Shown: piece by piece, positions 1-64,000 of the stretch
How the letters are laid out: every line of letters begins with the position of its first letter
How positions within the stretch are numbered: the stretch's first letter is position 1
DNA from: Mercurialis annua
Taxonomy: Eukaryota > Streptophyta > Magnoliopsida > Malpighiales > Euphorbiaceae
DNA: 64,000 nucleotides
Assembly: GCF_937616625.2 (NCBI RefSeq)
Contig: NC_065571.1
Span: 56,653,651 to 56,717,650, forward strand
Reading direction: 5' to 3'
Notes under the pieces: generated by a model
What the model was told of the DNA's origin: nothing
The model's database searches: none
What the model saw: only the letters and a program-made list of their open reading frames with translations
Position numbers and translations under genes: made by a program

Positions 1-659
1 TTATTGTATAAAATATAGATTTAATTACTTTTATATTTATTATTGTAAGTAATATATCAAAGGATCACAATATCAATCACTATACTAATTAACAATCTCT
101 ATCACATCTAAAACAAAAGTAGATAAATTAAAAAAAAATTAAAATAAATTCACGAACATATACAATTTAATTTTAAGAATTGCAATTAATAAATCTAAAT
201 AAGTCATATACATCTAAACATTTTATATTTTGCCTTCTTTGTATGGTCATACATATTAAGTTATTTTTATTAAAATTTAATTTTTAATTTTTCAATTCTA
301 TATTTAACTAATATCAAATATAAATATTGAAAAATAGAAAAAGAAGAAACTACATGTAACAAACTCATATATAAATCAAGTTACATATCTAATTAGCAAA
401 TCATATTCAACAATTTAATACATAAACTATGATAAATAAAAAAGATAAATGAATTACGTGTAGCGCATGTACACAATAAATTAGTTAATATAAACAGTTA
501 ATTAAAGTGAAATTAATGCGAGACCCACTATGATCAACCGTCTAAATCAACTCGTTTCTTCAAAAAAATTAAACCAACTCGTTTTACATATATAAATGGT
601 ATTTTGTTATTATATACCCCATTAAAATTCTGCCTAGATCTTCTACTTCACTTAACCTT
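1..659. other. AT-rich intergenic sequence
   Basis: No coding exon, RNA gene or clear repeat is visible. The stretch is strongly AT-rich with many short A and T runs. Confidence 0.6.
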
Positions 660-664
660 TTTTT

Positions 665-770
665 GATAATTGGGGGAAGGGGGAATGCTTGTGGAAAAAA
701 TCGATCCCACAACCGAGCAGATTACTGTCAGCGCTTATACTATTTGAGTTATAACTCATTGTTGCTTCAC
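665..770 (-). repeat. tRNA-headed SINE-like fragment
   Basis: Read on the minus strand, this stretch has a Pol III box-A-like segment (GAGTTATAACTCAAATAGTA) followed about 35 bases later by a degenerate box-B-like GGGATCGATTTT. A very similar head lies at 25527-25607 inside the glutaredoxin gene, and a weaker one near 8736. The shared 26-base block differs at about three positions. It looks like the 5' head of a tRNA-derived SINE. The body and tail are not clearly delimited. Confidence 0.45.
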
Positions 771-929
771 TTGACTTTTAATATGTGGTTATCGCAAAAA
801 AATAATTTGATAGTTCATTTTTTAATGCTATAATCACTTTTTTAGAAGATAAAATAAATTTACCTATTCACAAATTTAATTTTTTTTTGCTGATTGTATC
901 ATAATTTTTTAATTTTACCAGTATAATTC

Positions 930-1033
930 ATCAATTTTTAAATTTTTATCAAATATATTCACAATTAGGGGCATACCCAACCTTATAGTTTGAGGTGGCG
1001 ACCGCCCCTTTATTTTTTTTTAAATAAATTTAA
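930..1033. repeat. Left part of a tandem ~500-bp repeat, copy 1
   Basis: This segment, containing GAGGTGGCGACCGCCCC, is a diverged copy of 2510-2613. Together with 2185-2498 it forms copy 1 of a tandemly duplicated unit of about 500 bp. The Gypsy relic at 1034-2184 separates the two parts. Confidence 0.6.
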
Positions 1034-1553
1034 CTCCTTGGTTCATCTGAGCCATGAACACTTGCTGGATCTGCTGGGCTTGCAACATCTGTTGGTGCAA
1101 ATATTCCATATATTCCTGTACTTGTGCCATTCCTGCGTGAACTACTCCTGACCCATTAGTCCCTGCGGTGGTCGTGACGGGCGGAGTTGCCTCAGTTGAG
1201 AAACTGAGCTGGGTAGGAGTTAGCGTGTTCCTCAAGAAACCTTGTTGTATTAGTGGATTCAGAGTTCAGACTCCAGGTGGTTGCATATTCCAACCTCCAG
1301 GATGGTTGGCAGGAAAATCTCTCATTTCATAAGAAGGAATCATCAGTGGCTGGCTCCCGGAAGCACGGTTGTTACCGTCCTGAGTGTGCACTGGTGGGTT
1401 TGAATCTGTACCCACTGGTGGCCTTCCATCGGAAACAATGGGCTGACCTTCGAACCCAGTTAACTCTGAAGTTGTCCTGACCGTATCTCCTTCCGATTTA
1501 TTCAGCAGAACTCCTCCATCACTGATTTGTTTTTCTTTATCCACCATTTTCAC
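1034..1553 (-). pseudogene. Degenerate N-terminal gag fragment
   Basis: Two minus-strand frames (1266-1553 and 1020-1235) together resemble the first ~150 residues of the complete element's gag. Shared features are a Gly/Pro-rich N-terminus, the NTL(T/S)PTQL segment and the (V/L)QAQEYLEYM-like helix rich in Gln. A stop and a frame change separate the two pieces, and everything beyond the Gln-rich helix is missing. It cannot encode a functional protein. Confidence 0.75.
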
Positions 1554-1621
1554 ACAAGATCACAGAGAAAGAAACAGAAAATAATAACACCAGACTGTGG
1601 GGGGTCACAGACGGCGCCAAG

Positions 1622-2184
1622 TGATAAATCACCAAATGAGATCCGAGCTCCTCAAGCCTACACAAACAGCAAACAGAGGTCAGAAAGAACTTCGGTGGGG
1701 GTCACCGGACATTCACTCCGACGCTCAAGTAAGATTTCTGAGTAAGGAAGAAGAAGAAGAAGAAGAGAAAAGAAGGAGAATATTCAGAGAAGAGAAAGAA
1801 TACCTAGGGTTTGCCTTTAAACCCCTTATTTATAGTTAGGGTTTAAGGGCAAACCTTGCCTTGCTGGCAGGGTGTCCTTGGAGTGGTCCCTGAAAAACGG
1901 TTATGCCTACGTGGAGGATATTCCCGTATGGGGCGTAGGTTGTTAGGTGTGTCAGGTGGAGAGAACATTCCTCACGCACCTGTCAGAGGATCTTCTGTGG
2001 TCCCAGGATCTGGTACATGTGCGTGTGCTCGTGGGCCAGATCTCGGAGCTCGGTCAGAACCTGAAGCCCGGATTGCTTGAACCAAAATTACATATTTCTA
2101 GTTTCTGAGTTTGAGTGTATCTCAAAGCTCGGGTCGTCTGTACCGAGCTTTCATGTCCCTCATCTAAAAGTTCGGACAGAGCTT
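1622..2184 (-). repeat. Diverged LTR of the Gypsy relic
   Basis: The segment ends (minus strand) in TTTATCA next to the PBS. It keeps the CT-rich leader, the TATAAATA box at about 1826-1834 (minus) and the inverted repeat around that box seen in the complete element's LTRs. The outer boundary is uncertain because similarity fades after about 2085. Confidence 0.7.
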
Positions 2185-2498
2185 TTAACTCAAATTTATT
2201 TACAGAGCTCAAAATCAGCATACGACGTCGTAATTACACAACTCAACAATGCCAAAAGAGGCCCAAAGGGGACCAAAAGGGACGCAAAAATTGCATGTGA
2301 GAAAACAAAAGGAACACGTTGTTCAGCAAAATGTCCCTTGCACTCAAGGCTGTGTGCATTGAAGATGCACAGCGTGGGAATGCTGCTGCTCCTCAGCGTG
2401 CTGCAACTGCCGTTAGCATGGGTGCTGCGCCTATATTAATGAAATAGCCAAAATTATAGATATACATTGTCATATTGGTTATTATATTGTAAATTTTC

Positions 2499-2998
2499 TC
2501 AACATGATTCATTATCTTTCAAATTTTTACCAAATATATTCACGATAAGGAGCAGATCCAACCTAATAGATTGAGGTGGCGATCGCCCCCTTATTTTTTT
2601 AAAAAATAAATTTTATTCTTTCAACTTTTGATTTTTTTTCTCTAAAATATGGTTCTTAAATTTTTTTTTGATAAAATGTCAACTCTAATTTTTAACTTAA
2701 ATTTATATACAGAGCTCAAAATCAGCATACAACGTGGCGATTACACTACTCAACGTGCCAAGAGAGACCTAAAGGAGATTAAGAGGGACGCATAGATTGC
2801 ATGCGCAGAAAATAAGAGAAACGCGTTGTTCAATGCAATGTTCCCTGCACTCCAAGCTGTTTGCATCGAAGATGCACGACGTGGTAATGCTGCTGCTGCT
2901 CAGCGTGCTGCAACTGCCGCTGCCCTGCGTGTTGCCCCTATATTTAACGAAATAGCCAAAATTATAGAAATGCATTGTCATATTGTTTATTATATTGT
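2499..2998 (+). repeat. Tandem ~500-bp repeat, copy 2
   Basis: Positions 2698-2998 match 2197-2498 closely, and 2510-2613 match 930-1033. The unit contains an unusual GC-richer block of about 250 bp in AT-rich surroundings. In both copies one forward frame keeps the pattern AVCIEDA.RGNAAA.QRAATA, so the block may descend from coding sequence of an unrecognised element. No complete ORF remains. Confidence 0.65.
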
Positions 2999-4603
2999 AT
3001 AGATTAAAGGTTTAACTTATTCTAAGATTTCTCTACTTTTTATTTTTTATTTCATCTCTCTACATTTTTATTTCTTTACTTGATTCTTATACTTTTAAAT
3101 ACAATTTTGTGAACTTTTATTTCTTTACTTGATTCTTGTAATTTTAAAAATAGTTTTACTTAATCTCTCATATTTTTATATTTTTATTAACATAATAATT
3201 TAATAAAAATATTTTTAAAAGTACAAAAATCAAATAAAAAAAACGTATAGAAACAAAATAAAGATAAAGTGGAAAGTAAGGAAATCGTTGGGTAAATTTG
3301 GCCAATATTAAAGGGACATAGGTTTAAGAATTAGGAAAAATATCTCAAAAATTATTCATAATATTATTCCAACTTCATTTTTTGTATAGGCGTTTTATCT
3401 TAATTTGTCTTTTTATGTTTTCATTGTATCCCAAATTGATTTTTGTTGATAATTTAATTACTTTAAAGATGAAAAAGTTTAAAACAACTAAATAGAAATA
3501 TAATTTCATAAACTTTTTTATTTGAAAAAATACAAATAAATTCTTAATTTTTAAAAACGTTCAAATAAATCTCAATTAAAAAATAAATTAATTTTTAAAC
3601 TTCTATTACAAAATTAAATAAATAAAAACCCAATTTCTACCCACTATCGTCCGCCGTACTCCTCCGTTATAAGAACACGATGCCGTCTACCGAAAAACCG
3701 ACGTCGTCCTGCCATCGGGTCTGTTCTTCAAGGGAGGAACAAACCCCCATCTGGGTGTGTTCTTCCATTGAAGAATAAAATTTGGGTCTGTTTTGGAAGA
3801 ACAAGCAAAGGACTAACCACTTCAATGAAAGAACAAACCTTGCGTCCTTTCTTCCCTTAATGAACAACCCGATGGTCTGTTCTTTGAAGTAGAACGGACC
3901 CAAATCTAGGTATGTTTTTTCTTGAAGAGCAGATTCAGATTTTTTTTTTCGATGAAGCGTTTTTATTGTTTTTCTCGTAAATCAACTTTGTTTTATTTTT
4001 CATAAAGGGTATTTTAACGGTATTTGATTTTAAAATTTATTGACAATTAATATAAATTAAATATAAAATAATTATTATTTATTGATTTTAGTGAGGAAGA
4101 AGGCTTTTTTTATATTATTAATAACATTAGCGTCTAATTGAAATATTGGCTAAAGATGAAAGATTATTTTAAACTTTTTCTCAAGTAAAAATAAGTCAAT
4201 TTAATACATCGAGATACAATTGAAACACAAAAAGAAAAAATGGGATAAATTTAAAAAAAATTCTATGTCAGGATGCAATTGTAAAAAAAAATTTGAAAAA
4301 TAATTAGATTACCATAATCTCTCAGCTGTCATTTATAATATTATAGATAATATTATGTATAGTTTTTATAATTGGGAAAATCTCTCAAAAGTTATTCATA
4401 ATATTATTCCAACTCAATTTTTTTGGTATTATTATTATTCAGACTTTGCCCTTATGGAGGAGTTGAAATACAATGCATAAAATTGTTGGATATATAATTA
4501 AAGGCATCTATAGTGATGATAAAAAAGGCTATAAAATTATTAATTAGGATGATGAATAATTAATATCATTGAAGTTTTGAAGATTAAAAGCCGCCTTTAA
4601 AAT
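2999..4603. other. AT-rich intergenic sequence with a short repeated motif
   Basis: No gene is visible. Between about 3710 and 3930 the motif TCTGTTCTTC/GAAGAACA recurs several times in both orientations, giving a slightly GC-richer patch. The remainder is AT-rich and includes short diverged direct repeats near 3340 and 4375 that share AAAATTATTCATAATATTATTCC-like sequence. Confidence 0.5.
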
Positions 4604-7192
4604 TTATTGATGAGGACCACCTCCAAATGCTCCAATTTTGTCACAAATAGGAAGATGAAGGCACAATGGTGTTCTTCCAAGCTTTACATTTCTTAATTCT
4701 TTCAGTTCTTTCTTCAATCTTGAGTTTTCATCACTTAAACTTTCACAACATTTTTTCAAGAATTCGCAGTCTACTTCGGTTTGCTTCAGCTTCGTCCTGT
4801 TACAATGCAAATGCCTTTTTAATATATTTATTATATTCAGTTCGATTTAAATAAAAATCGCTTTCTATACAAACAATATCGAAAAAAATAAATAAACCTA
4901 TTGATTTAATACGAAACAGTTTTTGGATTATTAAAGGTTCATTTGTTTTGAATAAATATATTAAGGTTCTTGATAAATTATTTGGTTTGATTGCGAAGAA
5001 TATGAAAGTTTTAATTTAATTGGATTTGGTTTGAACCGAATACATACTCCTAAAAATAGACTCAAAACTAACTATTTTTTATTTTATAATAGACTCAAAA
5101 ATATAATTGTAATTATTAAAAAAGTCTTAAGGACAGAAGTTTTTTTTCTTTTTCAATTAAAAGGTTCCTGATAAATTAGTTTGATTTATTTGTAGAAAAT
5201 ATTAAAATTTTACCTTTGTGCAACTTTCAAAATTAGAAGGCTTATTCATCCAAAATATCCGATTTTTGATTTTTTTTCCATTTATTGTCTAACTTCCAAA
5301 ATCGTCAATTTTAGCTTATTTCTCTTTTTTTTTTAGTTTCAATTGTAGTCATTTGCTCAAATTATATTGGATAAAAGTTCAAATAAATCCTCCAAATAGT
5401 TCTAATTTGCCTTTTTATCATAAAAATTCAAATATGAAGGATATATTTGAATTTTTTTCTACTCTAATTTAAACAAATTAATGGCTACAATTAAAACTGA
5501 AAATTGAAAAATTGGCTGAAATGGACAATTGTAAAAATTTAGGTCACAAACAAAAACAGTTAAAAAGGTGAGATATTTTGTAGTGATTAAGCCAAATAAA
5601 AATAAACTTATCGCTCAAGCTAAAAGTATTTTAAAATTATAGCTTAAATTATAACAATATCTACTAGTACATTGAAATTTTAAATATAAAATGTAAATTG
5701 TAATTTGTATAAATTCAGAACAACCATAATATAAATTAAAGAAGAACATCCTAAGAAGGAGATCACATTAGGTCTGTATTCGCGTGGAGCCATCAACACT
5801 GTAGCCTTTGAGTTTTAGCTCATTTCAAACAACTACTAATAATTTTAAACTTCTTTTAATTAGAACTATTAATCATAATCTAATTATAACTATCGTTTTA
5901 TTTTTTAAAATGTTAAATTTGAAATTAATTATTTTAATTAGAATTCTGCATCAACTTCAATTTTGAGCTATGCAAATTAATATATTTTATTATTTGAAAC
6001 ACTTTAGGTGTGTAATTAACTACAGCAAATTTGCAAAAGTTACAAGTAATAAAATTTACAACTTTGATCGCATGATGAGTTTTAAAGGCGAAAATGCAGT
6101 TTAGCAAGAAGAATAAATATTATCAATGAAATGTGTAATTGGTATTATTATTCAAAGAATTAATTAATGAAGACATTAATTTAATTAACAAAATAAAACA
6201 TTACCTTGCCCTTCTGTTCTGAAACCAAACTTCAACTTGTCTTGGCGTCAAATTTAATTGCTCAGCAAGTGAATGTTTCTGAACCTGCATGCATTAAAAT
6301 CCCATCAGTTATTAGTCCTATAATCAACTGAAAAAAAAATTGAATTTAATTTGTTAATAATTACTAGTACTTAAATATATAGGTTAGAACAGTTTTCTTT
6401 TTGATATTATTTCTTTGAAAATTGAGATTCTAATTAGTATAATCAAATAATACTAAATATATTATACATATTTTACAAATATATCTTCGATATTGATTCT
6501 AGCTTTAGCAATTCATAATAAAGTAGTAATAATTTTGTGATAAATATATATGTTCCAAGATGAAAATTCAGAATCTAATTTTAATTTCAGTTAGTACATT
6601 GGAACTATATTCTAATGATTTATATGCATATATCATTCAAAAGATGGAATATATGAAAGAAATACAAACTATCAAGATTAGGAATGCAGTACATACTTTT
6701 TTATAAACCAAAATGAAACCTAAGAGAAACTATAATAAAACCACATTTCCATATAATATATCACTTGAAATATATGAAAAGATTATGCAAATTAAAACAT
6801 TACACAAATTTAGAAATTATAAAGATAGGGAGATGAGTAAAAATACATACTGGATTAAGAGTGTTATGCAACTTGAAGCTATCCTCAAGCAAAACAGATT
6901 GATCTTTAGTAAGCCTCAGTTTCTTTCTGCTAATATTATCATTATCATTAAACCTAATTAACCCATTTCTTTTATTTTCTTCTTCATCTTCTTCATGAGT
7001 ACTTGACTTGATATTACTATTTGACCCTTTAACATTCACCTCTTCTTCTTCTTCCTGTTTAGGGCAAAGAGCAAATGACAAATCTAAGCAAGGAGTTTTA
7101 TGTCTTTTTTGCACTACTTTTGTTGGAGGTGGATGATCACCTATGCTTAATCCAAGATTAAGTCCTATATTATAATCTCCTTGATCTTCCAT
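4604..7192 (-). CDS. HD-Zip class II homeodomain-leucine zipper transcription factor (HAT22/HAT9-like)
   Basis: Three exons are supported: 7192-6851, 6284-6205 and 4796-4604. All junctions are GT-AG and in phase, giving 204 residues. The N-terminus has an EAR-type repression motif (LNLGL, residues ~11-15). The homeodomain starts at [11 protein letters not shown], crosses intron 1 at NP/V, and contains helix 3 [13 protein letters not shown]. The leucine zipper follows directly ([16 protein letters not shown]). This order is diagnostic of class II proteins, which are nuclear DNA-binding repressors in shade and auxin responses. The C-terminus is odd: the usual CPSCE redox motif is reduced to a single ICDKIG-like remnant, and the protein ends 10 residues later, shorter than typical relatives. 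Splice sites were read by eye. Confidence 0.9.
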
Positions 7193-7265
7193 GGTTTCTC
7201 TAATATTTTATTTTTAGGGTTTAGAGAAAGAAGAAAGAATATGAATAATTGGGTGAAAAGATGGA

Positions 7266-7292
7266 TATTTATTATTATTATTATTATTATTA
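7266..7292. repeat. (TTA)n microsatellite in the HD-Zip upstream region
   Basis: About eight TTA/ATT units lie some 75 bp upstream of the HD-Zip start codon, probably in its 5' UTR or core promoter. It is likely length-polymorphic. Confidence 0.7.
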
Positions 7293-7823
7293 GGGTTAGA
7301 CTTTAAACAAAGAATTTAATGGGATTGATCAATCAGTTATTAATTAGCACAAGTGGTTAATTATATATTAATTAATTATTAATTGGTGCTTACTTGTATG
7401 CTGTATACTAATTACAAACTTCAGTTACTAATGCTACTATAGCTCCTTAGAAGGAAACCATAACTTCTTTTCATTCCAAAATTTGACTTTACAGTTTATA
7501 AAGGACTATTTATTTGTTCTTATTTTACAATAACTTCTCTTTTTCTACAAAAATTAAGTAAAATTGATGAATTGATTTCTCTTCTTGTTTCTTGGATGAA
7601 ATCAAGAGACTGTAAGTTTTCCACCAGTATAGATCAATTAAAGATTTCTTTATCTAGTCCGGGATTTATAAGTTCAAAAGAGAAAATCTAGCCATAATTT
7701 TAATCCGTTTGTCAATTTTTTTAAAGAAGTTCATATAAAACATTATCTTCTCGAATTTATCATGTCACGTCAGCTCTAAACCGATTGTGAATTTTTTTAA
7801 TTAGGGCTAGATTATATTTAGAT

Positions 7824-8113
7824 GGGTTAATTGCAAATTAATACACAAACTTTATCCTAATTTGCAATTACAGCACGAACTTTGAAACTTGGCAATTTAA
7901 TACACCAACTTTCATTTTTTTGGCAAATTAGTACACCGACCAATCATACAACAACATGTGGCTTTATATGACAATGTCCACGTTAGTGTTTTTCCAGTTC
8001 GGTGTATTAATTCGCCAAAAAATGAAAATCGGTGTACCAATTTGCCAAGTTTGAAAGTTTGTGTTGTAATTGCAAATTAGGGTAAAGTTTGTGTATTAAT
8101 TTGCAATTAACCC
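7824..8113. mobile_element. Mutator-type MITE with long terminal inverted repeats
   Basis: The 290-bp element begins GGGTTAATTGCAAATTAATA and ends with the inverse. Inverted arms extend more than 100 bp each, with few mismatches, around a small unpaired centre. It is flanked by the 9-bp duplication TATTTAGAT (7815-7823 and 8114-8122). A 9-bp duplication and long arms fit the Mutator superfamily. There is no coding capacity. Confidence 0.88.
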
Positions 8114-8122
8114 TATTTAGAT

Positions 8123-9580
8123 ATAGGAATAATACGGACATTATTATTTAATATAATTTTAAATAATTACAATTATGATTAATAAAATAGTTTTATGATC
8201 ATAACATAAAATGATAAAAGCAAGCAAATTGATTTCATCATGAAACTTTATGGTTTGCCTAACTTCTGGCTAGCTTTTGAATAGGTTGTGAAGTCACAAT
8301 ATAGTAATTGAAGTTTCATTTAACCATAAACACAAAACCCATCAACTAACACCATTTGCTGATAATTAATATTTTTTACCATTAAGTGGCACTCCTTAAT
8401 TATTAATATTTTACATTAAATCTTTAAATCTTTAAATTTTACCAATTTAATATTTTTTTATCATTATCAATTTATCATCTCTTATATTTATGCATAAAAA
8501 AGTGTATCCAGATGCGATTCATTCGTCAACTCTAATTTTAATTTATGACACCTGTAACTTTTTTTTGACTGATTTTCCATTTTAGTTTATGATAAAAAAA
8601 AATTGATGATTTTTTTTTGGAAGAACCGAATCAAATATTACAACAGAACATAGAATCTTATACACCCATCACGAATAATTTAAAGAGATATTAATCTCAA
8701 AGATGAACTAAATTTTCTTAGTATAAAAATTCTAAGAGATAAGTTATAACTTAAATGGTATGTGCACTATTCAAATTTTACTGCAATTTATATAATTATT
8801 TTTTATTTTGATTTCCTTCATTTTTTTAATATGTTTTATACTATTTATAACATTTTTAATATGCCACTACTTATAACATTTTTCTCATTTTATTGGTTAG
8901 TTATATAATTTTCCTTTATACTCTGCTTAGGGTTCAAGCTCCATCTACTCCATTATAAAAAGAAAGAGTAAAAGGTCATTCTTATTCATAAACTTATAGT
9001 TCGGGATAAAAATAATTCATTTTCAACTATTTTAAATAATTAAAGACAATATTTTTTATTATTAGGTCAATGAAAGATAATACTCTCAATTTTTATATCA
9101 ATAAAAGGTAACACTCAATTTTTAGGTAAATAGAGAACAAAATTGGATTATCCCGCTCGTTAACTTGTTCATACTAAATTACCTAAAAATAGAAAATAAT
9201 GGCTGAAAGTGAATCATTTGACCCCGAGTCATAATTTTAAGGACCGGCTTGAGTGTTTGCTCAAAGAAAAGGGCAAATATCATTCTACTGCATTACCACT
9301 AGAAATCAACTGAATCTAAAAGCCAAAATTTCTAAAAAGTTGAGAGATGAATTTTCAAATAATAAAAAGAGTGTCACTAAAAATAGCAATAAAATGACAA
9401 GATCTGGACATGCCATAGTATGTCTCGGTCAAATCTCACAAGCAAACATAATTATAGAGATGGGTTCTGCACTGTTTCTCCAACCCCTTAACCAATAATT
9501 GACTCTCTCACTTCTATTTATGCATTTCTGCTCACATTCATAGCCTCCTATTTCCTAAGGATATCAAACCTGTTAATACA
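8123..9580. other. Intergenic sequence with a degraded inverted repeat
   Basis: No supported exon is present. A diverged inverted repeat spans about 8978-9245: the left arm contains AACTTATAGTTCGGGATAAA, and the right arm, inverted, reads AATTATGACTCGGGGTCAAA. It is probably a decayed MITE. Near 8736 a block (AGTTATAACTTAAATGGTAT) resembles the box-A head of the SINE-like fragments at 665 and 25527. Confidence 0.4.
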
Positions 9581-10156
9581 ATGAATTTTTTGCTTCTTAT
9601 CTTATGTATTCTCACTTCTTCTTTGTATTTCTGTTCCCATTACATATTATCCGTTTCATCTCCGTCCGTCACCTTTCTTACGGGAAGGAGATCCTTGAGA
9701 GAACAGAGGATGGTGCCACAACTCGACCGTTGCAATGAACACCACCAAGAACAGGTATGATTTAGTTTTGTTTGCTGATAAATCCTTAATCTGAATCCGC
9801 GGCGGAGACACTTACATTTTGTTCAGTTCGGTTATATTTTTAACAAACAGAACTGAGGTTTTTTTATAATGTCAACCAAACCGAACTAAATTTATCGATT
9901 AGTTCGATTATTTGGTTTGCTTCGGTTTTTGCACAACAGTACTTATATTTCATTATTTAGATTTTATATTCCTAGGACCTGAGTTTGAATATATGAGTTG
10001 CAGGTTCTGGATGACAACAAAAAGCGAGTAATATTCGAAGAGCATTTCAGAGAACAAAAGCATGAGAGCAGAAATGATTTAGAGCTTCTTTACCACATTG
10101 ACTACAATGGTGTGACTACTCATCCAGTGCCGACTCCAAAACATCCGAGACCATAG
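9581..10156 (+). CDS. Small secreted peptide-precursor-like protein, two exons
   Basis: Exon 1 is 9581-9754 and exon 2 is 10004-10156, joined in phase through a GTATGA donor and a TTGCAG acceptor, giving 108 residues. The N-terminus is a hydrophobic signal peptide (MNFLLLILCILTSSLYF). The middle is charged and poorly conserved-looking. The C-terminus is a compact Tyr/Pro/His-rich segment starting at an acidic HIDYNG and ending PTPKHPRP at the stop codon. This layout (signal peptide, variable pro-region, terminal motif with an Asp-Tyr that could be sulfated, and prolines) is that of plant signalling-peptide precursors. The motif is only loosely like PSY or RGF/GLV peptides, and I do not recognise the exact family. 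The gene has its own plus-strand context between minus-strand neighbours. Confidence 0.6.
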
Positions 10157-10566
10157 AATCTCTTTCTTGTCGCCCTTAGATGGAAAAATGAAACATACAT
10201 GTTATTTTACAATCAAACTAATTTAGTCAGCAATGTAGTAGCATTTTTATGAGTATTCGTGCAGAACTTCTGGTTTATCAATATATAGTTTTCTTTTCAC
10301 CTCTTTACTTATCATACATGTCGTGATGTGATCATATAAAGATCACGGCAAAGGTAAGAGACAATGCAAAGCTAATTTAGTTCCACTGTCAATTTGGCAA
10401 TAAATATTCTTTCATTTATACAAGAAAAGGAAAAGATATGGTAAAGCATCACATACCTGCAACGCAGCTCGAACAAATGCACACACCGCACATCGGATTT
10501 TCACAATGAGAGACAGAAAATGGATTCCTCGAGCAGGTTATCTGCTTGTCAGAAATAAGAGTGAAA

Positions 10567-13500
10567 CTAACAACAATGCAGAGAGAGCATTCCGTTGAGA
10601 TATTGCTTTCTCGCTTTCTTATACTTCTCAAATAGCATTATATAGCTACCTATCACATCGTCAAATAACACCTCTGCACAGAACTTAGTTTTCATTTGCA
10701 TAAATGCAGCTTTTACCCTGTCTTGTTGTTGAACAAATACTGGCAACAATTTTTCAACTTCAACAGAAGTTGTATATAAATCATGTTCTCCGGTTGCTTC
10801 ATTCTGCTTGTTAAGAAGCTGAATCCAGCTCATGCGCTGACGGAGATCTTTCTTTTCAATAGCCATCTCCATGATACTGAGAACTTCAGAAAATCTTGAC
10901 TCCGTATTAATTTTATCTATCAAATAGTGGAAAGTGGTTTTCTGTTTAGAAAAAAGCCAGTCCTTCCTGTCCGATGAGGAAGAAAGTGCACAAACCAAGC
11001 AAGCCTTCCGGAAGGTAGGATCAGAAGCACCAATTAGCTCAATCAAAGTATCTAACAGATACAAAATAATGGCATTCAAACTTCCAGAAAATGGCTCAAC
11101 CATGGCATGAGGGGACTGTTTTCTGGTCTGGTTCCAATGGTGAAGGGCCACATGCGCAAATCCTGTCCATCTGCATCGGAAACTTAATTTCAGTATAGCC
11201 TTGAAATATAATGTTCACCAGCGCTTTTTTTGTTTCGCCTTCATCGCACTGAACATGGCTGCTGCCTGCTGGTTCTCATTGCTAACCTTTATCATTTCAT
11301 TCTTTTTCTTAATTAATTTTAAATCTTTAATTTAACATGGCAAGGTTCTTAATTTAATAGCATATTACACTATAAACTCATAAAATTTGTCAGAAATTAT
11401 TGGCATTCATCTAAATTCTGTTTGAAGCAACAGCCTAAATAATTTTACTTAGTAAGTGACAATAATAAGTGAATTCAACATCCTATGAACATTGGATATC
11501 AATAGACCTATATAACCAAGAATGGCAAGCTCACTTCAGCTTAGTTAAGTGTCAATAGACTCATACTTTCAGTTAGTTATTTGATTCACTTTTTCACTCC
11601 AGAAAGCAGGTCTGCTTTTCATAATATTTTTCTTTCCAAAATGCAAGTAAAAGGCAGTCTCACATCCTATTCTCAAATTTCATCGTTAAAATGAAAAAAT
11701 AGATGGAACAGCAATGCAAATAGATCTAGAATATTTCCAAAAGGTATGTTAATGAGTCAGCTTTTCCACAAACATTGACCCAAGACCATGTCCACATGTC
11801 TCAGACAAAAATTCTTTCATTATAAAATCTTTGTCCAAAGTATGGGCCACTCAGCATGTGCGTTTAAGTGTTAGCTCTGGTTACTATCTGTTGAATAATT
11901 CTTTCAATGATAAGGATTCATTAAATGCGTAAAAACAAACTGTAAACAGATGTGGATTATGAGTTCAAGTGAGGAGAATAACAAAACACAGTTCAAGAAG
12001 AAAAGTTCAAAATAGTTTAACATTACAGAATTTAATGCGAAAAAAGGATAAAATCCAAACACAGCTGACAACTTTTTTGTTGTTCCTGAGGACATTGGTG
12101 GCATCCATGGATTTCATGTGTTACAGATATCCAAATACCCAATGGCTGAATGCGCCAACATCATTAGTTTTTACCCTCTTTAATCACCTATAGATGATTC
12201 CGTTTGAGTGGTCATACATATACGTGTCGACTGGACTAGGGAAAAATGTAGTCAGACTTTTTAACATCTTATAGCAGGTAGACACATAATAAGGCCTATC
12301 ATTGTGTTCATCTACCTAATATTAGAAGGAAACGAAAAGGAATTTAATGGCCAACAAATTCAATATCATGCGGAGAAGTTGAGAGGAATAAAAAGGAAAA
12401 ATAGGTGAAACGAATAAAGAAACAGTAAGTTATAACTTACTCAAAGGGAGGTTCGACCTCAATTCCAAATGTAATGTGCAATGAGAACTTGGCCAGTTCA
12501 CTGGACTTCATATCATCTGTACATGCCTCGTGAGCAAAGCCTCTTGGAATATACAAAACATCACCTTCTCTCAGATGATACTTTGTGTGATCAGCCAACG
12601 AACTCTCAGAATCAAAATTAGCCTGATTTTCAATAGGATCATACAAGCGAGGTAGCTGCAACTTTGATTCAGAAAAAACTCTCCATTGCTTATTTCCAAA
12701 GAGCTGGCACACAAAAACACAGTGGTCATCATAGTGGCAAGCCAACCCTTGAGAATTAGGTGGTGTGATATATAGATTAGCACCCACTGATGGTTGACCA
12801 AACAAACATGCTAAAGTGTCTGCTAAAGCCGCAATACTCGCAAAGCGAAACTCCATGCCACGCAAAGCAATTGTATAACCTTGCTTGAATGCTTCTTCAC
12901 ATTTCAAAATATCAGAATGAGTGAGACCATGGGGATTTTTACTTTGACATGTCTCTGAATTTTTAGGAAAGAAGTGTACCTCCTTTTTTGATTGTTTATC
13001 TGTTCTTAGTACGCGTATGTCCTGATGGTAAACTACAGGGCAACCCAATTCATTTCTCACCTCCTCTAGGAAATTTAATATGTCTAATTCATCTGAAGCA
13101 ATAGGTAGGCAAGAAATGAAATTTTGAAGCATGGGAGAAAAAAATGTGTAAGGTGATTGAGTATGAGTCAATGATTCTGTAAAAGGACTGAAAATTTCAT
13201 TCACCTCGACTAATGATGTTGGGGACCTTCTCACAAGAAATGGTGATGCCTCCCAGTGGCATAACATGAAAGTTTCAAAACTACACTTACTCGAACCAAA
13301 AATTCTACTCTCGACCAAAACAGACGGAAGAGGAGCAAATTGATCAGTATTCGTAGAAAGCCGAAAAATGCTTTCTGCCAAATTGTTAACTGTAAAATTG
13401 CTTGTACATAAGCTTGTCTCTGAAATGGAAATCAAAATATTGCCATGTAACATTTGAGTGCGTACTTCTTTCCACAGATTTTTCAAAAATTCCAAGAAAC

Positions 13501-15015
13501 TTGCACACAGACTCCTTGGGATATTACTCAGTTGCTCCAAGTTGCAGGTGTTGATTAGAGATATTGCAGCACTTAATAAAGACACCATGTGCCTGTCTTC
13601 CTTAAATACTATCCTGATATTAGCGACATTTTTTCTGCCATCAGTGCATAAAGAAATCAATATTGAAGACTTGGGAACCTGAAGAAAACAAATACTAATG
13701 AATAGTCAGCTACATGCAAAAGTACGCCAAAAGTTTCTGTATATAATTTTGCCAATAAAAAAATAAAAATCATCGAAATTCAGTGGATAAAGGGGTTGTT
13801 TAAAAAATGGCATGTTTGAACAATTGGCCTGCCTTTTCATATTTATTAACCTGATAAGAATATCATATGAAATAAAACAATCTATACAATACGGATATCA
13901 TTTCTTTCTCTCATATTAGCTTTACACTTTACACTTGCAATAAGATCATTATTCATTAGCAGAAAAGCTAGCAGATGGGAGAATCTTGTTTTTATGTTAG
14001 TCTATCTTCAGTCTCATTTTTCACTATTGAGTAAATTTCAAAATGAAAGTAACAAAATTATGCCAAAAATAACATGAATTTGAATAAATTTACTTCAATA
14101 AAACTCTCGAAATGATTATTATTATTACAAACAAGCACATTACTAGACAAATCTTTGTGTTTTTATTTTGACAATATATTTATGTGTTTGTAATTACACC
14201 AAATCAAACAAATTACGATCCTTAACACTCAGCTAAGTCACTCAATTAAATAAAAATACCAGTACATCATAAGCTGACATCAGATTCTACAACATCCAAA
14301 ATCACACCAACACAAGCATTACATTGCTATACCAAATCAAAACTAAATCAAATTTCTTCACTAAGAACTCAACAACAAACAATTATCAACCAAACACACT
14401 AAACAACACACAAAACCAAAGAACATAATTTAGTAATACTCACATAACCCTCTCAAGAGCCGAGAACTCGAACAACCGACACCTTCCAATGGAAGTAGTA
14501 GACAAATCCAAAAGAGCATTACAAGCAGACACCGAAACATTCTTCTTACAACTCCCTAAACAAAATAGTAAAGCCTTCACAATAACACAATCCAAAGCAA
14601 TTCTTTCATTCATCTCTACTGATAACAGTGAAGCCGCCCCCAAAACCTCCGCGCTTCGACACGCAATATCCGGGTACCTGAACACACAACACAGCGTTTG
14701 ATAAATCCAAAAACACATACAACACAGCATAAAGACTGGAAATTTATGAGTAGATTAGAGATGGGTATTTGATTACCTTGAAGTGAGAAGTGTAGGGAGT
14801 AAAGAGAGGATTGAATTGGGAAGTGGGTCGTTCATTTTCAATTTGTTTAGGCATTTTTTGGTTAGAGATTGAGAGGTGGGCGGTGGTTGGCTGTTGCAAA
14901 GAGTTGCTAGTAAGAGAGGGAAAATTGTGTCAGCATTGACGAGGGCAACAGAAAAAGATGGAGATTCTGGTATTTTCTTCCGCTTCTTCCTCTTGTTTTT
15001 TTCTGGTTTCTCCAT
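10567..15015 (-). CDS. NO66: NO66-type JmjC (cupin_4) ribosomal/histone oxygenase
   Basis: Exons are 15015-14777, ~14677-14449, 13678-12441 and 11170-10567, about 770 residues. The N-terminus is Lys/Arg-rich (EKPEKNKRKKRKK), suiting a nucleolar protein, and is followed by a helical armadillo-like region. Exon 3 holds the JmjC fold. The Fe(II) ligands are visible as HYDD (H-x-D, about residue 470) and the later His in PRGFAHEA (about residue 535); QLFGNKQWRVF lies between. The last exon gives a helical dimerisation/winged-helix-like tail. The family is 2-oxoglutarate-dependent and hydroxylates histidine of ribosomal protein Rpl8 or demethylates H3. The exon 2/3 join is the weak point: the strong donor GTGAGT at 14443 gives the wrong phase, and only the weaker GTTATG donor (14448) keeps frame. 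A small exon may have been missed. Confidence 0.82.
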
Positions 15016-15126
15016 TTGTTTCTTGATTTTGCTGTTTGCTAATGCTTGCTGGTTTCTCTCGACGGGAAATTACACTTTATGCGCCTTTCTTTTTTTAAAT
15101 TTTTCCAAAAATAAGCTTATTATATA

Positions 15127-15728
15127 CTCATCCGTCCTAAATTGATAGACACTTGTAATCCTAAATTATAGAAATTAGATATTTACTAATAATAGTCATA
15201 TATACCTTCATTAATTATGGTAATTAGGGAACCTCTTAGTTGGTTGAAGGGTCGAAACAAGCTGATTGTGGAGTTGGATGCTATGGAGGTGATCTTGGAG
15301 ATTAGAAATTCCGAGTATGTGGATTATAAGCCTTTGATGGTGGTTTGTTAAGCAGTTCAAATTTTTTTTTGAGGCGATCTGCAAATCGGACGGTGCATGT
15401 TCTTGCGCAATGTGTCAGTTCCTATTCAGGTCATTAGAAATAAGTCTGTTTATTTTTCTGAATTTCTCACAAATATAAATGTTTTCAATTTGATTTAATA
15501 GAATCATTTACTTCTCAAAAAAAGTAATAGTCAAATATACTTCATTAAATATGTAAAATATCTTAAAAATACGAAAAAAAAAAATCACTAGATTACAAAA
15601 ATTACCGTTATATTAAATGAGAACAACTATGGTATTAATTTTATGTATTAAGTCATTTTATCTAAAAAAATAAATTTTTTAATACCCATATTTATCCTAA
15701 ATTGCCTATCAATTTGAAACGGAGGGAG
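15127..15728. mobile_element. Stowaway-like MITE (Tc1/mariner)
   Basis: The left end CTCATCCGTCCTAAATTGAT and the right end, inverted CTCCCTCCGTTTCAAATTGA, are flanked by TA on both sides. CTCCCTCCGT ends and a TA target are characteristic of Stowaway elements. At about 600 bp it is long for the family and probably contains another insertion. Confidence 0.6.
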
Positions 15729-15740
15729 TATTTTTTTTAC

Positions 15741-15800
15741 ATATATACTTCCTCCGTCCCGTACAAAAAATTGGTCATTCTTTATGGGATTATTTTTAAA
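15741..15800. repeat. Stowaway-like terminal repeat
   Basis: TA-CTTCCTCCGTCCCGTACAAAA is a typical Stowaway end. A possible inverted partner lies near 17605-17630 (GACTATTTTTTCTATTTTTA then GAGACGGA). If so, the foldback and hAT elements between them are nested inside it. Confidence 0.4.
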
Positions 15801-15879
15801 ATACTTCATTTTGTAATATATTTACAACAAATTTGTCCATCTTTTTGTAATTTTCCACTCTACACTAATGACAAATATA

Positions 15880-17500
15880 TTTACAAAAATACCTACTATA
15901 TATAGAAGTTTTATCTCATTTTGGGTTAAAATTTAAATAGTCACACTTTCTTTTCTCCCTCTTCTCTCTCTTTCTCTCAAAATTCTCTCTTCTTTTTTTC
16001 TTTTTTTCCGTTTGTCTCTTCAGGTTGCTTTTCTGTTCGTCTCTTTCGCTCGTTTTTCCGTTCGTCTACTTCCGATGAGTTTCTCGTCTTTTCCGGTCGC
16101 TTTTTCTTTCATCTCTTCCGTTTGCGCTTTTCCGTTCGACTCCTCCGTTAGCGATATGGATTTCTCGACATCGTTCTTATATGTTTTGTAATTTTTTAAG
16201 ATTTTTTTGTGATGATTTAAACATTTTATAAATAAATTATTGTAAATCTATGATTTTTTTGTTTATAAAATTGTTTTATTGTTCATATAATTATTTTGTC
16301 TTTCTCTTATTTATTGATTTATTTATTTATTTTAATGCTACTGATTTTGTATAGAACGAATTGATTTATTATCTCTAGTATTTTTATAATATATTTACGT
16401 TACATTTTATTTTTGGTGTATTTATAGTGTATTTCTGGTGTTTTTCGGTATATCTATATTTTTGTGTATTTCTGCCATTTTTTTAGTATATCTATGGTGC
16501 ATTTGCAGTGTTTATGATGTATTTGCAGTGTTTTTATGATATACACCATAAAAATACTACAGAAATGTCATAAATGCACTATTATTACACTATAAAAACA
16601 CCATAATTACACTAAAAAACACAATAGATACACTATAATACACCATAGTTAGGGATGGCAATGGGGAGGGGATTCCCCGTTCCCCGTGGGGACCCGCCCC
16701 TAATGAGGCGGAGAATCTCCACCAATTACCCCCATGGGTATGGGGATGGGGGAAAATCATTCCCCAACCACAGAGATGGGGAGGGGACGGGGAGTATAGT
16801 CCTCACTCCATGGGGATCCCCATCCCCGTCCCCATGGGGATCCGATTTATATTTATATATATTTATATTATATTATAAGTTTTAGTATGTTATTTATAAT
16901 TTTAAATAACTTAACATAATTTTTTTATTAGTTTCTATTTAGTTTTAAATATATAATATTATAAAAGGTAATAGTATTTTTTATAATGATTTTTTTTTCA
17001 AATATCTTATGAAAATAATAAAATTATTTATAAATTATATTTAATTGTACGGGGAACGGGGATCCCCATGGAGATGGGGAATCCATGGGGATGGGGACGG
17101 GGATGATTTTATCCCCATTAATTAAACGGGGAAGGGGATGGGGATTCCCCATAGACGCGGGGATGGGGATGGGGATGGCTTCCCCGTCCCCACCCCGCCC
17201 CATTGCCATCCCTAACCATAGTTACACTAAAAGCACGATAAAATAATTAAAAAATACCAGGAGAAAAAAATCTATAAAAAAAGAATAAATCATTAAAAAG
17301 TGAAAAAGGTATTTGTGAAATTAAAAAAACGGTATTTTTCGTAAAAAAAAATTTAGAAAAGTAAAGACAAAAAAAACAATGTAAAATTGTAAATAAAATA
17401 GGAAAAATGTAGTGTAGGAAAAAAATAGAAATTTAATGCTAATTAAAAATAAAATTATCAAAATATTTTTATAATTATATTGTATGGGCATTAAAAATAG
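15880..17500. repeat. CT-rich foldback repeat, copy A (interrupted by a hAT MITE)
   Basis: The order is AT-rich end, pyrimidine tract (15940-16010), a run of TTCGTC/TTCCG-rich sequence, a segment with TGTTCATATAATTATTTTGT, then repeats of the type GGTGTATTTATAGTGTATTT followed by their inverse (ACACCATAAAAACACTA). The same order recurs at 40620-41510 and 60725-61800. No protein-coding potential is seen. The hAT MITE at 16650-17214 splits the right arm. Confidence 0.6.
16650..17214. mobile_element. hAT-superfamily MITE
   Basis: The termini are TAGGGATGGCAATGGGG on the left and its inverse on the right. The perfect 8-bp duplication ACCATAGT lies at 16642-16649 and 17215-17222. TAGGG ends and 8-bp duplications define hAT elements. 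Both ends are unusually GC-rich (runs of GGGGAT), while the 200-bp centre is AT-rich. It is inserted in the right arm of a foldback repeat. There is no transposase. Confidence 0.88.
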
Positions 17501-17751
17501 TATTTTTATAATGGTTCACTTTTGAATTTTTTTAAAAGTGTTAGTATAAGAAAATTTTAATAAATTAATCATAATTAATAAATTTTTTAATTCTCGTGAA
17601 AGACTATTTTTTCTATTTTTATGAGACGGAAAAATTATTTTTAAAAATATATGGAAAATCTACTAACAATCTACGGATAGCTACAAAAGAGTATATTTTA
17701 TTAAAAAATATAAAAAAATATTTTTACAAATAGTTTTCCGAAAACAGCTAC

Positions 17752-17975
17752 TCCTTCCGTCCCATTTTAGAAGTTCTATTTTATGTTACACACAAATTAA
17801 AAAAGTACTAAAAAATATTAAGTACTATTTTTTTATATTACACTCATTAATGATAGTGAAATTTTCAATATAAGTTCTTTTAAGGAAATTTAAAAAAGAA
17901 TATAGAAATTTTGTGTAATTTTTTTCTAAAAATAGAAATAAAAGTTTTAAAATAAAATATTCCAAAATGGAACAT
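17752..17975. mobile_element. Decayed Stowaway-like MITE
   Basis: The left end CTCCTTCCGTCCCATTTTAG and a right region containing TTCCAAAATGGAACATAGG are approximately inverse over about 60 bp. The right end is degraded. Confidence 0.45.
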
Positions 17976-18382
17976 AGGGCTTCTAAAATGGCTTATTTTC
18001 ACCCGTTGTCCATGAATTTGAAATTTTATAACCATTAGACAATTTAATTCTATAATTTTAACTAAGTTTTATATTTTATATTTTATAACTTATGAATATT
18101 AGTATTAATTAATATAAAATTATATTTAATAAAAATAAATAAATCAATTTAAAACAAACAAATTTCCATTTGGCAATTTATAGTTAATCAACTTATTAAA
18201 ATATTCATGATGCTTAATTTGAAGTTTAAAATAATAGTACACTATAGATATAGATATTAAATCAAGATTGCAAAGCAATTTACACGTAAACTTAATTAAA
18301 TTGAATTTGTAATTTCTTTTGTTTGACAAAGGCTATGACAAATTGAACGTTTCTATTTTATGGTAATGTGTTTATATCATCA
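17976..18382. other. AT-rich intergenic sequence upstream of the receptor-like protein
   Basis: No coding signal is visible in either strand. Confidence 0.5.
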
Positions 18383-18600
18383 AGTGAGTGGCCGGCTAAA
18401 TAATATTTAAGTTGGTATGTCTGTATATATAGTTTCCATTGAGTGAGTGGCCGGCTAAGTTGGTTGTTGACCGTTAAGAATTGAATTGATGTATAATTAA
18501 TATTGTATCATGAATTTAATAAGATAGTGAGTGAAAAAAAAAATGAATTTGATATAGTAAGATATAAGTTGAGACTATAAGATAGTATATAAGTTGAGAC
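18383..18600 (+). promoter_or_regulatory. Promoter region of the receptor-like protein with direct repeats and a W-box
   Basis: A 17-bp exact repeat AGTGAGTGGCCGGCTAA occurs at 18383-18399 and 18442-18458, flanking TATATATA (about 18424-18431). A WRKY-type W-box TTGACC lies at 18467-18472. Nearer the start codon, GATATAAGTTGAGACTATA-like sequence is duplicated (about 18561 and 18586). These are visible repeats. The regulatory roles are inferred from family practice. Confidence 0.45.
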
Positions 18601-18639
18601 TATACACTAAAGTTGCTCGATAATTATATTTTTCGGCCT

Positions 18640-21600
18640 ATGGAATTCTCTTCTAATTATGCAATTTTCTTTTTCATACTGTATAATTTGGCAGCATTAT
18701 TTTTACCGGCGTCCTCGTCTATAAAGCAACGCTGCCGCGATGACGAGAGGTCGGCATTGTTGCAATTCAGAGAGAGCTTTTCGAGTAGCAACAATTGCTA
18801 CTCTCGTTCTGATTATTCGAAAGTTGAGTCATGGAAAACTACTAGAAAACAAGGATTTAGCAACGGACTTTCGAAAGTCTTGGACGAGAAAATATTAGGT
18901 GATTGTTGTGCATGGGAAGGCATAAGGTGTGAAAATGAAAGTAATCATGTCATAAGCTTGGATCTCAGCAACAGTTGTATCTCAGCTTCTATCAACTCTA
19001 ATTCAACCCTTTTTGCACTTGTTCACCTTCAAAGCCTGAACCTAGCCTATAATGACTTCCGCTCGTCGCAAATTCCGTCGCGAATAGACGAGCTCTCAAG
19101 TCTAATGTATCTCAACTTCTCCAATTCATTTTTTTCTGGCCAAATCCCACCACAGCTTCTGAATCTCTCAAACTTGGCTTCCCTCGACCTATCTAATAAC
19201 TACGGCCTGAACCTGCAAAGGCCTAGTTTTAGTGATATTGTTCTAAAATTTACCAATTTGAAGCAACTTCATCTCTCGTATGTAAGCATTTCTTCAAGTG
19301 TTCCGAAGCTTCTTTCAAATGTTTTATCTTTAGAATCTCTTCGGCTTGCTACATGTCGTTTAATAGGCGAATTTCCAGTTGATGTCTTCCAACTCCCGAA
19401 TCTGAAAATACTCGACCTGAGCTATAACCCGTATCTTAAAATTGAGTTCCCGAATTTTCGATTGGGGAGACCTCTAAAGTCACTGAACCTCTTTCAAACA
19501 AACACACTTTCAACTACACAGATACCTGCTTCAATAGGAAACCTTATCTACATGGAAAAGCTTCAGCTATCTCACTGCAATTTCACCCCTGCCTCCATTG
19601 AAAACCTCGTCCACTTGAAGTTACTCACCATCACGGGTTGCGTCTTCACCCATCCGATTCCACCCACATTCTCTAATTTTACCAAGCTTCAGTATTTAGA
19701 CCTCTCAAATAATCACTTCAACTATCACCCCTCGACTACTTTTTCATTCCCCTGGCTCGGTAAGCTCACCGAGCTCACTCAACTGTTCTTGAACAGAATC
19801 AATATGAGTGGTGAGATCCCATCTTTTCTCATGAACCTCACTCAACTTTCTCATCTTACTATGCATAATAATCTACTTACTGGTCCGATCCCATCAAGCC
19901 TCATGAACCTCACCAAACTTAAACATATAGACTTGTCACACAACCGATTATCTAGTCAAATTCCGTCTCAGATTGGCCATCTTACCGTCATGTCTCACTT
20001 GGATCTTTCATTTAACAAACTCGAAGGCCGAATTCCTACCAATTTATCTCGGCTCAACAATCTTGGGAATCTTAATCTTCGCTCAAATAAGTTGACTGGC
20101 ATGTTGGAGTTCAATATATTCTCCGAGTTAAAGTATTTACACACTCTTTCTTTATCAGATAATCATGTATCATTGGTAGCCAAAACTATGACAAATACAA
20201 GCTTCAAAAATATTTATCTCCTCGGATTGGGGTCCTGCAATTTATCCGAGTTTCCGAGCTTCTTATTACATAACCAATTAGATAAGTTGACATTTCTAGA
20301 CCTCTCCTCCAACAATATTCACGGCCAAATTCCGTCTTGGACAGGTCTAAAATCCTTGGAAATTTTAAACCTTTCGCGTAACCATTTAACTGGTTTTCGT
20401 AAAGATTCAACCATTCTTCAATTGTCCCGACTACGTAGTCTAGACCTTCGGTATAATATGCTGCAAGGATCTCTTCCGATGCCCCCATCATCGACTTATT
20501 TCTACCTAGTTTCGCACAACAAGATATCAGGTGAATTGTCACCTTCAGTTTGCAATTTGAATTCGCTTCAAACACTTGATTTGTCCTTCAACAATTTTCA
20601 CGGAAAGCTTCCCGAATGTCTAGGAAATTTTAGTAATTCCTTATTGCTGTTGGATCTTAAAAGAAACAGCTTTCGCGGAACCATTCCGTCAATGTGGAGA
20701 AATGATTGTAAGCTGAAAATGATTAGTATGAGCCACAATCAATTACAAGGGCGAGTACCAAGATCCTTACAGCACTGTTTGTCATTGGAGATGATTGATT
20801 TCGGAAGCAATCAAATTATTGACGTATTCCCTTCTTGGTTAGGCAGTCTTTCCAAGTTGAAAATTCTAATTCTAAGGTCTAATGGTTTTTATGGTAGGGT
20901 GGAAAATTTAGATGCCACTGGATTCTCCAACCTTCGAGTCATGGATTTGTCGAATAATCATTTCAGCAGAAAGATTCCGTCAAAATTCCTTCACATTCTG
21001 AACGCCATGAAAGTCAGAAACACGAGCCGGATGACATACATGCAAGATTATATGATCCCGAATTCTATCTTCGCGTTTTCTTATTTTGGGTACTATGATT
21101 ACTCAATGACATTGTACAACAAAGGCTTGGAAATGAATTACATGAAGATCCCCGATATTCTGGTGGGCATGGATCTATCCAACAATAAATTTCAAGGAGA
21201 AATTCCTGACATTATCAGAAATCTTAAAGGCCTTCAGCTCTTAAACCTTTCTGGCAACACTTTTACGGGTGCCATCCCGTCTTCTTTGGCAGATTTAAAG
21301 GCATTAGAATGCTTGGATCTTTCCAAGAATCAACTTTCAGGGCAGATTCCTATGAAGCTCACCGAACTGACTTCGCTCTCATCGTTTGACGTGTCGTTTA
21401 ACGATCTTTCAGGACCTATGCCGCAGGGAAATCAGTTTTGCACTTTTGAATCAAGATCATATGAAGGGAATCCGAACCTGTGGGTGGATACTTGGACGAA
21501 GCAATGCGGAAATTCAAAACTCACGCCAGTATTTGCACCTCCATCATTCATAGAAGAAGTATCATTCGAATCAGAATTCCAAATAAATTCGATTATAGTT

Positions 21601-21711
21601 TCAATGGGGTATGCAAGTGGGGTGGCGGTTGGAGTAGTAGCCGGGAACGAGTTCGCTAGAAGAAAACAATACTGGTTTAGGAAAAGATTTACAAAGAAAA
21701 ACAAGAGGTGA
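18640..21711 (+). CDS. LRR receptor-like protein (Cf-9/Ve1-type RLP)
   Basis: A single exon encodes 1023 residues starting at ATG 18640. This start is preferred over an upstream TTG because it places the signal peptide MEFSSNYAIFFFILYNLAAL at the N-terminus. The order is signal peptide (1-27), LRR N-cap with paired cysteines (CRDDERSALLQF to CCAWEGIRC, ~31-98), some 25-28 plant-type LRRs (LxxLxLxxNxxxGxIP), a non-LRR island (~790-840, with MTYMQDYMIPNS and YNKGLEMNYMKIPD), a few terminal LRRs and a C-cap ending in KQCGNS. An acidic spacer, a transmembrane helix with GxxxG (~982-1003) and a short basic tail follow. There is no kinase. Such plasma-membrane RLPs work with SOBIR1 and BAK1 in sensing pathogen or developmental ligands. 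No frameshift or stop is seen. Confidence 0.93.
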   Translation: MEFSSNYAIFFFILYNLAALFLPASSSIKQRCRDDERSALLQFRESFSSSNNCYSRSDYSKVESWKTTRKQGFSNGLSKVLDEKILGDCCAWEGIRCENESNHVISLDLSNSCISASINSNSTLFALVHLQSLNLAYNDFRSSQIPSRIDELSSLMYLNFSNSFFSGQIPPQLLNLSNLASLDLSNNYGLNLQRPSFSDIVLKFTNLKQLHLSYVSISSSVPKLLSNVLSLESLRLATCRLIGEFPVDVFQLPNLKILDLSYNPYLKIEFPNFRLGRPLKSLNLFQTNTLSTTQIPASIGNLIYMEKLQLSHCNFTPASIENLVHLKLLTITGCVFTHPIPPTFSNFTKLQYLDLSNNHFNYHPSTTFSFPWLGKLTELTQLFLNRINMSGEIPSFLMNLTQLSHLTMHNNLLTGPIPSSLMNLTKLKHIDLSHNRLSSQIPSQIGHLTVMSHLDLSFNKLEGRIPTNLSRLNNLGNLNLRSNKLTGMLEFNIFSELKYLHTLSLSDNHVSLVAKTMTNTSFKNIYLLGLGSCNLSEFPSFLLHNQLDKLTFLDLSSNNIHGQIPSWTGLKSLEILNLSRNHLTGFRKDSTILQLSRLRSLDLRYNMLQGSLPMPPSSTYFYLVSHNKISGELSPSVCNLNSLQTLDLSFNNFHGKLPECLGNFSNSLLLLDLKRNSFRGTIPSMWRNDCKLKMISMSHNQLQGRVPRSLQHCLSLEMIDFGSNQIIDVFPSWLGSLSKLKILILRSNGFYGRVENLDATGFSNLRVMDLSNNHFSRKIPSKFLHILNAMKVRNTSRMTYMQDYMIPNSIFAFSYFGYYDYSMTLYNKGLEMNYMKIPDILVGMDLSNNKFQGEIPDIIRNLKGLQLLNLSGNTFTGAIPSSLADLKALECLDLSKNQLSGQIPMKLTELTSLSSFDVSFNDLSGPMPQGNQFCTFESRSYEGNPNLWVDTWTKQCGNSKLTPVFAPPSFIEEVSFESEFQINSIIVSMGYASGVAVGVVAGNEFARRKQYWFRKRFTKKNKR

Positions 21712-22851
21712 GGAATTAAGAGAAGCTTGAAAAATTGAGGGTAAATAATTCTGTAATGCATGGAAATCAAAGATGATCGACAGGTTCAAAAACAAAGTTG
21801 CCATATACTTGGCACTTGAGCTATTGAAATAACAAAAAAAAAAAAAATAGAGTTGATTAAAAAAAGCAACCTTTTTAATTGTGTTTAAAATTCATCAAAT
21901 AAATATACTTTTTATTAAAAGATAGAGTTGATTAAAAATAAGATTGAATGTCTGAGAAACACCAATTTTTTTTGGATCAAGTCAATTCTAACCAAACCTA
22001 ATTAAAGACACCAATTTTCAATTTTAGCTAATCATTTATTTTTTATCAAAAAAATATCAATTTTTAAATATATTTCAATTAGGGTAATTGATCCTAACCA
22101 TCACTAAACTTTTGAGTTTTTATATTTCAGTCACTAAACTATTTTTTTTTTCTTTTTAATCATTGAACTTTCATTTTTTTTCATTTTGATATTTCTCGCC
22201 AAAAATGCTTAGGTGGTAGCCGGAAGTTGACATGTGGCAAATGAGTGATTGACTAAAATTAAAATTAAAATGTACTTATTATAAATTTGGTAAAATTAGC
22301 TTTTTAAAAGATTTAATTAGAAGTGACGACACATTAAAAAAAATTGGCCTTTTAAGCCATTTGGATAAAAGTTAACATGAGGTATTAGGAAAACATAAGT
22401 GTATTAGAATTTATGATTAGTTCATCTTAAAATTCCTAAATTTTACGTTTTTAATTTATCTAATCTCTGAATTTTTATTTAGTTTTATTTGATTTTTAAA
22501 CCTTACATTTTTAGTTTATTTTATCTAAACTTTCATTTGGTCTTATTCGGTCCTTGAACTTTGATTTTTTTTGCTTTCTCGAATCCTCAAACAGATAAAA
22601 GTTGAACCAGATAAACTAAAAAAATATAAAATTTAGGGACCAAATAAGATCAAATAGAAGTTCAAGGACCAGGTAAGCTAAAAACGTAAAGTTTAAAAAC
22701 CAAATAAGTTCAAATAAAATTTCAAAAACCAAATAAATTAAAAACGTAAAGTTCATACATATGTATAAGTTGAGGGAGTGAATTAGTATTTAAGCTAAAA
22801 AGATAAAAGAAGTTTGATTTTGTGGCTTTGAGTGGCTCTCTATCACTGAAA
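21712..22851. other. Intergenic sequence containing a foldback repeat
   Basis: No exon is seen. Positions about 22434-22752 form an inverted repeat with arms of roughly 150 bp. Each arm is itself made of diverged units of the type TTTACGTTTTTAATTTAT plus TTTTATTTGATTTTT. The structure suggests a MITE, but clean ends and a target duplication are not apparent. Confidence 0.45.
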
Positions 22852-24173
22852 ATGGAAAAACTCTGTGCGATGATGCTTGGCATAGCCATGGCGCTGCAAC
22901 TTTTATTTTCAATGTCAAAAGCCGATGATCATCTTCTTCTACCTACAGATGCTTTCAATCTCACTATACTCCAGGTCTACTTCATTAATTTTCAGTTTTA
23001 ACCTCTTAATTAGTTACTTAATTAAAACTGATTTTGCTTCTTTTTTGTTAAATAAAACAGAAATTAGAGAGTTGTAGATATACGGTGACCATAACGACCA
23101 GCTGTTCCTCTCCTGAATACACTCGCGATCGAATCGATCTTGCTTTCGGCGACGCTTCCGGCCACCAGGTCGATTTTTTTCTTCTTTTTTTCCCCTAAAG
23201 AAAAGCGAAAATTGGATTATTTTTTGATTTAGAAATTCATTCCATAAATTAAATTATGTTTGCTTTGTGTAATGTTCAACTAATTAGCTTAGATAAGTAA
23301 TTTGATCAGATTGACCTGTTTTGATATTTTGAAAGGAAGAATTACAGTATCGGTGTCTGGAATTTTTATGATAAATTGTTTCGGTACTTAAATTTTTATT
23401 TCTTCTTAGTTAGTGTTTTATTTTTAAAAGAAGTATCAAATGATTTGTTTTTAACCATTGATCACCGGACTATTAAGAAGTCCAAAAATAATTTTAAATT
23501 TTGTTTATATGATTTGCTAATCCAATTTTAATTGAATTTTTATATTAAATTTTTAATTAGAAAAATTTATTTTTCAGAAGCGCAAACTCTAATTCTTATA
23601 TTCAATTTAAAAACAACAATTGCAAAATTCAATTTTAAGTTCTCTATTTTTTTGAAGCTAAAATAAAAAATGCGAGTTCTCGAAAATAAACGAAAAGGCA
23701 AATGAATTTTATGGTGAGGTGAAAATTTGGACAATTAAATTGATTGGAATAAATGGATAGATTTATAGCAAAATTGTCAAATTCTGATATGTTTACGAAC
23801 TTTAAAAGTTTGGGATGATTATTGAACTCATAAACTGAATGCACAATTGTAGATATATGCAGCAAATTTGGGAGGTTCGTCAATAAGTAAATTCAGAAGG
23901 TGCTCTTCTGATACATACCATATGAAAGGTCCGTGTACATCTGCCGTGTGCTATGTGTATCTGTATCGAAGCGGAAGTGATGATTGGATCCCCGGAAGCG
24001 TCAAGATTTACGGCTATAATTCATTTCCGCCGCAATTTAACTTCTATAGATCTATTGAAAATGGTACTTGGTCTGGATTTAATCACTGTGCTACTGCTAG
24101 TAGTGCTTCTTCTTCACTTGCAGGATTGTTGTTGTATCCCTTCCTGGCTCTTCTTGCTACTCTCATCATATGA
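22852..24173 (+). CDS. ATS3-like (PLAT/LH2-type) secreted protein
   Basis: Exons are 22852-22974, 23061-23168 and 23853-24173. All junctions are GT-AG and phase 0, giving 183 residues. A signal peptide is evident (LCAMMLGIAMALQLLFSM). The mature part has ESCRYTVTITTSCSSP, DRIDLAFGDASG, CSSDTYHMKGPC and GYNSFPPQFNFY, the cysteine pattern and motifs of the embryo-specific ATS3/PLAT-domain family, apoplastic or membrane-associated beta-sandwich proteins of largely unknown biochemical role. The C-terminus ends in small residues and a hydrophobic tail (SSSLAGLLLYPFLALLATLI), which looks like a GPI-anchor addition signal. That would tether the protein to the membrane. Confidence 0.85.
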
Positions 24174-25083
24174 TGATGTTCAAATTTATAGTAATACGGT
24201 GTCCGGTTTGAGGTGGAGTTGTCGTAAAGCTGTGCTAGAATCCTCTTTTATACCGACTGATATATCTCGCTCATTTGTGTGCCTTTATTAATAAAAAATC
24301 TGAGTTAAGCCGGCTGAGTCTAACCAACCGCGAATCAATTGATCTTTGGTATTGTTTGTAAGATAAATGTATTACACGTTATTTTTAAAATACAATAATT
24401 TATTAATTATTCATTATATTTTAAATAATATATTTTGATATGTTCAATTTTGATTGCATTTTTAAGAGTGTTTATATTACTTTTTTGGAATTAATTTTTT
24501 TTATAGTACTTATTAGTTTTGTTTAAAATTAATAGAAAATGTAAATACGTTTGTAACTTTTATGAAAGGATTATTAGCACCTAAATTCTCATTCAATGCA
24601 ACTCAATTCTTAACTTATAAAATCAATGCAATTCAGCTCTTTGAACTAGCTCTTTATTACTTATACAATACATTTCATCATAACCCTCTTGATATATTAA
24701 AAGCTTCACTTAACTTTTAGTTTGTTGCAAATTCTAAAATTAATAATCACATAATTAATAAATAAGTAAATTAACAGCGAGTGTCTCCGCCTTAAAATTT
24801 ATGTCCACAAAATAACTAATTGTAGGTCAAATAGTAAAACAACATTCTGTTAAAATCGTGTTCAATTTATCTCGCAAACGCTAAAATTCACCCTTCCTAA
24901 TGATGACAAAATTAATCGATTGTACAGGGACCAAAAGAGCAACAAATTTTGACACGAGGGACCGGAGAAATAAAATTGAAAAATTCAATCAGAAGCCCTC
25001 ATTTTTATGTATTAACAATTTAACATCCATAATCGTAAAATTTGTGAACTCAAAATCTGGCAATAACTAAACCCTGCAAATCA
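24174..25083. other. AT-rich intergenic sequence
   Basis: This holds the 3' flank of the ATS3-like gene and the 5' flank of the glutaredoxin gene. A possible poly(A) signal AATAAAAAA lies about 24289. No further feature is recognised. Confidence 0.5.
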
Positions 25084-26469
25084 ATGGAGATGGGAAGGTT
25101 AATAAGCGCAAGATCTATCTTGGCAACAGCTGCAGTTTTAGCAGTAATCGCAGCCTCTTTCAGCTTCGCATACGCCGCCACCACTGAGTCTAAATTCGTC
25201 AAGAAAACCATCGCTGCTCACAAGATCGTCATCTTCTCCAAATCCTATTGCCCGTAAATTCTTCTTCATTTAATTCGCATTTTCATCTTATATTTCCAAT
25301 GCCCATTTCATAAATTTAACTAATTTAGCAAGATCTGTAATAATCCATAAATTTACCAGAATGCTGGTTTCGGAGTTAACAATGGTGGTTTTGTATGTAC
25401 TGTACAGATACTGTAAGAAGGCCAAAGCGGTTTTCAAAGAGTTGAACCAGAAACCTTATGTTGTGGAGCTTGATGAGAGAGGTTTGTCACTTTTTTTTGC
25501 TGATTTTTTCTTTAATTTTATGGATTGCGACGAGCTATAGCTCAAATGGTATAAGCGTTTAGCAGCATTCTGCTAATGCCATGAGTTCATTTCCTCCCAC
25601 AATCGCAGTGATTTCAAGTAATCATAGATTTGATCAATGTTACCTACTTTATTATAGGAATGTGCATTATTGATTTTCTTTTTCATGTTGTGTAAATCTT
25701 CTGATGTGGTGTCGAGTTCTTCTTTATTTAAAATGGACTTGCTTATCGGTTATATACTCTATGTTTCTGGTTTGATTTTAGGCCTAATGCTAGTGAAATA
25801 CAATCAATCTTTCAATTCGAACAAATGCCGACTAGTATGCTTTACAAATTATCCCATAATTCATAATTCGGTCTAAAAACAAAAACTTATGTAATTTTGT
25901 TTTTTGATCGAAGATGTATATACATTGAATTCTATTTTACAATTCAAGGTATTCTGGTTAGTAGAGTTTGTTTTACATTTAATTTTTCAGTTCGCGTGTC
26001 AAATGCGATGACGTGACGGATTTATTCAATTTGAACAGAATGGTAAAATTGAAAAAAAAATTGAAATTATTGAGCTCAATAGAAAAAGTCGAAAGGATGG
26101 TATAATTGACAAATATTTCAAATTTTAAGTCGTTATGTCTTATTTTTCATCATTATTGGGATGGAATTAAGTGCAAGGAGAATTGAGTATGGAATGTTTG
26201 CTTTGTCGTACAGATGATGGGAATCTCATTCAGAACGCTTTGAGCAAAAAAATTGGTAGGCGTACAGTTCCTCAAGTCTTTATTGATGGAAAGCACATTG
26301 GCGGCTCTGATGGTAAGCCTTACTTACATGTTGTACCAAATGCGGAAAAATTTATCTAAAATTTTACATAAGTCTCTGTGATTTCTTGGTAACAGATACC
26401 GTGGATGCTTACGAAAGTGGAGAACTGGCTAAACTTTTAGGCATCAGTGAGGGTAAGGATGATCTTTGA
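25084..26469 (+). CDS. Class I CPYC glutaredoxin with N-terminal membrane/signal segment (GRXC3/C4-like)
   Basis: Exons are 25084-25253, 25408-25481, 26214-26312 and 26396-26469, all GT-AG and in phase, giving 138 residues. A hydrophobic N-terminus ([20 protein letters not shown]) is followed by the thioredoxin fold. The dithiol active site SYCPYCKKAK is split by intron 1 between P and Y. Also visible are the glutathione-binding [11 protein letters not shown] with the cis-Pro, and the GGSD motif. The enzyme reduces disulfides or deglutathionylates proteins using GSH; the N-terminus suggests the secretory pathway. Intron 2 contains a tRNA-headed SINE-like fragment. Confidence 0.93.
25527..25607 (+). 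repeat. tRNA-like SINE head inside glutaredoxin intron 2
   Basis: TAGCTCAAATGG fits the box A consensus exactly, and GAGTTCATTTCC about 40 bases downstream resembles box B. The segment would fold only poorly as a tRNA, so a tRNA-derived SINE head or tRNA pseudogene is more likely than a working tRNA gene. The head resembles the minus-strand fragment at 665-770. Confidence 0.5.
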
Positions 26470-26959
26470 TCCGGTTCTTTAGTCGCTCTTCATTATCTGA
26501 ATAAACATAGAGTGAACACTTCCTTGAGATGAACAATAAGGTAGAATTTTGTGTTTTGGTGTATCTGGTTAGATGAGAAAGTTCTTCAAGCTATTGATAT
26601 TGCTTTTAGTGGTTATATGAATATCAATGCAATCCGACAGTTGTTCCCAATTCGTATTCCTTCAAATTGCGTAGAAATAGTTATTGATGCTCGCAAATAC
26701 TATCAAACTTTTGATGGTTGAAACTTTGATCATATTTGGCAGCAAGCATCAATTACGCAACCTTTTGAAAAAAATGTAATTTACTGTAAATTTGTAATTC
26801 AATTGCACTCCAAAAAACACTAATCCCCCAATGTTACAGTGTGTAATTTCAATAACCAAGCTATAAGAGTGTATTAAGACAACATTATTTCAAAAAAGAA
26901 TGATGCTAATTTACATGATTTTGTTGTCATTTTCCTTGAGATTAGATGTATTCGCGTAA

Positions 26960-29302
<2,343 letters not shown>

Positions 29303-29811
29303 AGTTTAGATGTAAAATTACAAATTCTGAAGCTAAATTTATATTTCTATTATTGTTTCTTTGTGTTGTATAGCATGACAGGGATGAGTAACATTGAAAG
29401 AATCGAAGGTAAAGGGAGTATCCAAATTAATATATAAATGACCGTAACTAAATTCCAAAATGCCACATAGCTTTTAACTTCTAGATTAATATTGCCACAT
29501 CTAAGTAATTTTGCTCTTAATTGAAAAAATAAGGTCTAATTGTACCAAAAAGTAAACTTTTTCGATCCGAACTTTTCACAAGTTGTAAATATATTCTAAT
29601 TTGATTAAATCGTTGAAAATCTATCTAAATTTTTAAAGTTAATTTAATATTTTTTAAAATACATGATATCTCAATTAAAACCTCATTCTTTTCGATTTTT
29701 CAAAAATAATAATTACATATTCAATCTTTCAATACGCGTCTTTGAGTGCCGAAAGATTCTTTTTAATAAATGATAACACAAATCTTGGCTTGATCTATAT
29801 ATTTAATATTT
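29303..29811. other. AT-rich upstream region of the kinase gene
   Basis: No gene or structured repeat is recognised before the MITE that starts at 29812. Confidence 0.45.
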
Positions 29812-30188
29812 GAGCAAATTATATTAAAGTCTCTGAGGTATATTATAATTAACAGTTTGATATATCTTGTTTTAAAAGTATACTTAATGGTCCCTCAGTT
29901 TTGACTTCGTTAGCTGAGAGACACTTCCGTTAATTTGAGTGACTAAATCGTTTAACGGAACTAAAACCGATGTACCAAATCGTTTAATAAAATTAAAAGT
30001 GAGAGACCAAAATGTTTACGATATTAAAGATGAGGTATCAAATCATTTGAAAGTAAATGTTAGAAATTAACGGAAGGGTCTAATAGTTGACATAATTGAA
30101 ACTGAGGGACCAGTAAATAGACTTTTGAAACAAGAGGTATCAAACTGTTAATTATAATATAGCTCAGTGACCTTAAAATAATTTGTTT
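29812..30188. mobile_element. Probable Mutator-type MITE
   Basis: Arms of about 130 bp are inverse with moderate divergence, for example TATTATAATTAACAGTTTGA on the left and its complement on the right, and TGGTCCCTCAGTTT in both. TTAATATTT flanks both sides (29803-29811 and 30189-30197), a candidate 9-bp duplication. The three outermost bases of the two ends differ, so the exact edges are less certain. Confidence 0.65.
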
Positions 30189-30441
30189 TTAATATTTTCT
30201 TATTTTTTTTTTAATTTACAATATAATTTTTCAATAAACGTCAATTTTGATCTAATTATAATTATAGCCGATTAGACATATTTATATATAAAAAGAACTT
30301 TTTAATTTTTTTTATGATCAAGTTTATTAAATTTTTAAACTTAAAATATTTACCAAAATTTAATTACATTTCACAAAATTAACTGCAAAATAAAAAATCG
30401 TGAAAGGTTTAATCCTTCTATGGAAAATCAAATAATTTACT

Positions 30442-30492
30442 GGATTGCTATTCGCCGCCCCCTTTTGCTTACCACCGCACAGGCGAAGGACA
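30442..30492 (+). repeat. MULE left terminal inverted repeat
   Basis: Matches the inverse of 34201-34251 with few differences, including a two-base gap close to the tip. Confidence 0.85.
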
Positions 30493-30592
30493 ATTTTACC
30501 CTTTTCACATTTTCAATAGATAACCAATTCATAAAAAAAATACTAAATCCTCTCAACTCATTCAACTTTTCACAAATTCATATTTTACGAAA

Positions 30593-30631
30593 ATGTCGGA
30601 TTTGGAACGAGATAGAAATCGACAACCTCCG
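30593..30631 (+). CDS. Orphan first exon of an inward-facing MULE gene (MSDLERDRNRQPP)
   Basis: An ATG followed by 13 codons ends at a strong donor GTAAGTATT. It lies at nearly the same distance from the left end as the transposase start codon lies from the right end. Upstream, both ends share a CTCTCAAC(T)-CATTC-like block, so each end may carry a promoter. No continuation exon is visible, because the sequence runs into the palindrome array and the 3' end of the transposase. It may be the remnant of a second gene, as in two-gene MuDR elements. Confidence 0.4.
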
Positions 30632-30695
30632 GTAAGTATTTTTTTTTATTAATTTCGGTTTTTTTTTTTAAAAAAACAATTAAAAAAATAGAAAA

Positions 30696-31068
30696 CGGGA
30701 TTTCACGTCCCCTCCGGAGGAGGGAACGCCGGAAACCGGCGTCCCCTCTTCCGGAGGGGACGTGAAATCCCACGTTCCCTCCGGAAGAGGGAACGTGGAT
30801 TTCCCACGTTCCCTCTTCCGGAGGGAACGTGCGGCGTCCCCTCCGGAAGGGGGGACGCCGGAAACGGCGTCCCCCCTTCCGGAGGGGACAGGGGACGCTG
30901 GCGTCCCCTCCGGAAGGGGGGACGCCGTTTTCGGCGTCCCCCCTTCCGGAGGGGACGAACGGCGTCCCCTCCGGAAGAGGGGACGCCGGAAACGGCGTCC
31001 CCCCTTCCGGAGGAGACGTGGGCGTCCGGCGTCCCCTCTTCCGGAGGGGACGCCGGACGCCCGTTCCG
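30696..31068. repeat. Left GC-rich palindrome array of the MULE (TCCGGA cores)
   Basis: Eleven imperfect palindromes have arms of the type GTCCCCTC / GAGGGGAC around a TCCGGA core, with alternating orientation of an extra 1-3 base spacer (CTTCCGGAGG or CCTCCGGAAG). Links such as GCCGGAAACGGC and GTGGATTTCCCAC add further hairpins. The block stands out sharply in AT-rich surroundings. It produces long open frames on both strands that are artefacts of base composition. Confidence 0.9.
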
Positions 31069-31102
31069 TAATTTAATATAATTTATTTTTGCAATGTTCA
31101 TT

Positions 31103-34101
31103 CTAGTTCATTCTAGTCATTCCCCACATCTTCTCGTCACCATATATGTGGTCTGCCACCACGCGAAATCCACAGTTGCCGTCTCCACGCACGTCCACAA
31201 GCTCGTCAACGAATGGTAAAAGGAATCCTGGAATAACCTCCGCATTTTGCAAACCAGCTGCGGGAAATAAAAAAAATATTATTATAAATAACAAGGATAC
31301 TACTACAGTAGACGTACATAACGAATATTAGTGGATGATAATTACCTGACGCGGATGTACGATTTTTCTGAGCTTTGGAAGATTTAGGACGACCAGGTAC
31401 ACGGTCCTTGTACTCATGACGACTCGGATCCCGCTTCGTTGATTTGCTCCCCTTTGGTCGACCTTTGACATTTGTTTTAACTTCTGGTTCCATGTAGCCT
31501 AAGTCTTCGGGGTGAAGTCGCTCTCGAACAATACGAGAAATATCACGCAACACTGAAGGATCCTTAGTCATGACCTCCTCGGCGACCTCGTGAAAATACT
31601 GATGTTCCTCAGTCTGAAAACCAGCAAAATCGGGTTGCGCAGATGTGTCCAACCCATCGCCGAGAATAACAAGTTTCGTCCAAAACGGGTGTATACTGTC
31701 AAGGCTGATCGGGTTACCTACAAATAACACATATTAGCTTTCAATAACAATATTAATATTTTTAATATTAGTATTCAATGAAAGTGGTGCGTGATACCTG
31801 AATCGACCACCGCTCGCAGCTCACATGCACAGGGGATCTGATGTGTTGATCTAACCACACAACCACAGCGATCGTAGACATCGGTACTCAATTCTCGCAT
31901 ACGCCTTAGTTCTTTCGATATTAAATCCAGACAGTAATGCGACACTCTGCATGAGAGCTTGTCAAATGGAAAACCGCGTCGATGTAGCCAATAGTCCGTC
32001 TGGAGTCCTCAAGTGTTTTGCTGCAGTAATTTTAAAACATTTATGTTAATAACAATGACAACATAGTTTGTATAAGTACTAATATTACTCGAGAAGAATG
32101 TTACCGGATATCTATCAGCTGCGACTGTATAACTTTGTCGACCTTCGTCCAGACTGTGTCCAGAGCACCGGTGCTAGAGTTGAGCCACTGCTTAAGCTGA
32201 GCATGTGCGCTCTCGACTCTACATGTGGTGGTGTTTCCAAAATGTAGGACTAAGTCCGTCCAGCAAGATACGAACTTCTCTCTGTGTCCCAGCCAAGTCC
32301 CCTCAATGTACTGTATCAACCCTGGAAAACCTTTAAACCGATCTCTGAAGTGCTCCACAGCTATGTTATATTTATCAAAACTTGGCGCTCTGATAATTTT
32401 CTTCCATGTACTATTCTTGAAAATTTCAGCAAACTCTTGGTTTTTCCCACTAATTCTGTACACTCTATCTTCTACGTCCTTATTTATGTGCCACGTACAT
32501 AGTAGATGAGAAGAACGTGGGAAAACCTCTGACACTGGTCTCATAAGCCCCAATTCTCGATCAGTAAGAATAGCGCTCGGATGAATATGTTCCCCAATCA
32601 AGCACCTGCATTATTGCCCGATGATTTAATAAGTAATTTGAATTTGAATATCATTAAAATATCAAATAACATAATTATAATTAAATACCTCAGTCTCTCC
32701 AATACCCATCTGTAGCTCCCTTCAGTCTCATCCTTCATAATTGCATATGCAATTATGAAGTTCTTGTTGCAAGGAGTCATTCCAATAATCTCCAAAAAAG
32801 GCAGCTTGTACTTGTTCGTCTTGTACGTGGAGTCCATGCCGATGATCCAGTAGTACGTACGAAGTAGTCTCACTGAATCAGGATGAGCCATGAAAATATG
32901 GGTCAACACACCTGTATCCTCCTCAGCAAGAGTCCAGTGTACATAATCATTTTGCTGAGCCATGTGATAAAATTGCCCAACCACATCTCTACCCTCAAAG
33001 CTAGACTTTCTCAAAGTCTCTCTATAGTTGTACACTTGCTTTATTCTAGGGTTGTCAGATGGTACTTTTTCTTTTAAAGCTGCCATGATAGAACACGGCT
33101 TCGCTTGTGCCGCAGTCATATCTCGCACAATTTCTTTGGCCTCGCCACTCAGCCCACTCATCTGACGGTATCCTTCAGGATACACAGCTAGAGCATGGTT
33201 GTGTGTACTCGAAATACCAGGATCTGTAAGTATAAACCATGCAGTCTTTCCTAATTTGACAATAATTTTAAATTTGCACTTACACGCTTTTGTCTTCGTA
33301 TTTTTCCGTACGAAGGAATCAGAATCTGTGAATGAACCTCTGTAACGCTCACCCCGAGCACATCGTAGAAGCTTCTTTTTCCCCTCGTTCTTATGTGACG
33401 AAATGACTAATTCAAATCCAATCTTTATAGCAGTACTCTTAGCCCAAGTAATTGCTTCAACATCACTATCAAACCCATGATCTAGCTTAAACCAATCGCT
33501 GTAATCAATTCCATCACCGCCATAATCTTCTAAATCAACCTGCAAAACATAAATACTTACGTTTAACAAATCGAAATAATATGTAATAAAAAGTCGTAAT
33601 AATATGGAATAAAAAATTACTGTAATTATTAAAAGTTAATTTCAACGTTTTTTTTAGCATTAATTAATTTCCGGCCGCGACGTTTCGGTCGCGGCCGGAA
33701 AAGGGGACGCCGGCGTCCTCTCCAGAGGAGAGGACGCCGGCGCTCCACGTCCCCTCTAGAAGAGGGGACGTAGAGTTGGGCGTCCCCTCCTCTAGAGGGG
33801 ACGCCAAACGCCGGCGTCCCCTCTTCTAGAGAGGACGCGAGCGTCCTCTCTAGAAGAGGGGACGCCCAAAATTGGCGTCCCCTCTAGAGGAGAGGACGTG
33901 GAATTTCACGTCCTCTCCTCTGGAGGGAACGTGAAATCCAATCGTCCCCTCCTCTGGAGGGAACGTGAAATCCAATCGTCCCCCTTGAAAAAATTTAAAA
34001 AAATATTTAAAAAATTTAATTATTACCCCAGAAAAGCCGGAAAAACTTGTTTCCGAATGCCGATACTCGTTTCCCGACGAATTATACTCGTTATCCGTCA
34101 T
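31103..34101 (-). pseudogene. MULE transposase with FAR1-type domain, SWIM finger and OTU-like stub; one frameshift
   Basis: Exons are 34101-34027, 33539-32689, 32605-32105, 32020-31798, 31717-31346 and 31257-31103, with GT-AG junctions. The product would be about 720 residues. A FAR1-like zinc-binding region (CKCKFKI, THNHAL) is followed by the MULE DDE domain: D in IGMDSTYKTN, D in ILTDRELG, E in CRVESAHAQLKQW. A SWIM finger (CGCVVRSTHQIPCACEL) follows. Exon 4 changes frame near 31970-31973, so the SWIM and later parts are not in frame with the DDE domain as read. After a basic AT-hook-like stretch (KGRPKGSKS, PGRPKSSK) the protein ends in LVDVRGDGNCGFRVVADHIY, the start of an OTU cysteine-protease domain, and stops about 10 residues later. 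Confidence 0.88.
33669..33990. repeat. Right GC-rich palindrome array of the MULE (TCTAGA cores)
   Basis: A perfect 13-bp stem with a 6-base loop (33669-33700; arm TTCCGGCCGCGAC) is followed by eight palindromes. They have the same GTCCCCTC/GAGGGGAC arms as the left array, but the core is TCTAGA in five, TCCAGA in the first and TCTGGA in the last two. The array lies within intron 1 of the transposase. Confidence 0.9.
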
Positions 34102-34200
34102 TTTACTCGGCTTTTTACATATTTTTCCGAATGTGTTCGAATAAGTTGAGAGAATCTTGGTTTTTTTTTTTTGCAAATTTTTCTAAAAGGGCAGAAAATG

Positions 34201-34251
34201 TCTTTTGCCTGTGCGGTGGTAAGCAAAAGGGGGCGGCGAATAGCAAAACCC
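34201..34251 (-). repeat. MULE right terminal inverted repeat
   Basis: Inverse of 30442-30492. The shared core is CTATTCGCCGCCCCCTTTTG and continues through CTTACCACCGCACAGGC. Confidence 0.85.
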
Positions 34252-34261
34252 ATAATTTACT

Positions 34262-35475
34262 AGAATTAAAATGTCAAGATCTTGAGACAACTCACGCCTG
34301 ACATAAGCAACTTCGAAAGATAATAAGGATTTAATACTTGACATGGGCACACCCTCACAGATATAATACTGTTAAATCTGTATCTCACATTAGACTCGCC
34401 ACATCTATCCATAACCAACATAAATATCTACTAGACACGAGAATGCAAGAGGTCTAAATGGACCGAGCCGAGCTCGAGCTAGACCGAGCTCGAGTCTGAT
34501 GTCTAAATGGCTACAGAGGCTCGAAATTGAAGTCAGTGTGTTAAGAATAAGCCGGAGCCGGAGTCAAAAAGCTAGGCGAGAAATAAGACGTCTGAGAAGG
34601 AATGCCGCGAAAAAGCTGCAAGCAATATCTGAACTATTTGAACTCGGCTCGTAAAAATAAAAATATTGTTAAAAAATAGCAAATTTAATTTATTATAAAA
34701 TGTATAATTAACCAATTAACATTACATATATTTAAATTTAGAGGTACAATTAGTTCACATAATAAAAAAAAATTAAAATTTACTACATGAGACTCGTTTA
34801 AGTTCGTAGGTCTCACGAGCCCTTATAATTGATATTTGAAGCAAGCTCAGCTTAAACTCTTAAAAATTATTTCAAATAATTATAATAAAATTCAAAAAAT
34901 GCGATCACTACTACAATTTCGAATTATATCCGTTTTCTTTTTTAAAAAAAATCTCATGATTTATTAACATTGTAGGTCCAAAAAAAGTTCCACAAATATT
35001 ATATTTGAAGCTTGTTAAAGGCAATAATTGCACTTTAATAAATTGAAAACAAACCTTAAAAAAGAAGTATCATATCCAATTCCGGAAAATCTTGAATCTA
35101 CAGGACCTACTAAAAAACAGCTCAAAATCATAAATAATTAGTAAAAAAAGAAAATTGGAATTTAATTTCTGCCAAAAAAATTCCGAGTCACAGACACAGA
35201 AAAAGACAGTAACTCACACAACTCTTACTAATCTAGGACTCTTTTTTTTCTGCTTCGGTCGGTGAGTCAGACTCACTCACTCACTCGCACTGTTTCTCTC
35301 TCTAGCTTTCTCTCTCTACCTGCCAGCTTTTAAATTTCCGCCATCAACGCCCCCATTTCTGTTAATTTTATCCTGCACCTTTTTAACACTCAATCTCAAT
35401 TTTAAAAACATTTTAAGTCCTAGACACATTCTAGCTAGCTTAGTTAAGCTTAGTTTTAAAATTTTAAAGAGAAAA
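34262..35475. other. Intergenic sequence and 5' region of the transporter gene
   Basis: No exon is seen. A pyrimidine-rich CTCTCTCTAGCTTTCTCTCT tract at about 35293-35320, preceded by ACTCACTCACTC, probably lies in the promoter or 5' UTR of the gene starting at 35476. Confidence 0.45.
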
Positions 35476-38400
35476 ATGCTGTTTAGTAGTCAGATTTTGA
35501 GTTTCTTGGTTAAGAAAGATGGCAGGAAGATACTCAAACGAAAAGACAGTGATGCTGGTGAACGAGGTAATTTATCATTAATTTCTCACAGTTGGGTTCT
35601 TATAGTTCTGTTCATTAGTATGTAATTAAGTAAATTCTTCATTTGGGTCCTTAAATATTATTGCAGATTTACAGCTTATACAAAAATGACATCTTTTTTG
35701 CTTATAGATTTTTGTTTCCTTTTGGGTTTTGGCTCATTAATTTCAGGAAAAGCTTTAGAAGAAGTTCGTTCTTTGTTGTTCAACAGTGTTAAGCGGCAAG
35801 AGCAACGCAAATGTGATCCTTTTGTTGCTCTTTCATTCAATTTTGTGGTTGCTATTAGTATTATTTTCATTAATAAATGGGTAAACTTTTTTACTCTTGG
35901 TAATTCATTATTTTGCTCGTATACTAAATCACGATGTTTCACTTTTGTAGCGATTTAATCAAGTTCTTTAAAATGTTAGCATCGCACATTTCAACCTTTC
36001 GCATTTTTCCATTGTGTAGCCTATAGTCGTTTTTCACCAAATGTAAAACTACAGAATGTGTACAAAAACGGAAATGTGCTACACAATGCTAAAAATTGAA
36101 AGGCTGAATGTGCGATGCAACGTTTTAAAGATTGAGATGGAATTGCTACAAAAGTGAAATATTGAGATTTAATATGCAAATAACCCAAAAATGTTCCAGC
36201 TTTTGTGCTGTTAAGTTAACTTCCTTTGATTTTTTGTTTGCATTAGGTGCTTCAAGGAGCTGGATTTCATTTCCCAATTTGCTTAAGTTTTATTCATTAT
36301 TTAATAAGTTGGATATTGATGGCCCTTTTGAAAGCATGTTCTATTCTTCCTGCTTCTCCTCCTTCGAAATCCAGTCTTGTATCCTTGTTTACTCTCGGCT
36401 TTGTCATGTCTCTATCCACGGGCCTTGCTAATGTCAGCTTGAAGTACAACAGGTTATATGTTTTATTCATCTATGATTCCATTGTGTGTTCTTGTTTGAA
36501 TTTCGCTTTAATGTTTTCTTTATTTCGTGTCAGTGTTGGTTTCTATCAGATGGCTAAGATTGCTGTTACACCTTCAATTGTTTTACTGGAATTCGTATGG
36601 TTTGGAAAGCGTGTTTCTTTCACTAAGGTAAGCTGCGGCGTATGTTTGTTCATATCTGTTCACCATAATTATAATTTACTTGTAACATGTGCTTTACAAG
36701 TATGATTTCTGATTATTCAGTAACATGACTCGGAGGATTTTTTTCCTTCTGGATTGCATTTTTGAAGTGCTTGATTGACAAACAGATTCTCTTAAATTAA
36801 ATAGTTAACATAAAATAGACTATGCCTTCTTATGCCTATGAGCTACTTAGCATATATATGAGGTATCCTTAGTTCAGGGGGCTCCTTAATTTGTAGGTAT
36901 TGGGGAAGGCTCATCTAGCATAAATGGCTTTCCTGGTGGTGGTCGAGGGGTGCCGGTGTGCTGCGAGACTTGACCTTTTTTAAACAATTTGTTGAAATGT
37001 GATGAAACATGATCAACCGTGATTCTTTGTTCAAGGGATGAAGAAAGTAGGAGCATGTTTGATTGTCTTATAGATGAGAATGTTACTATGGTTAATGCCG
37101 AATATATCTTGCAAGGATTTGGAATCCTTGTAAAATGGTGAGAGGTGGTGGTGTTGGATGGATTAAGAGTCTACTGGTGTTTAATGAGTTTGGAAAGGAT
37201 TTCACAAAAATAGTGTTCTAGAGTTGAAATTGGGTTTGTAGAAGTTGTTCTAAGGTGAAAGATAGATGAGAATAATAGATGTGATGTTCTAGCGGAAACA
37301 GTTTGACGGTAAGAAAAGGAGAAGAAGAGAGAGATTAAAAGAACAAAAGTTAGATTCTCCAGCGCTCCTATTCACATAATTGTTAACTCATCAAAACATA
37401 ATTTGTTTATAAAGTACATAGATTCATAGAGACTAGTAGAATACTTTATGTAGAATCATGAAAGACAAAATCAAGCTGTTTCTGTCCACACTAAGAAACT
37501 TCGGAACTGAATAACATTTTAATTATGCAAGATGGTAATGGAATTGCTAAATCCGGCATGAAAGACAAAAATCACAAGAAAACAAGATAATCTCTGCAAA
37601 AACCACGATGAACTGTAGAGTTTGTTTAATTGTCCTCAGTCATCCCTATAAAATTATTTGCTGAATTCATCTATAAGTCGTCTATCCTTCACTAAGCCAT
37701 ATATGAGAAATATTTGTTGAGTGAATACAAATGTATATGTTTAGATGCTTTTAAGTCTTTGCATGTGCAAGATTATTTTGTATGTAGAGTGAGTCATGCC
37801 TTCTGCACTAAAGCTTTGACTGACAATGTCCTTTTGGAATCTTGCGATCAAATCTTTCAGGTTGTTGCCCTTACAGTTGTGTCTATTGGTGTTTCTGTTG
37901 CAACAGTAACTGATTTGCAATTCAGCGTTTTTGGTGCATGTATAGCATTGGCATGGATAATTCCCAGTGCTGTCAATAAAATCCTCTGGTCCACTCTGCA
38001 GCAGCGAGAAAACTGGACAGCATTAGCGTATGTCTCATGACCTATCTAACTCCCATGTTTAGAATTTCGGACTTGTTCTGCTCTGGATTTATCCGAGTAG
38101 AAAATTGTATTTTGCATCTTACGTCTGAATTCCATGAATAGGTTAATGTGGAAGACAACACCAATCACTTTGTTTTTCCTGGCTTCTTTGGTTCCATTCT
38201 TAGATCCGCCAGGTGTCTTCTCCTATCAATGGAATGCCACTAACACATCATTGGTTCTTGTGTCAGCTTTTCTGGGGTTCTTGCTTCAATGGTCAGGCGC
38301 TTTAGCACTCGGGTGAGTGACTTGTATTTTCTTTTTTTATCTCTAATTTTTTTGCACAAAGTTATACTTTCATACTTTATGTATGTAAATGTTATTAGAT

Positions 38401-39463
38401 AAACCTAAATATGGATACTATTATTGGAGTATGTAGATATAGTTTAGATTTTCACAACGAGATATTAATGTTTTTCTCAAAATGCTTATTGAATGAGCAA
38501 TTCAATAAGAGATCTCGGATCAAATCTACATTAATATATTACTGATTCAATCCGAGATCTCTTATTGAATTGGAATAAGTTTGGGAGCGGATCACGCAAT
38601 ATGCTCTCTATCTAATGAATGGGAAGTTCACTCCAATAAATAATAGTTTTTGCTGTTTCTCTCATTTCCACTTGCTGATTTGCTTTTCTGGTTGTATTGT
38701 TTGGATTTCCGGTTGCCTGTTTCCAGTTATGCTTCCTGCATGTTCTTCATTACCCTTTAGGCATGATGTCCAGATCTTTGAAATGTGGTATCCCTTCTTA
38801 GAAGCGTTTATCAGTTGAAGTATTGGCTTCCTGTCATGTTGAGTTTTCCTAATTTTCGTAAACTTATAAGTAAAAGACGGAAGAGATACTCTAATTTGGA
38901 CGATGAATCTTTTTTATACTTTTAAATGTTCGTTTGTCGGTTTCGAATTCTATTCCATAAACATTCGCCATCGTTTAAAACAACATGCTCCTAGAATAGT
39001 TTATAATATAAAATTTGCAGTTTTAGAGAAGCCTTTTATGAAAAGGAAACAAATGCTGATAAATTTCCGCGCAACATAGATAGTAGGCATAAAGCTTAGT
39101 TATAAATTGTAATTTTGAAATTATAAACATGTTTTCTCTCTAGTTCTGTGTTTGGTTTTGAATCAATTTATTTTATTAATTTGCAGGGCAACGTCTGCCA
39201 TTTCACACGTAGTTCTTGGTCAATTCAAAACATGCGTTTTGCTTCTCGGAAACTATTATATCTTTGACTCGAATCCAGGAGCCACCAGCATTTTTGGTGC
39301 ATTTACAGCCATTGCGGGTATGTCCGGTTACACTTACCTCAATTTACACAATATGAAATCACAAACAGGAAAAACATCTCCGCAGAAGTCGTCTGCGACA
39401 AAATCTAGGCTGAGTCGAGAGAATGGAGATAGCCATGATGGATATGGCGGAGAATCTGTGTAG
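35476..39463 (+). CDS. Nucleotide-sugar transporter-like protein (DMT/TPT superfamily, NST-KT group)
   Basis: Seven exons are supported: 35476-35566, 35747-35880, 36247-36452, 36534-36627, 37861-38027, 38142-38312 and 39187-39463. All are GT-AG and in phase, giving 379 residues. A basic cytosolic N-terminus (VKKDGRKILKRKDSDAGERG) precedes about ten transmembrane helices. Characteristic pieces are NFVVAISIIFINKWV, VSLKYNSVGFYQMAKIAVTP with the Lys-Thr-type motif region, PSAVNKILWS, TALALMWKTTPIT and ISHVVLGQFKTCVLLLGNYY. The protein likely sits in Golgi or ER membranes and exchanges a nucleotide sugar for the nucleoside monophosphate. The exact substrate cannot be read from sequence. The hydrophilic C-tail is Ser/Lys-rich. 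Intron 6 contains a perfect 23-bp hairpin. Confidence 0.9.
38498..38572. repeat. Perfect 23-bp inverted repeat in transporter intron 6
   Basis: Arms 38498-38520 and 38550-38572 are exact inverse copies containing AAGAGATCTCGGAT, separated by a 29-base AT-rich loop. It could be the tips of a small MITE, or a hairpin in the pre-mRNA. Confidence 0.75.
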
Positions 39464-39586
39464 TTATCTTTGTCAATCGTTTTTGTTGATCTAGATTATT
39501 TCTTACAATTGGAATTCTAATTTTACAAGTAGAGTGTCGACTGACTTGCCGTGAGTCTGAACCAAACCTCAGGTTAATACTTTGTA

Positions 39587-40091
39587 GGCTAATCCCCTGA
39601 AAAACCCCTCACCTTTCAATTTCCTTTCATTTGCACCCTCACCTTTCAAAATCTCCAATTTTACCCTAATTTCCACCTTTCACTTTTAATTACACCTTTA
39701 AATATTAAATTGACCTATTTTTACTGCAAAAAGTTCAAATTAATATTTTATATTTCAACAAATATTATAAATAGTATCCAATTTAATTAATTTTATGGAA
39801 TTAAAACGGTAAAATTAAATAAAAGTGAATGTGAAATTTAGTAATATTTGAAATATTTTTTAGAGAAGATGCTTTTATTATTGAAATTTTAACATTTAGT
39901 ACTATTTAGAAAATGAGTAAAAATAAAAAATATTGATTTGAAATTTTTTGAGTGAAAAAAAGGTCAATTTAATATTTCGAGGGTGCAATTGAAAGTGAAA
40001 GGTGGTAATTAGGGTAAAATTGGGGATTTTAAAAGGTGAGGGTGCAAACGAAAGGGGGTTGAAAGGTGAGGGGATTTTTAGAGGATTAGCC
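39587..40091. mobile_element. Mutator-type MITE just downstream of the transporter gene
   Basis: The element is 505 bp with ends GGCTAATCCCCTGAAAAACC and its inverse (one-base differences). The arms exceed 100 bp and share CACCCTCACCTTTCAAAAT-like sequence. It is flanked by the exact 9-bp duplication TACTTTGTA (39578-39586 and 40092-40100). There is no coding content. It lies about 120 bp past the transporter stop codon and may fall in its 3' UTR. Confidence 0.9.
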
Positions 40092-40100
40092 TACTTTGTA

Positions 40101-40619
40101 GGTACCAACCTGCTTTACCCCTGTGAATCAATCGACATTGTATATATTGACGAGTTGCTGACTTGCAGAAGTTACAGAAATTAAATAGTATTTAGTTATT
40201 CTTTTTTTTGTATGTGTTCAGTTATATGTTCGATTTACAAGCATGTATTATTGAAGTTCTTTGTACATCTCTAATGCAAATGTTAAAATGAGATGCTAAC
40301 ATTGAGTCATGGCTATAGTTTGAATTTAGCATATGCTATATCCTTTATCAAATGTAGATTGCATACGCTAAACTTTAACATCTAATAACATTTCATTGTT
40401 AATTATAATATTATTGCTGTCGATTTCTTTTCACTTATTGTTTTAATAATTTTTTTTAAATATAATTTAATTTTTTTTTAAATTTTTTATTTTTATGATC
40501 TTGATTAATTACTTTTGATAATAGACCACATGCCAATATAATAAAACGATTTATTTTTATACAGTTCATTGATTCTCTTAACAATTGTTTCTAATAGAGG
40601 AGATTATTATCTCAAATAA
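40101..40619. other. AT-rich intergenic sequence
   Basis: Nothing is recognised apart from short diverged inverse blocks near 40310-40400 (GTTTGAATTTAGCATATGCT and TTGCATACGCTAAACTTT). Confidence 0.4.
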
Positions 40620-41510
40620 AAAAAGAATAATTTATATAATACCCTACTTTTGAAATTTAATTACAATAATTTTGGCCAATTTTTATAATGTAAGTCGGTA
40701 TTTTACTTGCTAACTTAATTTTAAAAATGATATTTCTTAATTAAGGCGTCATTGCTTTTCTTCCATTTTTTTCTCATTTTTATCGAACTCTCCTCTCTCT
40801 TTCACTCTCTTCTCAAATTTCTTATTTCTTCTTTATTTTTTAGATCTACGATTTTCCATCTCTTTTTTTAGACCTGCGACCATAATGTCGTCCTCTTCCT
40901 TCTGGTGATTTTTTCATTTTCGTCTATCATCATCGATCTTCCGTTTTTTAAATTTTTTGTGGTTGTTTAGAATTTTTTTAGTTTTTTTTTATTTTCTAGA
41001 TTTTTTGTACATGAATTATTATAGATCTATTGATCTATTGATCTTTTGTTAATATAGTTGTTTTATTGTTCATATAATTGTTATCTTATTCATTCTCTTG
41101 TTTTGATTTTACTGATTGAGTACACAACGAATTGATTTATGTTCTTTGTGGTGTTTTTGCTACTGATTTCGTAAATAATTAACTGGTTTATGTTTTATGG
41201 TGTTTAAGCTACCGATTTCGCACACAACGAATTGATTTGTGTATTTACGCTAATAAAACCCATACAATTAAACCATAAATACACTATAAAAACACCATAG
41301 GAAAAAGATCATAAAAACACCATCATAAAATACAAAATAAATAAATAAAAAGTTTATAAAAAAAAGACATAAAACGTAAAAAAGTAAAAAATATATTTTT
41401 GAAATTAAAACTCTAAAACAGGTACGTCATGTTAAAAGAAGGTATGACATGAAAATAAATTAAAAAAAGGTGTTAAGACAATTATGTTTCAAAAAGAGGT
41501 ACTATATAAA
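40620..41510. repeat. CT-rich foldback repeat, copy B
   Basis: The order is the same as copies A and C: AT-rich end, pyrimidine tract with CTCTCTTTCACTCTCTTC (about 40793), the TTATTGTTCATATAATTGTT block (41062), ACACAACGAATTGATTTATG-like repeats, then inverse repeats ACTATAAAAACACCATA (41281), ending in an AT-rich tail. It is non-coding. Confidence 0.6.
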
Positions 41511-41956
41511 ATTTCCTCAAAAGAAAAAACTGTACTAAGAAAATTTTAAAATATATGATTTAAAATACTACATAATAAAATTAGTATAGATGATTACTAT
41601 AGTACTTTTGTTTTTGTTTTTCTGAAAACTTATCACTTATTCATAACTTCGAATTAAACGAGTTCTTTTTTTCGCTAATTATGCATACATGTCAAGTTAC
41701 TAGGTAAAAAAAGATAAAATTCGGTTGCTACATATGCATTTTTGACCGAAAAATTCCCCGCTGAAAAGAATTAAGGTTTAACAATCAAATTGAAAAGCAA
41801 CTAAAATTTAATAACTAAATAGAAACAAATCATGAAAGTTTCAAGAAATGGCAACCTAAGTGCATTACTCAATATAATGTCATTTAACCGTTTGAAATCA
41901 ACAAAGAATCCAAAGGCTCGCGTTGTTCTAACATGGAAATCATTGCCGATCAACTA

Positions 41957-42063
41957 TGATCACCGAGATAAAGTTGTTTGCCTTACTAGCGGTGTTTTCT
42001 CTTTAGGCTTCGCCAATGGCCATTGTTAACCGCCTCCTCCGCGGTGGTTACTCTGTTAGAAAC
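41957..42063 (+). pseudogene. Fragment of a DFR/CCR-type NAD(P)-dependent reductase
   Basis: One frame reads DKVVCLTSG and, after a frame change near 42010, the next reads MAIVNRLLRGGYSVR. The pair resembles the N-terminal Rossmann beta-alpha-beta of dihydroflavonol reductase/cinnamoyl-CoA reductase relatives, with the glycine motif damaged. Nothing of the family follows. The fragment stops abruptly at TGTTGGTAAAAACACGC, which may be the edge of an inserted element. Confidence 0.45.
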
Positions 42064-43200
42064 TGTTGGTAAAAACACGCAAGCGTACGTATGCCAACTT
42101 GTAATACAGTCTGCGAAGTCTGGATATCGTATGCACAGAGAAACCTTCTAAAAACAACCAGTTAAAAGACTCTATTTGGATAGTCGAAAAGACAGTTTTA
42201 TTTGTTGTGTAATTAAAAGACAGAATTTAACAATTGTAAGTTAAAGTAAACTAAAGCTGCAATTAAAATTGGTGTTTAACAAATATGGAGAAAAACAGGG
42301 CTTATTAATATTTGTTATGCTGTTTATTTGATCGGGTTATGGATTGTATTGTTCTGATATAGGTCGGACTAATCGAAAGCATGCACCTAAAACTCTCTCT
42401 CGAGTAATTACAGCAAAAGCATAAAACTAATAAATAGCAGGTTAATACTCACTCTCGCACAATGATTAACCTAATTACTAACTAATTGAAGGGTTATAAA
42501 GTGAATCCTAAGAACACGCACTCGTTAATTCACTCTCACGCAATTAACTCCTACGTTCTTAATTATGTTGTTCTATTCCAATTTTACTCTCTCGAGCTAA
42601 AACCAAAACATATGACATAGACTAAGTGATCAATTTAGGCTAAACATTAAACACAATAATTAAAACATATTAAGAACAAAAACTCATAAGTTCAAATTAA
42701 TTAAACATATATAATTCGATTAATAATCTCCAATGAACGGTTTAGTTAGACATAATAATAAAAATACTAAAAGCAATAATTATCGAATTCATTCTGAGAC
42801 TAAAATAAATACTGAATATGAAACTGATATAAATCGTATCTTATTCGAAAGTAAAACTAATAATAATCGACGACAAAACAATGAAAATAATCCAAGAACG
42901 AAGCGATAAGAAAATCTAATTTAGGGTTTATGTTTAATACAGAAAATGTGATTAAAGTAGAAGACAATGCAAACAATTTTTGTTAAATAGCTTTTTTTAT
43001 TTTGTTCAATACATAAATTATTGGAAAACAAAATCACATAAATCAAGCGGAATGAAAAACTATTTAAAGTTTTTCAATACATTATTAACTGGAAAACAAA
43101 ATTAACATAAACAAGCAGAATGAAAAACCAAGCCATTAAACCGAAAGAAAAAAAACAATCAACAACGCCTTTTAGGGATACAAAGATGACTCGTCATGAG
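42064..43200. other. Unclassified sequence, possibly a decayed LTR-type fragment
   Basis: No exon is seen. The segment opens with TGTTGGTAAAAACACGCAAG and contains repeated CACTCTCGCACAA/TCACTCTCACGCAA blocks (about 42450 and 42530). This style of sequence is common in old plant retroelement LTRs. I cannot find a matching end or target duplication. Diverged direct repeats of TGGAAAACAAAATNACATAA occur near 43022 and 43089. Confidence 0.3.
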
Positions 43201-46200
43201 CTAATTTTTACCTCCATCAGAATTCAAGTAAGGGCATTTTGGGGAGTAAGAATTATTGGAAAGCATGTTCCATTTTGCAATTTGATCCCCCAGTGGAAAC
43301 CCGGTCCAAGTTGCAATAGAATTCTCATATCTACTATGTGTGAGGCGAACAAAATTTTTCAGATCCTCGTTCTTTTTCAGATCATCAGAGTCAATATCAA
43401 CGGTGAAGATATCTCCGAAAGGCCTCCCCGAGTGATTAATCATAGGTAAGGAAACTGGATCAACAGACATAGCAGCAAGATCCGCAGACACAACAATGCT
43501 CTTCATGTCGGGACTGAAAAATGGATGGTTCACATGCCCCGCAATATCATCCATGCTTGTTACAACTCTGACCACTTTTGAATTTTCCGCGTTCACAATG
43601 TACACCGCATAATACCCTGGATCGAGACCATGGTCAGTCGCTGGTGCCTGGCTAGGTTTATCACGAGTCGATGAGAACACTATCCAATCTCCCTTCGGAG
43701 CCCATTGGCATTGTGTGTCAGTCCAGGCACCATTTGTTAGCCTTGTGATCTCGCTGCTTTCTCCTTTTTCCGCATCCATTATGTATAGATTTTTATGTTT
43801 TTCGTCTCCTCCATCCCTTGTTGATCGGAAAACTAATTTCGTCCCTTTTACAATTTTCAACACATTGTACAATTTTTTTATTAGTTTTTATAAAAATTTA
43901 AATATACATATTTAGTAAATTTATAATAAAAGATTAAAATAATATGATATTTTAAAGAAAGACAACAATCATAAATCTATTTACCAGCTTCATTGGTGGA
44001 TGGGAGGGCATTATTTGACGAGCCGAATGTGAGTTGTCGAAACTGTCCGACACCTTTGGATACTTCGGAGATAGCACAGATTTGCACTTCTTCGGCCACA
44101 ATAGAAGCTCCCATCAAAATATACAGCAAATCTTTGTCAGGATTTGAGTTCCAAACAGGTGCGAAGATGTTTGAAGTTTTTGTCTGCACAATCAAATATA
44201 TTTTATATCATTTATTTACGGTATAAAATATCAAATGTCATTGGGTTAAAAATAATTATGATTGGATGAATTATACCGTGTAGACAACGCGCAAGCCTTG
44301 ATTGTCGGCTACCCAGACGGATTTAAGCTCGCTGTCAACGAATGCGAGTTTGGATCCGTCTTTAGAAAATGCGGGAAAATTACCAGGCACCCTAAATAGT
44401 CCAACATCTTTATGTGGCGAGCTGAACTTTTGGAGATTTATGTTGCTTTGCTCTCCACTCTGCAAAACTAACAATATTAGCTGCATATACCTTTTAGAAA
44501 TATGATTTTATATAGGTGAGATTGTGACAACGCACATGTTTATGAAATGTGCTCATGTTCAACCATGACTTAATAACTAGTAGTTAATAGGTGGTTGAAC
44601 CTTGACACTTATAAATCTATTTATATTTGTGTTTTTAAGCAGCGTGAGATTATTTTTAACAACACCAGAATAAACCGATGAATTTCACGGAAAAAATTAG
44701 TACCGGGAGAGGTTCGACTCTGCTACGATGATAGCCAATGCGGTCTCCTCCATCCATGACAAAGGGGTTGAAATGGTCAGCTTCTGGTCTGATAATCTGA
44801 GTTATTTTCACAGATTGGTCTGGAACATTTGAATCAAAAATCTCAATATGTCGACTGTAGTTTGATTCTTGGCGCTTAGTTGCCACAGCCACTTTGGTGG
44901 CATCAACGGCGGCGGGAGTCATCGCGTCGAATCCATCCGGCGTCACTTGATCGATTCGACCGGTGCTAATATCGGCTCGGAACACAGCCCAAAAATCATT
45001 TTTCGCGTCTCCACCTTTTACTACAAATCGATGGAAAAATATGACATTGTCACTTCCCCATGTTGGCCACCCGCCATTTTGGATCACTCTCTTGCGATCT
45101 AATGGATTCCGATCTATGTTCATCACATAAATATCAGTCTTCATATCTTCAATCTCACCAGTCCAACCCTTTCCCTGAAATGAAGCCACTGCTACCTTTT
45201 CTCCAGATGGAGACACAGAAGGGCTCAGATCACTTACTCCTGTTAAACCATGTCAAGTTAATTTTAATATTATTTTATCTGACCCAAAATGATATATACG
45301 GTTTTGAGCAAACACAAGAATATATCATTTTTAAGAAATGAAGGATTATGTTAAACTTTAATTATTTCAAAAATATTATTATAATTTTATAGATTTCATA
45401 TTCAAACATAGGAATTTATAAATCTATTAATCTCTATTTCAAAAAATTTAAATTTTCAATTTTCAATTTTTAAACTCTCAATTCAAACGGATCAGAAGGA
45501 CAAATAAGAACTAACAGTCCAAACAGAATCTATAATTTGAAACGTCAAAAATAGCAAGGTGGTGCCTATTAATTTGAAATGAAAAAAATAATCTGAAATT
45601 ATAATATTTTATTAAGGATGCCTAAACTTTCTGAATCTACTTTATAATATTTAAAATCTTTACTTATTTTAAATTAGTATTTTTATTTTTAAAACATACT
45701 ATCAGGTTTCATTATCTTTTTGTCATTAGTGTACACGAAAGGACAAAAATAAGCCTATATGCACATAAAAATGATAAATTTCATCCCATGATGTCAGAAA
45801 CATTATTTTATACAACAATAAAAAAAACTAACTGAGAAGCTGAATGAGAGAACCTGATGGAGTAAGGCGTTCGGTTATTCCGGTCAAGAGATTGGTTTTG
45901 TAAACGGCAGTCCAAGGCTGCCGACGTTCTACCGGACGTTCCATGGTACTGACATAGACGAGAGAATGCCCACCGGCAATGCAGCCACTGTCTTCCATGC
46001 GAATGCCATTGAACGTGCCATAGACATCAGCCAAACTGAACACCTTAACTATAGGTATTCCGTCACCGTCACCGAAGCGGAGTCCGATATGAAGCGTCTC
46101 GAGGCCGTTGTCTCGTTCGGACACGAAAACAAACCCCGAGAGACGGCCCGTTCTAACGTCATCCTCGTTGGCTTCTGATTTTAGTTTGGGATGCTTGATA

Positions 46201-46373
46201 AGTGTCGTGAGAGCTTCTGTCGGAATGGCTCGGCAGTTGTAATTGTAGGAGACTCCGTCAGTCATGGGAAGCTCATCTCCGCTTGATGTTGCCAGAACCG
46301 GACAAGTAAATATGTCCAGCGCCGGTGGTCTGAGTTGTGAGTAGAAGGCTATGCTACCTCTCTCCTCTGCCAT
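43201..46373 (-). CDS. DPP6 N-terminal domain-like / TolB-type beta-propeller protein
   Basis: Five exons are supported: 46373-45854, 45239-44704, 44459-44278, 44183-43985 and 43844-43201. All are in phase, giving about 693 residues. ATG 46373 is chosen over an upstream GTG. The protein consists of repeated propeller blades with WD40-like/PD40 motifs: SPSGEKVAVASFQG, YVMNIDRN, WGSDNVIFF, FSKDGSKLAFVDSE, WAPKGDWIVFSSTRD and FSPDMKSIVVSAD. These belong to the plant DPP6-like family related to TolB. There is no peptidase catalytic domain, so it is not an active dipeptidyl peptidase. A scaffold or binding role is the most that can be inferred. No membrane anchor or signal peptide is obvious. Confidence 0.87.
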
Positions 46374-46823
46374 AAAAGATTGAAGAAATTTAACTAATTT
46401 GAAGTTATTTTCTTTCACTTATCTGCTTTCTAAAAAACTTTCGACTATAAAAGAGATTTTTACATATTTTAAATATTTTTTTATATATCTAACCTCAGCG
46501 GTTTTTTTTTGGATCAATTTAACGTCAACGGTTTTTGTATATGTATCAGAAATACATAAATAACTCCGATGATACCACCGACACCGATGAATTCACACCA
46601 TAGGCCTCTATATTTGTCAATGCATGTTCATAATACATTATTATAAAACATTTACCTGTACTAATAGTCGTGTATTAAAATATAAATTATTATCAATATT
46701 TAATTAATTAAACCGTTGCCATGTTGTATTATTCTGATGTGGTCGTTGTTTGGTGAAGTCGTTTTTATTTAATCTAGCTCTGTTTCTTTGTTTGGTTAGG
46801 TCATTATTTAATCTATCTGTTCC
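46374..46823. other. AT-rich intergenic sequence left of the Gypsy insertion
   Basis: No gene is visible. It ends in the target-site copy GTTCC (46819-46823). Confidence 0.5.
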
Positions 46824-47581
46824 TGATAACGTAGCACATCTAGTAGGGGCGAAGCAACCTCGCCAGGAACGAACATCGCTAAGTCAAGCATTTCACCGAC
46901 CTGGTAACAATTTCCGACCTTCTCGAAACCACAGAACGCATGACTTGGGGGGTCACCGGATCGATGGGAATTCAAACATCATCCGAGACAATCATGCCTG
47001 ATAAGGTCGGACCAAGAATCTTACCCGAGCTCTGACGTATGCTCGACTTAGACCTGAGCCGAGCTCCGAGCTCCTAAGCCCGAAAGATTGGACCATCTGG
47101 TTCGAGCTCTGGGCTGCTCCAGATACGGGAACTATGATAACTTGACTCCCAAGTTATCCGGGCTCCGAGGTCCCGTCCAAAGAGCGCTCACTCGTGTACC
47201 AGATCCTGGGACCACAGAAGATCTTCTGACAGGTACGTGGGGAATGTTCCCTCTGACACACCTAACAACCCGTGCCTCCCGCAGGGATATTCTACCACGT
47301 CAGCATAACTGATTTCTGGGACCACTGGGCTCACAGCCTGCCAGCAAGGCAGGTTTGTCCTTAAACCCTAACTATAAATAGAGGGTTTAAGGACAAACCC
47401 TAGGTAATTTCTTTTTCTCTACTCTAAACACTCTCTTTTCTCTTCTTCTTCTTCCTCTACCTAAAATCTTACTTGAGCGTCGGAGTGAACGTCCGGTGAC
47501 CCCCACCGGAGTTCTTTCTGACCTCTGTCTGCTTGTGGTGTGCAGGTCACTACAGCTCGGATTCAGTTTGGTGATTCATCA
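46824..47581 (+). repeat. 5' LTR (758 bp)
   Basis: It carries the U3 promoter with TATAAATA at 47373-47380, set in the 12-base loop of a perfect 18-bp inverted repeat (47352-47369 and 47382-47399). A CT-rich tract follows at about 47408-47460, probably R/U5. It ends in CATCA. Confidence 0.97.
47352..47399 (+). promoter_or_regulatory. TATA box enclosed by an 18-bp inverted repeat
   Basis: Arms GGTTTGTCCTTAAACCCT and its exact inverse flank AACTATAAATAG. The same arrangement is in the 3' LTR (58432-58479) and, diverged, in the relic LTR (about 1808-1855). Confidence 0.85.
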
Positions 47582-47583
47582 CT

Positions 47584-47601
47584 TGGCGCCGTCTGTGGGA
47601 A
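47584..47601 (+). other. Primer-binding site
   Basis: TGGCGCCGT lies two bases after the LTR and is complementary to the 3' acceptor end of plant tRNA-Asp (nine bases including CCA). The following bases (CTGTGGGAA) match that tRNA only partly. Confidence 0.65.
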
Positions 47602-47669
47602 GTCGTTTTGTATTCCCCTGTTCTACTCTGGTTCTCTTGACGTTGCTGATCAGATCTTGACAAGAAACA

Positions 47670-50600
47670 ATGGCTGATGATCCTGTTTTGGACAGGGTAG
47701 ATCCTCTGGGAACTACGGTTACCGACGCTAACTTGGTTGGGGGAGTCTCTGCTAGTGGTCGGACCTCTGTGATCACTGGTTTAACTCCTCCGGCGAATGC
47801 TCAGGTGGGAGGATCCAGGGCCTCCGGCAGTGGAGCTGGATTTGTGCCTTTGCACGGGTCGGAAAACTATCCAAGGGCGAACCCTTTTGCTTCAGATCCA
47901 AGTCACACCCACTTATCAACCCCAGGAACCACCGTGCCTCAGAGTTTCCTCCACAATACCTTGTCTCCCACTCAACTCAACTTCCCGATAGACGCTACAC
48001 TGGTGGCTACGGGAACGGGAACAACTTCTGGGCAGGATATACCTCCGGCGGTCTTACAAGCTCAAGAATATTTAGAATACATGGCTCGCCAGCTGCACCA
48101 GGCGCAGCAGATGCACTTTGCAGTCATGTCCCAGTACTACCCAAGTTACAATCCCTCGGCCACCCCTGTGGCCGCACCGCCCAGAGCTTCTGAGTTTCAG
48201 GATGGTCGTCTTCCGAGAGAAGAAGGTCGGAGCGATCACCCACGACCCAGACCTAGGGGTCCCACAGAGCATCAAGCACCAAGAGGCGAAGATCATCGTG
48301 ACACTAATCTGCCGAGAGACGAAGGTCGGCATGATCGCCCTTTTCCGAGAGACGAAGGTCGGAATGATCCTCCTCCTCCTCGAAGGGAGGGGGTGCAAGA
48401 CGAGAATCTACCACCGGGGACACAGCGCGGAGACGCTGGTTTGGGGAGGGGAGACCCAGACCCGGAGGCAGATCCTCTGCGGACCGCGAGAGCAGGAGCT
48501 CCACCGGTCAGGAGAAACGGGGCGGAAAGTGTTCATAGCTCGGGTGCAGCGTCACAGCATCAGAAAACGTTGCATGACGAAGTTACTCGTCTGGTCCAAG
48601 CCGAGCTGGATAGGCATAAAGGGCACAAGGCAGAGTCTCGACCTTTTACTACCTGTGGCATTGCTAGCCCTTTGTCAAAGGCTATATGGGATGACCCATT
48701 TCCAGATAAGTTTAAATATCCGCCCATTGACAGATATAACGGTAAATCCGACCCGATGACTCATTTAAGTTGCTTTCAGGTTGCCATGGGAGTTCAAAGT
48801 GTCTCGGACGCCACGGTGTGCAAAGTTTTCCCTTCAACGTTGAGTGATGCAGCGCAAAAATGGTACCAGAACCTCAAGGAGGGCTCTATTACCAGTTTCA
48901 GGGAGCTCGCCATGGCTTTCAAAACCCATTTTGCCCCGAGCATCGAACGAAAGAAAAGATCCAGTGATTTGAAGAAGTGTTTTCAAAAACCGGGAGAAAG
49001 TTTAAAAGCTTACATTGCTCGGTTCAATGCCGAGGCGATCATGATAGAAGATTTGAACGATGATACCGCCATCGATGCTATGAAAGATAACACCAGCATG
49101 CAAGTCTTCCGAGACAGCCTGATCACCAACCCGGTTGACACTTACACCGAGTTGATGGACAGGGCTTGGAATTATATCAATCTTGACGAGGAAAGGCAGA
49201 GGAAGTCTTACGGGACAGCTAGCCCGGTTCCCAGTAAAACGCAGAATACTCAGGGATCTAACCGTAACCAAGATCGGTACCGACCTCTGAACGAAACTTC
49301 GGGGTACAGAGGTAACAAGCCGTTCAATGTTCAGACCAGTCCGCCGGGTACGGGGCCTGGACCTAAGCCAAGTTTCAGTATTGGAGGAGGAACGGAAGGA
49401 TATGTGGACCGAGCAGGAGTACCGAGACAATACGTGCCACTTAACACGCCAAGAGAGCAGATTCTGTCCTGGATCAAGCACAACAACGAAGAGATTCGTT
49501 ATCCACCAAGGCTAGTGAAAGATGGAGACCGATCCAAGTTCTGTGATTTTCATGATGGTTATGGCCACGAAACGGAGGAATGTGGACGTTTGCGAAGCGA
49601 GATAGACAAATTAGTCTGCCAGGGGCGATTACAACATTTTGTTGTGGCCAAGGAGGGCCAAGACCGGGGAAATACGAGGGTCAACTCGGTCAGGTCGGAG
49701 CCCGGGGGGAGTAGGGAAGCCCAATCCCCATCCAAGAAAACACAAGTCACGGGAGTAATCAACACTATCTCAGGGGGAACCTCAGAATCTGAGTACGGTC
49801 GCAAGCGCAGAAAGAAAAAGCAAAAGATGGTCATGTCGGTATCTGCTGGGTCGCCATGGCCTAACATTGTTTTCGGGCCAGAGGATGCGAAAGGAGTAGA
49901 TTTTCCTCATGAAGACGCCTTGATCGTGTCAGCCATCATTGGATCGAAATGGGTAAAACGATTGCTAGTGGACGATGGAAGTTCGGTTAACTTGTTGACT
50001 CTGCCAGTTTTTCTGACAATGGGAGGATCCAAGACGGACCTCAAGCCTGTGAACATTCCTCTCCTGGGGCTGGGGGGAGCTCCGGTCACCCCAGAGGGCA
50101 TGGTCGAGCTGGATCTGGAGCTCGGCATCGAAATACCTCAGGAGGACGGAACAGAGGGAATCCTGGCGGAACCAACACGGAAGGTACGTTCACTGTTCAT
50201 GATAGTTGACATGCCTCTTGCTTATAATGGTATTCTTGGTAGACCTATGTTGTATAGCACAGGTGCAGTGACTAGTATTCGTTACTTGATGATGAAAATC
50301 CCAGTGGAAAACGAGGTCATAACTATCAGGGGAAACCAAACCCTGTCTAGGCAATGTTACATGGCCACTATGGGCAGCACGGTGGAAACGATGAACATCG
50401 ATACACCCGAGCTGCTCATCAGAGAGGAAAAAGCTCAGAAACCCCGAGAAAACTTAGAAACGATTGAACTTATAGAGGGATCCGAGATGTATGTAAAGCT
50501 GGGGGTAGATTGGCCAGACGAGCACCGGGAGGCTATCATAGCTCGGATAAAACAGTACGTGGAGGAGTTCACTAACAAGCCAGAGGATATTGGGGGGGTA

Positions 50601-53600
50601 GACCCTAAGATCATCTCGCACAAGTTAAATGTGGATGCGAAATGCAAGCCTGTCAAGCAAAAGAAAAGAACTTTCTCTCTAGAGAAACAGATTGCTATCC
50701 GAGATGAAGTGGAGAAGCTCTTGAAAGCCGGGTTCATCAGGAAAGTAGACTACCCTGAATGGCTGGCTAATGTAGTCTTGATCAAGAAGTCCAACGGTAG
50801 ATGGAGGCTTTGTATAGATTTCACTGATCTGAACAATGCCTGCCCAAAGGACAGTTTTCCTCTGCCAAACATCGACCAACTGGTGGACGCGACGTGCGGA
50901 TTTGCGGTCTATGCCTTCTTAGATGCTTCTCAGGGATATCACCAGATCCCGATGAGTAAAGATGACGAAGAAAAAACAGCTTTCACAACGGATCTGGGGA
51001 CCTATTGCTACAAGAAGATGCCTTTTGGTCTAAAAAATGCTGGGGCAACCTATCAAAGACTCATGAATCATGTTTTTAAAGATCAACTGGGCAAGAATGT
51101 CGAGGTTTATGTGGATGACATAGTCGTGAAATCTAAAGGGATCGAGGAACATGCAGCGGATCTGGCAGAAACTTTTGAAAAGCTGAAGGGTTTTAACCTC
51201 AAGCTGAACCCAGAAAAATGTGTCTTCGCAGTCCGCTCTGGGAAATTTCTAGGGCATCTCATCTCGGAAAAAGGCATTGAGGCCAACCCGGAGAAAATCG
51301 AGGCAGTAATGAGCATGAAAGCACCCAGCTCGGTGAAAGAGGTACAAAAGTTGAACGGGAGAGTAACGGCGTTGGGCAGATTCATGAGTTGCTCGGCCAA
51401 ACGATGTTTGCCATTTTTCAAAATCCTGAAGAATACAAAGAATTTCAAGTGGACAGAGGAGTGTAACGCAGCTTTTGAAGAGCTGAAGGTTTACCTTAGC
51501 ACACCCCCGGTGCTGGGTAGACCTGAGCCTGGGGAAATCTTATACTTGTATCTCTCGGTGAATGACGAAACAGCAGCGGCAGTCCTGGTAAAGGAGGATA
51601 AGGGTCTGCAAACCCCGGTTTATTATCTCAGCAGGGTCTTGAAAGGCCCGGAGGTCAGATACCCAAAAATTGAGAAATTTGCTTTGGCATTGAAGGTGGC
51701 GGCGGAAAAACTAAGGAGATATTTCGAGGCTCACATCATTGTAGTACGTACGAACCAACCTCTGAGAAAGGCGCTGCAGAGGCCAGAAATGTCGGGACGG
51801 CTAGTCAGTTGGTCGGTCCAGCTGGGAGGATATGACATCCGGTACGAACCAAGACCGGCTCTGAAAGCACAAGTACTGGCAGATTTCATAGCTGAGACCA
51901 CTGCAAGCGACCAACCTGAAGAACCTGACGAACAACTCCTACGGTGGGTATTAGAAGTCGACGGGGCATCAAATCTAGAAGGATCCGGGGCAGGCGTAGT
52001 CTTGAAAGGCCCCCACGGAGTCACACTCCGAAGCTCGGTAAAATTTGATTTCCCGGCATCCAACAATGCCGCGGAATATGAGGCTCTGTTGATTGGATTG
52101 AGAATGGTAAACGTGGTCAAAGCCGAACAAGTAACGATAAGGAGTGATTCTCAGTTAGTCGTTTGTCAAACTCTGGGTACTTTTGAAGCTCGGGATTCGG
52201 AAATGAGGAGATACGTAGACAGAGTCAAGTTCTTCTTGAACAAGATTCAGGAGCTCGGAGGAAAATGGGTAATAGAGCAAGTTCCTCGTTTGGAAAATCA
52301 AGAGGCCGATGTATTGGCCAAAGCAGCAACAGTGAACGAAAAGATACCAGGAGTCCATTTCTCTGTTCAAAAGCATTCCAGTATCGACAACTATGAAACC
52401 ATTTTTCTAACTCAGCCTTTGGAAAACTGGATGCAAGGTATAGCCCACTACCTGATGGATGGAACTCTGCCAGAAAACAGAGATAAAGCTTACAAAATTT
52501 TGCGACAAGCTCCGTACTACGCGTTCCTCGACGGAGTCTTGTACAGAAAATCATTCACCCACCCGTGGTCGAGATGCTTGACAGCGGAGGAAGGAGAGTA
52601 TGTGTTGAGAGAGATACATGAGGGTATTTGCGGGGCACACATAGCTCCTCGCATGTTGGCCAAGAAAGCAGTATTGCAGGGCTACTACTGGCCCCTGATG
52701 GTTAAGCAAGCAGAGGAGATAGTAAAGAAGTGTGAGAACTGCCAGAGACACCAGAACATCCGACATGCTCCTACTACAGAGCAGTGTCCTATTACAAGTC
52801 CTTGGCCATTTGCAACGTGGGGAATTGACATCCTGGGGCCTTTCACGCCAACCACGGGGCAGAAAAAATTCTTGATAGTGGCAGTAGATCACTTCACTAA
52901 GTGGCTCGAGGTAGAGGCAGTGAGCACCATCACGGAAGCTCGGATTCGGGATTTCTTCTGGAGACAAATTGTGTGTCGTTTCGGTATACCCAGAGCGTTG
53001 GTAACTGATAACGGAAAGCAGTTCAACTGCCGAGCCTTCAAGGAATTTTGCAGCGACTTGCACATTGACCTGCGCTTCACGTCAGTAGTTCACCCGCAGA
53101 GCAATGGGATGACTGAAGTAACCAACCGGACGATCCTAAAAGGGCTCAAGGCCAGGCTAGGGGAGTTCGATAGACAGTGGCTGGAAGAGCTACCGAAGGT
53201 CATATGGGCTTACAGAACCACGCCAAGGGCAGGCACAGGAGACACCCCGTTTTCTCTAACATATGGGTGCGAGGCGATGATACCGGTGGAAATCGGGATG
53301 CCAACTCTAAGGGTCCAGTTCTTTGATGAAGCTAAGAACGAGGAAGAACAGAAATTATGCTTAGACCTGCTGGAAGAGCGAAGAGAGCAGGCAGCGCTAA
53401 GAATCGAAGCATACAAGCAAAGAATGGCTAAGTATCATAACAAGAGAGTTAAACCCTTGAGTTTCCAAGTTGGCGATCTGGTCCTACGACGGGCAGACAT
53501 TACTAAGGGAAACGCGGGAGTAGGAAAGCTCGAACCTAACTGGGAAGGCCCCTATCGAGTCACTGAGGTCGGACGAGCAGGAGCTTATAAAATAGCTCAC

Positions 53601-53663
53601 ATGTCGGGCAGAGTGCTCCCGAGAACTTGGAACTCCCAGGTTCTTCGGAAATACTATCAGTAG
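47670..53663 (+). CDS. Gag-pol polyprotein of the Tat-type retrotransposon (1997 aa)
   Basis: One uninterrupted frame starts 88 bp after the LTR. Domains in order: Pro/Arg/Asp-rich N-terminus with Gln-rich helix; gag core (~360-470); zinc knuckle CDFHDGYGHETEEC (CX2HX4HX4C, ~625-638); aspartic protease with DDGSS active site (~767); reverse transcriptase (~1020-1200) with YVDD (~1147); RT-linked RNase H (~1255-1365); extra archaeal-type RNase H (~1424-1550, D in EVDGAS, E in AAEYEAL, D in IRSDSQL, D in NQEADVLA); integrase H2C2 finger (~1645-1695), catalytic D (GIDILG), D (VTDNG) and E (MTEVTNR, ~1813), and C-terminal GPY/F-like WEGPYRVTEV. All catalytic residues are present, with no stop or frameshift. 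It makes the virus-like particle and copies and integrates the element. Confidence 0.97.
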   Translation: MADDPVLDRVDPLGTTVTDANLVGGVSASGRTSVITGLTPPANAQVGGSRASGSGAGFVPLHGSENYPRANPFASDPSHTHLSTPGTTVPQSFLHNTLSPTQLNFPIDATLVATGTGTTSGQDIPPAVLQAQEYLEYMARQLHQAQQMHFAVMSQYYPSYNPSATPVAAPPRASEFQDGRLPREEGRSDHPRPRPRGPTEHQAPRGEDHRDTNLPRDEGRHDRPFPRDEGRNDPPPPRREGVQDENLPPGTQRGDAGLGRGDPDPEADPLRTARAGAPPVRRNGAESVHSSGAASQHQKTLHDEVTRLVQAELDRHKGHKAESRPFTTCGIASPLSKAIWDDPFPDKFKYPPIDRYNGKSDPMTHLSCFQVAMGVQSVSDATVCKVFPSTLSDAAQKWYQNLKEGSITSFRELAMAFKTHFAPSIERKKRSSDLKKCFQKPGESLKAYIARFNAEAIMIEDLNDDTAIDAMKDNTSMQVFRDSLITNPVDTYTELMDRAWNYINLDEERQRKSYGTASPVPSKTQNTQGSNRNQDRYRPLNETSGYRGNKPFNVQTSPPGTGPGPKPSFSIGGGTEGYVDRAGVPRQYVPLNTPREQILSWIKHNNEEIRYPPRLVKDGDRSKFCDFHDGYGHETEECGRLRSEIDKLVCQGRLQHFVVAKEGQDRGNTRVNSVRSEPGGSREAQSPSKKTQVTGVINTISGGTSESEYGRKRRKKKQKMVMSVSAGSPWPNIVFGPEDAKGVDFPHEDALIVSAIIGSKWVKRLLVDDGSSVNLLTLPVFLTMGGSKTDLKPVNIPLLGLGGAPVTPEGMVELDLELGIEIPQEDGTEGILAEPTRKVRSLFMIVDMPLAYNGILGRPMLYSTGAVTSIRYLMMKIPVENEVITIRGNQTLSRQCYMATMGSTVETMNIDTPELLIREEKAQKPRENLETIELIEGSEMYVKLGVDWPDEHREAIIARIKQYVEEFTNKPEDIGGVDPKIISHKLNVDAKCKPVKQKKRTFSLEKQIAIRDEVEKLLKAGFIRKVDYPEWLANVVLIKKSNGRWRLCIDFTDLNNACPKDSFPLPNIDQLVDATCGFAVYAFLDASQGYHQIPMSKDDEEKTAFTTDLGTYCYKKMPFGLKNAGATYQRLMNHVFKDQLGKNVEVYVDDIVVKSKGIEEHAADLAETFEKLKGFNLKLNPEKCVFAVRSGKFLGHLISEKGIEANPEKIEAVMSMKAPSSVKEVQKLNGRVTALGRFMSCSAKRCLPFFKILKNTKNFKWTEECNAAFEELKVYLSTPPVLGRPEPGEILYLYLSVNDETAAAVLVKEDKGLQTPVYYLSRVLKGPEVRYPKIEKFALALKVAAEKLRRYFEAHIIVVRTNQPLRKALQRPEMSGRLVSWSVQLGGYDIRYEPRPALKAQVLADFIAETTASDQPEEPDEQLLRWVLEVDGASNLEGSGAGVVLKGPHGVTLRSSVKFDFPASNNAAEYEALLIGLRMVNVVKAEQVTIRSDSQLVVCQTLGTFEARDSEMRRYVDRVKFFLNKIQELGGKWVIEQVPRLENQEADVLAKAATVNEKIPGVHFSVQKHSSIDNYETIFLTQPLENWMQGIAHYLMDGTLPENRDKAYKILRQAPYYAFLDGVLYRKSFTHPWSRCLTAEEGEYVLREIHEGICGAHIAPRMLAKKAVLQGYYWPLMVKQAEEIVKKCENCQRHQNIRHAPTTEQCPITSPWPFATWGIDILGPFTPTTGQKKFLIVAVDHFTKWLEVEAVSTITEARIRDFFWRQIVCRFGIPRALVTDNGKQFNCRAFKEFCSDLHIDLRFTSVVHPQSNGMTEVTNRTILKGLKARLGEFDRQWLEELPKVIWAYRTTPRAGTGDTPFSLTYGCEAMIPVEIGMPTLRVQFFDEAKNEEEQKLCLDLLEERREQAALRIEAYKQRMAKYHNKRVKPLSFQVGDLVLRRADITKGNAGVGKLEPNWEGPYRVTEVGRAGAYKIAHMSGRVLPRTWNSQVLRKYYQ

Positions 53664-53823
53664 TTACTTGCTTTCATTTTCGAGGTACCTAGGGGTTTTT
53701 TCACTTATGTTTGAGTTAGGCTTTTGTAAAACTCAAACATAAGTTTTTCCCCTCAATGAATATAAAAGATTAAAAAGAATTCATGTCTTTTCCAAAAAAC
53801 CCGAGCACTCTACTCGGTAAAAA
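53664..53823. other. Short spacer between pol and the minisatellite
   Basis: It contains AACTCAAACATAAG preceded by its near-inverse (CTTATGTTTGAGTT), an inverted repeat of about 14 bp at 53703-53746. Confidence 0.6.
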
Positions 53824-54129
53824 ATCCACGGGCTATGTGCCATCCACGGGCTATGTGCCATCCACGGGCTATGTGCCATCCACGGGCTATGCGCCATCCA
53901 CGGGCTATGCGCCATCCACGGGCTATGCGCCATCCACGGGCTATGCGCCATCCACGGGCTATGCGCCATCCACGGGCTATGTGCCATCCACGGGCTATGT
54001 GCCATCCACGGGCTATGTGCCATCCCCGGGCTATGTGCCATCCACGGGCTATGTGCCATCCACGGGCTATGTGCCATCCCCGGGCTATGTGCCATCCCCG
54101 GGCTATGTGCCATCCACGGGCTATGCGCC
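53824..54129 (+). repeat. Minisatellite: 17 copies of an 18-bp unit inside the retrotransposon
   Basis: The unit is ATCCACGGGCTATGTGCC, exactly 17 x 18 = 306 bp, followed by two degenerate units. Variants are clustered: units 4-8 and 17 have GCG instead of GTG, and units 12, 15 and 16 have CCCCGGG. A unit length divisible by three keeps several frames open on both strands; these are not genes. Confidence 0.97.
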
Positions 54130-54647
54130 ACTCGCGAGCTATACACCACCAGTGTGCTAGGTGCCACCTGCGTACTACGAAGCAATTCTCAACCCCGAGC
54201 AATAACAACTCCGAGTTGTCCCCAGACAACAGGCTATCCACGCCGAGAAAATTGCTTAAACTTGGTCTATGAATAACTAAGAACCTATCCTAGCATTTTT
54301 TAATCCCACGCCCAAGTCAAGAACCAACATATAAAAACAAGAGGCTAGAAAAAGTCTGCACTACTGGAGCTAGCTCGGAAACTAGCCCGAATTAAGTATG
54401 CAAACGCGTTGTCACATACTTAACCAAAATTTTCAAAGATAGAAAACAAAAACATCATTCAAGGAAATAACACGAGTATAACAAAGAAAACATAGGCAAG
54501 TAAAGATCAAGATGTATATATACAAAGGAAAAAAAAATTCATTCAAGGAAAAGAAAATATTCAAACTTACAAAAAAAAAAGAGCTCGAAGCTCAATATCC
54601 CAAAAATTTACAGAGAAAAAGGAAAATTGTTCAACTATTACACTGCA
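54130..54647. other. Non-coding stretch between minisatellite and antisense gene
   Basis: The sequence is A-rich. For the antisense gene this is the 3' side and would hold its 3' UTR and poly(A) signal. Confidence 0.5.
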
Positions 54648-56948
54648 TCAGTTCGGCCCTTGGTCTTGATCATCAGCAAGATAATCTTCGATATCTGCTG
54701 GCATGTCGTAATCTTCGGGCAGCTCCTTAGCTCGGCGGTGCAGCTCCAGCACGTCCAGTTTGAAGTCCGAAACATCAATATCGGCTCCAAACCGGCCTCT
54801 CATATACTCCCCGGCCTGGACCTCCCCGATATACAGCATTTTTCGGAAGTCTTCATACAGACCTTCTTCCCGAACTACCGACTCGGCGACCTTGGCCTCA
54901 GCATCCCCGGCCCTCTTGGTGGCCTCCTCCAGCTTCTTCTTCTGGTCGTCCACGGCGTCCCGGAGCCCTTTGCTCGCCAACTCATTCCGGCTAGTTATGT
55001 TAGCCAGCTGCTTTGAAAAATCTTCTTTGTCAGCAGCCTTCTCGGTCTCCAGCCGACCAACATCCTTTCGCAAAGACTCCAGGACGCCCAAGTCCTCGGC
55101 ACGCCGGTCCTCGGACTCCTTCAGCTGTTTTTCTAAATTCGCCACCAAGGAAGCCCCTTCCGCGGCCTTCTTCTCCGCTTCAACAGCTCGCTTCTCGGCA
55201 TCCCGGAGACTAGACCTCGCCGACAGCAGAAGGTCCTTGGCCAGAAGAAGGTCGACCTCGCTCTTATTGGCATTTTGATCAGCCAAATAAGACATCTGCG
55301 CAGCCTGCAACATAAACAAAACATGACTAAAGGATAAATAAAAGAAAACACTTAGAAAAATTTTAGTCAAACTGAAAAATACCTGCAGACAGAGAGAGGA
55401 GACCGCAGCCAAGAGGTTCTCGGGCTTATGCGTCTTGTAGTGGGCCAGGTCTATGGGCAGCGTGGTCACCCGGGCTACGTCCCCCGCAATGGGCAGCTCG
55501 GTCAATGACGGACGGGCCCCATCGTTATGACGGCTCACCCACTCGGCAAAGCTGGTCCTCGTTATCGTCTGAGGACCGGGGGCGGTGGTGCTGGTATCAG
55601 ACGAGATCTCCGGCAGATCCGAGATCTCACGTCTAGGCCGGTGAGTGCTCGGACCACCTCCCCCAGGAGCTCCTTCCTCGGGAACCTCCTCAGCTCGCCT
55701 TGGACCCACCACGGTCTCGGCTGACCCTAGGTCCACGAACGGAATGTCCCCCACGGGTTCTCCAGTAGGGGGAACATCAATCCCTCCGGGCAGTTGAACC
55801 CGAAGCGGGATAACGTGAATGCCAGCAGTCGAGGCCTCTTGATTACCCGCAGCCCGCGGAGCCGAGGTCGCATCCGCAGCAGCTTTTGGAACAGACGGGG
55901 GCGCCGGAGTGGCAGCTCGGGCTGCCGGTCTCTTGCGTTTCTTACTCGCGAGCTTGGCCACATCAATATTATTCACTGCAGAAAACAACCAACAACAATC
56001 AAAATAAAAACAAGCAAGTTCATAAAAAATAATAATAATAAATAAATAAACAACAGCACAAAGAAAACAAGCACCAGGATCCGAACTCTTCCAGAATTCA
56101 AAAAACTTCTTCGGACAAAGATCATCAGCATGAGCTTTGTCCGCCACGGGAGAAGCATCCCGGAGCTTAATAATGTCGGCCCGTTCCAGAGGGGCAGGGG
56201 TATGGAACCATTTATCTGGTTTATAACACTTGTCCTGCCAAGCAGTCACCATCCCCTCAAAGGCAGTCGGGTGGGTGATCTGGAAGTAATCCTCTTTGAA
56301 ATCCCTTAAGGAGTCAGTTATCCCAGTAACTAAGCCTCCTACCACCTCTTTCCTCTCTCCTCGGAGCCGGATGTACGCGAAATGATTCCGATCTTTAAAC
56401 GACAAAAGGTACAAGCAGCAGAACAGTCGCATAGAATCTACCACCCCGGTCTGCCGACACAACTCCAAGAAGCAAGAATAATGCCGAACTCCGTTCGGAT
56501 GAATCTGAGATAGCGGCACCTCGAAATAATTGCTCAAACGCTTGTATTGCTCCGAGATAGGGAAGCGGATCCCGGACTGGAGATGTTCCAGGGTCAGCAT
56601 AATAGTGCCCTTTGGAGGCGCGTCGTTCAGCTTTTTCCCCTCCGGGATCACAGACAGCTGGTACTCCACCGGGATACCAAAAGTGGCCCTCACGGCCTCC
56701 AAAAACCCAGTCGTGCACCGAGACGCTTTAATATCACGATCATCAGGCCGGCCACCAGCATCCACGGTTGTGCTTTTCCCCTTTACTTTCTTCGAGACTT
56801 GAGGTTGGGAGGTCCCCACCTCCTCTGGCTCCGAGAAGTTAGCTCGACTAGAGCGAACAACGTGAAATTCAACGGACGCCTCAGCTGTCCCTTGATCATT
56901 ATCATCATATCCCACCCCTTCCTCGCGATCTGATGGGTCACCCGACAT
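54648..56948 (-). CDS. Antisense retrotransposon protein (pfam04195-like 'putative gypsy type transposon' domain plus coiled coil)
   Basis: The frame is open from 56996. The favoured start is ATG 56948 (MSGDPSDREEG), just after a TTTAG acceptor. Two GT-AG introns are likely, 56074-55976 (99 bp) and 55382-55305 (78 bp). Both are multiples of three without stops, so the frame stays open if they are retained. Spliced length is about 707 residues. The N-terminal third (LQSGIRFPISEQYKRL to YFEVPLSQIHPN, GVVDSMRLFCCLYLL) is the domain known from Tat-element antisense ORFs. A Pro/Ala-rich middle carries a basic KKRKRPAAR motif. The C-terminal 250 residues are Glu/Lys/Ala-rich coiled coil. The function of this class is unknown. 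Confidence 0.8.
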   Translation of the reverse strand: MSGDPSDREEGVGYDDNDQGTAEASVEFHVVRSSRANFSEPEEVGTSQPQVSKKVKGKSTTVDAGGRPDDRDIKASRCTTGFLEAVRATFGIPVEYQLSVIPEGKKLNDAPPKGTIMLTLEHLQSGIRFPISEQYKRLSNYFEVPLSQIHPNGVRHYSCFLELCRQTGVVDSMRLFCCLYLLSFKDRNHFAYIRLRGERKEVVGGLVTGITDSLRDFKEDYFQITHPTAFEGMVTAWQDKCYKPDKWFHTPAPLERADIIKLRDASPVADKAHADDLCPKKFFEFWKSSDPGACFLCAVVYLFIIIIFYELACFYFDCCWLFSAVNNIDVAKLASKKRKRPAARAATPAPPSVPKAAADATSAPRAAGNQEASTAGIHVIPLRVQLPGGIDVPPTGEPVGDIPFVDLGSAETVVGPRRAEEVPEEGAPGGGGPSTHRPRREISDLPEISSDTSTTAPGPQTITRTSFAEWVSRHNDGARPSLTELPIAGDVARVTTLPIDLAHYKTHKPENLLAAVSSLCLQVFFSLTKIFLSVFFYLSFSHVLFMLQAAQMSYLADQNANKSEVDLLLAKDLLLSARSSLRDAEKRAVEAEKKAAEGASLVANLEKQLKESEDRRAEDLGVLESLRKDVGRLETEKAADKEDFSKQLANITSRNELASKGLRDAVDDQKKKLEEATKRAGDAEAKVAESVVREEGLYEDFRKMLYIGEVQAGEYMRGRFGADIDVSDFKLDVLELHRRAKELPEDYDMPADIEDYLADDQDQGPN

Positions 56949-57560
56949 ACCTAAAGACACAGAAACCAGCTCGGATGAGACAAGCTTCACTAACAAGAAT
57001 AAACTAGCTAAGACTCAAAAGTACGAATCAAAAGACAATTTTAGAGGGTGACACCATCAGAAACACGAAGACAACGAACGTGAATTTCCAGATTTCTGGA
57101 AATCCACACCCCAAACAAGAACATGAAAAACACGCATGAACCTCCAGATTTCTGGAAATCCATGCCTCACAACAAAATCACAGAGAAACAAAGGCATGAA
57201 ACATGAAAATCCTAAACAAATACACTAACGCAAGGAAGAACTCAGTCAAAATATAAGAACATGCATCTAAACCAGAAAAACAAGAAACAAACAGCAAATC
57301 AGAAACACTCACTTGTGCAAAGGAACGAGAAATTCCGGAGAAGACGATCGTAAATACAGAGAGTATCTGGAAAACAGAGGCAAACACAGCAGATGCAGCT
57401 TCAGCAACCAGGAAACGAAGACTTGGAGAAGACAAGGAACAGAAATCTGGTGATTCGCAAGAACAGGTTTCTTTTTCTTCAAAGGCAGAGAGAGAACAGA
57501 AATGGAGAAAGGAAGCGAAAAGTCTCTCAGTTTTGAAAAACCAAATTTATAACGGAAGAA
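56949..57560 (-). promoter_or_regulatory. Antisense promoter, leader and 5'-UTR intron
   Basis: On the minus strand TATAAATTTGG (57543-57552) is followed by a leader. A good donor GTGAGT at 57312 and the acceptor TTTAG at 56951 define a 362-bp intron ending two bases before the ATG. This supports a separately transcribed antisense mRNA. The promoter is inferred from sequence only. Confidence 0.55.
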
Positions 57561-57890
57561 AAGAGAGGGAAAACCAAAAGGCACCTCTTAAATTTTCTCT
57601 CTCTTCCCACTAAGCGTGACTCCTAGAAACCAGCACCAGCAATAACTGCTAGACACGTGGCTCAAGTGTAAGAAGAAGTACAACCGCCATCAAGGAAGTC
57701 CATCCCACCAGCTGTCAGAAGAGACAACTCGACAGTCACGTCCTTTCACATAACCATATCAGCTCACCCATCTTCCTGACAAGAGGCTCGGTGTCAGAGA
57801 TCACCCAAAAACAAAGCAAGCATGCCCAGACTCACGTGACCTAATAACTCGGATGACACTACCATCTCGGACATAAATATCCGACACACT
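57561..57890. other. Non-coding region between antisense promoter and polypurine tract
   Basis: No ORF of interest. The region would be upstream sequence of the antisense promoter and 3' untranslated sequence of the genomic RNA. Confidence 0.5.
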
Positions 57891-57903
57891 GGGGGGGGAC
57901 TAG
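57891..57903 (+). other. Polypurine tract
   Basis: GGGGGGGGACTAG directly abuts the 3' LTR and would prime plus-strand DNA synthesis. Confidence 0.85.
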
Positions 57904-58661
57904 TGATAACGTAGCACATCTAGTAGGGGCGAAGCAACCTCGCCAGGAACGAACATCGCTAAGTCAAGCATTTCACCGACCTGGTAACAATTTCCGACCT
58001 TCTCGAAACCACAGAACGCATGACTTGGGGGGTCACCGGATCGATGGGAATTCAAACATCATCCGAGACAATCATGCCTGATAAGGTCGGACCAAGAATC
58101 TTACCCGAGCTCTGACGTATGCTCGACTTAGACCTGAGCCGAGCTCCGAGCTCCTAAGCCCGAAAGATTGGACCATCTGGTTCGAGCTCTGGGCTGCTCC
58201 AGATACGGGAACTATGATAACTTGACTCCCAAGTTATCCGGGCTCCGAGGTCCCGTCCAAAGAGCGCTCACTCGTGTACCAGATCCTGGGACCACAGAAG
58301 ATCTTCTGACAGGTACGTGGGGAATGTTCCCTCTGACACACCTAACAACCCGTGCCTCCCGCAGGGATATTCTACCACGTCAGCATAACTGATTTCTGGG
58401 ACCACTGGGCTCACAGCCTGCCAGCAAGGCAGGTTTGTCCTTAAACCCTAACTATAAATAGAGGGTTTAAGGACAAACCCTAGGTAATTTCTTTTTCTCT
58501 ACTCTAAACACTCTCTTTTCTCTTCTTCTTCTTCCTCTACCTAAAATCTTACTTGAGCGTCGGAGTGAACGTCCGGTGACCCCCACCGGAGTTCTTTCTG
58601 ACCTCTGTCTGCTTGTGGTGTGCAGGTCACTACAGCTCGGATTCAGTTTGGTGATTCATCA
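57904..58661 (+). repeat. 3' LTR (758 bp), identical to the 5' LTR
   Basis: Base-for-base the same as 46824-47581 by line-by-line comparison (offset 11080). Followed by the target-site copy GTTCC. Confidence 0.97.
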
Positions 58662-58666
58662 GTTCC

Positions 58667-59059
58667 CAAAAGTATTTTTTTTTGTCTTGGCTTGGTAAAG
58701 AAATTCTCCCATTCATGATAGTTTTCACATTAGATCGTAAGCACTAACTTCTAATTTCGATTTAATTAGGAGGGTGGAATTTAATCATTTGCCTGTTCTA
58801 AAAACTTATGTTCGATGACGTGTTTTTCGATTATTTTAAAAAATAATTGAAACGGCATTATCATTTGGCTTCTAAAATAAATAAACTAAATAATGTGTAG
58901 CTTAATATTTTTAAAATTTATTTTGCTAACCACATGTTCAATCCAATAAAATTTAAAAAAAATTAGAATTATTAGATAAGATATGAAAAAATATATATAA
59001 AAATTAGTTTTGGTTTTTATAATATATAAGCTGAAAAAATTGAAAAATTGTGGGCCAAA
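58667..59059. other. AT-rich sequence right of the Gypsy insertion
   Basis: This is the continuation of the interrupted intergenic region. No gene is visible. Confidence 0.5.
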
Positions 59060-60660
59060 AATAGTTGAGGAAATTGCACAAAACACTCCCTTTTATAATT
59101 TATTTGCAATGAATACCTCAATTTTAAAAGTTTATTTTTTTACCTCATTTTTCTATTGTTTTTAGTTGTACTCCCAACTAAATTTAATTTATTTGTATTC
59201 TTACTCTCCTTTCTATACACACATGCACACCTCATTTTTCTTTTTCTTTTTCTCTCTCTTTCTTTTCTCTTTCTTCTTCCTCCTCATTCTCCTTCATCTT
59301 CGTCTTTTTCTTCTTCTCTTCTGCAACTTTTTCTTTTCATTTTCTTCCATTGAATTTCTTAGCAAATTCTATTTAAATTTCATATAATTTATTTAATATA
59401 TTCGATTTATAACACAAACAATCAGAGATCTGAAACAAATAAGAAATTAAAGATGAAAAAATCAATCGTGTTCGTTTCAGAGAATTTGAAGTAACAGAAT
59501 ATTACGCCATCGTCACCGTCATATCCTCTTATTCTGGATGTTCTTCTTCCTCTTTCTATTTTTTTATGTATTAAATTTTTGTTCATACGTTTGAAACTAT
59601 TGTAAATTGTTTGAAACTGTTTTTAAGAAATCGTTTTAAATTGTTTGTGTGAAACCTTTATAAATTGTTGAAAACTTTGTAAACTGTTTTAGACTGTTTT
59701 TATAACTAATTTAATTTTTTTATGCAATGTTTGAAACTGTTTTAAAAATCCGTTCGAATCTGGTTGAAACCTTTGTAAACTGTTTAAAACTTTTATAAAC
59801 TGTTTTTGAAATTTTTGTAAGCTATTAGAAAATGTTCTATTTTTAACTGTTTGAAACCTTTATAAACTGTTTAAATATTTTTAAACTGTTTTAAACTGTA
59901 TTTAGATCAAAGTTGCAAATTTTATTTTATGAAACTGTTTGAAACACTTGTAAACTGTTTGAAATTTTTGTAAACTGTTTTTTTTAAACTGTTTGAAACG
60001 CTTGTAAACTGTTTGAGACCTTTGTAAACTGTTTGAAGTTGTTTTTTAAAACTGTTTGAAACTCTTGTAAACTGTTTTGAAACCATTGTATAAACTTTTT
60101 TAAAATGATAATAAAACTGTGCTTTAGAATTTTTTTGAAACCGTTTGAAACTGCATTTGAAAATGCATTTGAAACTGTTTGAAACCGTTTTTAATAGATT
60201 TTTAATGCGACCAAGTAAATTAATAATTTACAGTTTTTTTGTTTTTGGATAAATTTATGATCGTTGGATTTGAATTCGATGTGAAATTTGAAGCGATTTC
60301 ATTACGAATTAAAAATTCGAGCGTATCGAAAACTAAAGTTGAAACTCATAAAAAAGTGATGTTAGAATTAGAAAATCAATCTATTTAATTGATATGAATT
60401 GAAAAATTTGATTTATTTATTAAATTATTAGCTGTTTTGTTTTGATGAACTGAAACAATAAGAAGAAAAAGAAAAGAAAAAGAAAAAGAAGAAGAAGAAG
60501 AAGTATAAAATCAAAGCGGCAGAGTATAAAAATAAGAGAGGAGAGTAAAAAAATAAAGATGAAACACGCTGGAGTACAAAAAGAGAGTTGGGAAATTATG
60601 GTTAAGAAATACTAATATTTTTCTTTTTTAGGTATTCTCCTAATTAACCCAAAATAGTTT
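59060..60660. repeat. Foldback-type repeat D with an internal TTTGAAACTGTTT minisatellite
   Basis: A left arm with TTGTACTCCCAACTAAATTT (about 59165) and a long TTTTTCTTTTTCTCTC tract pairs loosely with a right arm (60470-60620) that reads inversely, with GAGTACAAAAAGAGAGTTGG. The middle, about 59585-60190, is an irregular tandem array of TTTGTAAACTGTTTGAAAC-like units of roughly 20-24 bp. It is non-coding and built like the copies at 15880, 40620 and 60725, but its arm sequences differ. Confidence 0.5.
59585..60190 (+). repeat. Irregular minisatellite of GTTTGAAAC/TTTGTAAACT units
   Basis: At least 20 occurrences of AAACTGTTT or TTTGAAACTGTTT-like units, with variable spacing and frequent substitutions. 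Confidence 0.8.
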
Positions 60661-60724
60661 GGCTAGCTCAGCGCTGAAATCCAATTAAAAGAAAATCGCC
60701 AAAAAAAATGGGATTATTTTTCAA

Positions 60725-61800
60725 AAATCTGTTTTGGGTAAAACATTTACACCATCTATCCTATTTTTTACTCTTATCCTACATTACCTAATAATTTAAC
60801 TTATTTACCAAAAATACCCAATATATAAAAAGCCTTATCTCATTTTTGGTTAAATTTTTATATAGCCACTTTTTTTTTCTCTCTCTTCTCTCTCTTCCTC
60901 TCTTTTCTTTCCTTCTTCTTTTTCATTTGATTTTCAGTTTATCTCCTCTGATTACTTTTCCGTTCGCCTTTTTGTTCGTCTTTCCAGTCGCGCTTCCGTT
61001 CATCTACTTCCGACAAATTTCTCGTCGTTTCCGGTCGTTTTTCCGTTCGTCTTTTTCGTTCGCGCTATGGATTTTTCGACTCGTTTTTAGATTTGTGTAA
61101 TCTTTTAGGTTTTTTTTAATGATTTAAATATTTTGTAAATAAATTATTGCAGATCTATAATTTTTTGTTAATAAAATTGTTCTATTATTCATATAATTAT
61201 TTATTTTGTCTTCTTTTATTCATAGATTTATTTGTTGCTACTGATTTTGTATTGATTTATGGTGCATTTGTAATAATTTTATAATATCTTTACGTTTTAG
61301 TGTATATTTGGTGTATTAATGGTGTATTTTTGCCGTTTTTTAGTATATTTATGGTGCATTTACAGTGTTTATGGTGTCTTTGCAGTGTTTATGGTGTATT
61401 TGCAGTGTTTCATGGTTAAACCACAAAAAACACTACAAAATGCATAAATACACCACTTATACACTATATATACACTAATTTATACTATATAAACACCATA
61501 AAAACACTATATATATACTACTGTTACACTATAAAAAAAAAAATTCAGGAAAAAAATATAAAAAAAAAATTAACACTATATATACACTAATCTTACACTA
61601 TATAAAAAAATTGCCGGTCAGTTCGGTCGGTTCGGTCGACCGAACTGAAAAAGCGAAAACCGAAATCGAAAACAGGAAAAGGTATTTATGAAATTAAAAA
61701 AAAAGTATTTTTCGTAAATGAAAAAAGTTAGAAAAAAGTCAAAACTTGTAATATAAAGTTGTAAATAAAATGCCAAAACATGTATTTTAGGAAATTACCA
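60725..61800. repeat. CT-rich foldback repeat, copy C
   Basis: The order matches copies A and B: TATTTACCAAAAATACCC, pyrimidine tract (60869-60935), TTCCGTTCGTC-rich block, TTATTCATATAATTATTTAT, repeats of GGTGTATTTGCAGTGTTTAT (61310-61420), then inverse AAACACTACAAAATGCATAA and ATACACTATATATACAC, ending GTATTTTTCGTAAATG, the inverse of the left-end motif. It is non-coding. Confidence 0.65.
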
Positions 61801-61984
61801 TAAAAAAAATTTAGATCCGCAAATTTGTAGACGAGATTAAATTAATGGAAAGAGTGAGAAATTAGCTCTAATACCATGTTAACAATAATAAAAAAAATCC
61901 AACTACCATTGATCAAGAGAAATTGAAGAAGAAGAAGAAGAAAATACAAAAAGATGGAAGATAATATTAAAAGAGAACTAAAAC

Positions 61985-64000
61985 AATACCAGAAACTTTT
62001 AGGGCTTTTTACACAAACAACCTACTTTGCCCACTTTATAACTTTTATACGGGTGCAGGTTTGAGTTTTTTAAACTACCATGTGCGGACTGAATTATAAC
62101 TTTTATACGGACTCTATATATCAAACCCTAACAGCATACAAATCATAATTTCATTTATTTTCTCTCTCCTCATCATTCAATTCTCTCTTCCCTCAGTTCT
62201 TCCTCTCTCTTTTTTACCGTTCGCCGTCTTCCGCTGAGCCGTCCTCTGTTTCTCCGCTCCTCCGTCATCGTTCTCATCACCGTCTCCGTTGTCATCTTCG
62301 TCAACGCCATCATCTCCTCGGCTCATCGTCGTCATCTATTTGATTTCAGATCTATAATTTATTAATTTTTCTTCTTCTTCTTCTTCTTCTTCTTTTTTAT
62401 TTTCAGATCTACAATTTTTTTACTGTTTTTCACCATTAAACATGTATAGAGATTATATTTTAAGAATATTAAACTAATTTCATGTTATGTAATATAAATT
62501 TATGGTTATATGGAATAAATTTTTGTTATTTCTGCATTTTTTGTGTTTGGTTGTATTTCTGTGTTTTTTATTCTGCAGTTCGATTTATTGATGATGGTTG
62601 ATTGCTGAAATATTATAATATTACAGTATTGTTGATTTTATGTTGATTTTGTGTTGATAATTAGTTGGTATTTCCTTAATTTTAACATTGAAAAAATTTA
62701 TTCTAAAAAAACATTAGCAAATTAGATAATTTTGTGCGTGAAATAACTAAAAAAAAAACAAAATCTAAATGAGATTAAATAAGGATATGTTAGCATTATC
62801 ATGTTGACATGTTGTTGACTTCTTGTTGATATTTTATCGATTGTCACAATTTTTCAAAAAATTATGTTTTATTTTATTCCTTATGTTGATTCGTTGTTGA
62901 TTTATTGTTGACATTATGTTCATATGTATTTCAACTTTTTTTGATTTTTAATTTTATGTTGACATGTTGTTGATATACTGTTGATAATATGTTGATTTTT
63001 CAATCATTGAAAGAAAAATAAACTTAGTCTTAAATTGATGTATTAATGAGCTATTGATATGTTTTTGATAATATGTTGATTGTTTTTGACTTAAATCAAT
63101 CAATGTTCTAATTTTACAAACATCTTGACTAAATTAGCATTAATTGTTGATTCTTTGTTGATTTATTGTTGACATTATGTTGATAAGTATTTTAACTTTT
63201 TTTGATTTTCAATTTTATGTTGACATGTTGTTGATATACTGTTGATAACATGTTGATTTTTCAATCATTAAAAGAAAAATAAAGTTAGTCTTAAATTACT
63301 GTATTGATGAGTTATTGACATGTTTTTGATAATATGTTGATTGTTTTTGGCTTAAATCAATCGATGTTCTTATTTTACAAACATCTTGACTAAATTAGCA
63401 TTAATTGTTGATATCATGTTGACATTATGTTGATAACTTGTTAATATGATAGTAGTAATTATACTAAAGAACAACAAATGTACAAAATGTTTAAAATAAA
63501 TGAATCAGATAAAGATATTAGCAGAGTAAGTAATCAAAACAATATGAAAAAACAACAACAATAATTCAAATGAAAAAATAAAATTATTCTTACATATAAA
63601 AATAAAAATATATTAAATATACACTAACACAACAGTTCACAAATTAAAAAAATCTATTTTAAAATATATTTTTTCTCAATTCTCTTTGCAGCTGCACAGT
63701 TTCTTCAAAATCGCTTGTATAATTGTTTTGCGTTCCACCTCTCATACCTAACTAAATTTCGACAAAGACGATTATGATACAGTTTCATTTCATCCAACGA
63801 AAGTTTATTTCACAGACAATATTATCTTATTTGTCAATGTTAAAATAAAAAGAATCAGTAGATATCAACATAATATCAACATAAAGTCAACATAAAATCA
63901 ACAACACTGTAACATTACAATAATTCAGCAATCAATCATCATCAACAAATCGTTCTGCAGAATAAAAAAAACGCAGAAATACAACAAAACACAAAAAAAT
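61985..64000. repeat. Large foldback element E, continuing beyond the right edge
   Basis: Sequence at about 62533-62660 (containing TTTATTCTGCAGTTCGATTT) is found again in inverse orientation at about 63861-64000. The two arms flank 1.2 kb that includes a 261-bp tandem repeat. The left arm starts with a CT-rich, TCCGTC-rich block (62160-62335) and a (CTT)n tract (62367-62393). The right arm is cut by the window edge. Confidence 0.7.
62881..63460 (+). repeat. 261-bp tandem repeat built from TGTTGA motifs
   Basis: TTTATTGTTGACATTATGTT at 62901 recurs at 63162, a period of 261 bp, with high similarity across the unit. A third partial unit starts near 63403. Within each unit short motifs such as ATGTTGAT and GTTGACAT recur. 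Confidence 0.85.

What the first reader, a model, noticed from the sequence alone, without database searches (positions are those of the whole stretch)
30696..33990. Mirror-placed GC palindrome arrays in a MULE that differ mainly in their 6-bp core
The element carries 11 palindromes in the left array and 8 in the right, with the same GTCCCCTC/GAGGGGAC arms, about 255-260 bp from each end. The left core is always TCCGGA. The right core is TCTAGA, TCTGGA or TCCAGA, exactly the products of C-to-T change at the central CpG on one or both strands. Other CpGs in the right array are intact, so general methylation decay does not explain it. A site-specific process, selection or array exchange could. 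Such arrays could be subterminal transposase-binding sites, silencing targets or cruciform-forming sites.
Basis: partly seen in the sequence, partly recalled or inferred. Interest (0 to 1): 0.8.

Follow-up and report, generated by a model that had tools for sequence, protein, structure and literature searches.

The report
Intron palindrome arrays in plant transposons
A recently active plant jumping gene carries two mirror-placed arrays of short GC-rich palindromes, one in the predicted first intron of each of its two genes; two related element families in the same genome have palindromes at the corresponding place but with entirely different sequences, as expected of fast-changing, element-specific recognition sites.

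Summary
In detail: 11 TCCGGA palindromes left, 8 TCTAGA/TCTGGA/TCCAGA palindromes right. It is no accident of this copy. In this genome (Mercurialis annua, inferred) young relatives show TCCGGA at 281 of 283 left and 0 of 164 right TCNNGA cores. A site-specific C-to-T process is not supported: cores are inherited slot by slot, older copies are mixed (15 of 57 right cores TCCGGA), one old left array amplified TCCTGA, and core CpGs show no detectable excess decay (2 of 15 versus 21 of 393 outside; small n). The arrays look like diverged inner parts of ancient long TIRs and lie in predicted first introns of two convergent genes, a plant-mobile-domain gene (left) and the transposase (right); the window copy is internally deleted. 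One copy read of each of two sister MULE families has GC-rich palindromes at transposase intron 1, with unrelated sequences (GGACGTCC; GGGCCATCG). Best explanation: rapidly turning-over, family-specific motif arrays, probably recognised by an element-encoded protein, comparable to VANC target repeats of Arabidopsis VANDAL elements. Anatomy and inheritance are shown; protein recognition is inferred. The left array seems dispensable for amplification: a miniature-copy junction that removes it occurs at 38 sites.

The parts
30440..34251 (.). MULE copy (internally deleted derivative), flanked by 8-bp duplication ATAATTTA
   Evidence: TIRs; ends and flanks; MULE domain; longer copies 4.3-6.2 kb
30445..30505 (+). 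left terminal inverted repeat
   Evidence: I12
30593..30631 (+). predicted exon 1 of left (PMD) gene, MSDLERDRNRQPP, followed by GTAAGT donor
   Evidence: 52 of 55 loci whose exon 1 was matched keep GTAAGT (several loci can come from one element)
30698..31062 (+). left palindrome array, 11 TCCGGA units, in predicted intron 1 of the PMD gene (acceptor and later exons deleted in this copy)
   Evidence: acceptor and exons in full-length copies; Pfam PMD
31103..32104 (-). 3' part of the transposase gene; a terminal DGNC..H segment resembles an OTU-type domain (label recalled, no Pfam match)
32105..32605 (-). transposase exon 3 (MULE domain, second part)
32689..33539 (-). transposase exon 2 (MULE domain, first part)
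33540..34026 (-). predicted transposase intron 1 (487 bp), containing the right array
   Evidence: a sister-family gene model (P0002) is consistent with the same intron
33668..33701 (.). inner hairpin TTTCCGGCCGCGAC..GTCGCGGCCGGAAA, matched at the inner edge of the LEFT array in some old copies
33708..33973 (-). right palindrome array, 8 units (TCCAGA, 5 TCTAGA, 2 TCTGGA)
34027..34101 (-). predicted transposase exon 1, MTDNEYNSSGNEYRHSETSFSGFSG
34186..34246 (-). right terminal inverted repeat
   Evidence: I12

Best explanation
The two arrays are intron-1 palindrome arrays of a recently amplified Mutator-like element (MULE). They mirror each other because they appear to be diverged inner parts of once longer terminal inverted repeats, each holding exon 1, donor site and intron array of one of two convergent genes (PMD gene on the left, transposase on the right). 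The L/R core difference is an inherited array signature: units are gained and lost within each array (6-13 left, 4-9 right cores in closely related copies), which homogenises each array, while the arrays rarely exchange with each other. The half-sites stay nearly constant; the central dinucleotide drifts and fixes separately on each side. The arrays most likely act as family-specific recognition sites for an element-encoded protein (transposase or PMD protein) that keeps the element's promoter-proximal DNA active or marks it for that family's own machinery, as VANC target repeats do in VANDAL elements. Shown: anatomy, signature in young copies, slot inheritance, unit turnover, different palindromes at the corresponding place in sister families. 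Inferred: splicing in vivo, shared TIR origin, protein recognition, anti-silencing role.
For: Core census in 80 arrays (groups assigned by hand from identities). Both arrays between a GT donor and an AG acceptor in full-length copies. PMD E = 1.1e-14 and 3.3e-23, MULE E = 3.4e-24. The outer 31 nt (90%) and, in old copies, the inner hairpins of the two arrays match in inverted orientation. Half-sites hold about 1.7-1.8 bits per position across distinct units, outer spacers about 0.5-0.7. Sister family B: palindromes behind exon 1 of the one copy read (L102, DNA fold z = -8.6); DNA matches to that array at 7 places, 4 of them beside the four transposase hits of 93-97% identity. Sister family C: the one copy read has a palindrome with perfect 77-nt arms (z = -25.5); 35 exact palindrome sites genome-wide (0 control), 19 of them about 340-580 bp upstream of transposase exon-2 hits, at 10 of 14 hits (counted by me from the listings). 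VANC21 localises to introns and terminal non-coding regions, and VANC targets often form tandem repeats that vary between related elements (PMC5735166, passages); TE-encoded PMD proteins have been proposed as counter-silencing (PMC8616336, passages).
Against: No binding, methylation, small-RNA or transcript data. The second gene is PMD, not VANC. Purifying selection on half-sites is not proven: in 20 miniature copies they carry fewer shared variants per site (2 at 112 sites v 29 at 343 outside), but the private:shared contrast is not significant (p = 0.26). Palindromes can grow by hairpin-mediated slippage without function. At least 9 of the 50 loci with a matched transposase exon 1 lack GT at the donor position (listed rows only). 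Only one copy of each sister family was read in letters, and its left end was not seen; 3 of 7 family-B and 16 of 35 family-C array sites are not near a listed transposase hit, and decayed family-B hits (79-90%) had no listed array match.
Confidence: 0.5

Rival explanations
1. [quoted passage not shown] introns inside the ends merely tolerate them, and core differences are drift fixed by unit duplication.
For: Unit number varies strongly among closely related copies. Apparent spacer flips within one palindrome (L045/L059 v L048/L058) and compensating arm changes, e.g. arm position 6 in 108 distinct left units: 16 T-A pairs, 6 one-sided, 2 other. Some copies are broken at or inside arrays (L044, L046; L083; L098).
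Against: Half-sites stay nearly constant across slots whose spacers are unrelated; palindromes recur at the corresponding place in sister families; the 20 miniature copies read each keep at least two cores (15 of them were chosen by array similarity).
Confidence: 0.3
2. Subterminal transposase-binding arrays: the transposase binds the palindromes at both ends to assemble the transposition complex, with L and R variants giving end asymmetry.
For: Palindromic half-sites with a 5-nt spacer fit a dimer; mirror placement about 260-280 bp from each end; right array kept in 20 of 20 miniature copies read (15 chosen by array similarity, 5 not).
Against: A junction that deletes the left array occurs at 38 sites (one such copy read end to end). 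L071 and L005 lack all or nearly all of the right array yet have perfect 8-bp flanking duplications, though loss after insertion is possible.
Confidence: 0.15
3. Site-specific C-to-T change at the right cores (targeted methylation plus deamination).
For: All right-core variants in the window are CpG transition products; the second outer right slot is TCCGGA in L060, L057 and 13 of 15 miniature copies but TCTGGA in the young copies.
Against: Cores are slot-inherited; core CpG change 2 of 15 v 21 of 393 outside (p = 0.21 on 2/15 v 21/383; small n); TCCTGA amplified in an old left array (L085); an old right array amplified TCCGGA (L079).
Confidence: 0.05

Closest known systems
VANDAL MULEs of Arabidopsis with VANC target motif repeats (VANDAL21, VANDAL6)
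   Same: MULE with an extra gene besides the transposase; short motifs amplified in non-coding regions including introns and termini; motif variants differing by one base (C- and T-type); different motifs in different families (passages)
   Different: Here motifs are GC-rich dyads with a 5-nt spacer, not 8-9-base motifs such as YAGTATTAY; second gene is PMD; recognisable TIRs; left and right arrays carry different variants; binding untested
maize MuDR (recalled, not compared here)
   Same: Two convergent genes, one reading inward from each end
   Different: Second gene is PMD; short TIRs; palindrome arrays in predicted first introns
Foldback-type MULEs (Tm1, passages; FARE recalled)
   Same: End-linked repeats of variable number, inverted at the two ends
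   Different: Repeats are palindromes in predicted introns about 260-280 bp from the ends, not tandem motifs making up the TIR

Membership tests
MULE superfamily | MULE transposase domain | tested here: met
   PF10551 E = 3.4e-24
MULE superfamily | terminal inverted repeats and target site duplication of about 8-11 bp (range recalled) | tested here: met
   61-nt TIR, 89%; 8-bp duplication identical in 10 of 13 copies examined (L079 and L029 4 of 8, L075 right end not found)
VANDAL/VANC system | element encodes a VANC protein | tested here: not met
   the left-gene pieces tested match only PF10536 PMD in Pfam; no direct comparison with VANC was run
VANDAL/VANC system | family-specific short motif repeats in non-coding regions incl. 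introns | tested here: met
   three families, three unrelated palindromes at intron 1; families B and C rest on one copy read each plus position matches
VANDAL/VANC system | element-encoded protein binds the motif and removes methylation | not testable with these tools
   needs binding and bisulfite data
Foldback elements | long TIRs built of repeats of variable number | tested here: inconclusive
   arrays share inverted segments and vary in unit number but are subterminal and intronic; TIR itself 61 nt
MuDR-like two-gene MULE | two convergent genes reading inward from the ends | tested here: met
   PMD gene + strand, transposase - strand in full-length copies; gene models predicted, no transcripts
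MuDR-like two-gene MULE | mudrB homolog | not tested
   left gene pieces match PMD; no mudrB sequence was compared

The most novel reading that the evidence does not exclude
First-intron palindrome arrays are a general, fast-evolving recognition code of this plant MULE clade: each family reinvents the half-site while often keeping a 5-nt spacer and the intron-1 position, and its own transposase or PMD protein reads the array to escape silencing; left and right arrays, in introns of different genes, carry different variants so the two genes can be addressed separately.
Probability: 0.25. Interest if true: 0.8.

Novelty: new variant of a known kind. Interest (0 to 1): 0.58.

Why it matters
Sequence-specific anti-silencing by transposons is best known to me from VANC in Arabidopsis. 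Here a MULE lineage with a different accessory gene (PMD, whose transposon role is an open question) shows a similar hallmark, family-specific motif arrays in promoter-proximal introns with rapid turnover. Three families with three different palindromes in one genome give a ready-made cross-binding test: does each family's protein read its own palindrome? It would also give a concrete hypothesis for what transposon-borne PMD proteins do.

Tried and rejected
Core-specific CpG decay: tested on 15 miniature copies, no significant excess. A first cell-level count suggested strong constraint on half-sites (21 of 1480 v 142 of 4539, p = 0.0003; private changes alone p = 0.34), but cells are not independent and repeats can be misaligned; the event-level count on 20 copies weakened it, so selection is left open. 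RNA-type covariation: arms are mostly conserved as sequence, clear compensation only at arm position 6 of left units. Search for a mobile copy lacking the right array: no second copy of L071 among the matches listed (40 of 269 candidates scored, list cut). Polarity by tree: midpoint-rooted, so one or two independent changes at the second outer slot cannot be told apart (44 of 47 right ends usable). Literature: searches (PMC open-access papers only; for the species) listed no title or abstract start on intron-1 palindrome arrays in MULEs; I read passages of PMC5735166, PMC10398659, PMC8616336, PMC7156037 and PMC3169594 only. Scripts that failed or stopped early: import error; error after printing L031 to L059; time limit; one search had a wrong pattern for left exon 1, redone.

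Full report
WHAT IS THERE. The window copy is a 3.8-kb Mutator-like element at 30440-34251 with 61-nt terminal inverted repeats and an 8-bp flanking duplication ATAATTTA. The left array has 11 TCCGGA cores, the right array 8 cores (TCCAGA, five TCTAGA, two TCTGGA). Each unit is a dyad of half-sites GTCCYCTC/GAGRGGAC around a 5-nt spacer, mostly NNGAR; units occur in both orientations, so neighbours form larger palindromes. Left array as DNA and right array as RNA fold far better than 100 shuffles (z = -29.4 and -20.7). The genome is a plant of 451 Mb; the best protein match (P0001, 100% over 68% of the query) is Mercurialis annua LOC126669499 on a contig of nearly the same length.

FAMILY AND ANATOMY. 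Searches listed 40 left ends and 40 internal copies, many 98-100% identical (only the best 40 of 289 and of 225 candidates were scored). Six whole copies of 4.3-6.2 kb (lengths) show two convergent predicted genes. Left gene, + strand: exon 1 MSDLERDRNRQPP, donor GTAAGT, intron containing the left array, acceptor TTGCAG, then exons with plant mobile domain matches. Right gene, - strand: exon 1 MTDNEYNSSGNEYRHSETSFSGFSG (34101-34027), 487-bp intron (34026-33540) containing the right array, exon 2 with the MULE domain. 52 of 55 loci whose left exon 1 was matched keep GTAAGT; the acceptor was found within 900 bp in 39 of 55, the rest including deleted and cut loci. Of 50 loci with a matched transposase exon 1, 27 show the acceptor in reach; at least 9 in the listed rows lack GT at the donor position (GATAAA or AATAAA), by their RRSETSFSGFS sequence probably miniature copies without a working gene. 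The window copy has lost the PMD exons. NCBI's P0001 model starts downstream and omits exon 1; P0002 of a sister family begins MTDKTSKSSEYEYQVPETNFPASPE and continues VQFEV, while the genomic exon 1 (L102) is followed by GT after SPE, consistent with the same intron.

CORES. Groups young/mid/old were assigned by hand. The census counts cores of the form TCNNGA with GC arms; units changed otherwise (such as TCCGAA in L016 and L077, TCCAAA in L032) are outside it. Left young: 27 arrays (3 fused derivatives left out of 30 loci), 281 TCCGGA of 283. Right young: 22 arrays, 0 TCCGGA of 164 (101 TCTAGA, 42 TCTGGA, 21 TCCAGA). Right mid: 1 TCCGGA of 26 (5 arrays). Right old: 15 of 57 (9 arrays). Left mid: 57 of 57 (7 arrays); left old: 53 of 63 (10 arrays), the rest TCCAGA 3, TCCTGA 3, TCAGGA 2, TCTGGA 1, TCTTGA 1 (all; L044, L046, L067 and L075 left out as truncated or fused). 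Order along the right array is largely fixed: TCCAGA innermost, TCTAGA in the middle, TCTGGA outermost (exceptions L047, L058). L060, an old copy, has TCCGGA at four of five right cores and a left array of mostly CCGG cores (L078). L079 has tandemly repeated TCCGGA on the right and two TCCAGA on the left; L085 amplified TCCTGA on the left.

WHY THE ARRAYS MIRROR EACH OTHER. The outermost 31 nt of the two arrays are 90% inverted-identical (I25), and some old copies (L078, L079, L080, L086) carry at the inner edge of the left array a hairpin like the one that closes the right array in the window. I infer diverged long terminal inverted repeats.

TURNOVER AND EXCHANGE. Left arrays carry 6-13 cores (27 arrays), right arrays 4-9 (28 arrays, mid and one old included). 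L009, L029 and L075 join left-type units directly to right-type units: recombination between arrays occurs, and where seen it made deletion derivatives. Several loci are broken at or inside an array (L044, L046, L083, L098).

CpG TEST. In 15 miniature copies, CpG transitions are 21 of 393 outside the array, 12 of 335 in the array outside cores, 2 of 15 in cores; other substitutions 2.8, 3.2 and 3.4%; core v outside p = 0.21, computed on 2/15 v 21/383. No sign of targeted or general CpG decay, though core n is small. CpG observed/expected is 1.11 in the window copy v 0.79 and 0.87 in flanks.

CIS REQUIREMENT. One miniature copy read end to end (L061+L088) fuses left exon 1 to transposase exon 2 and keeps only the right array. 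Its junction occurs at 38 sites in the genome with up to 3 mismatches (0 control; two sites are 232 bp apart and may belong to one element). Twenty copies beside such sites were read in part: 15 chosen by similarity to a right array, 5 chosen by junction alone; each keeps at least two cores. So the left array seems not needed for amplification; necessity of the right array is open. L071 and L005 have lost all or nearly all of the right array but keep perfect duplications.

SISTER FAMILIES. A protein search of the genome with P0002 (68 of 776 candidates scored) listed family B (four long hits of 93-97%, besides decayed ones of 79-90%) and family C (14 hits of 67-71% outside our own family). One copy of each was read. 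L102 (B): behind exon 1, palindromes GGACGTCC-N5-GGACGTCC (z = -8.6). L103 (C): ahead of a TTTTGCAG acceptor, palindromes GGGCCATCG-N5-CGATGGCCC and one with perfect 77-nt arms around 7 nt (z = -25.5); spacers of other lengths also occur in both. DNA matches to the L102 array lie at 7 places; at 4 they begin 38-41 bp from the four 93-97% hits (an edge set by my query), 3 are not near a listed hit. Of 35 exact family-C palindromes (0 control), 19 lie about 340-580 bp upstream of transposase exon-2 hits at 10 of the 14 family-C hits (two distances corrected for hits that begin inside exon 2); the other 16 are not near a listed hit. Same location, unrelated sequence.

MECHANISM. Nearly constant half-sites (about 1.7-1.8 bits) amid divergent spacers (about 0.5-0.7 bits), intron-1 position and family-wise replacement of sequence resemble VANC targets: VANC21 localises to introns, intergenic and terminal non-coding regions, and VANC targets often form tandem repeats that vary between related elements (PMC5735166 passages; PMC10398659 passages). 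A review suggests that transposon PMD proteins may be a counter-silencing strategy (PMC8616336 passages). I therefore favour element-specific recognition arrays; the neutral hairpin-growth rival is serious because selection on half-sites could not be demonstrated.

LIMITS. 

Noticed in passing
G000:C2:17437488 and 17444576 (L010, L019, L035): Two nearly identical copies lie head to tail: a right-end match ends about 15 bp before the left-end match of the next begins, as in a tandem or side-by-side insertion.
   Followed up: no
L044, L046, L083, L098: Four loci are broken at or inside a palindrome array and run into other sequence, suggesting arrays are breakage points.
   Followed up: partly
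proteins P0002, P0010, P0019, P0023, P0065: Proteins similar to this MULE transposase are named 'PKS-NRPS hybrid synthetase' (cheA or CHGG_01239) in public annotation, probably a propagated misannotation.
   Followed up: no
window 29815-30185: A separate 122-nt inverted repeat (83%, 127-nt gap) lies just left of the element, possibly another small element.
   Followed up: no
P0076: A Mercurialis protein carries PF02902 (Ulp1-type peptidase, label recalled) plus a part similar to this transposase, a possible different accessory partner in the same clade.
   Followed up: no
G000:C54:6498749-6498941: A second cluster of family-C palindromes lies about 2.3 kb beyond a family-C transposase hit; it could be a mirror array or a neighbouring small element.
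   Followed up: no
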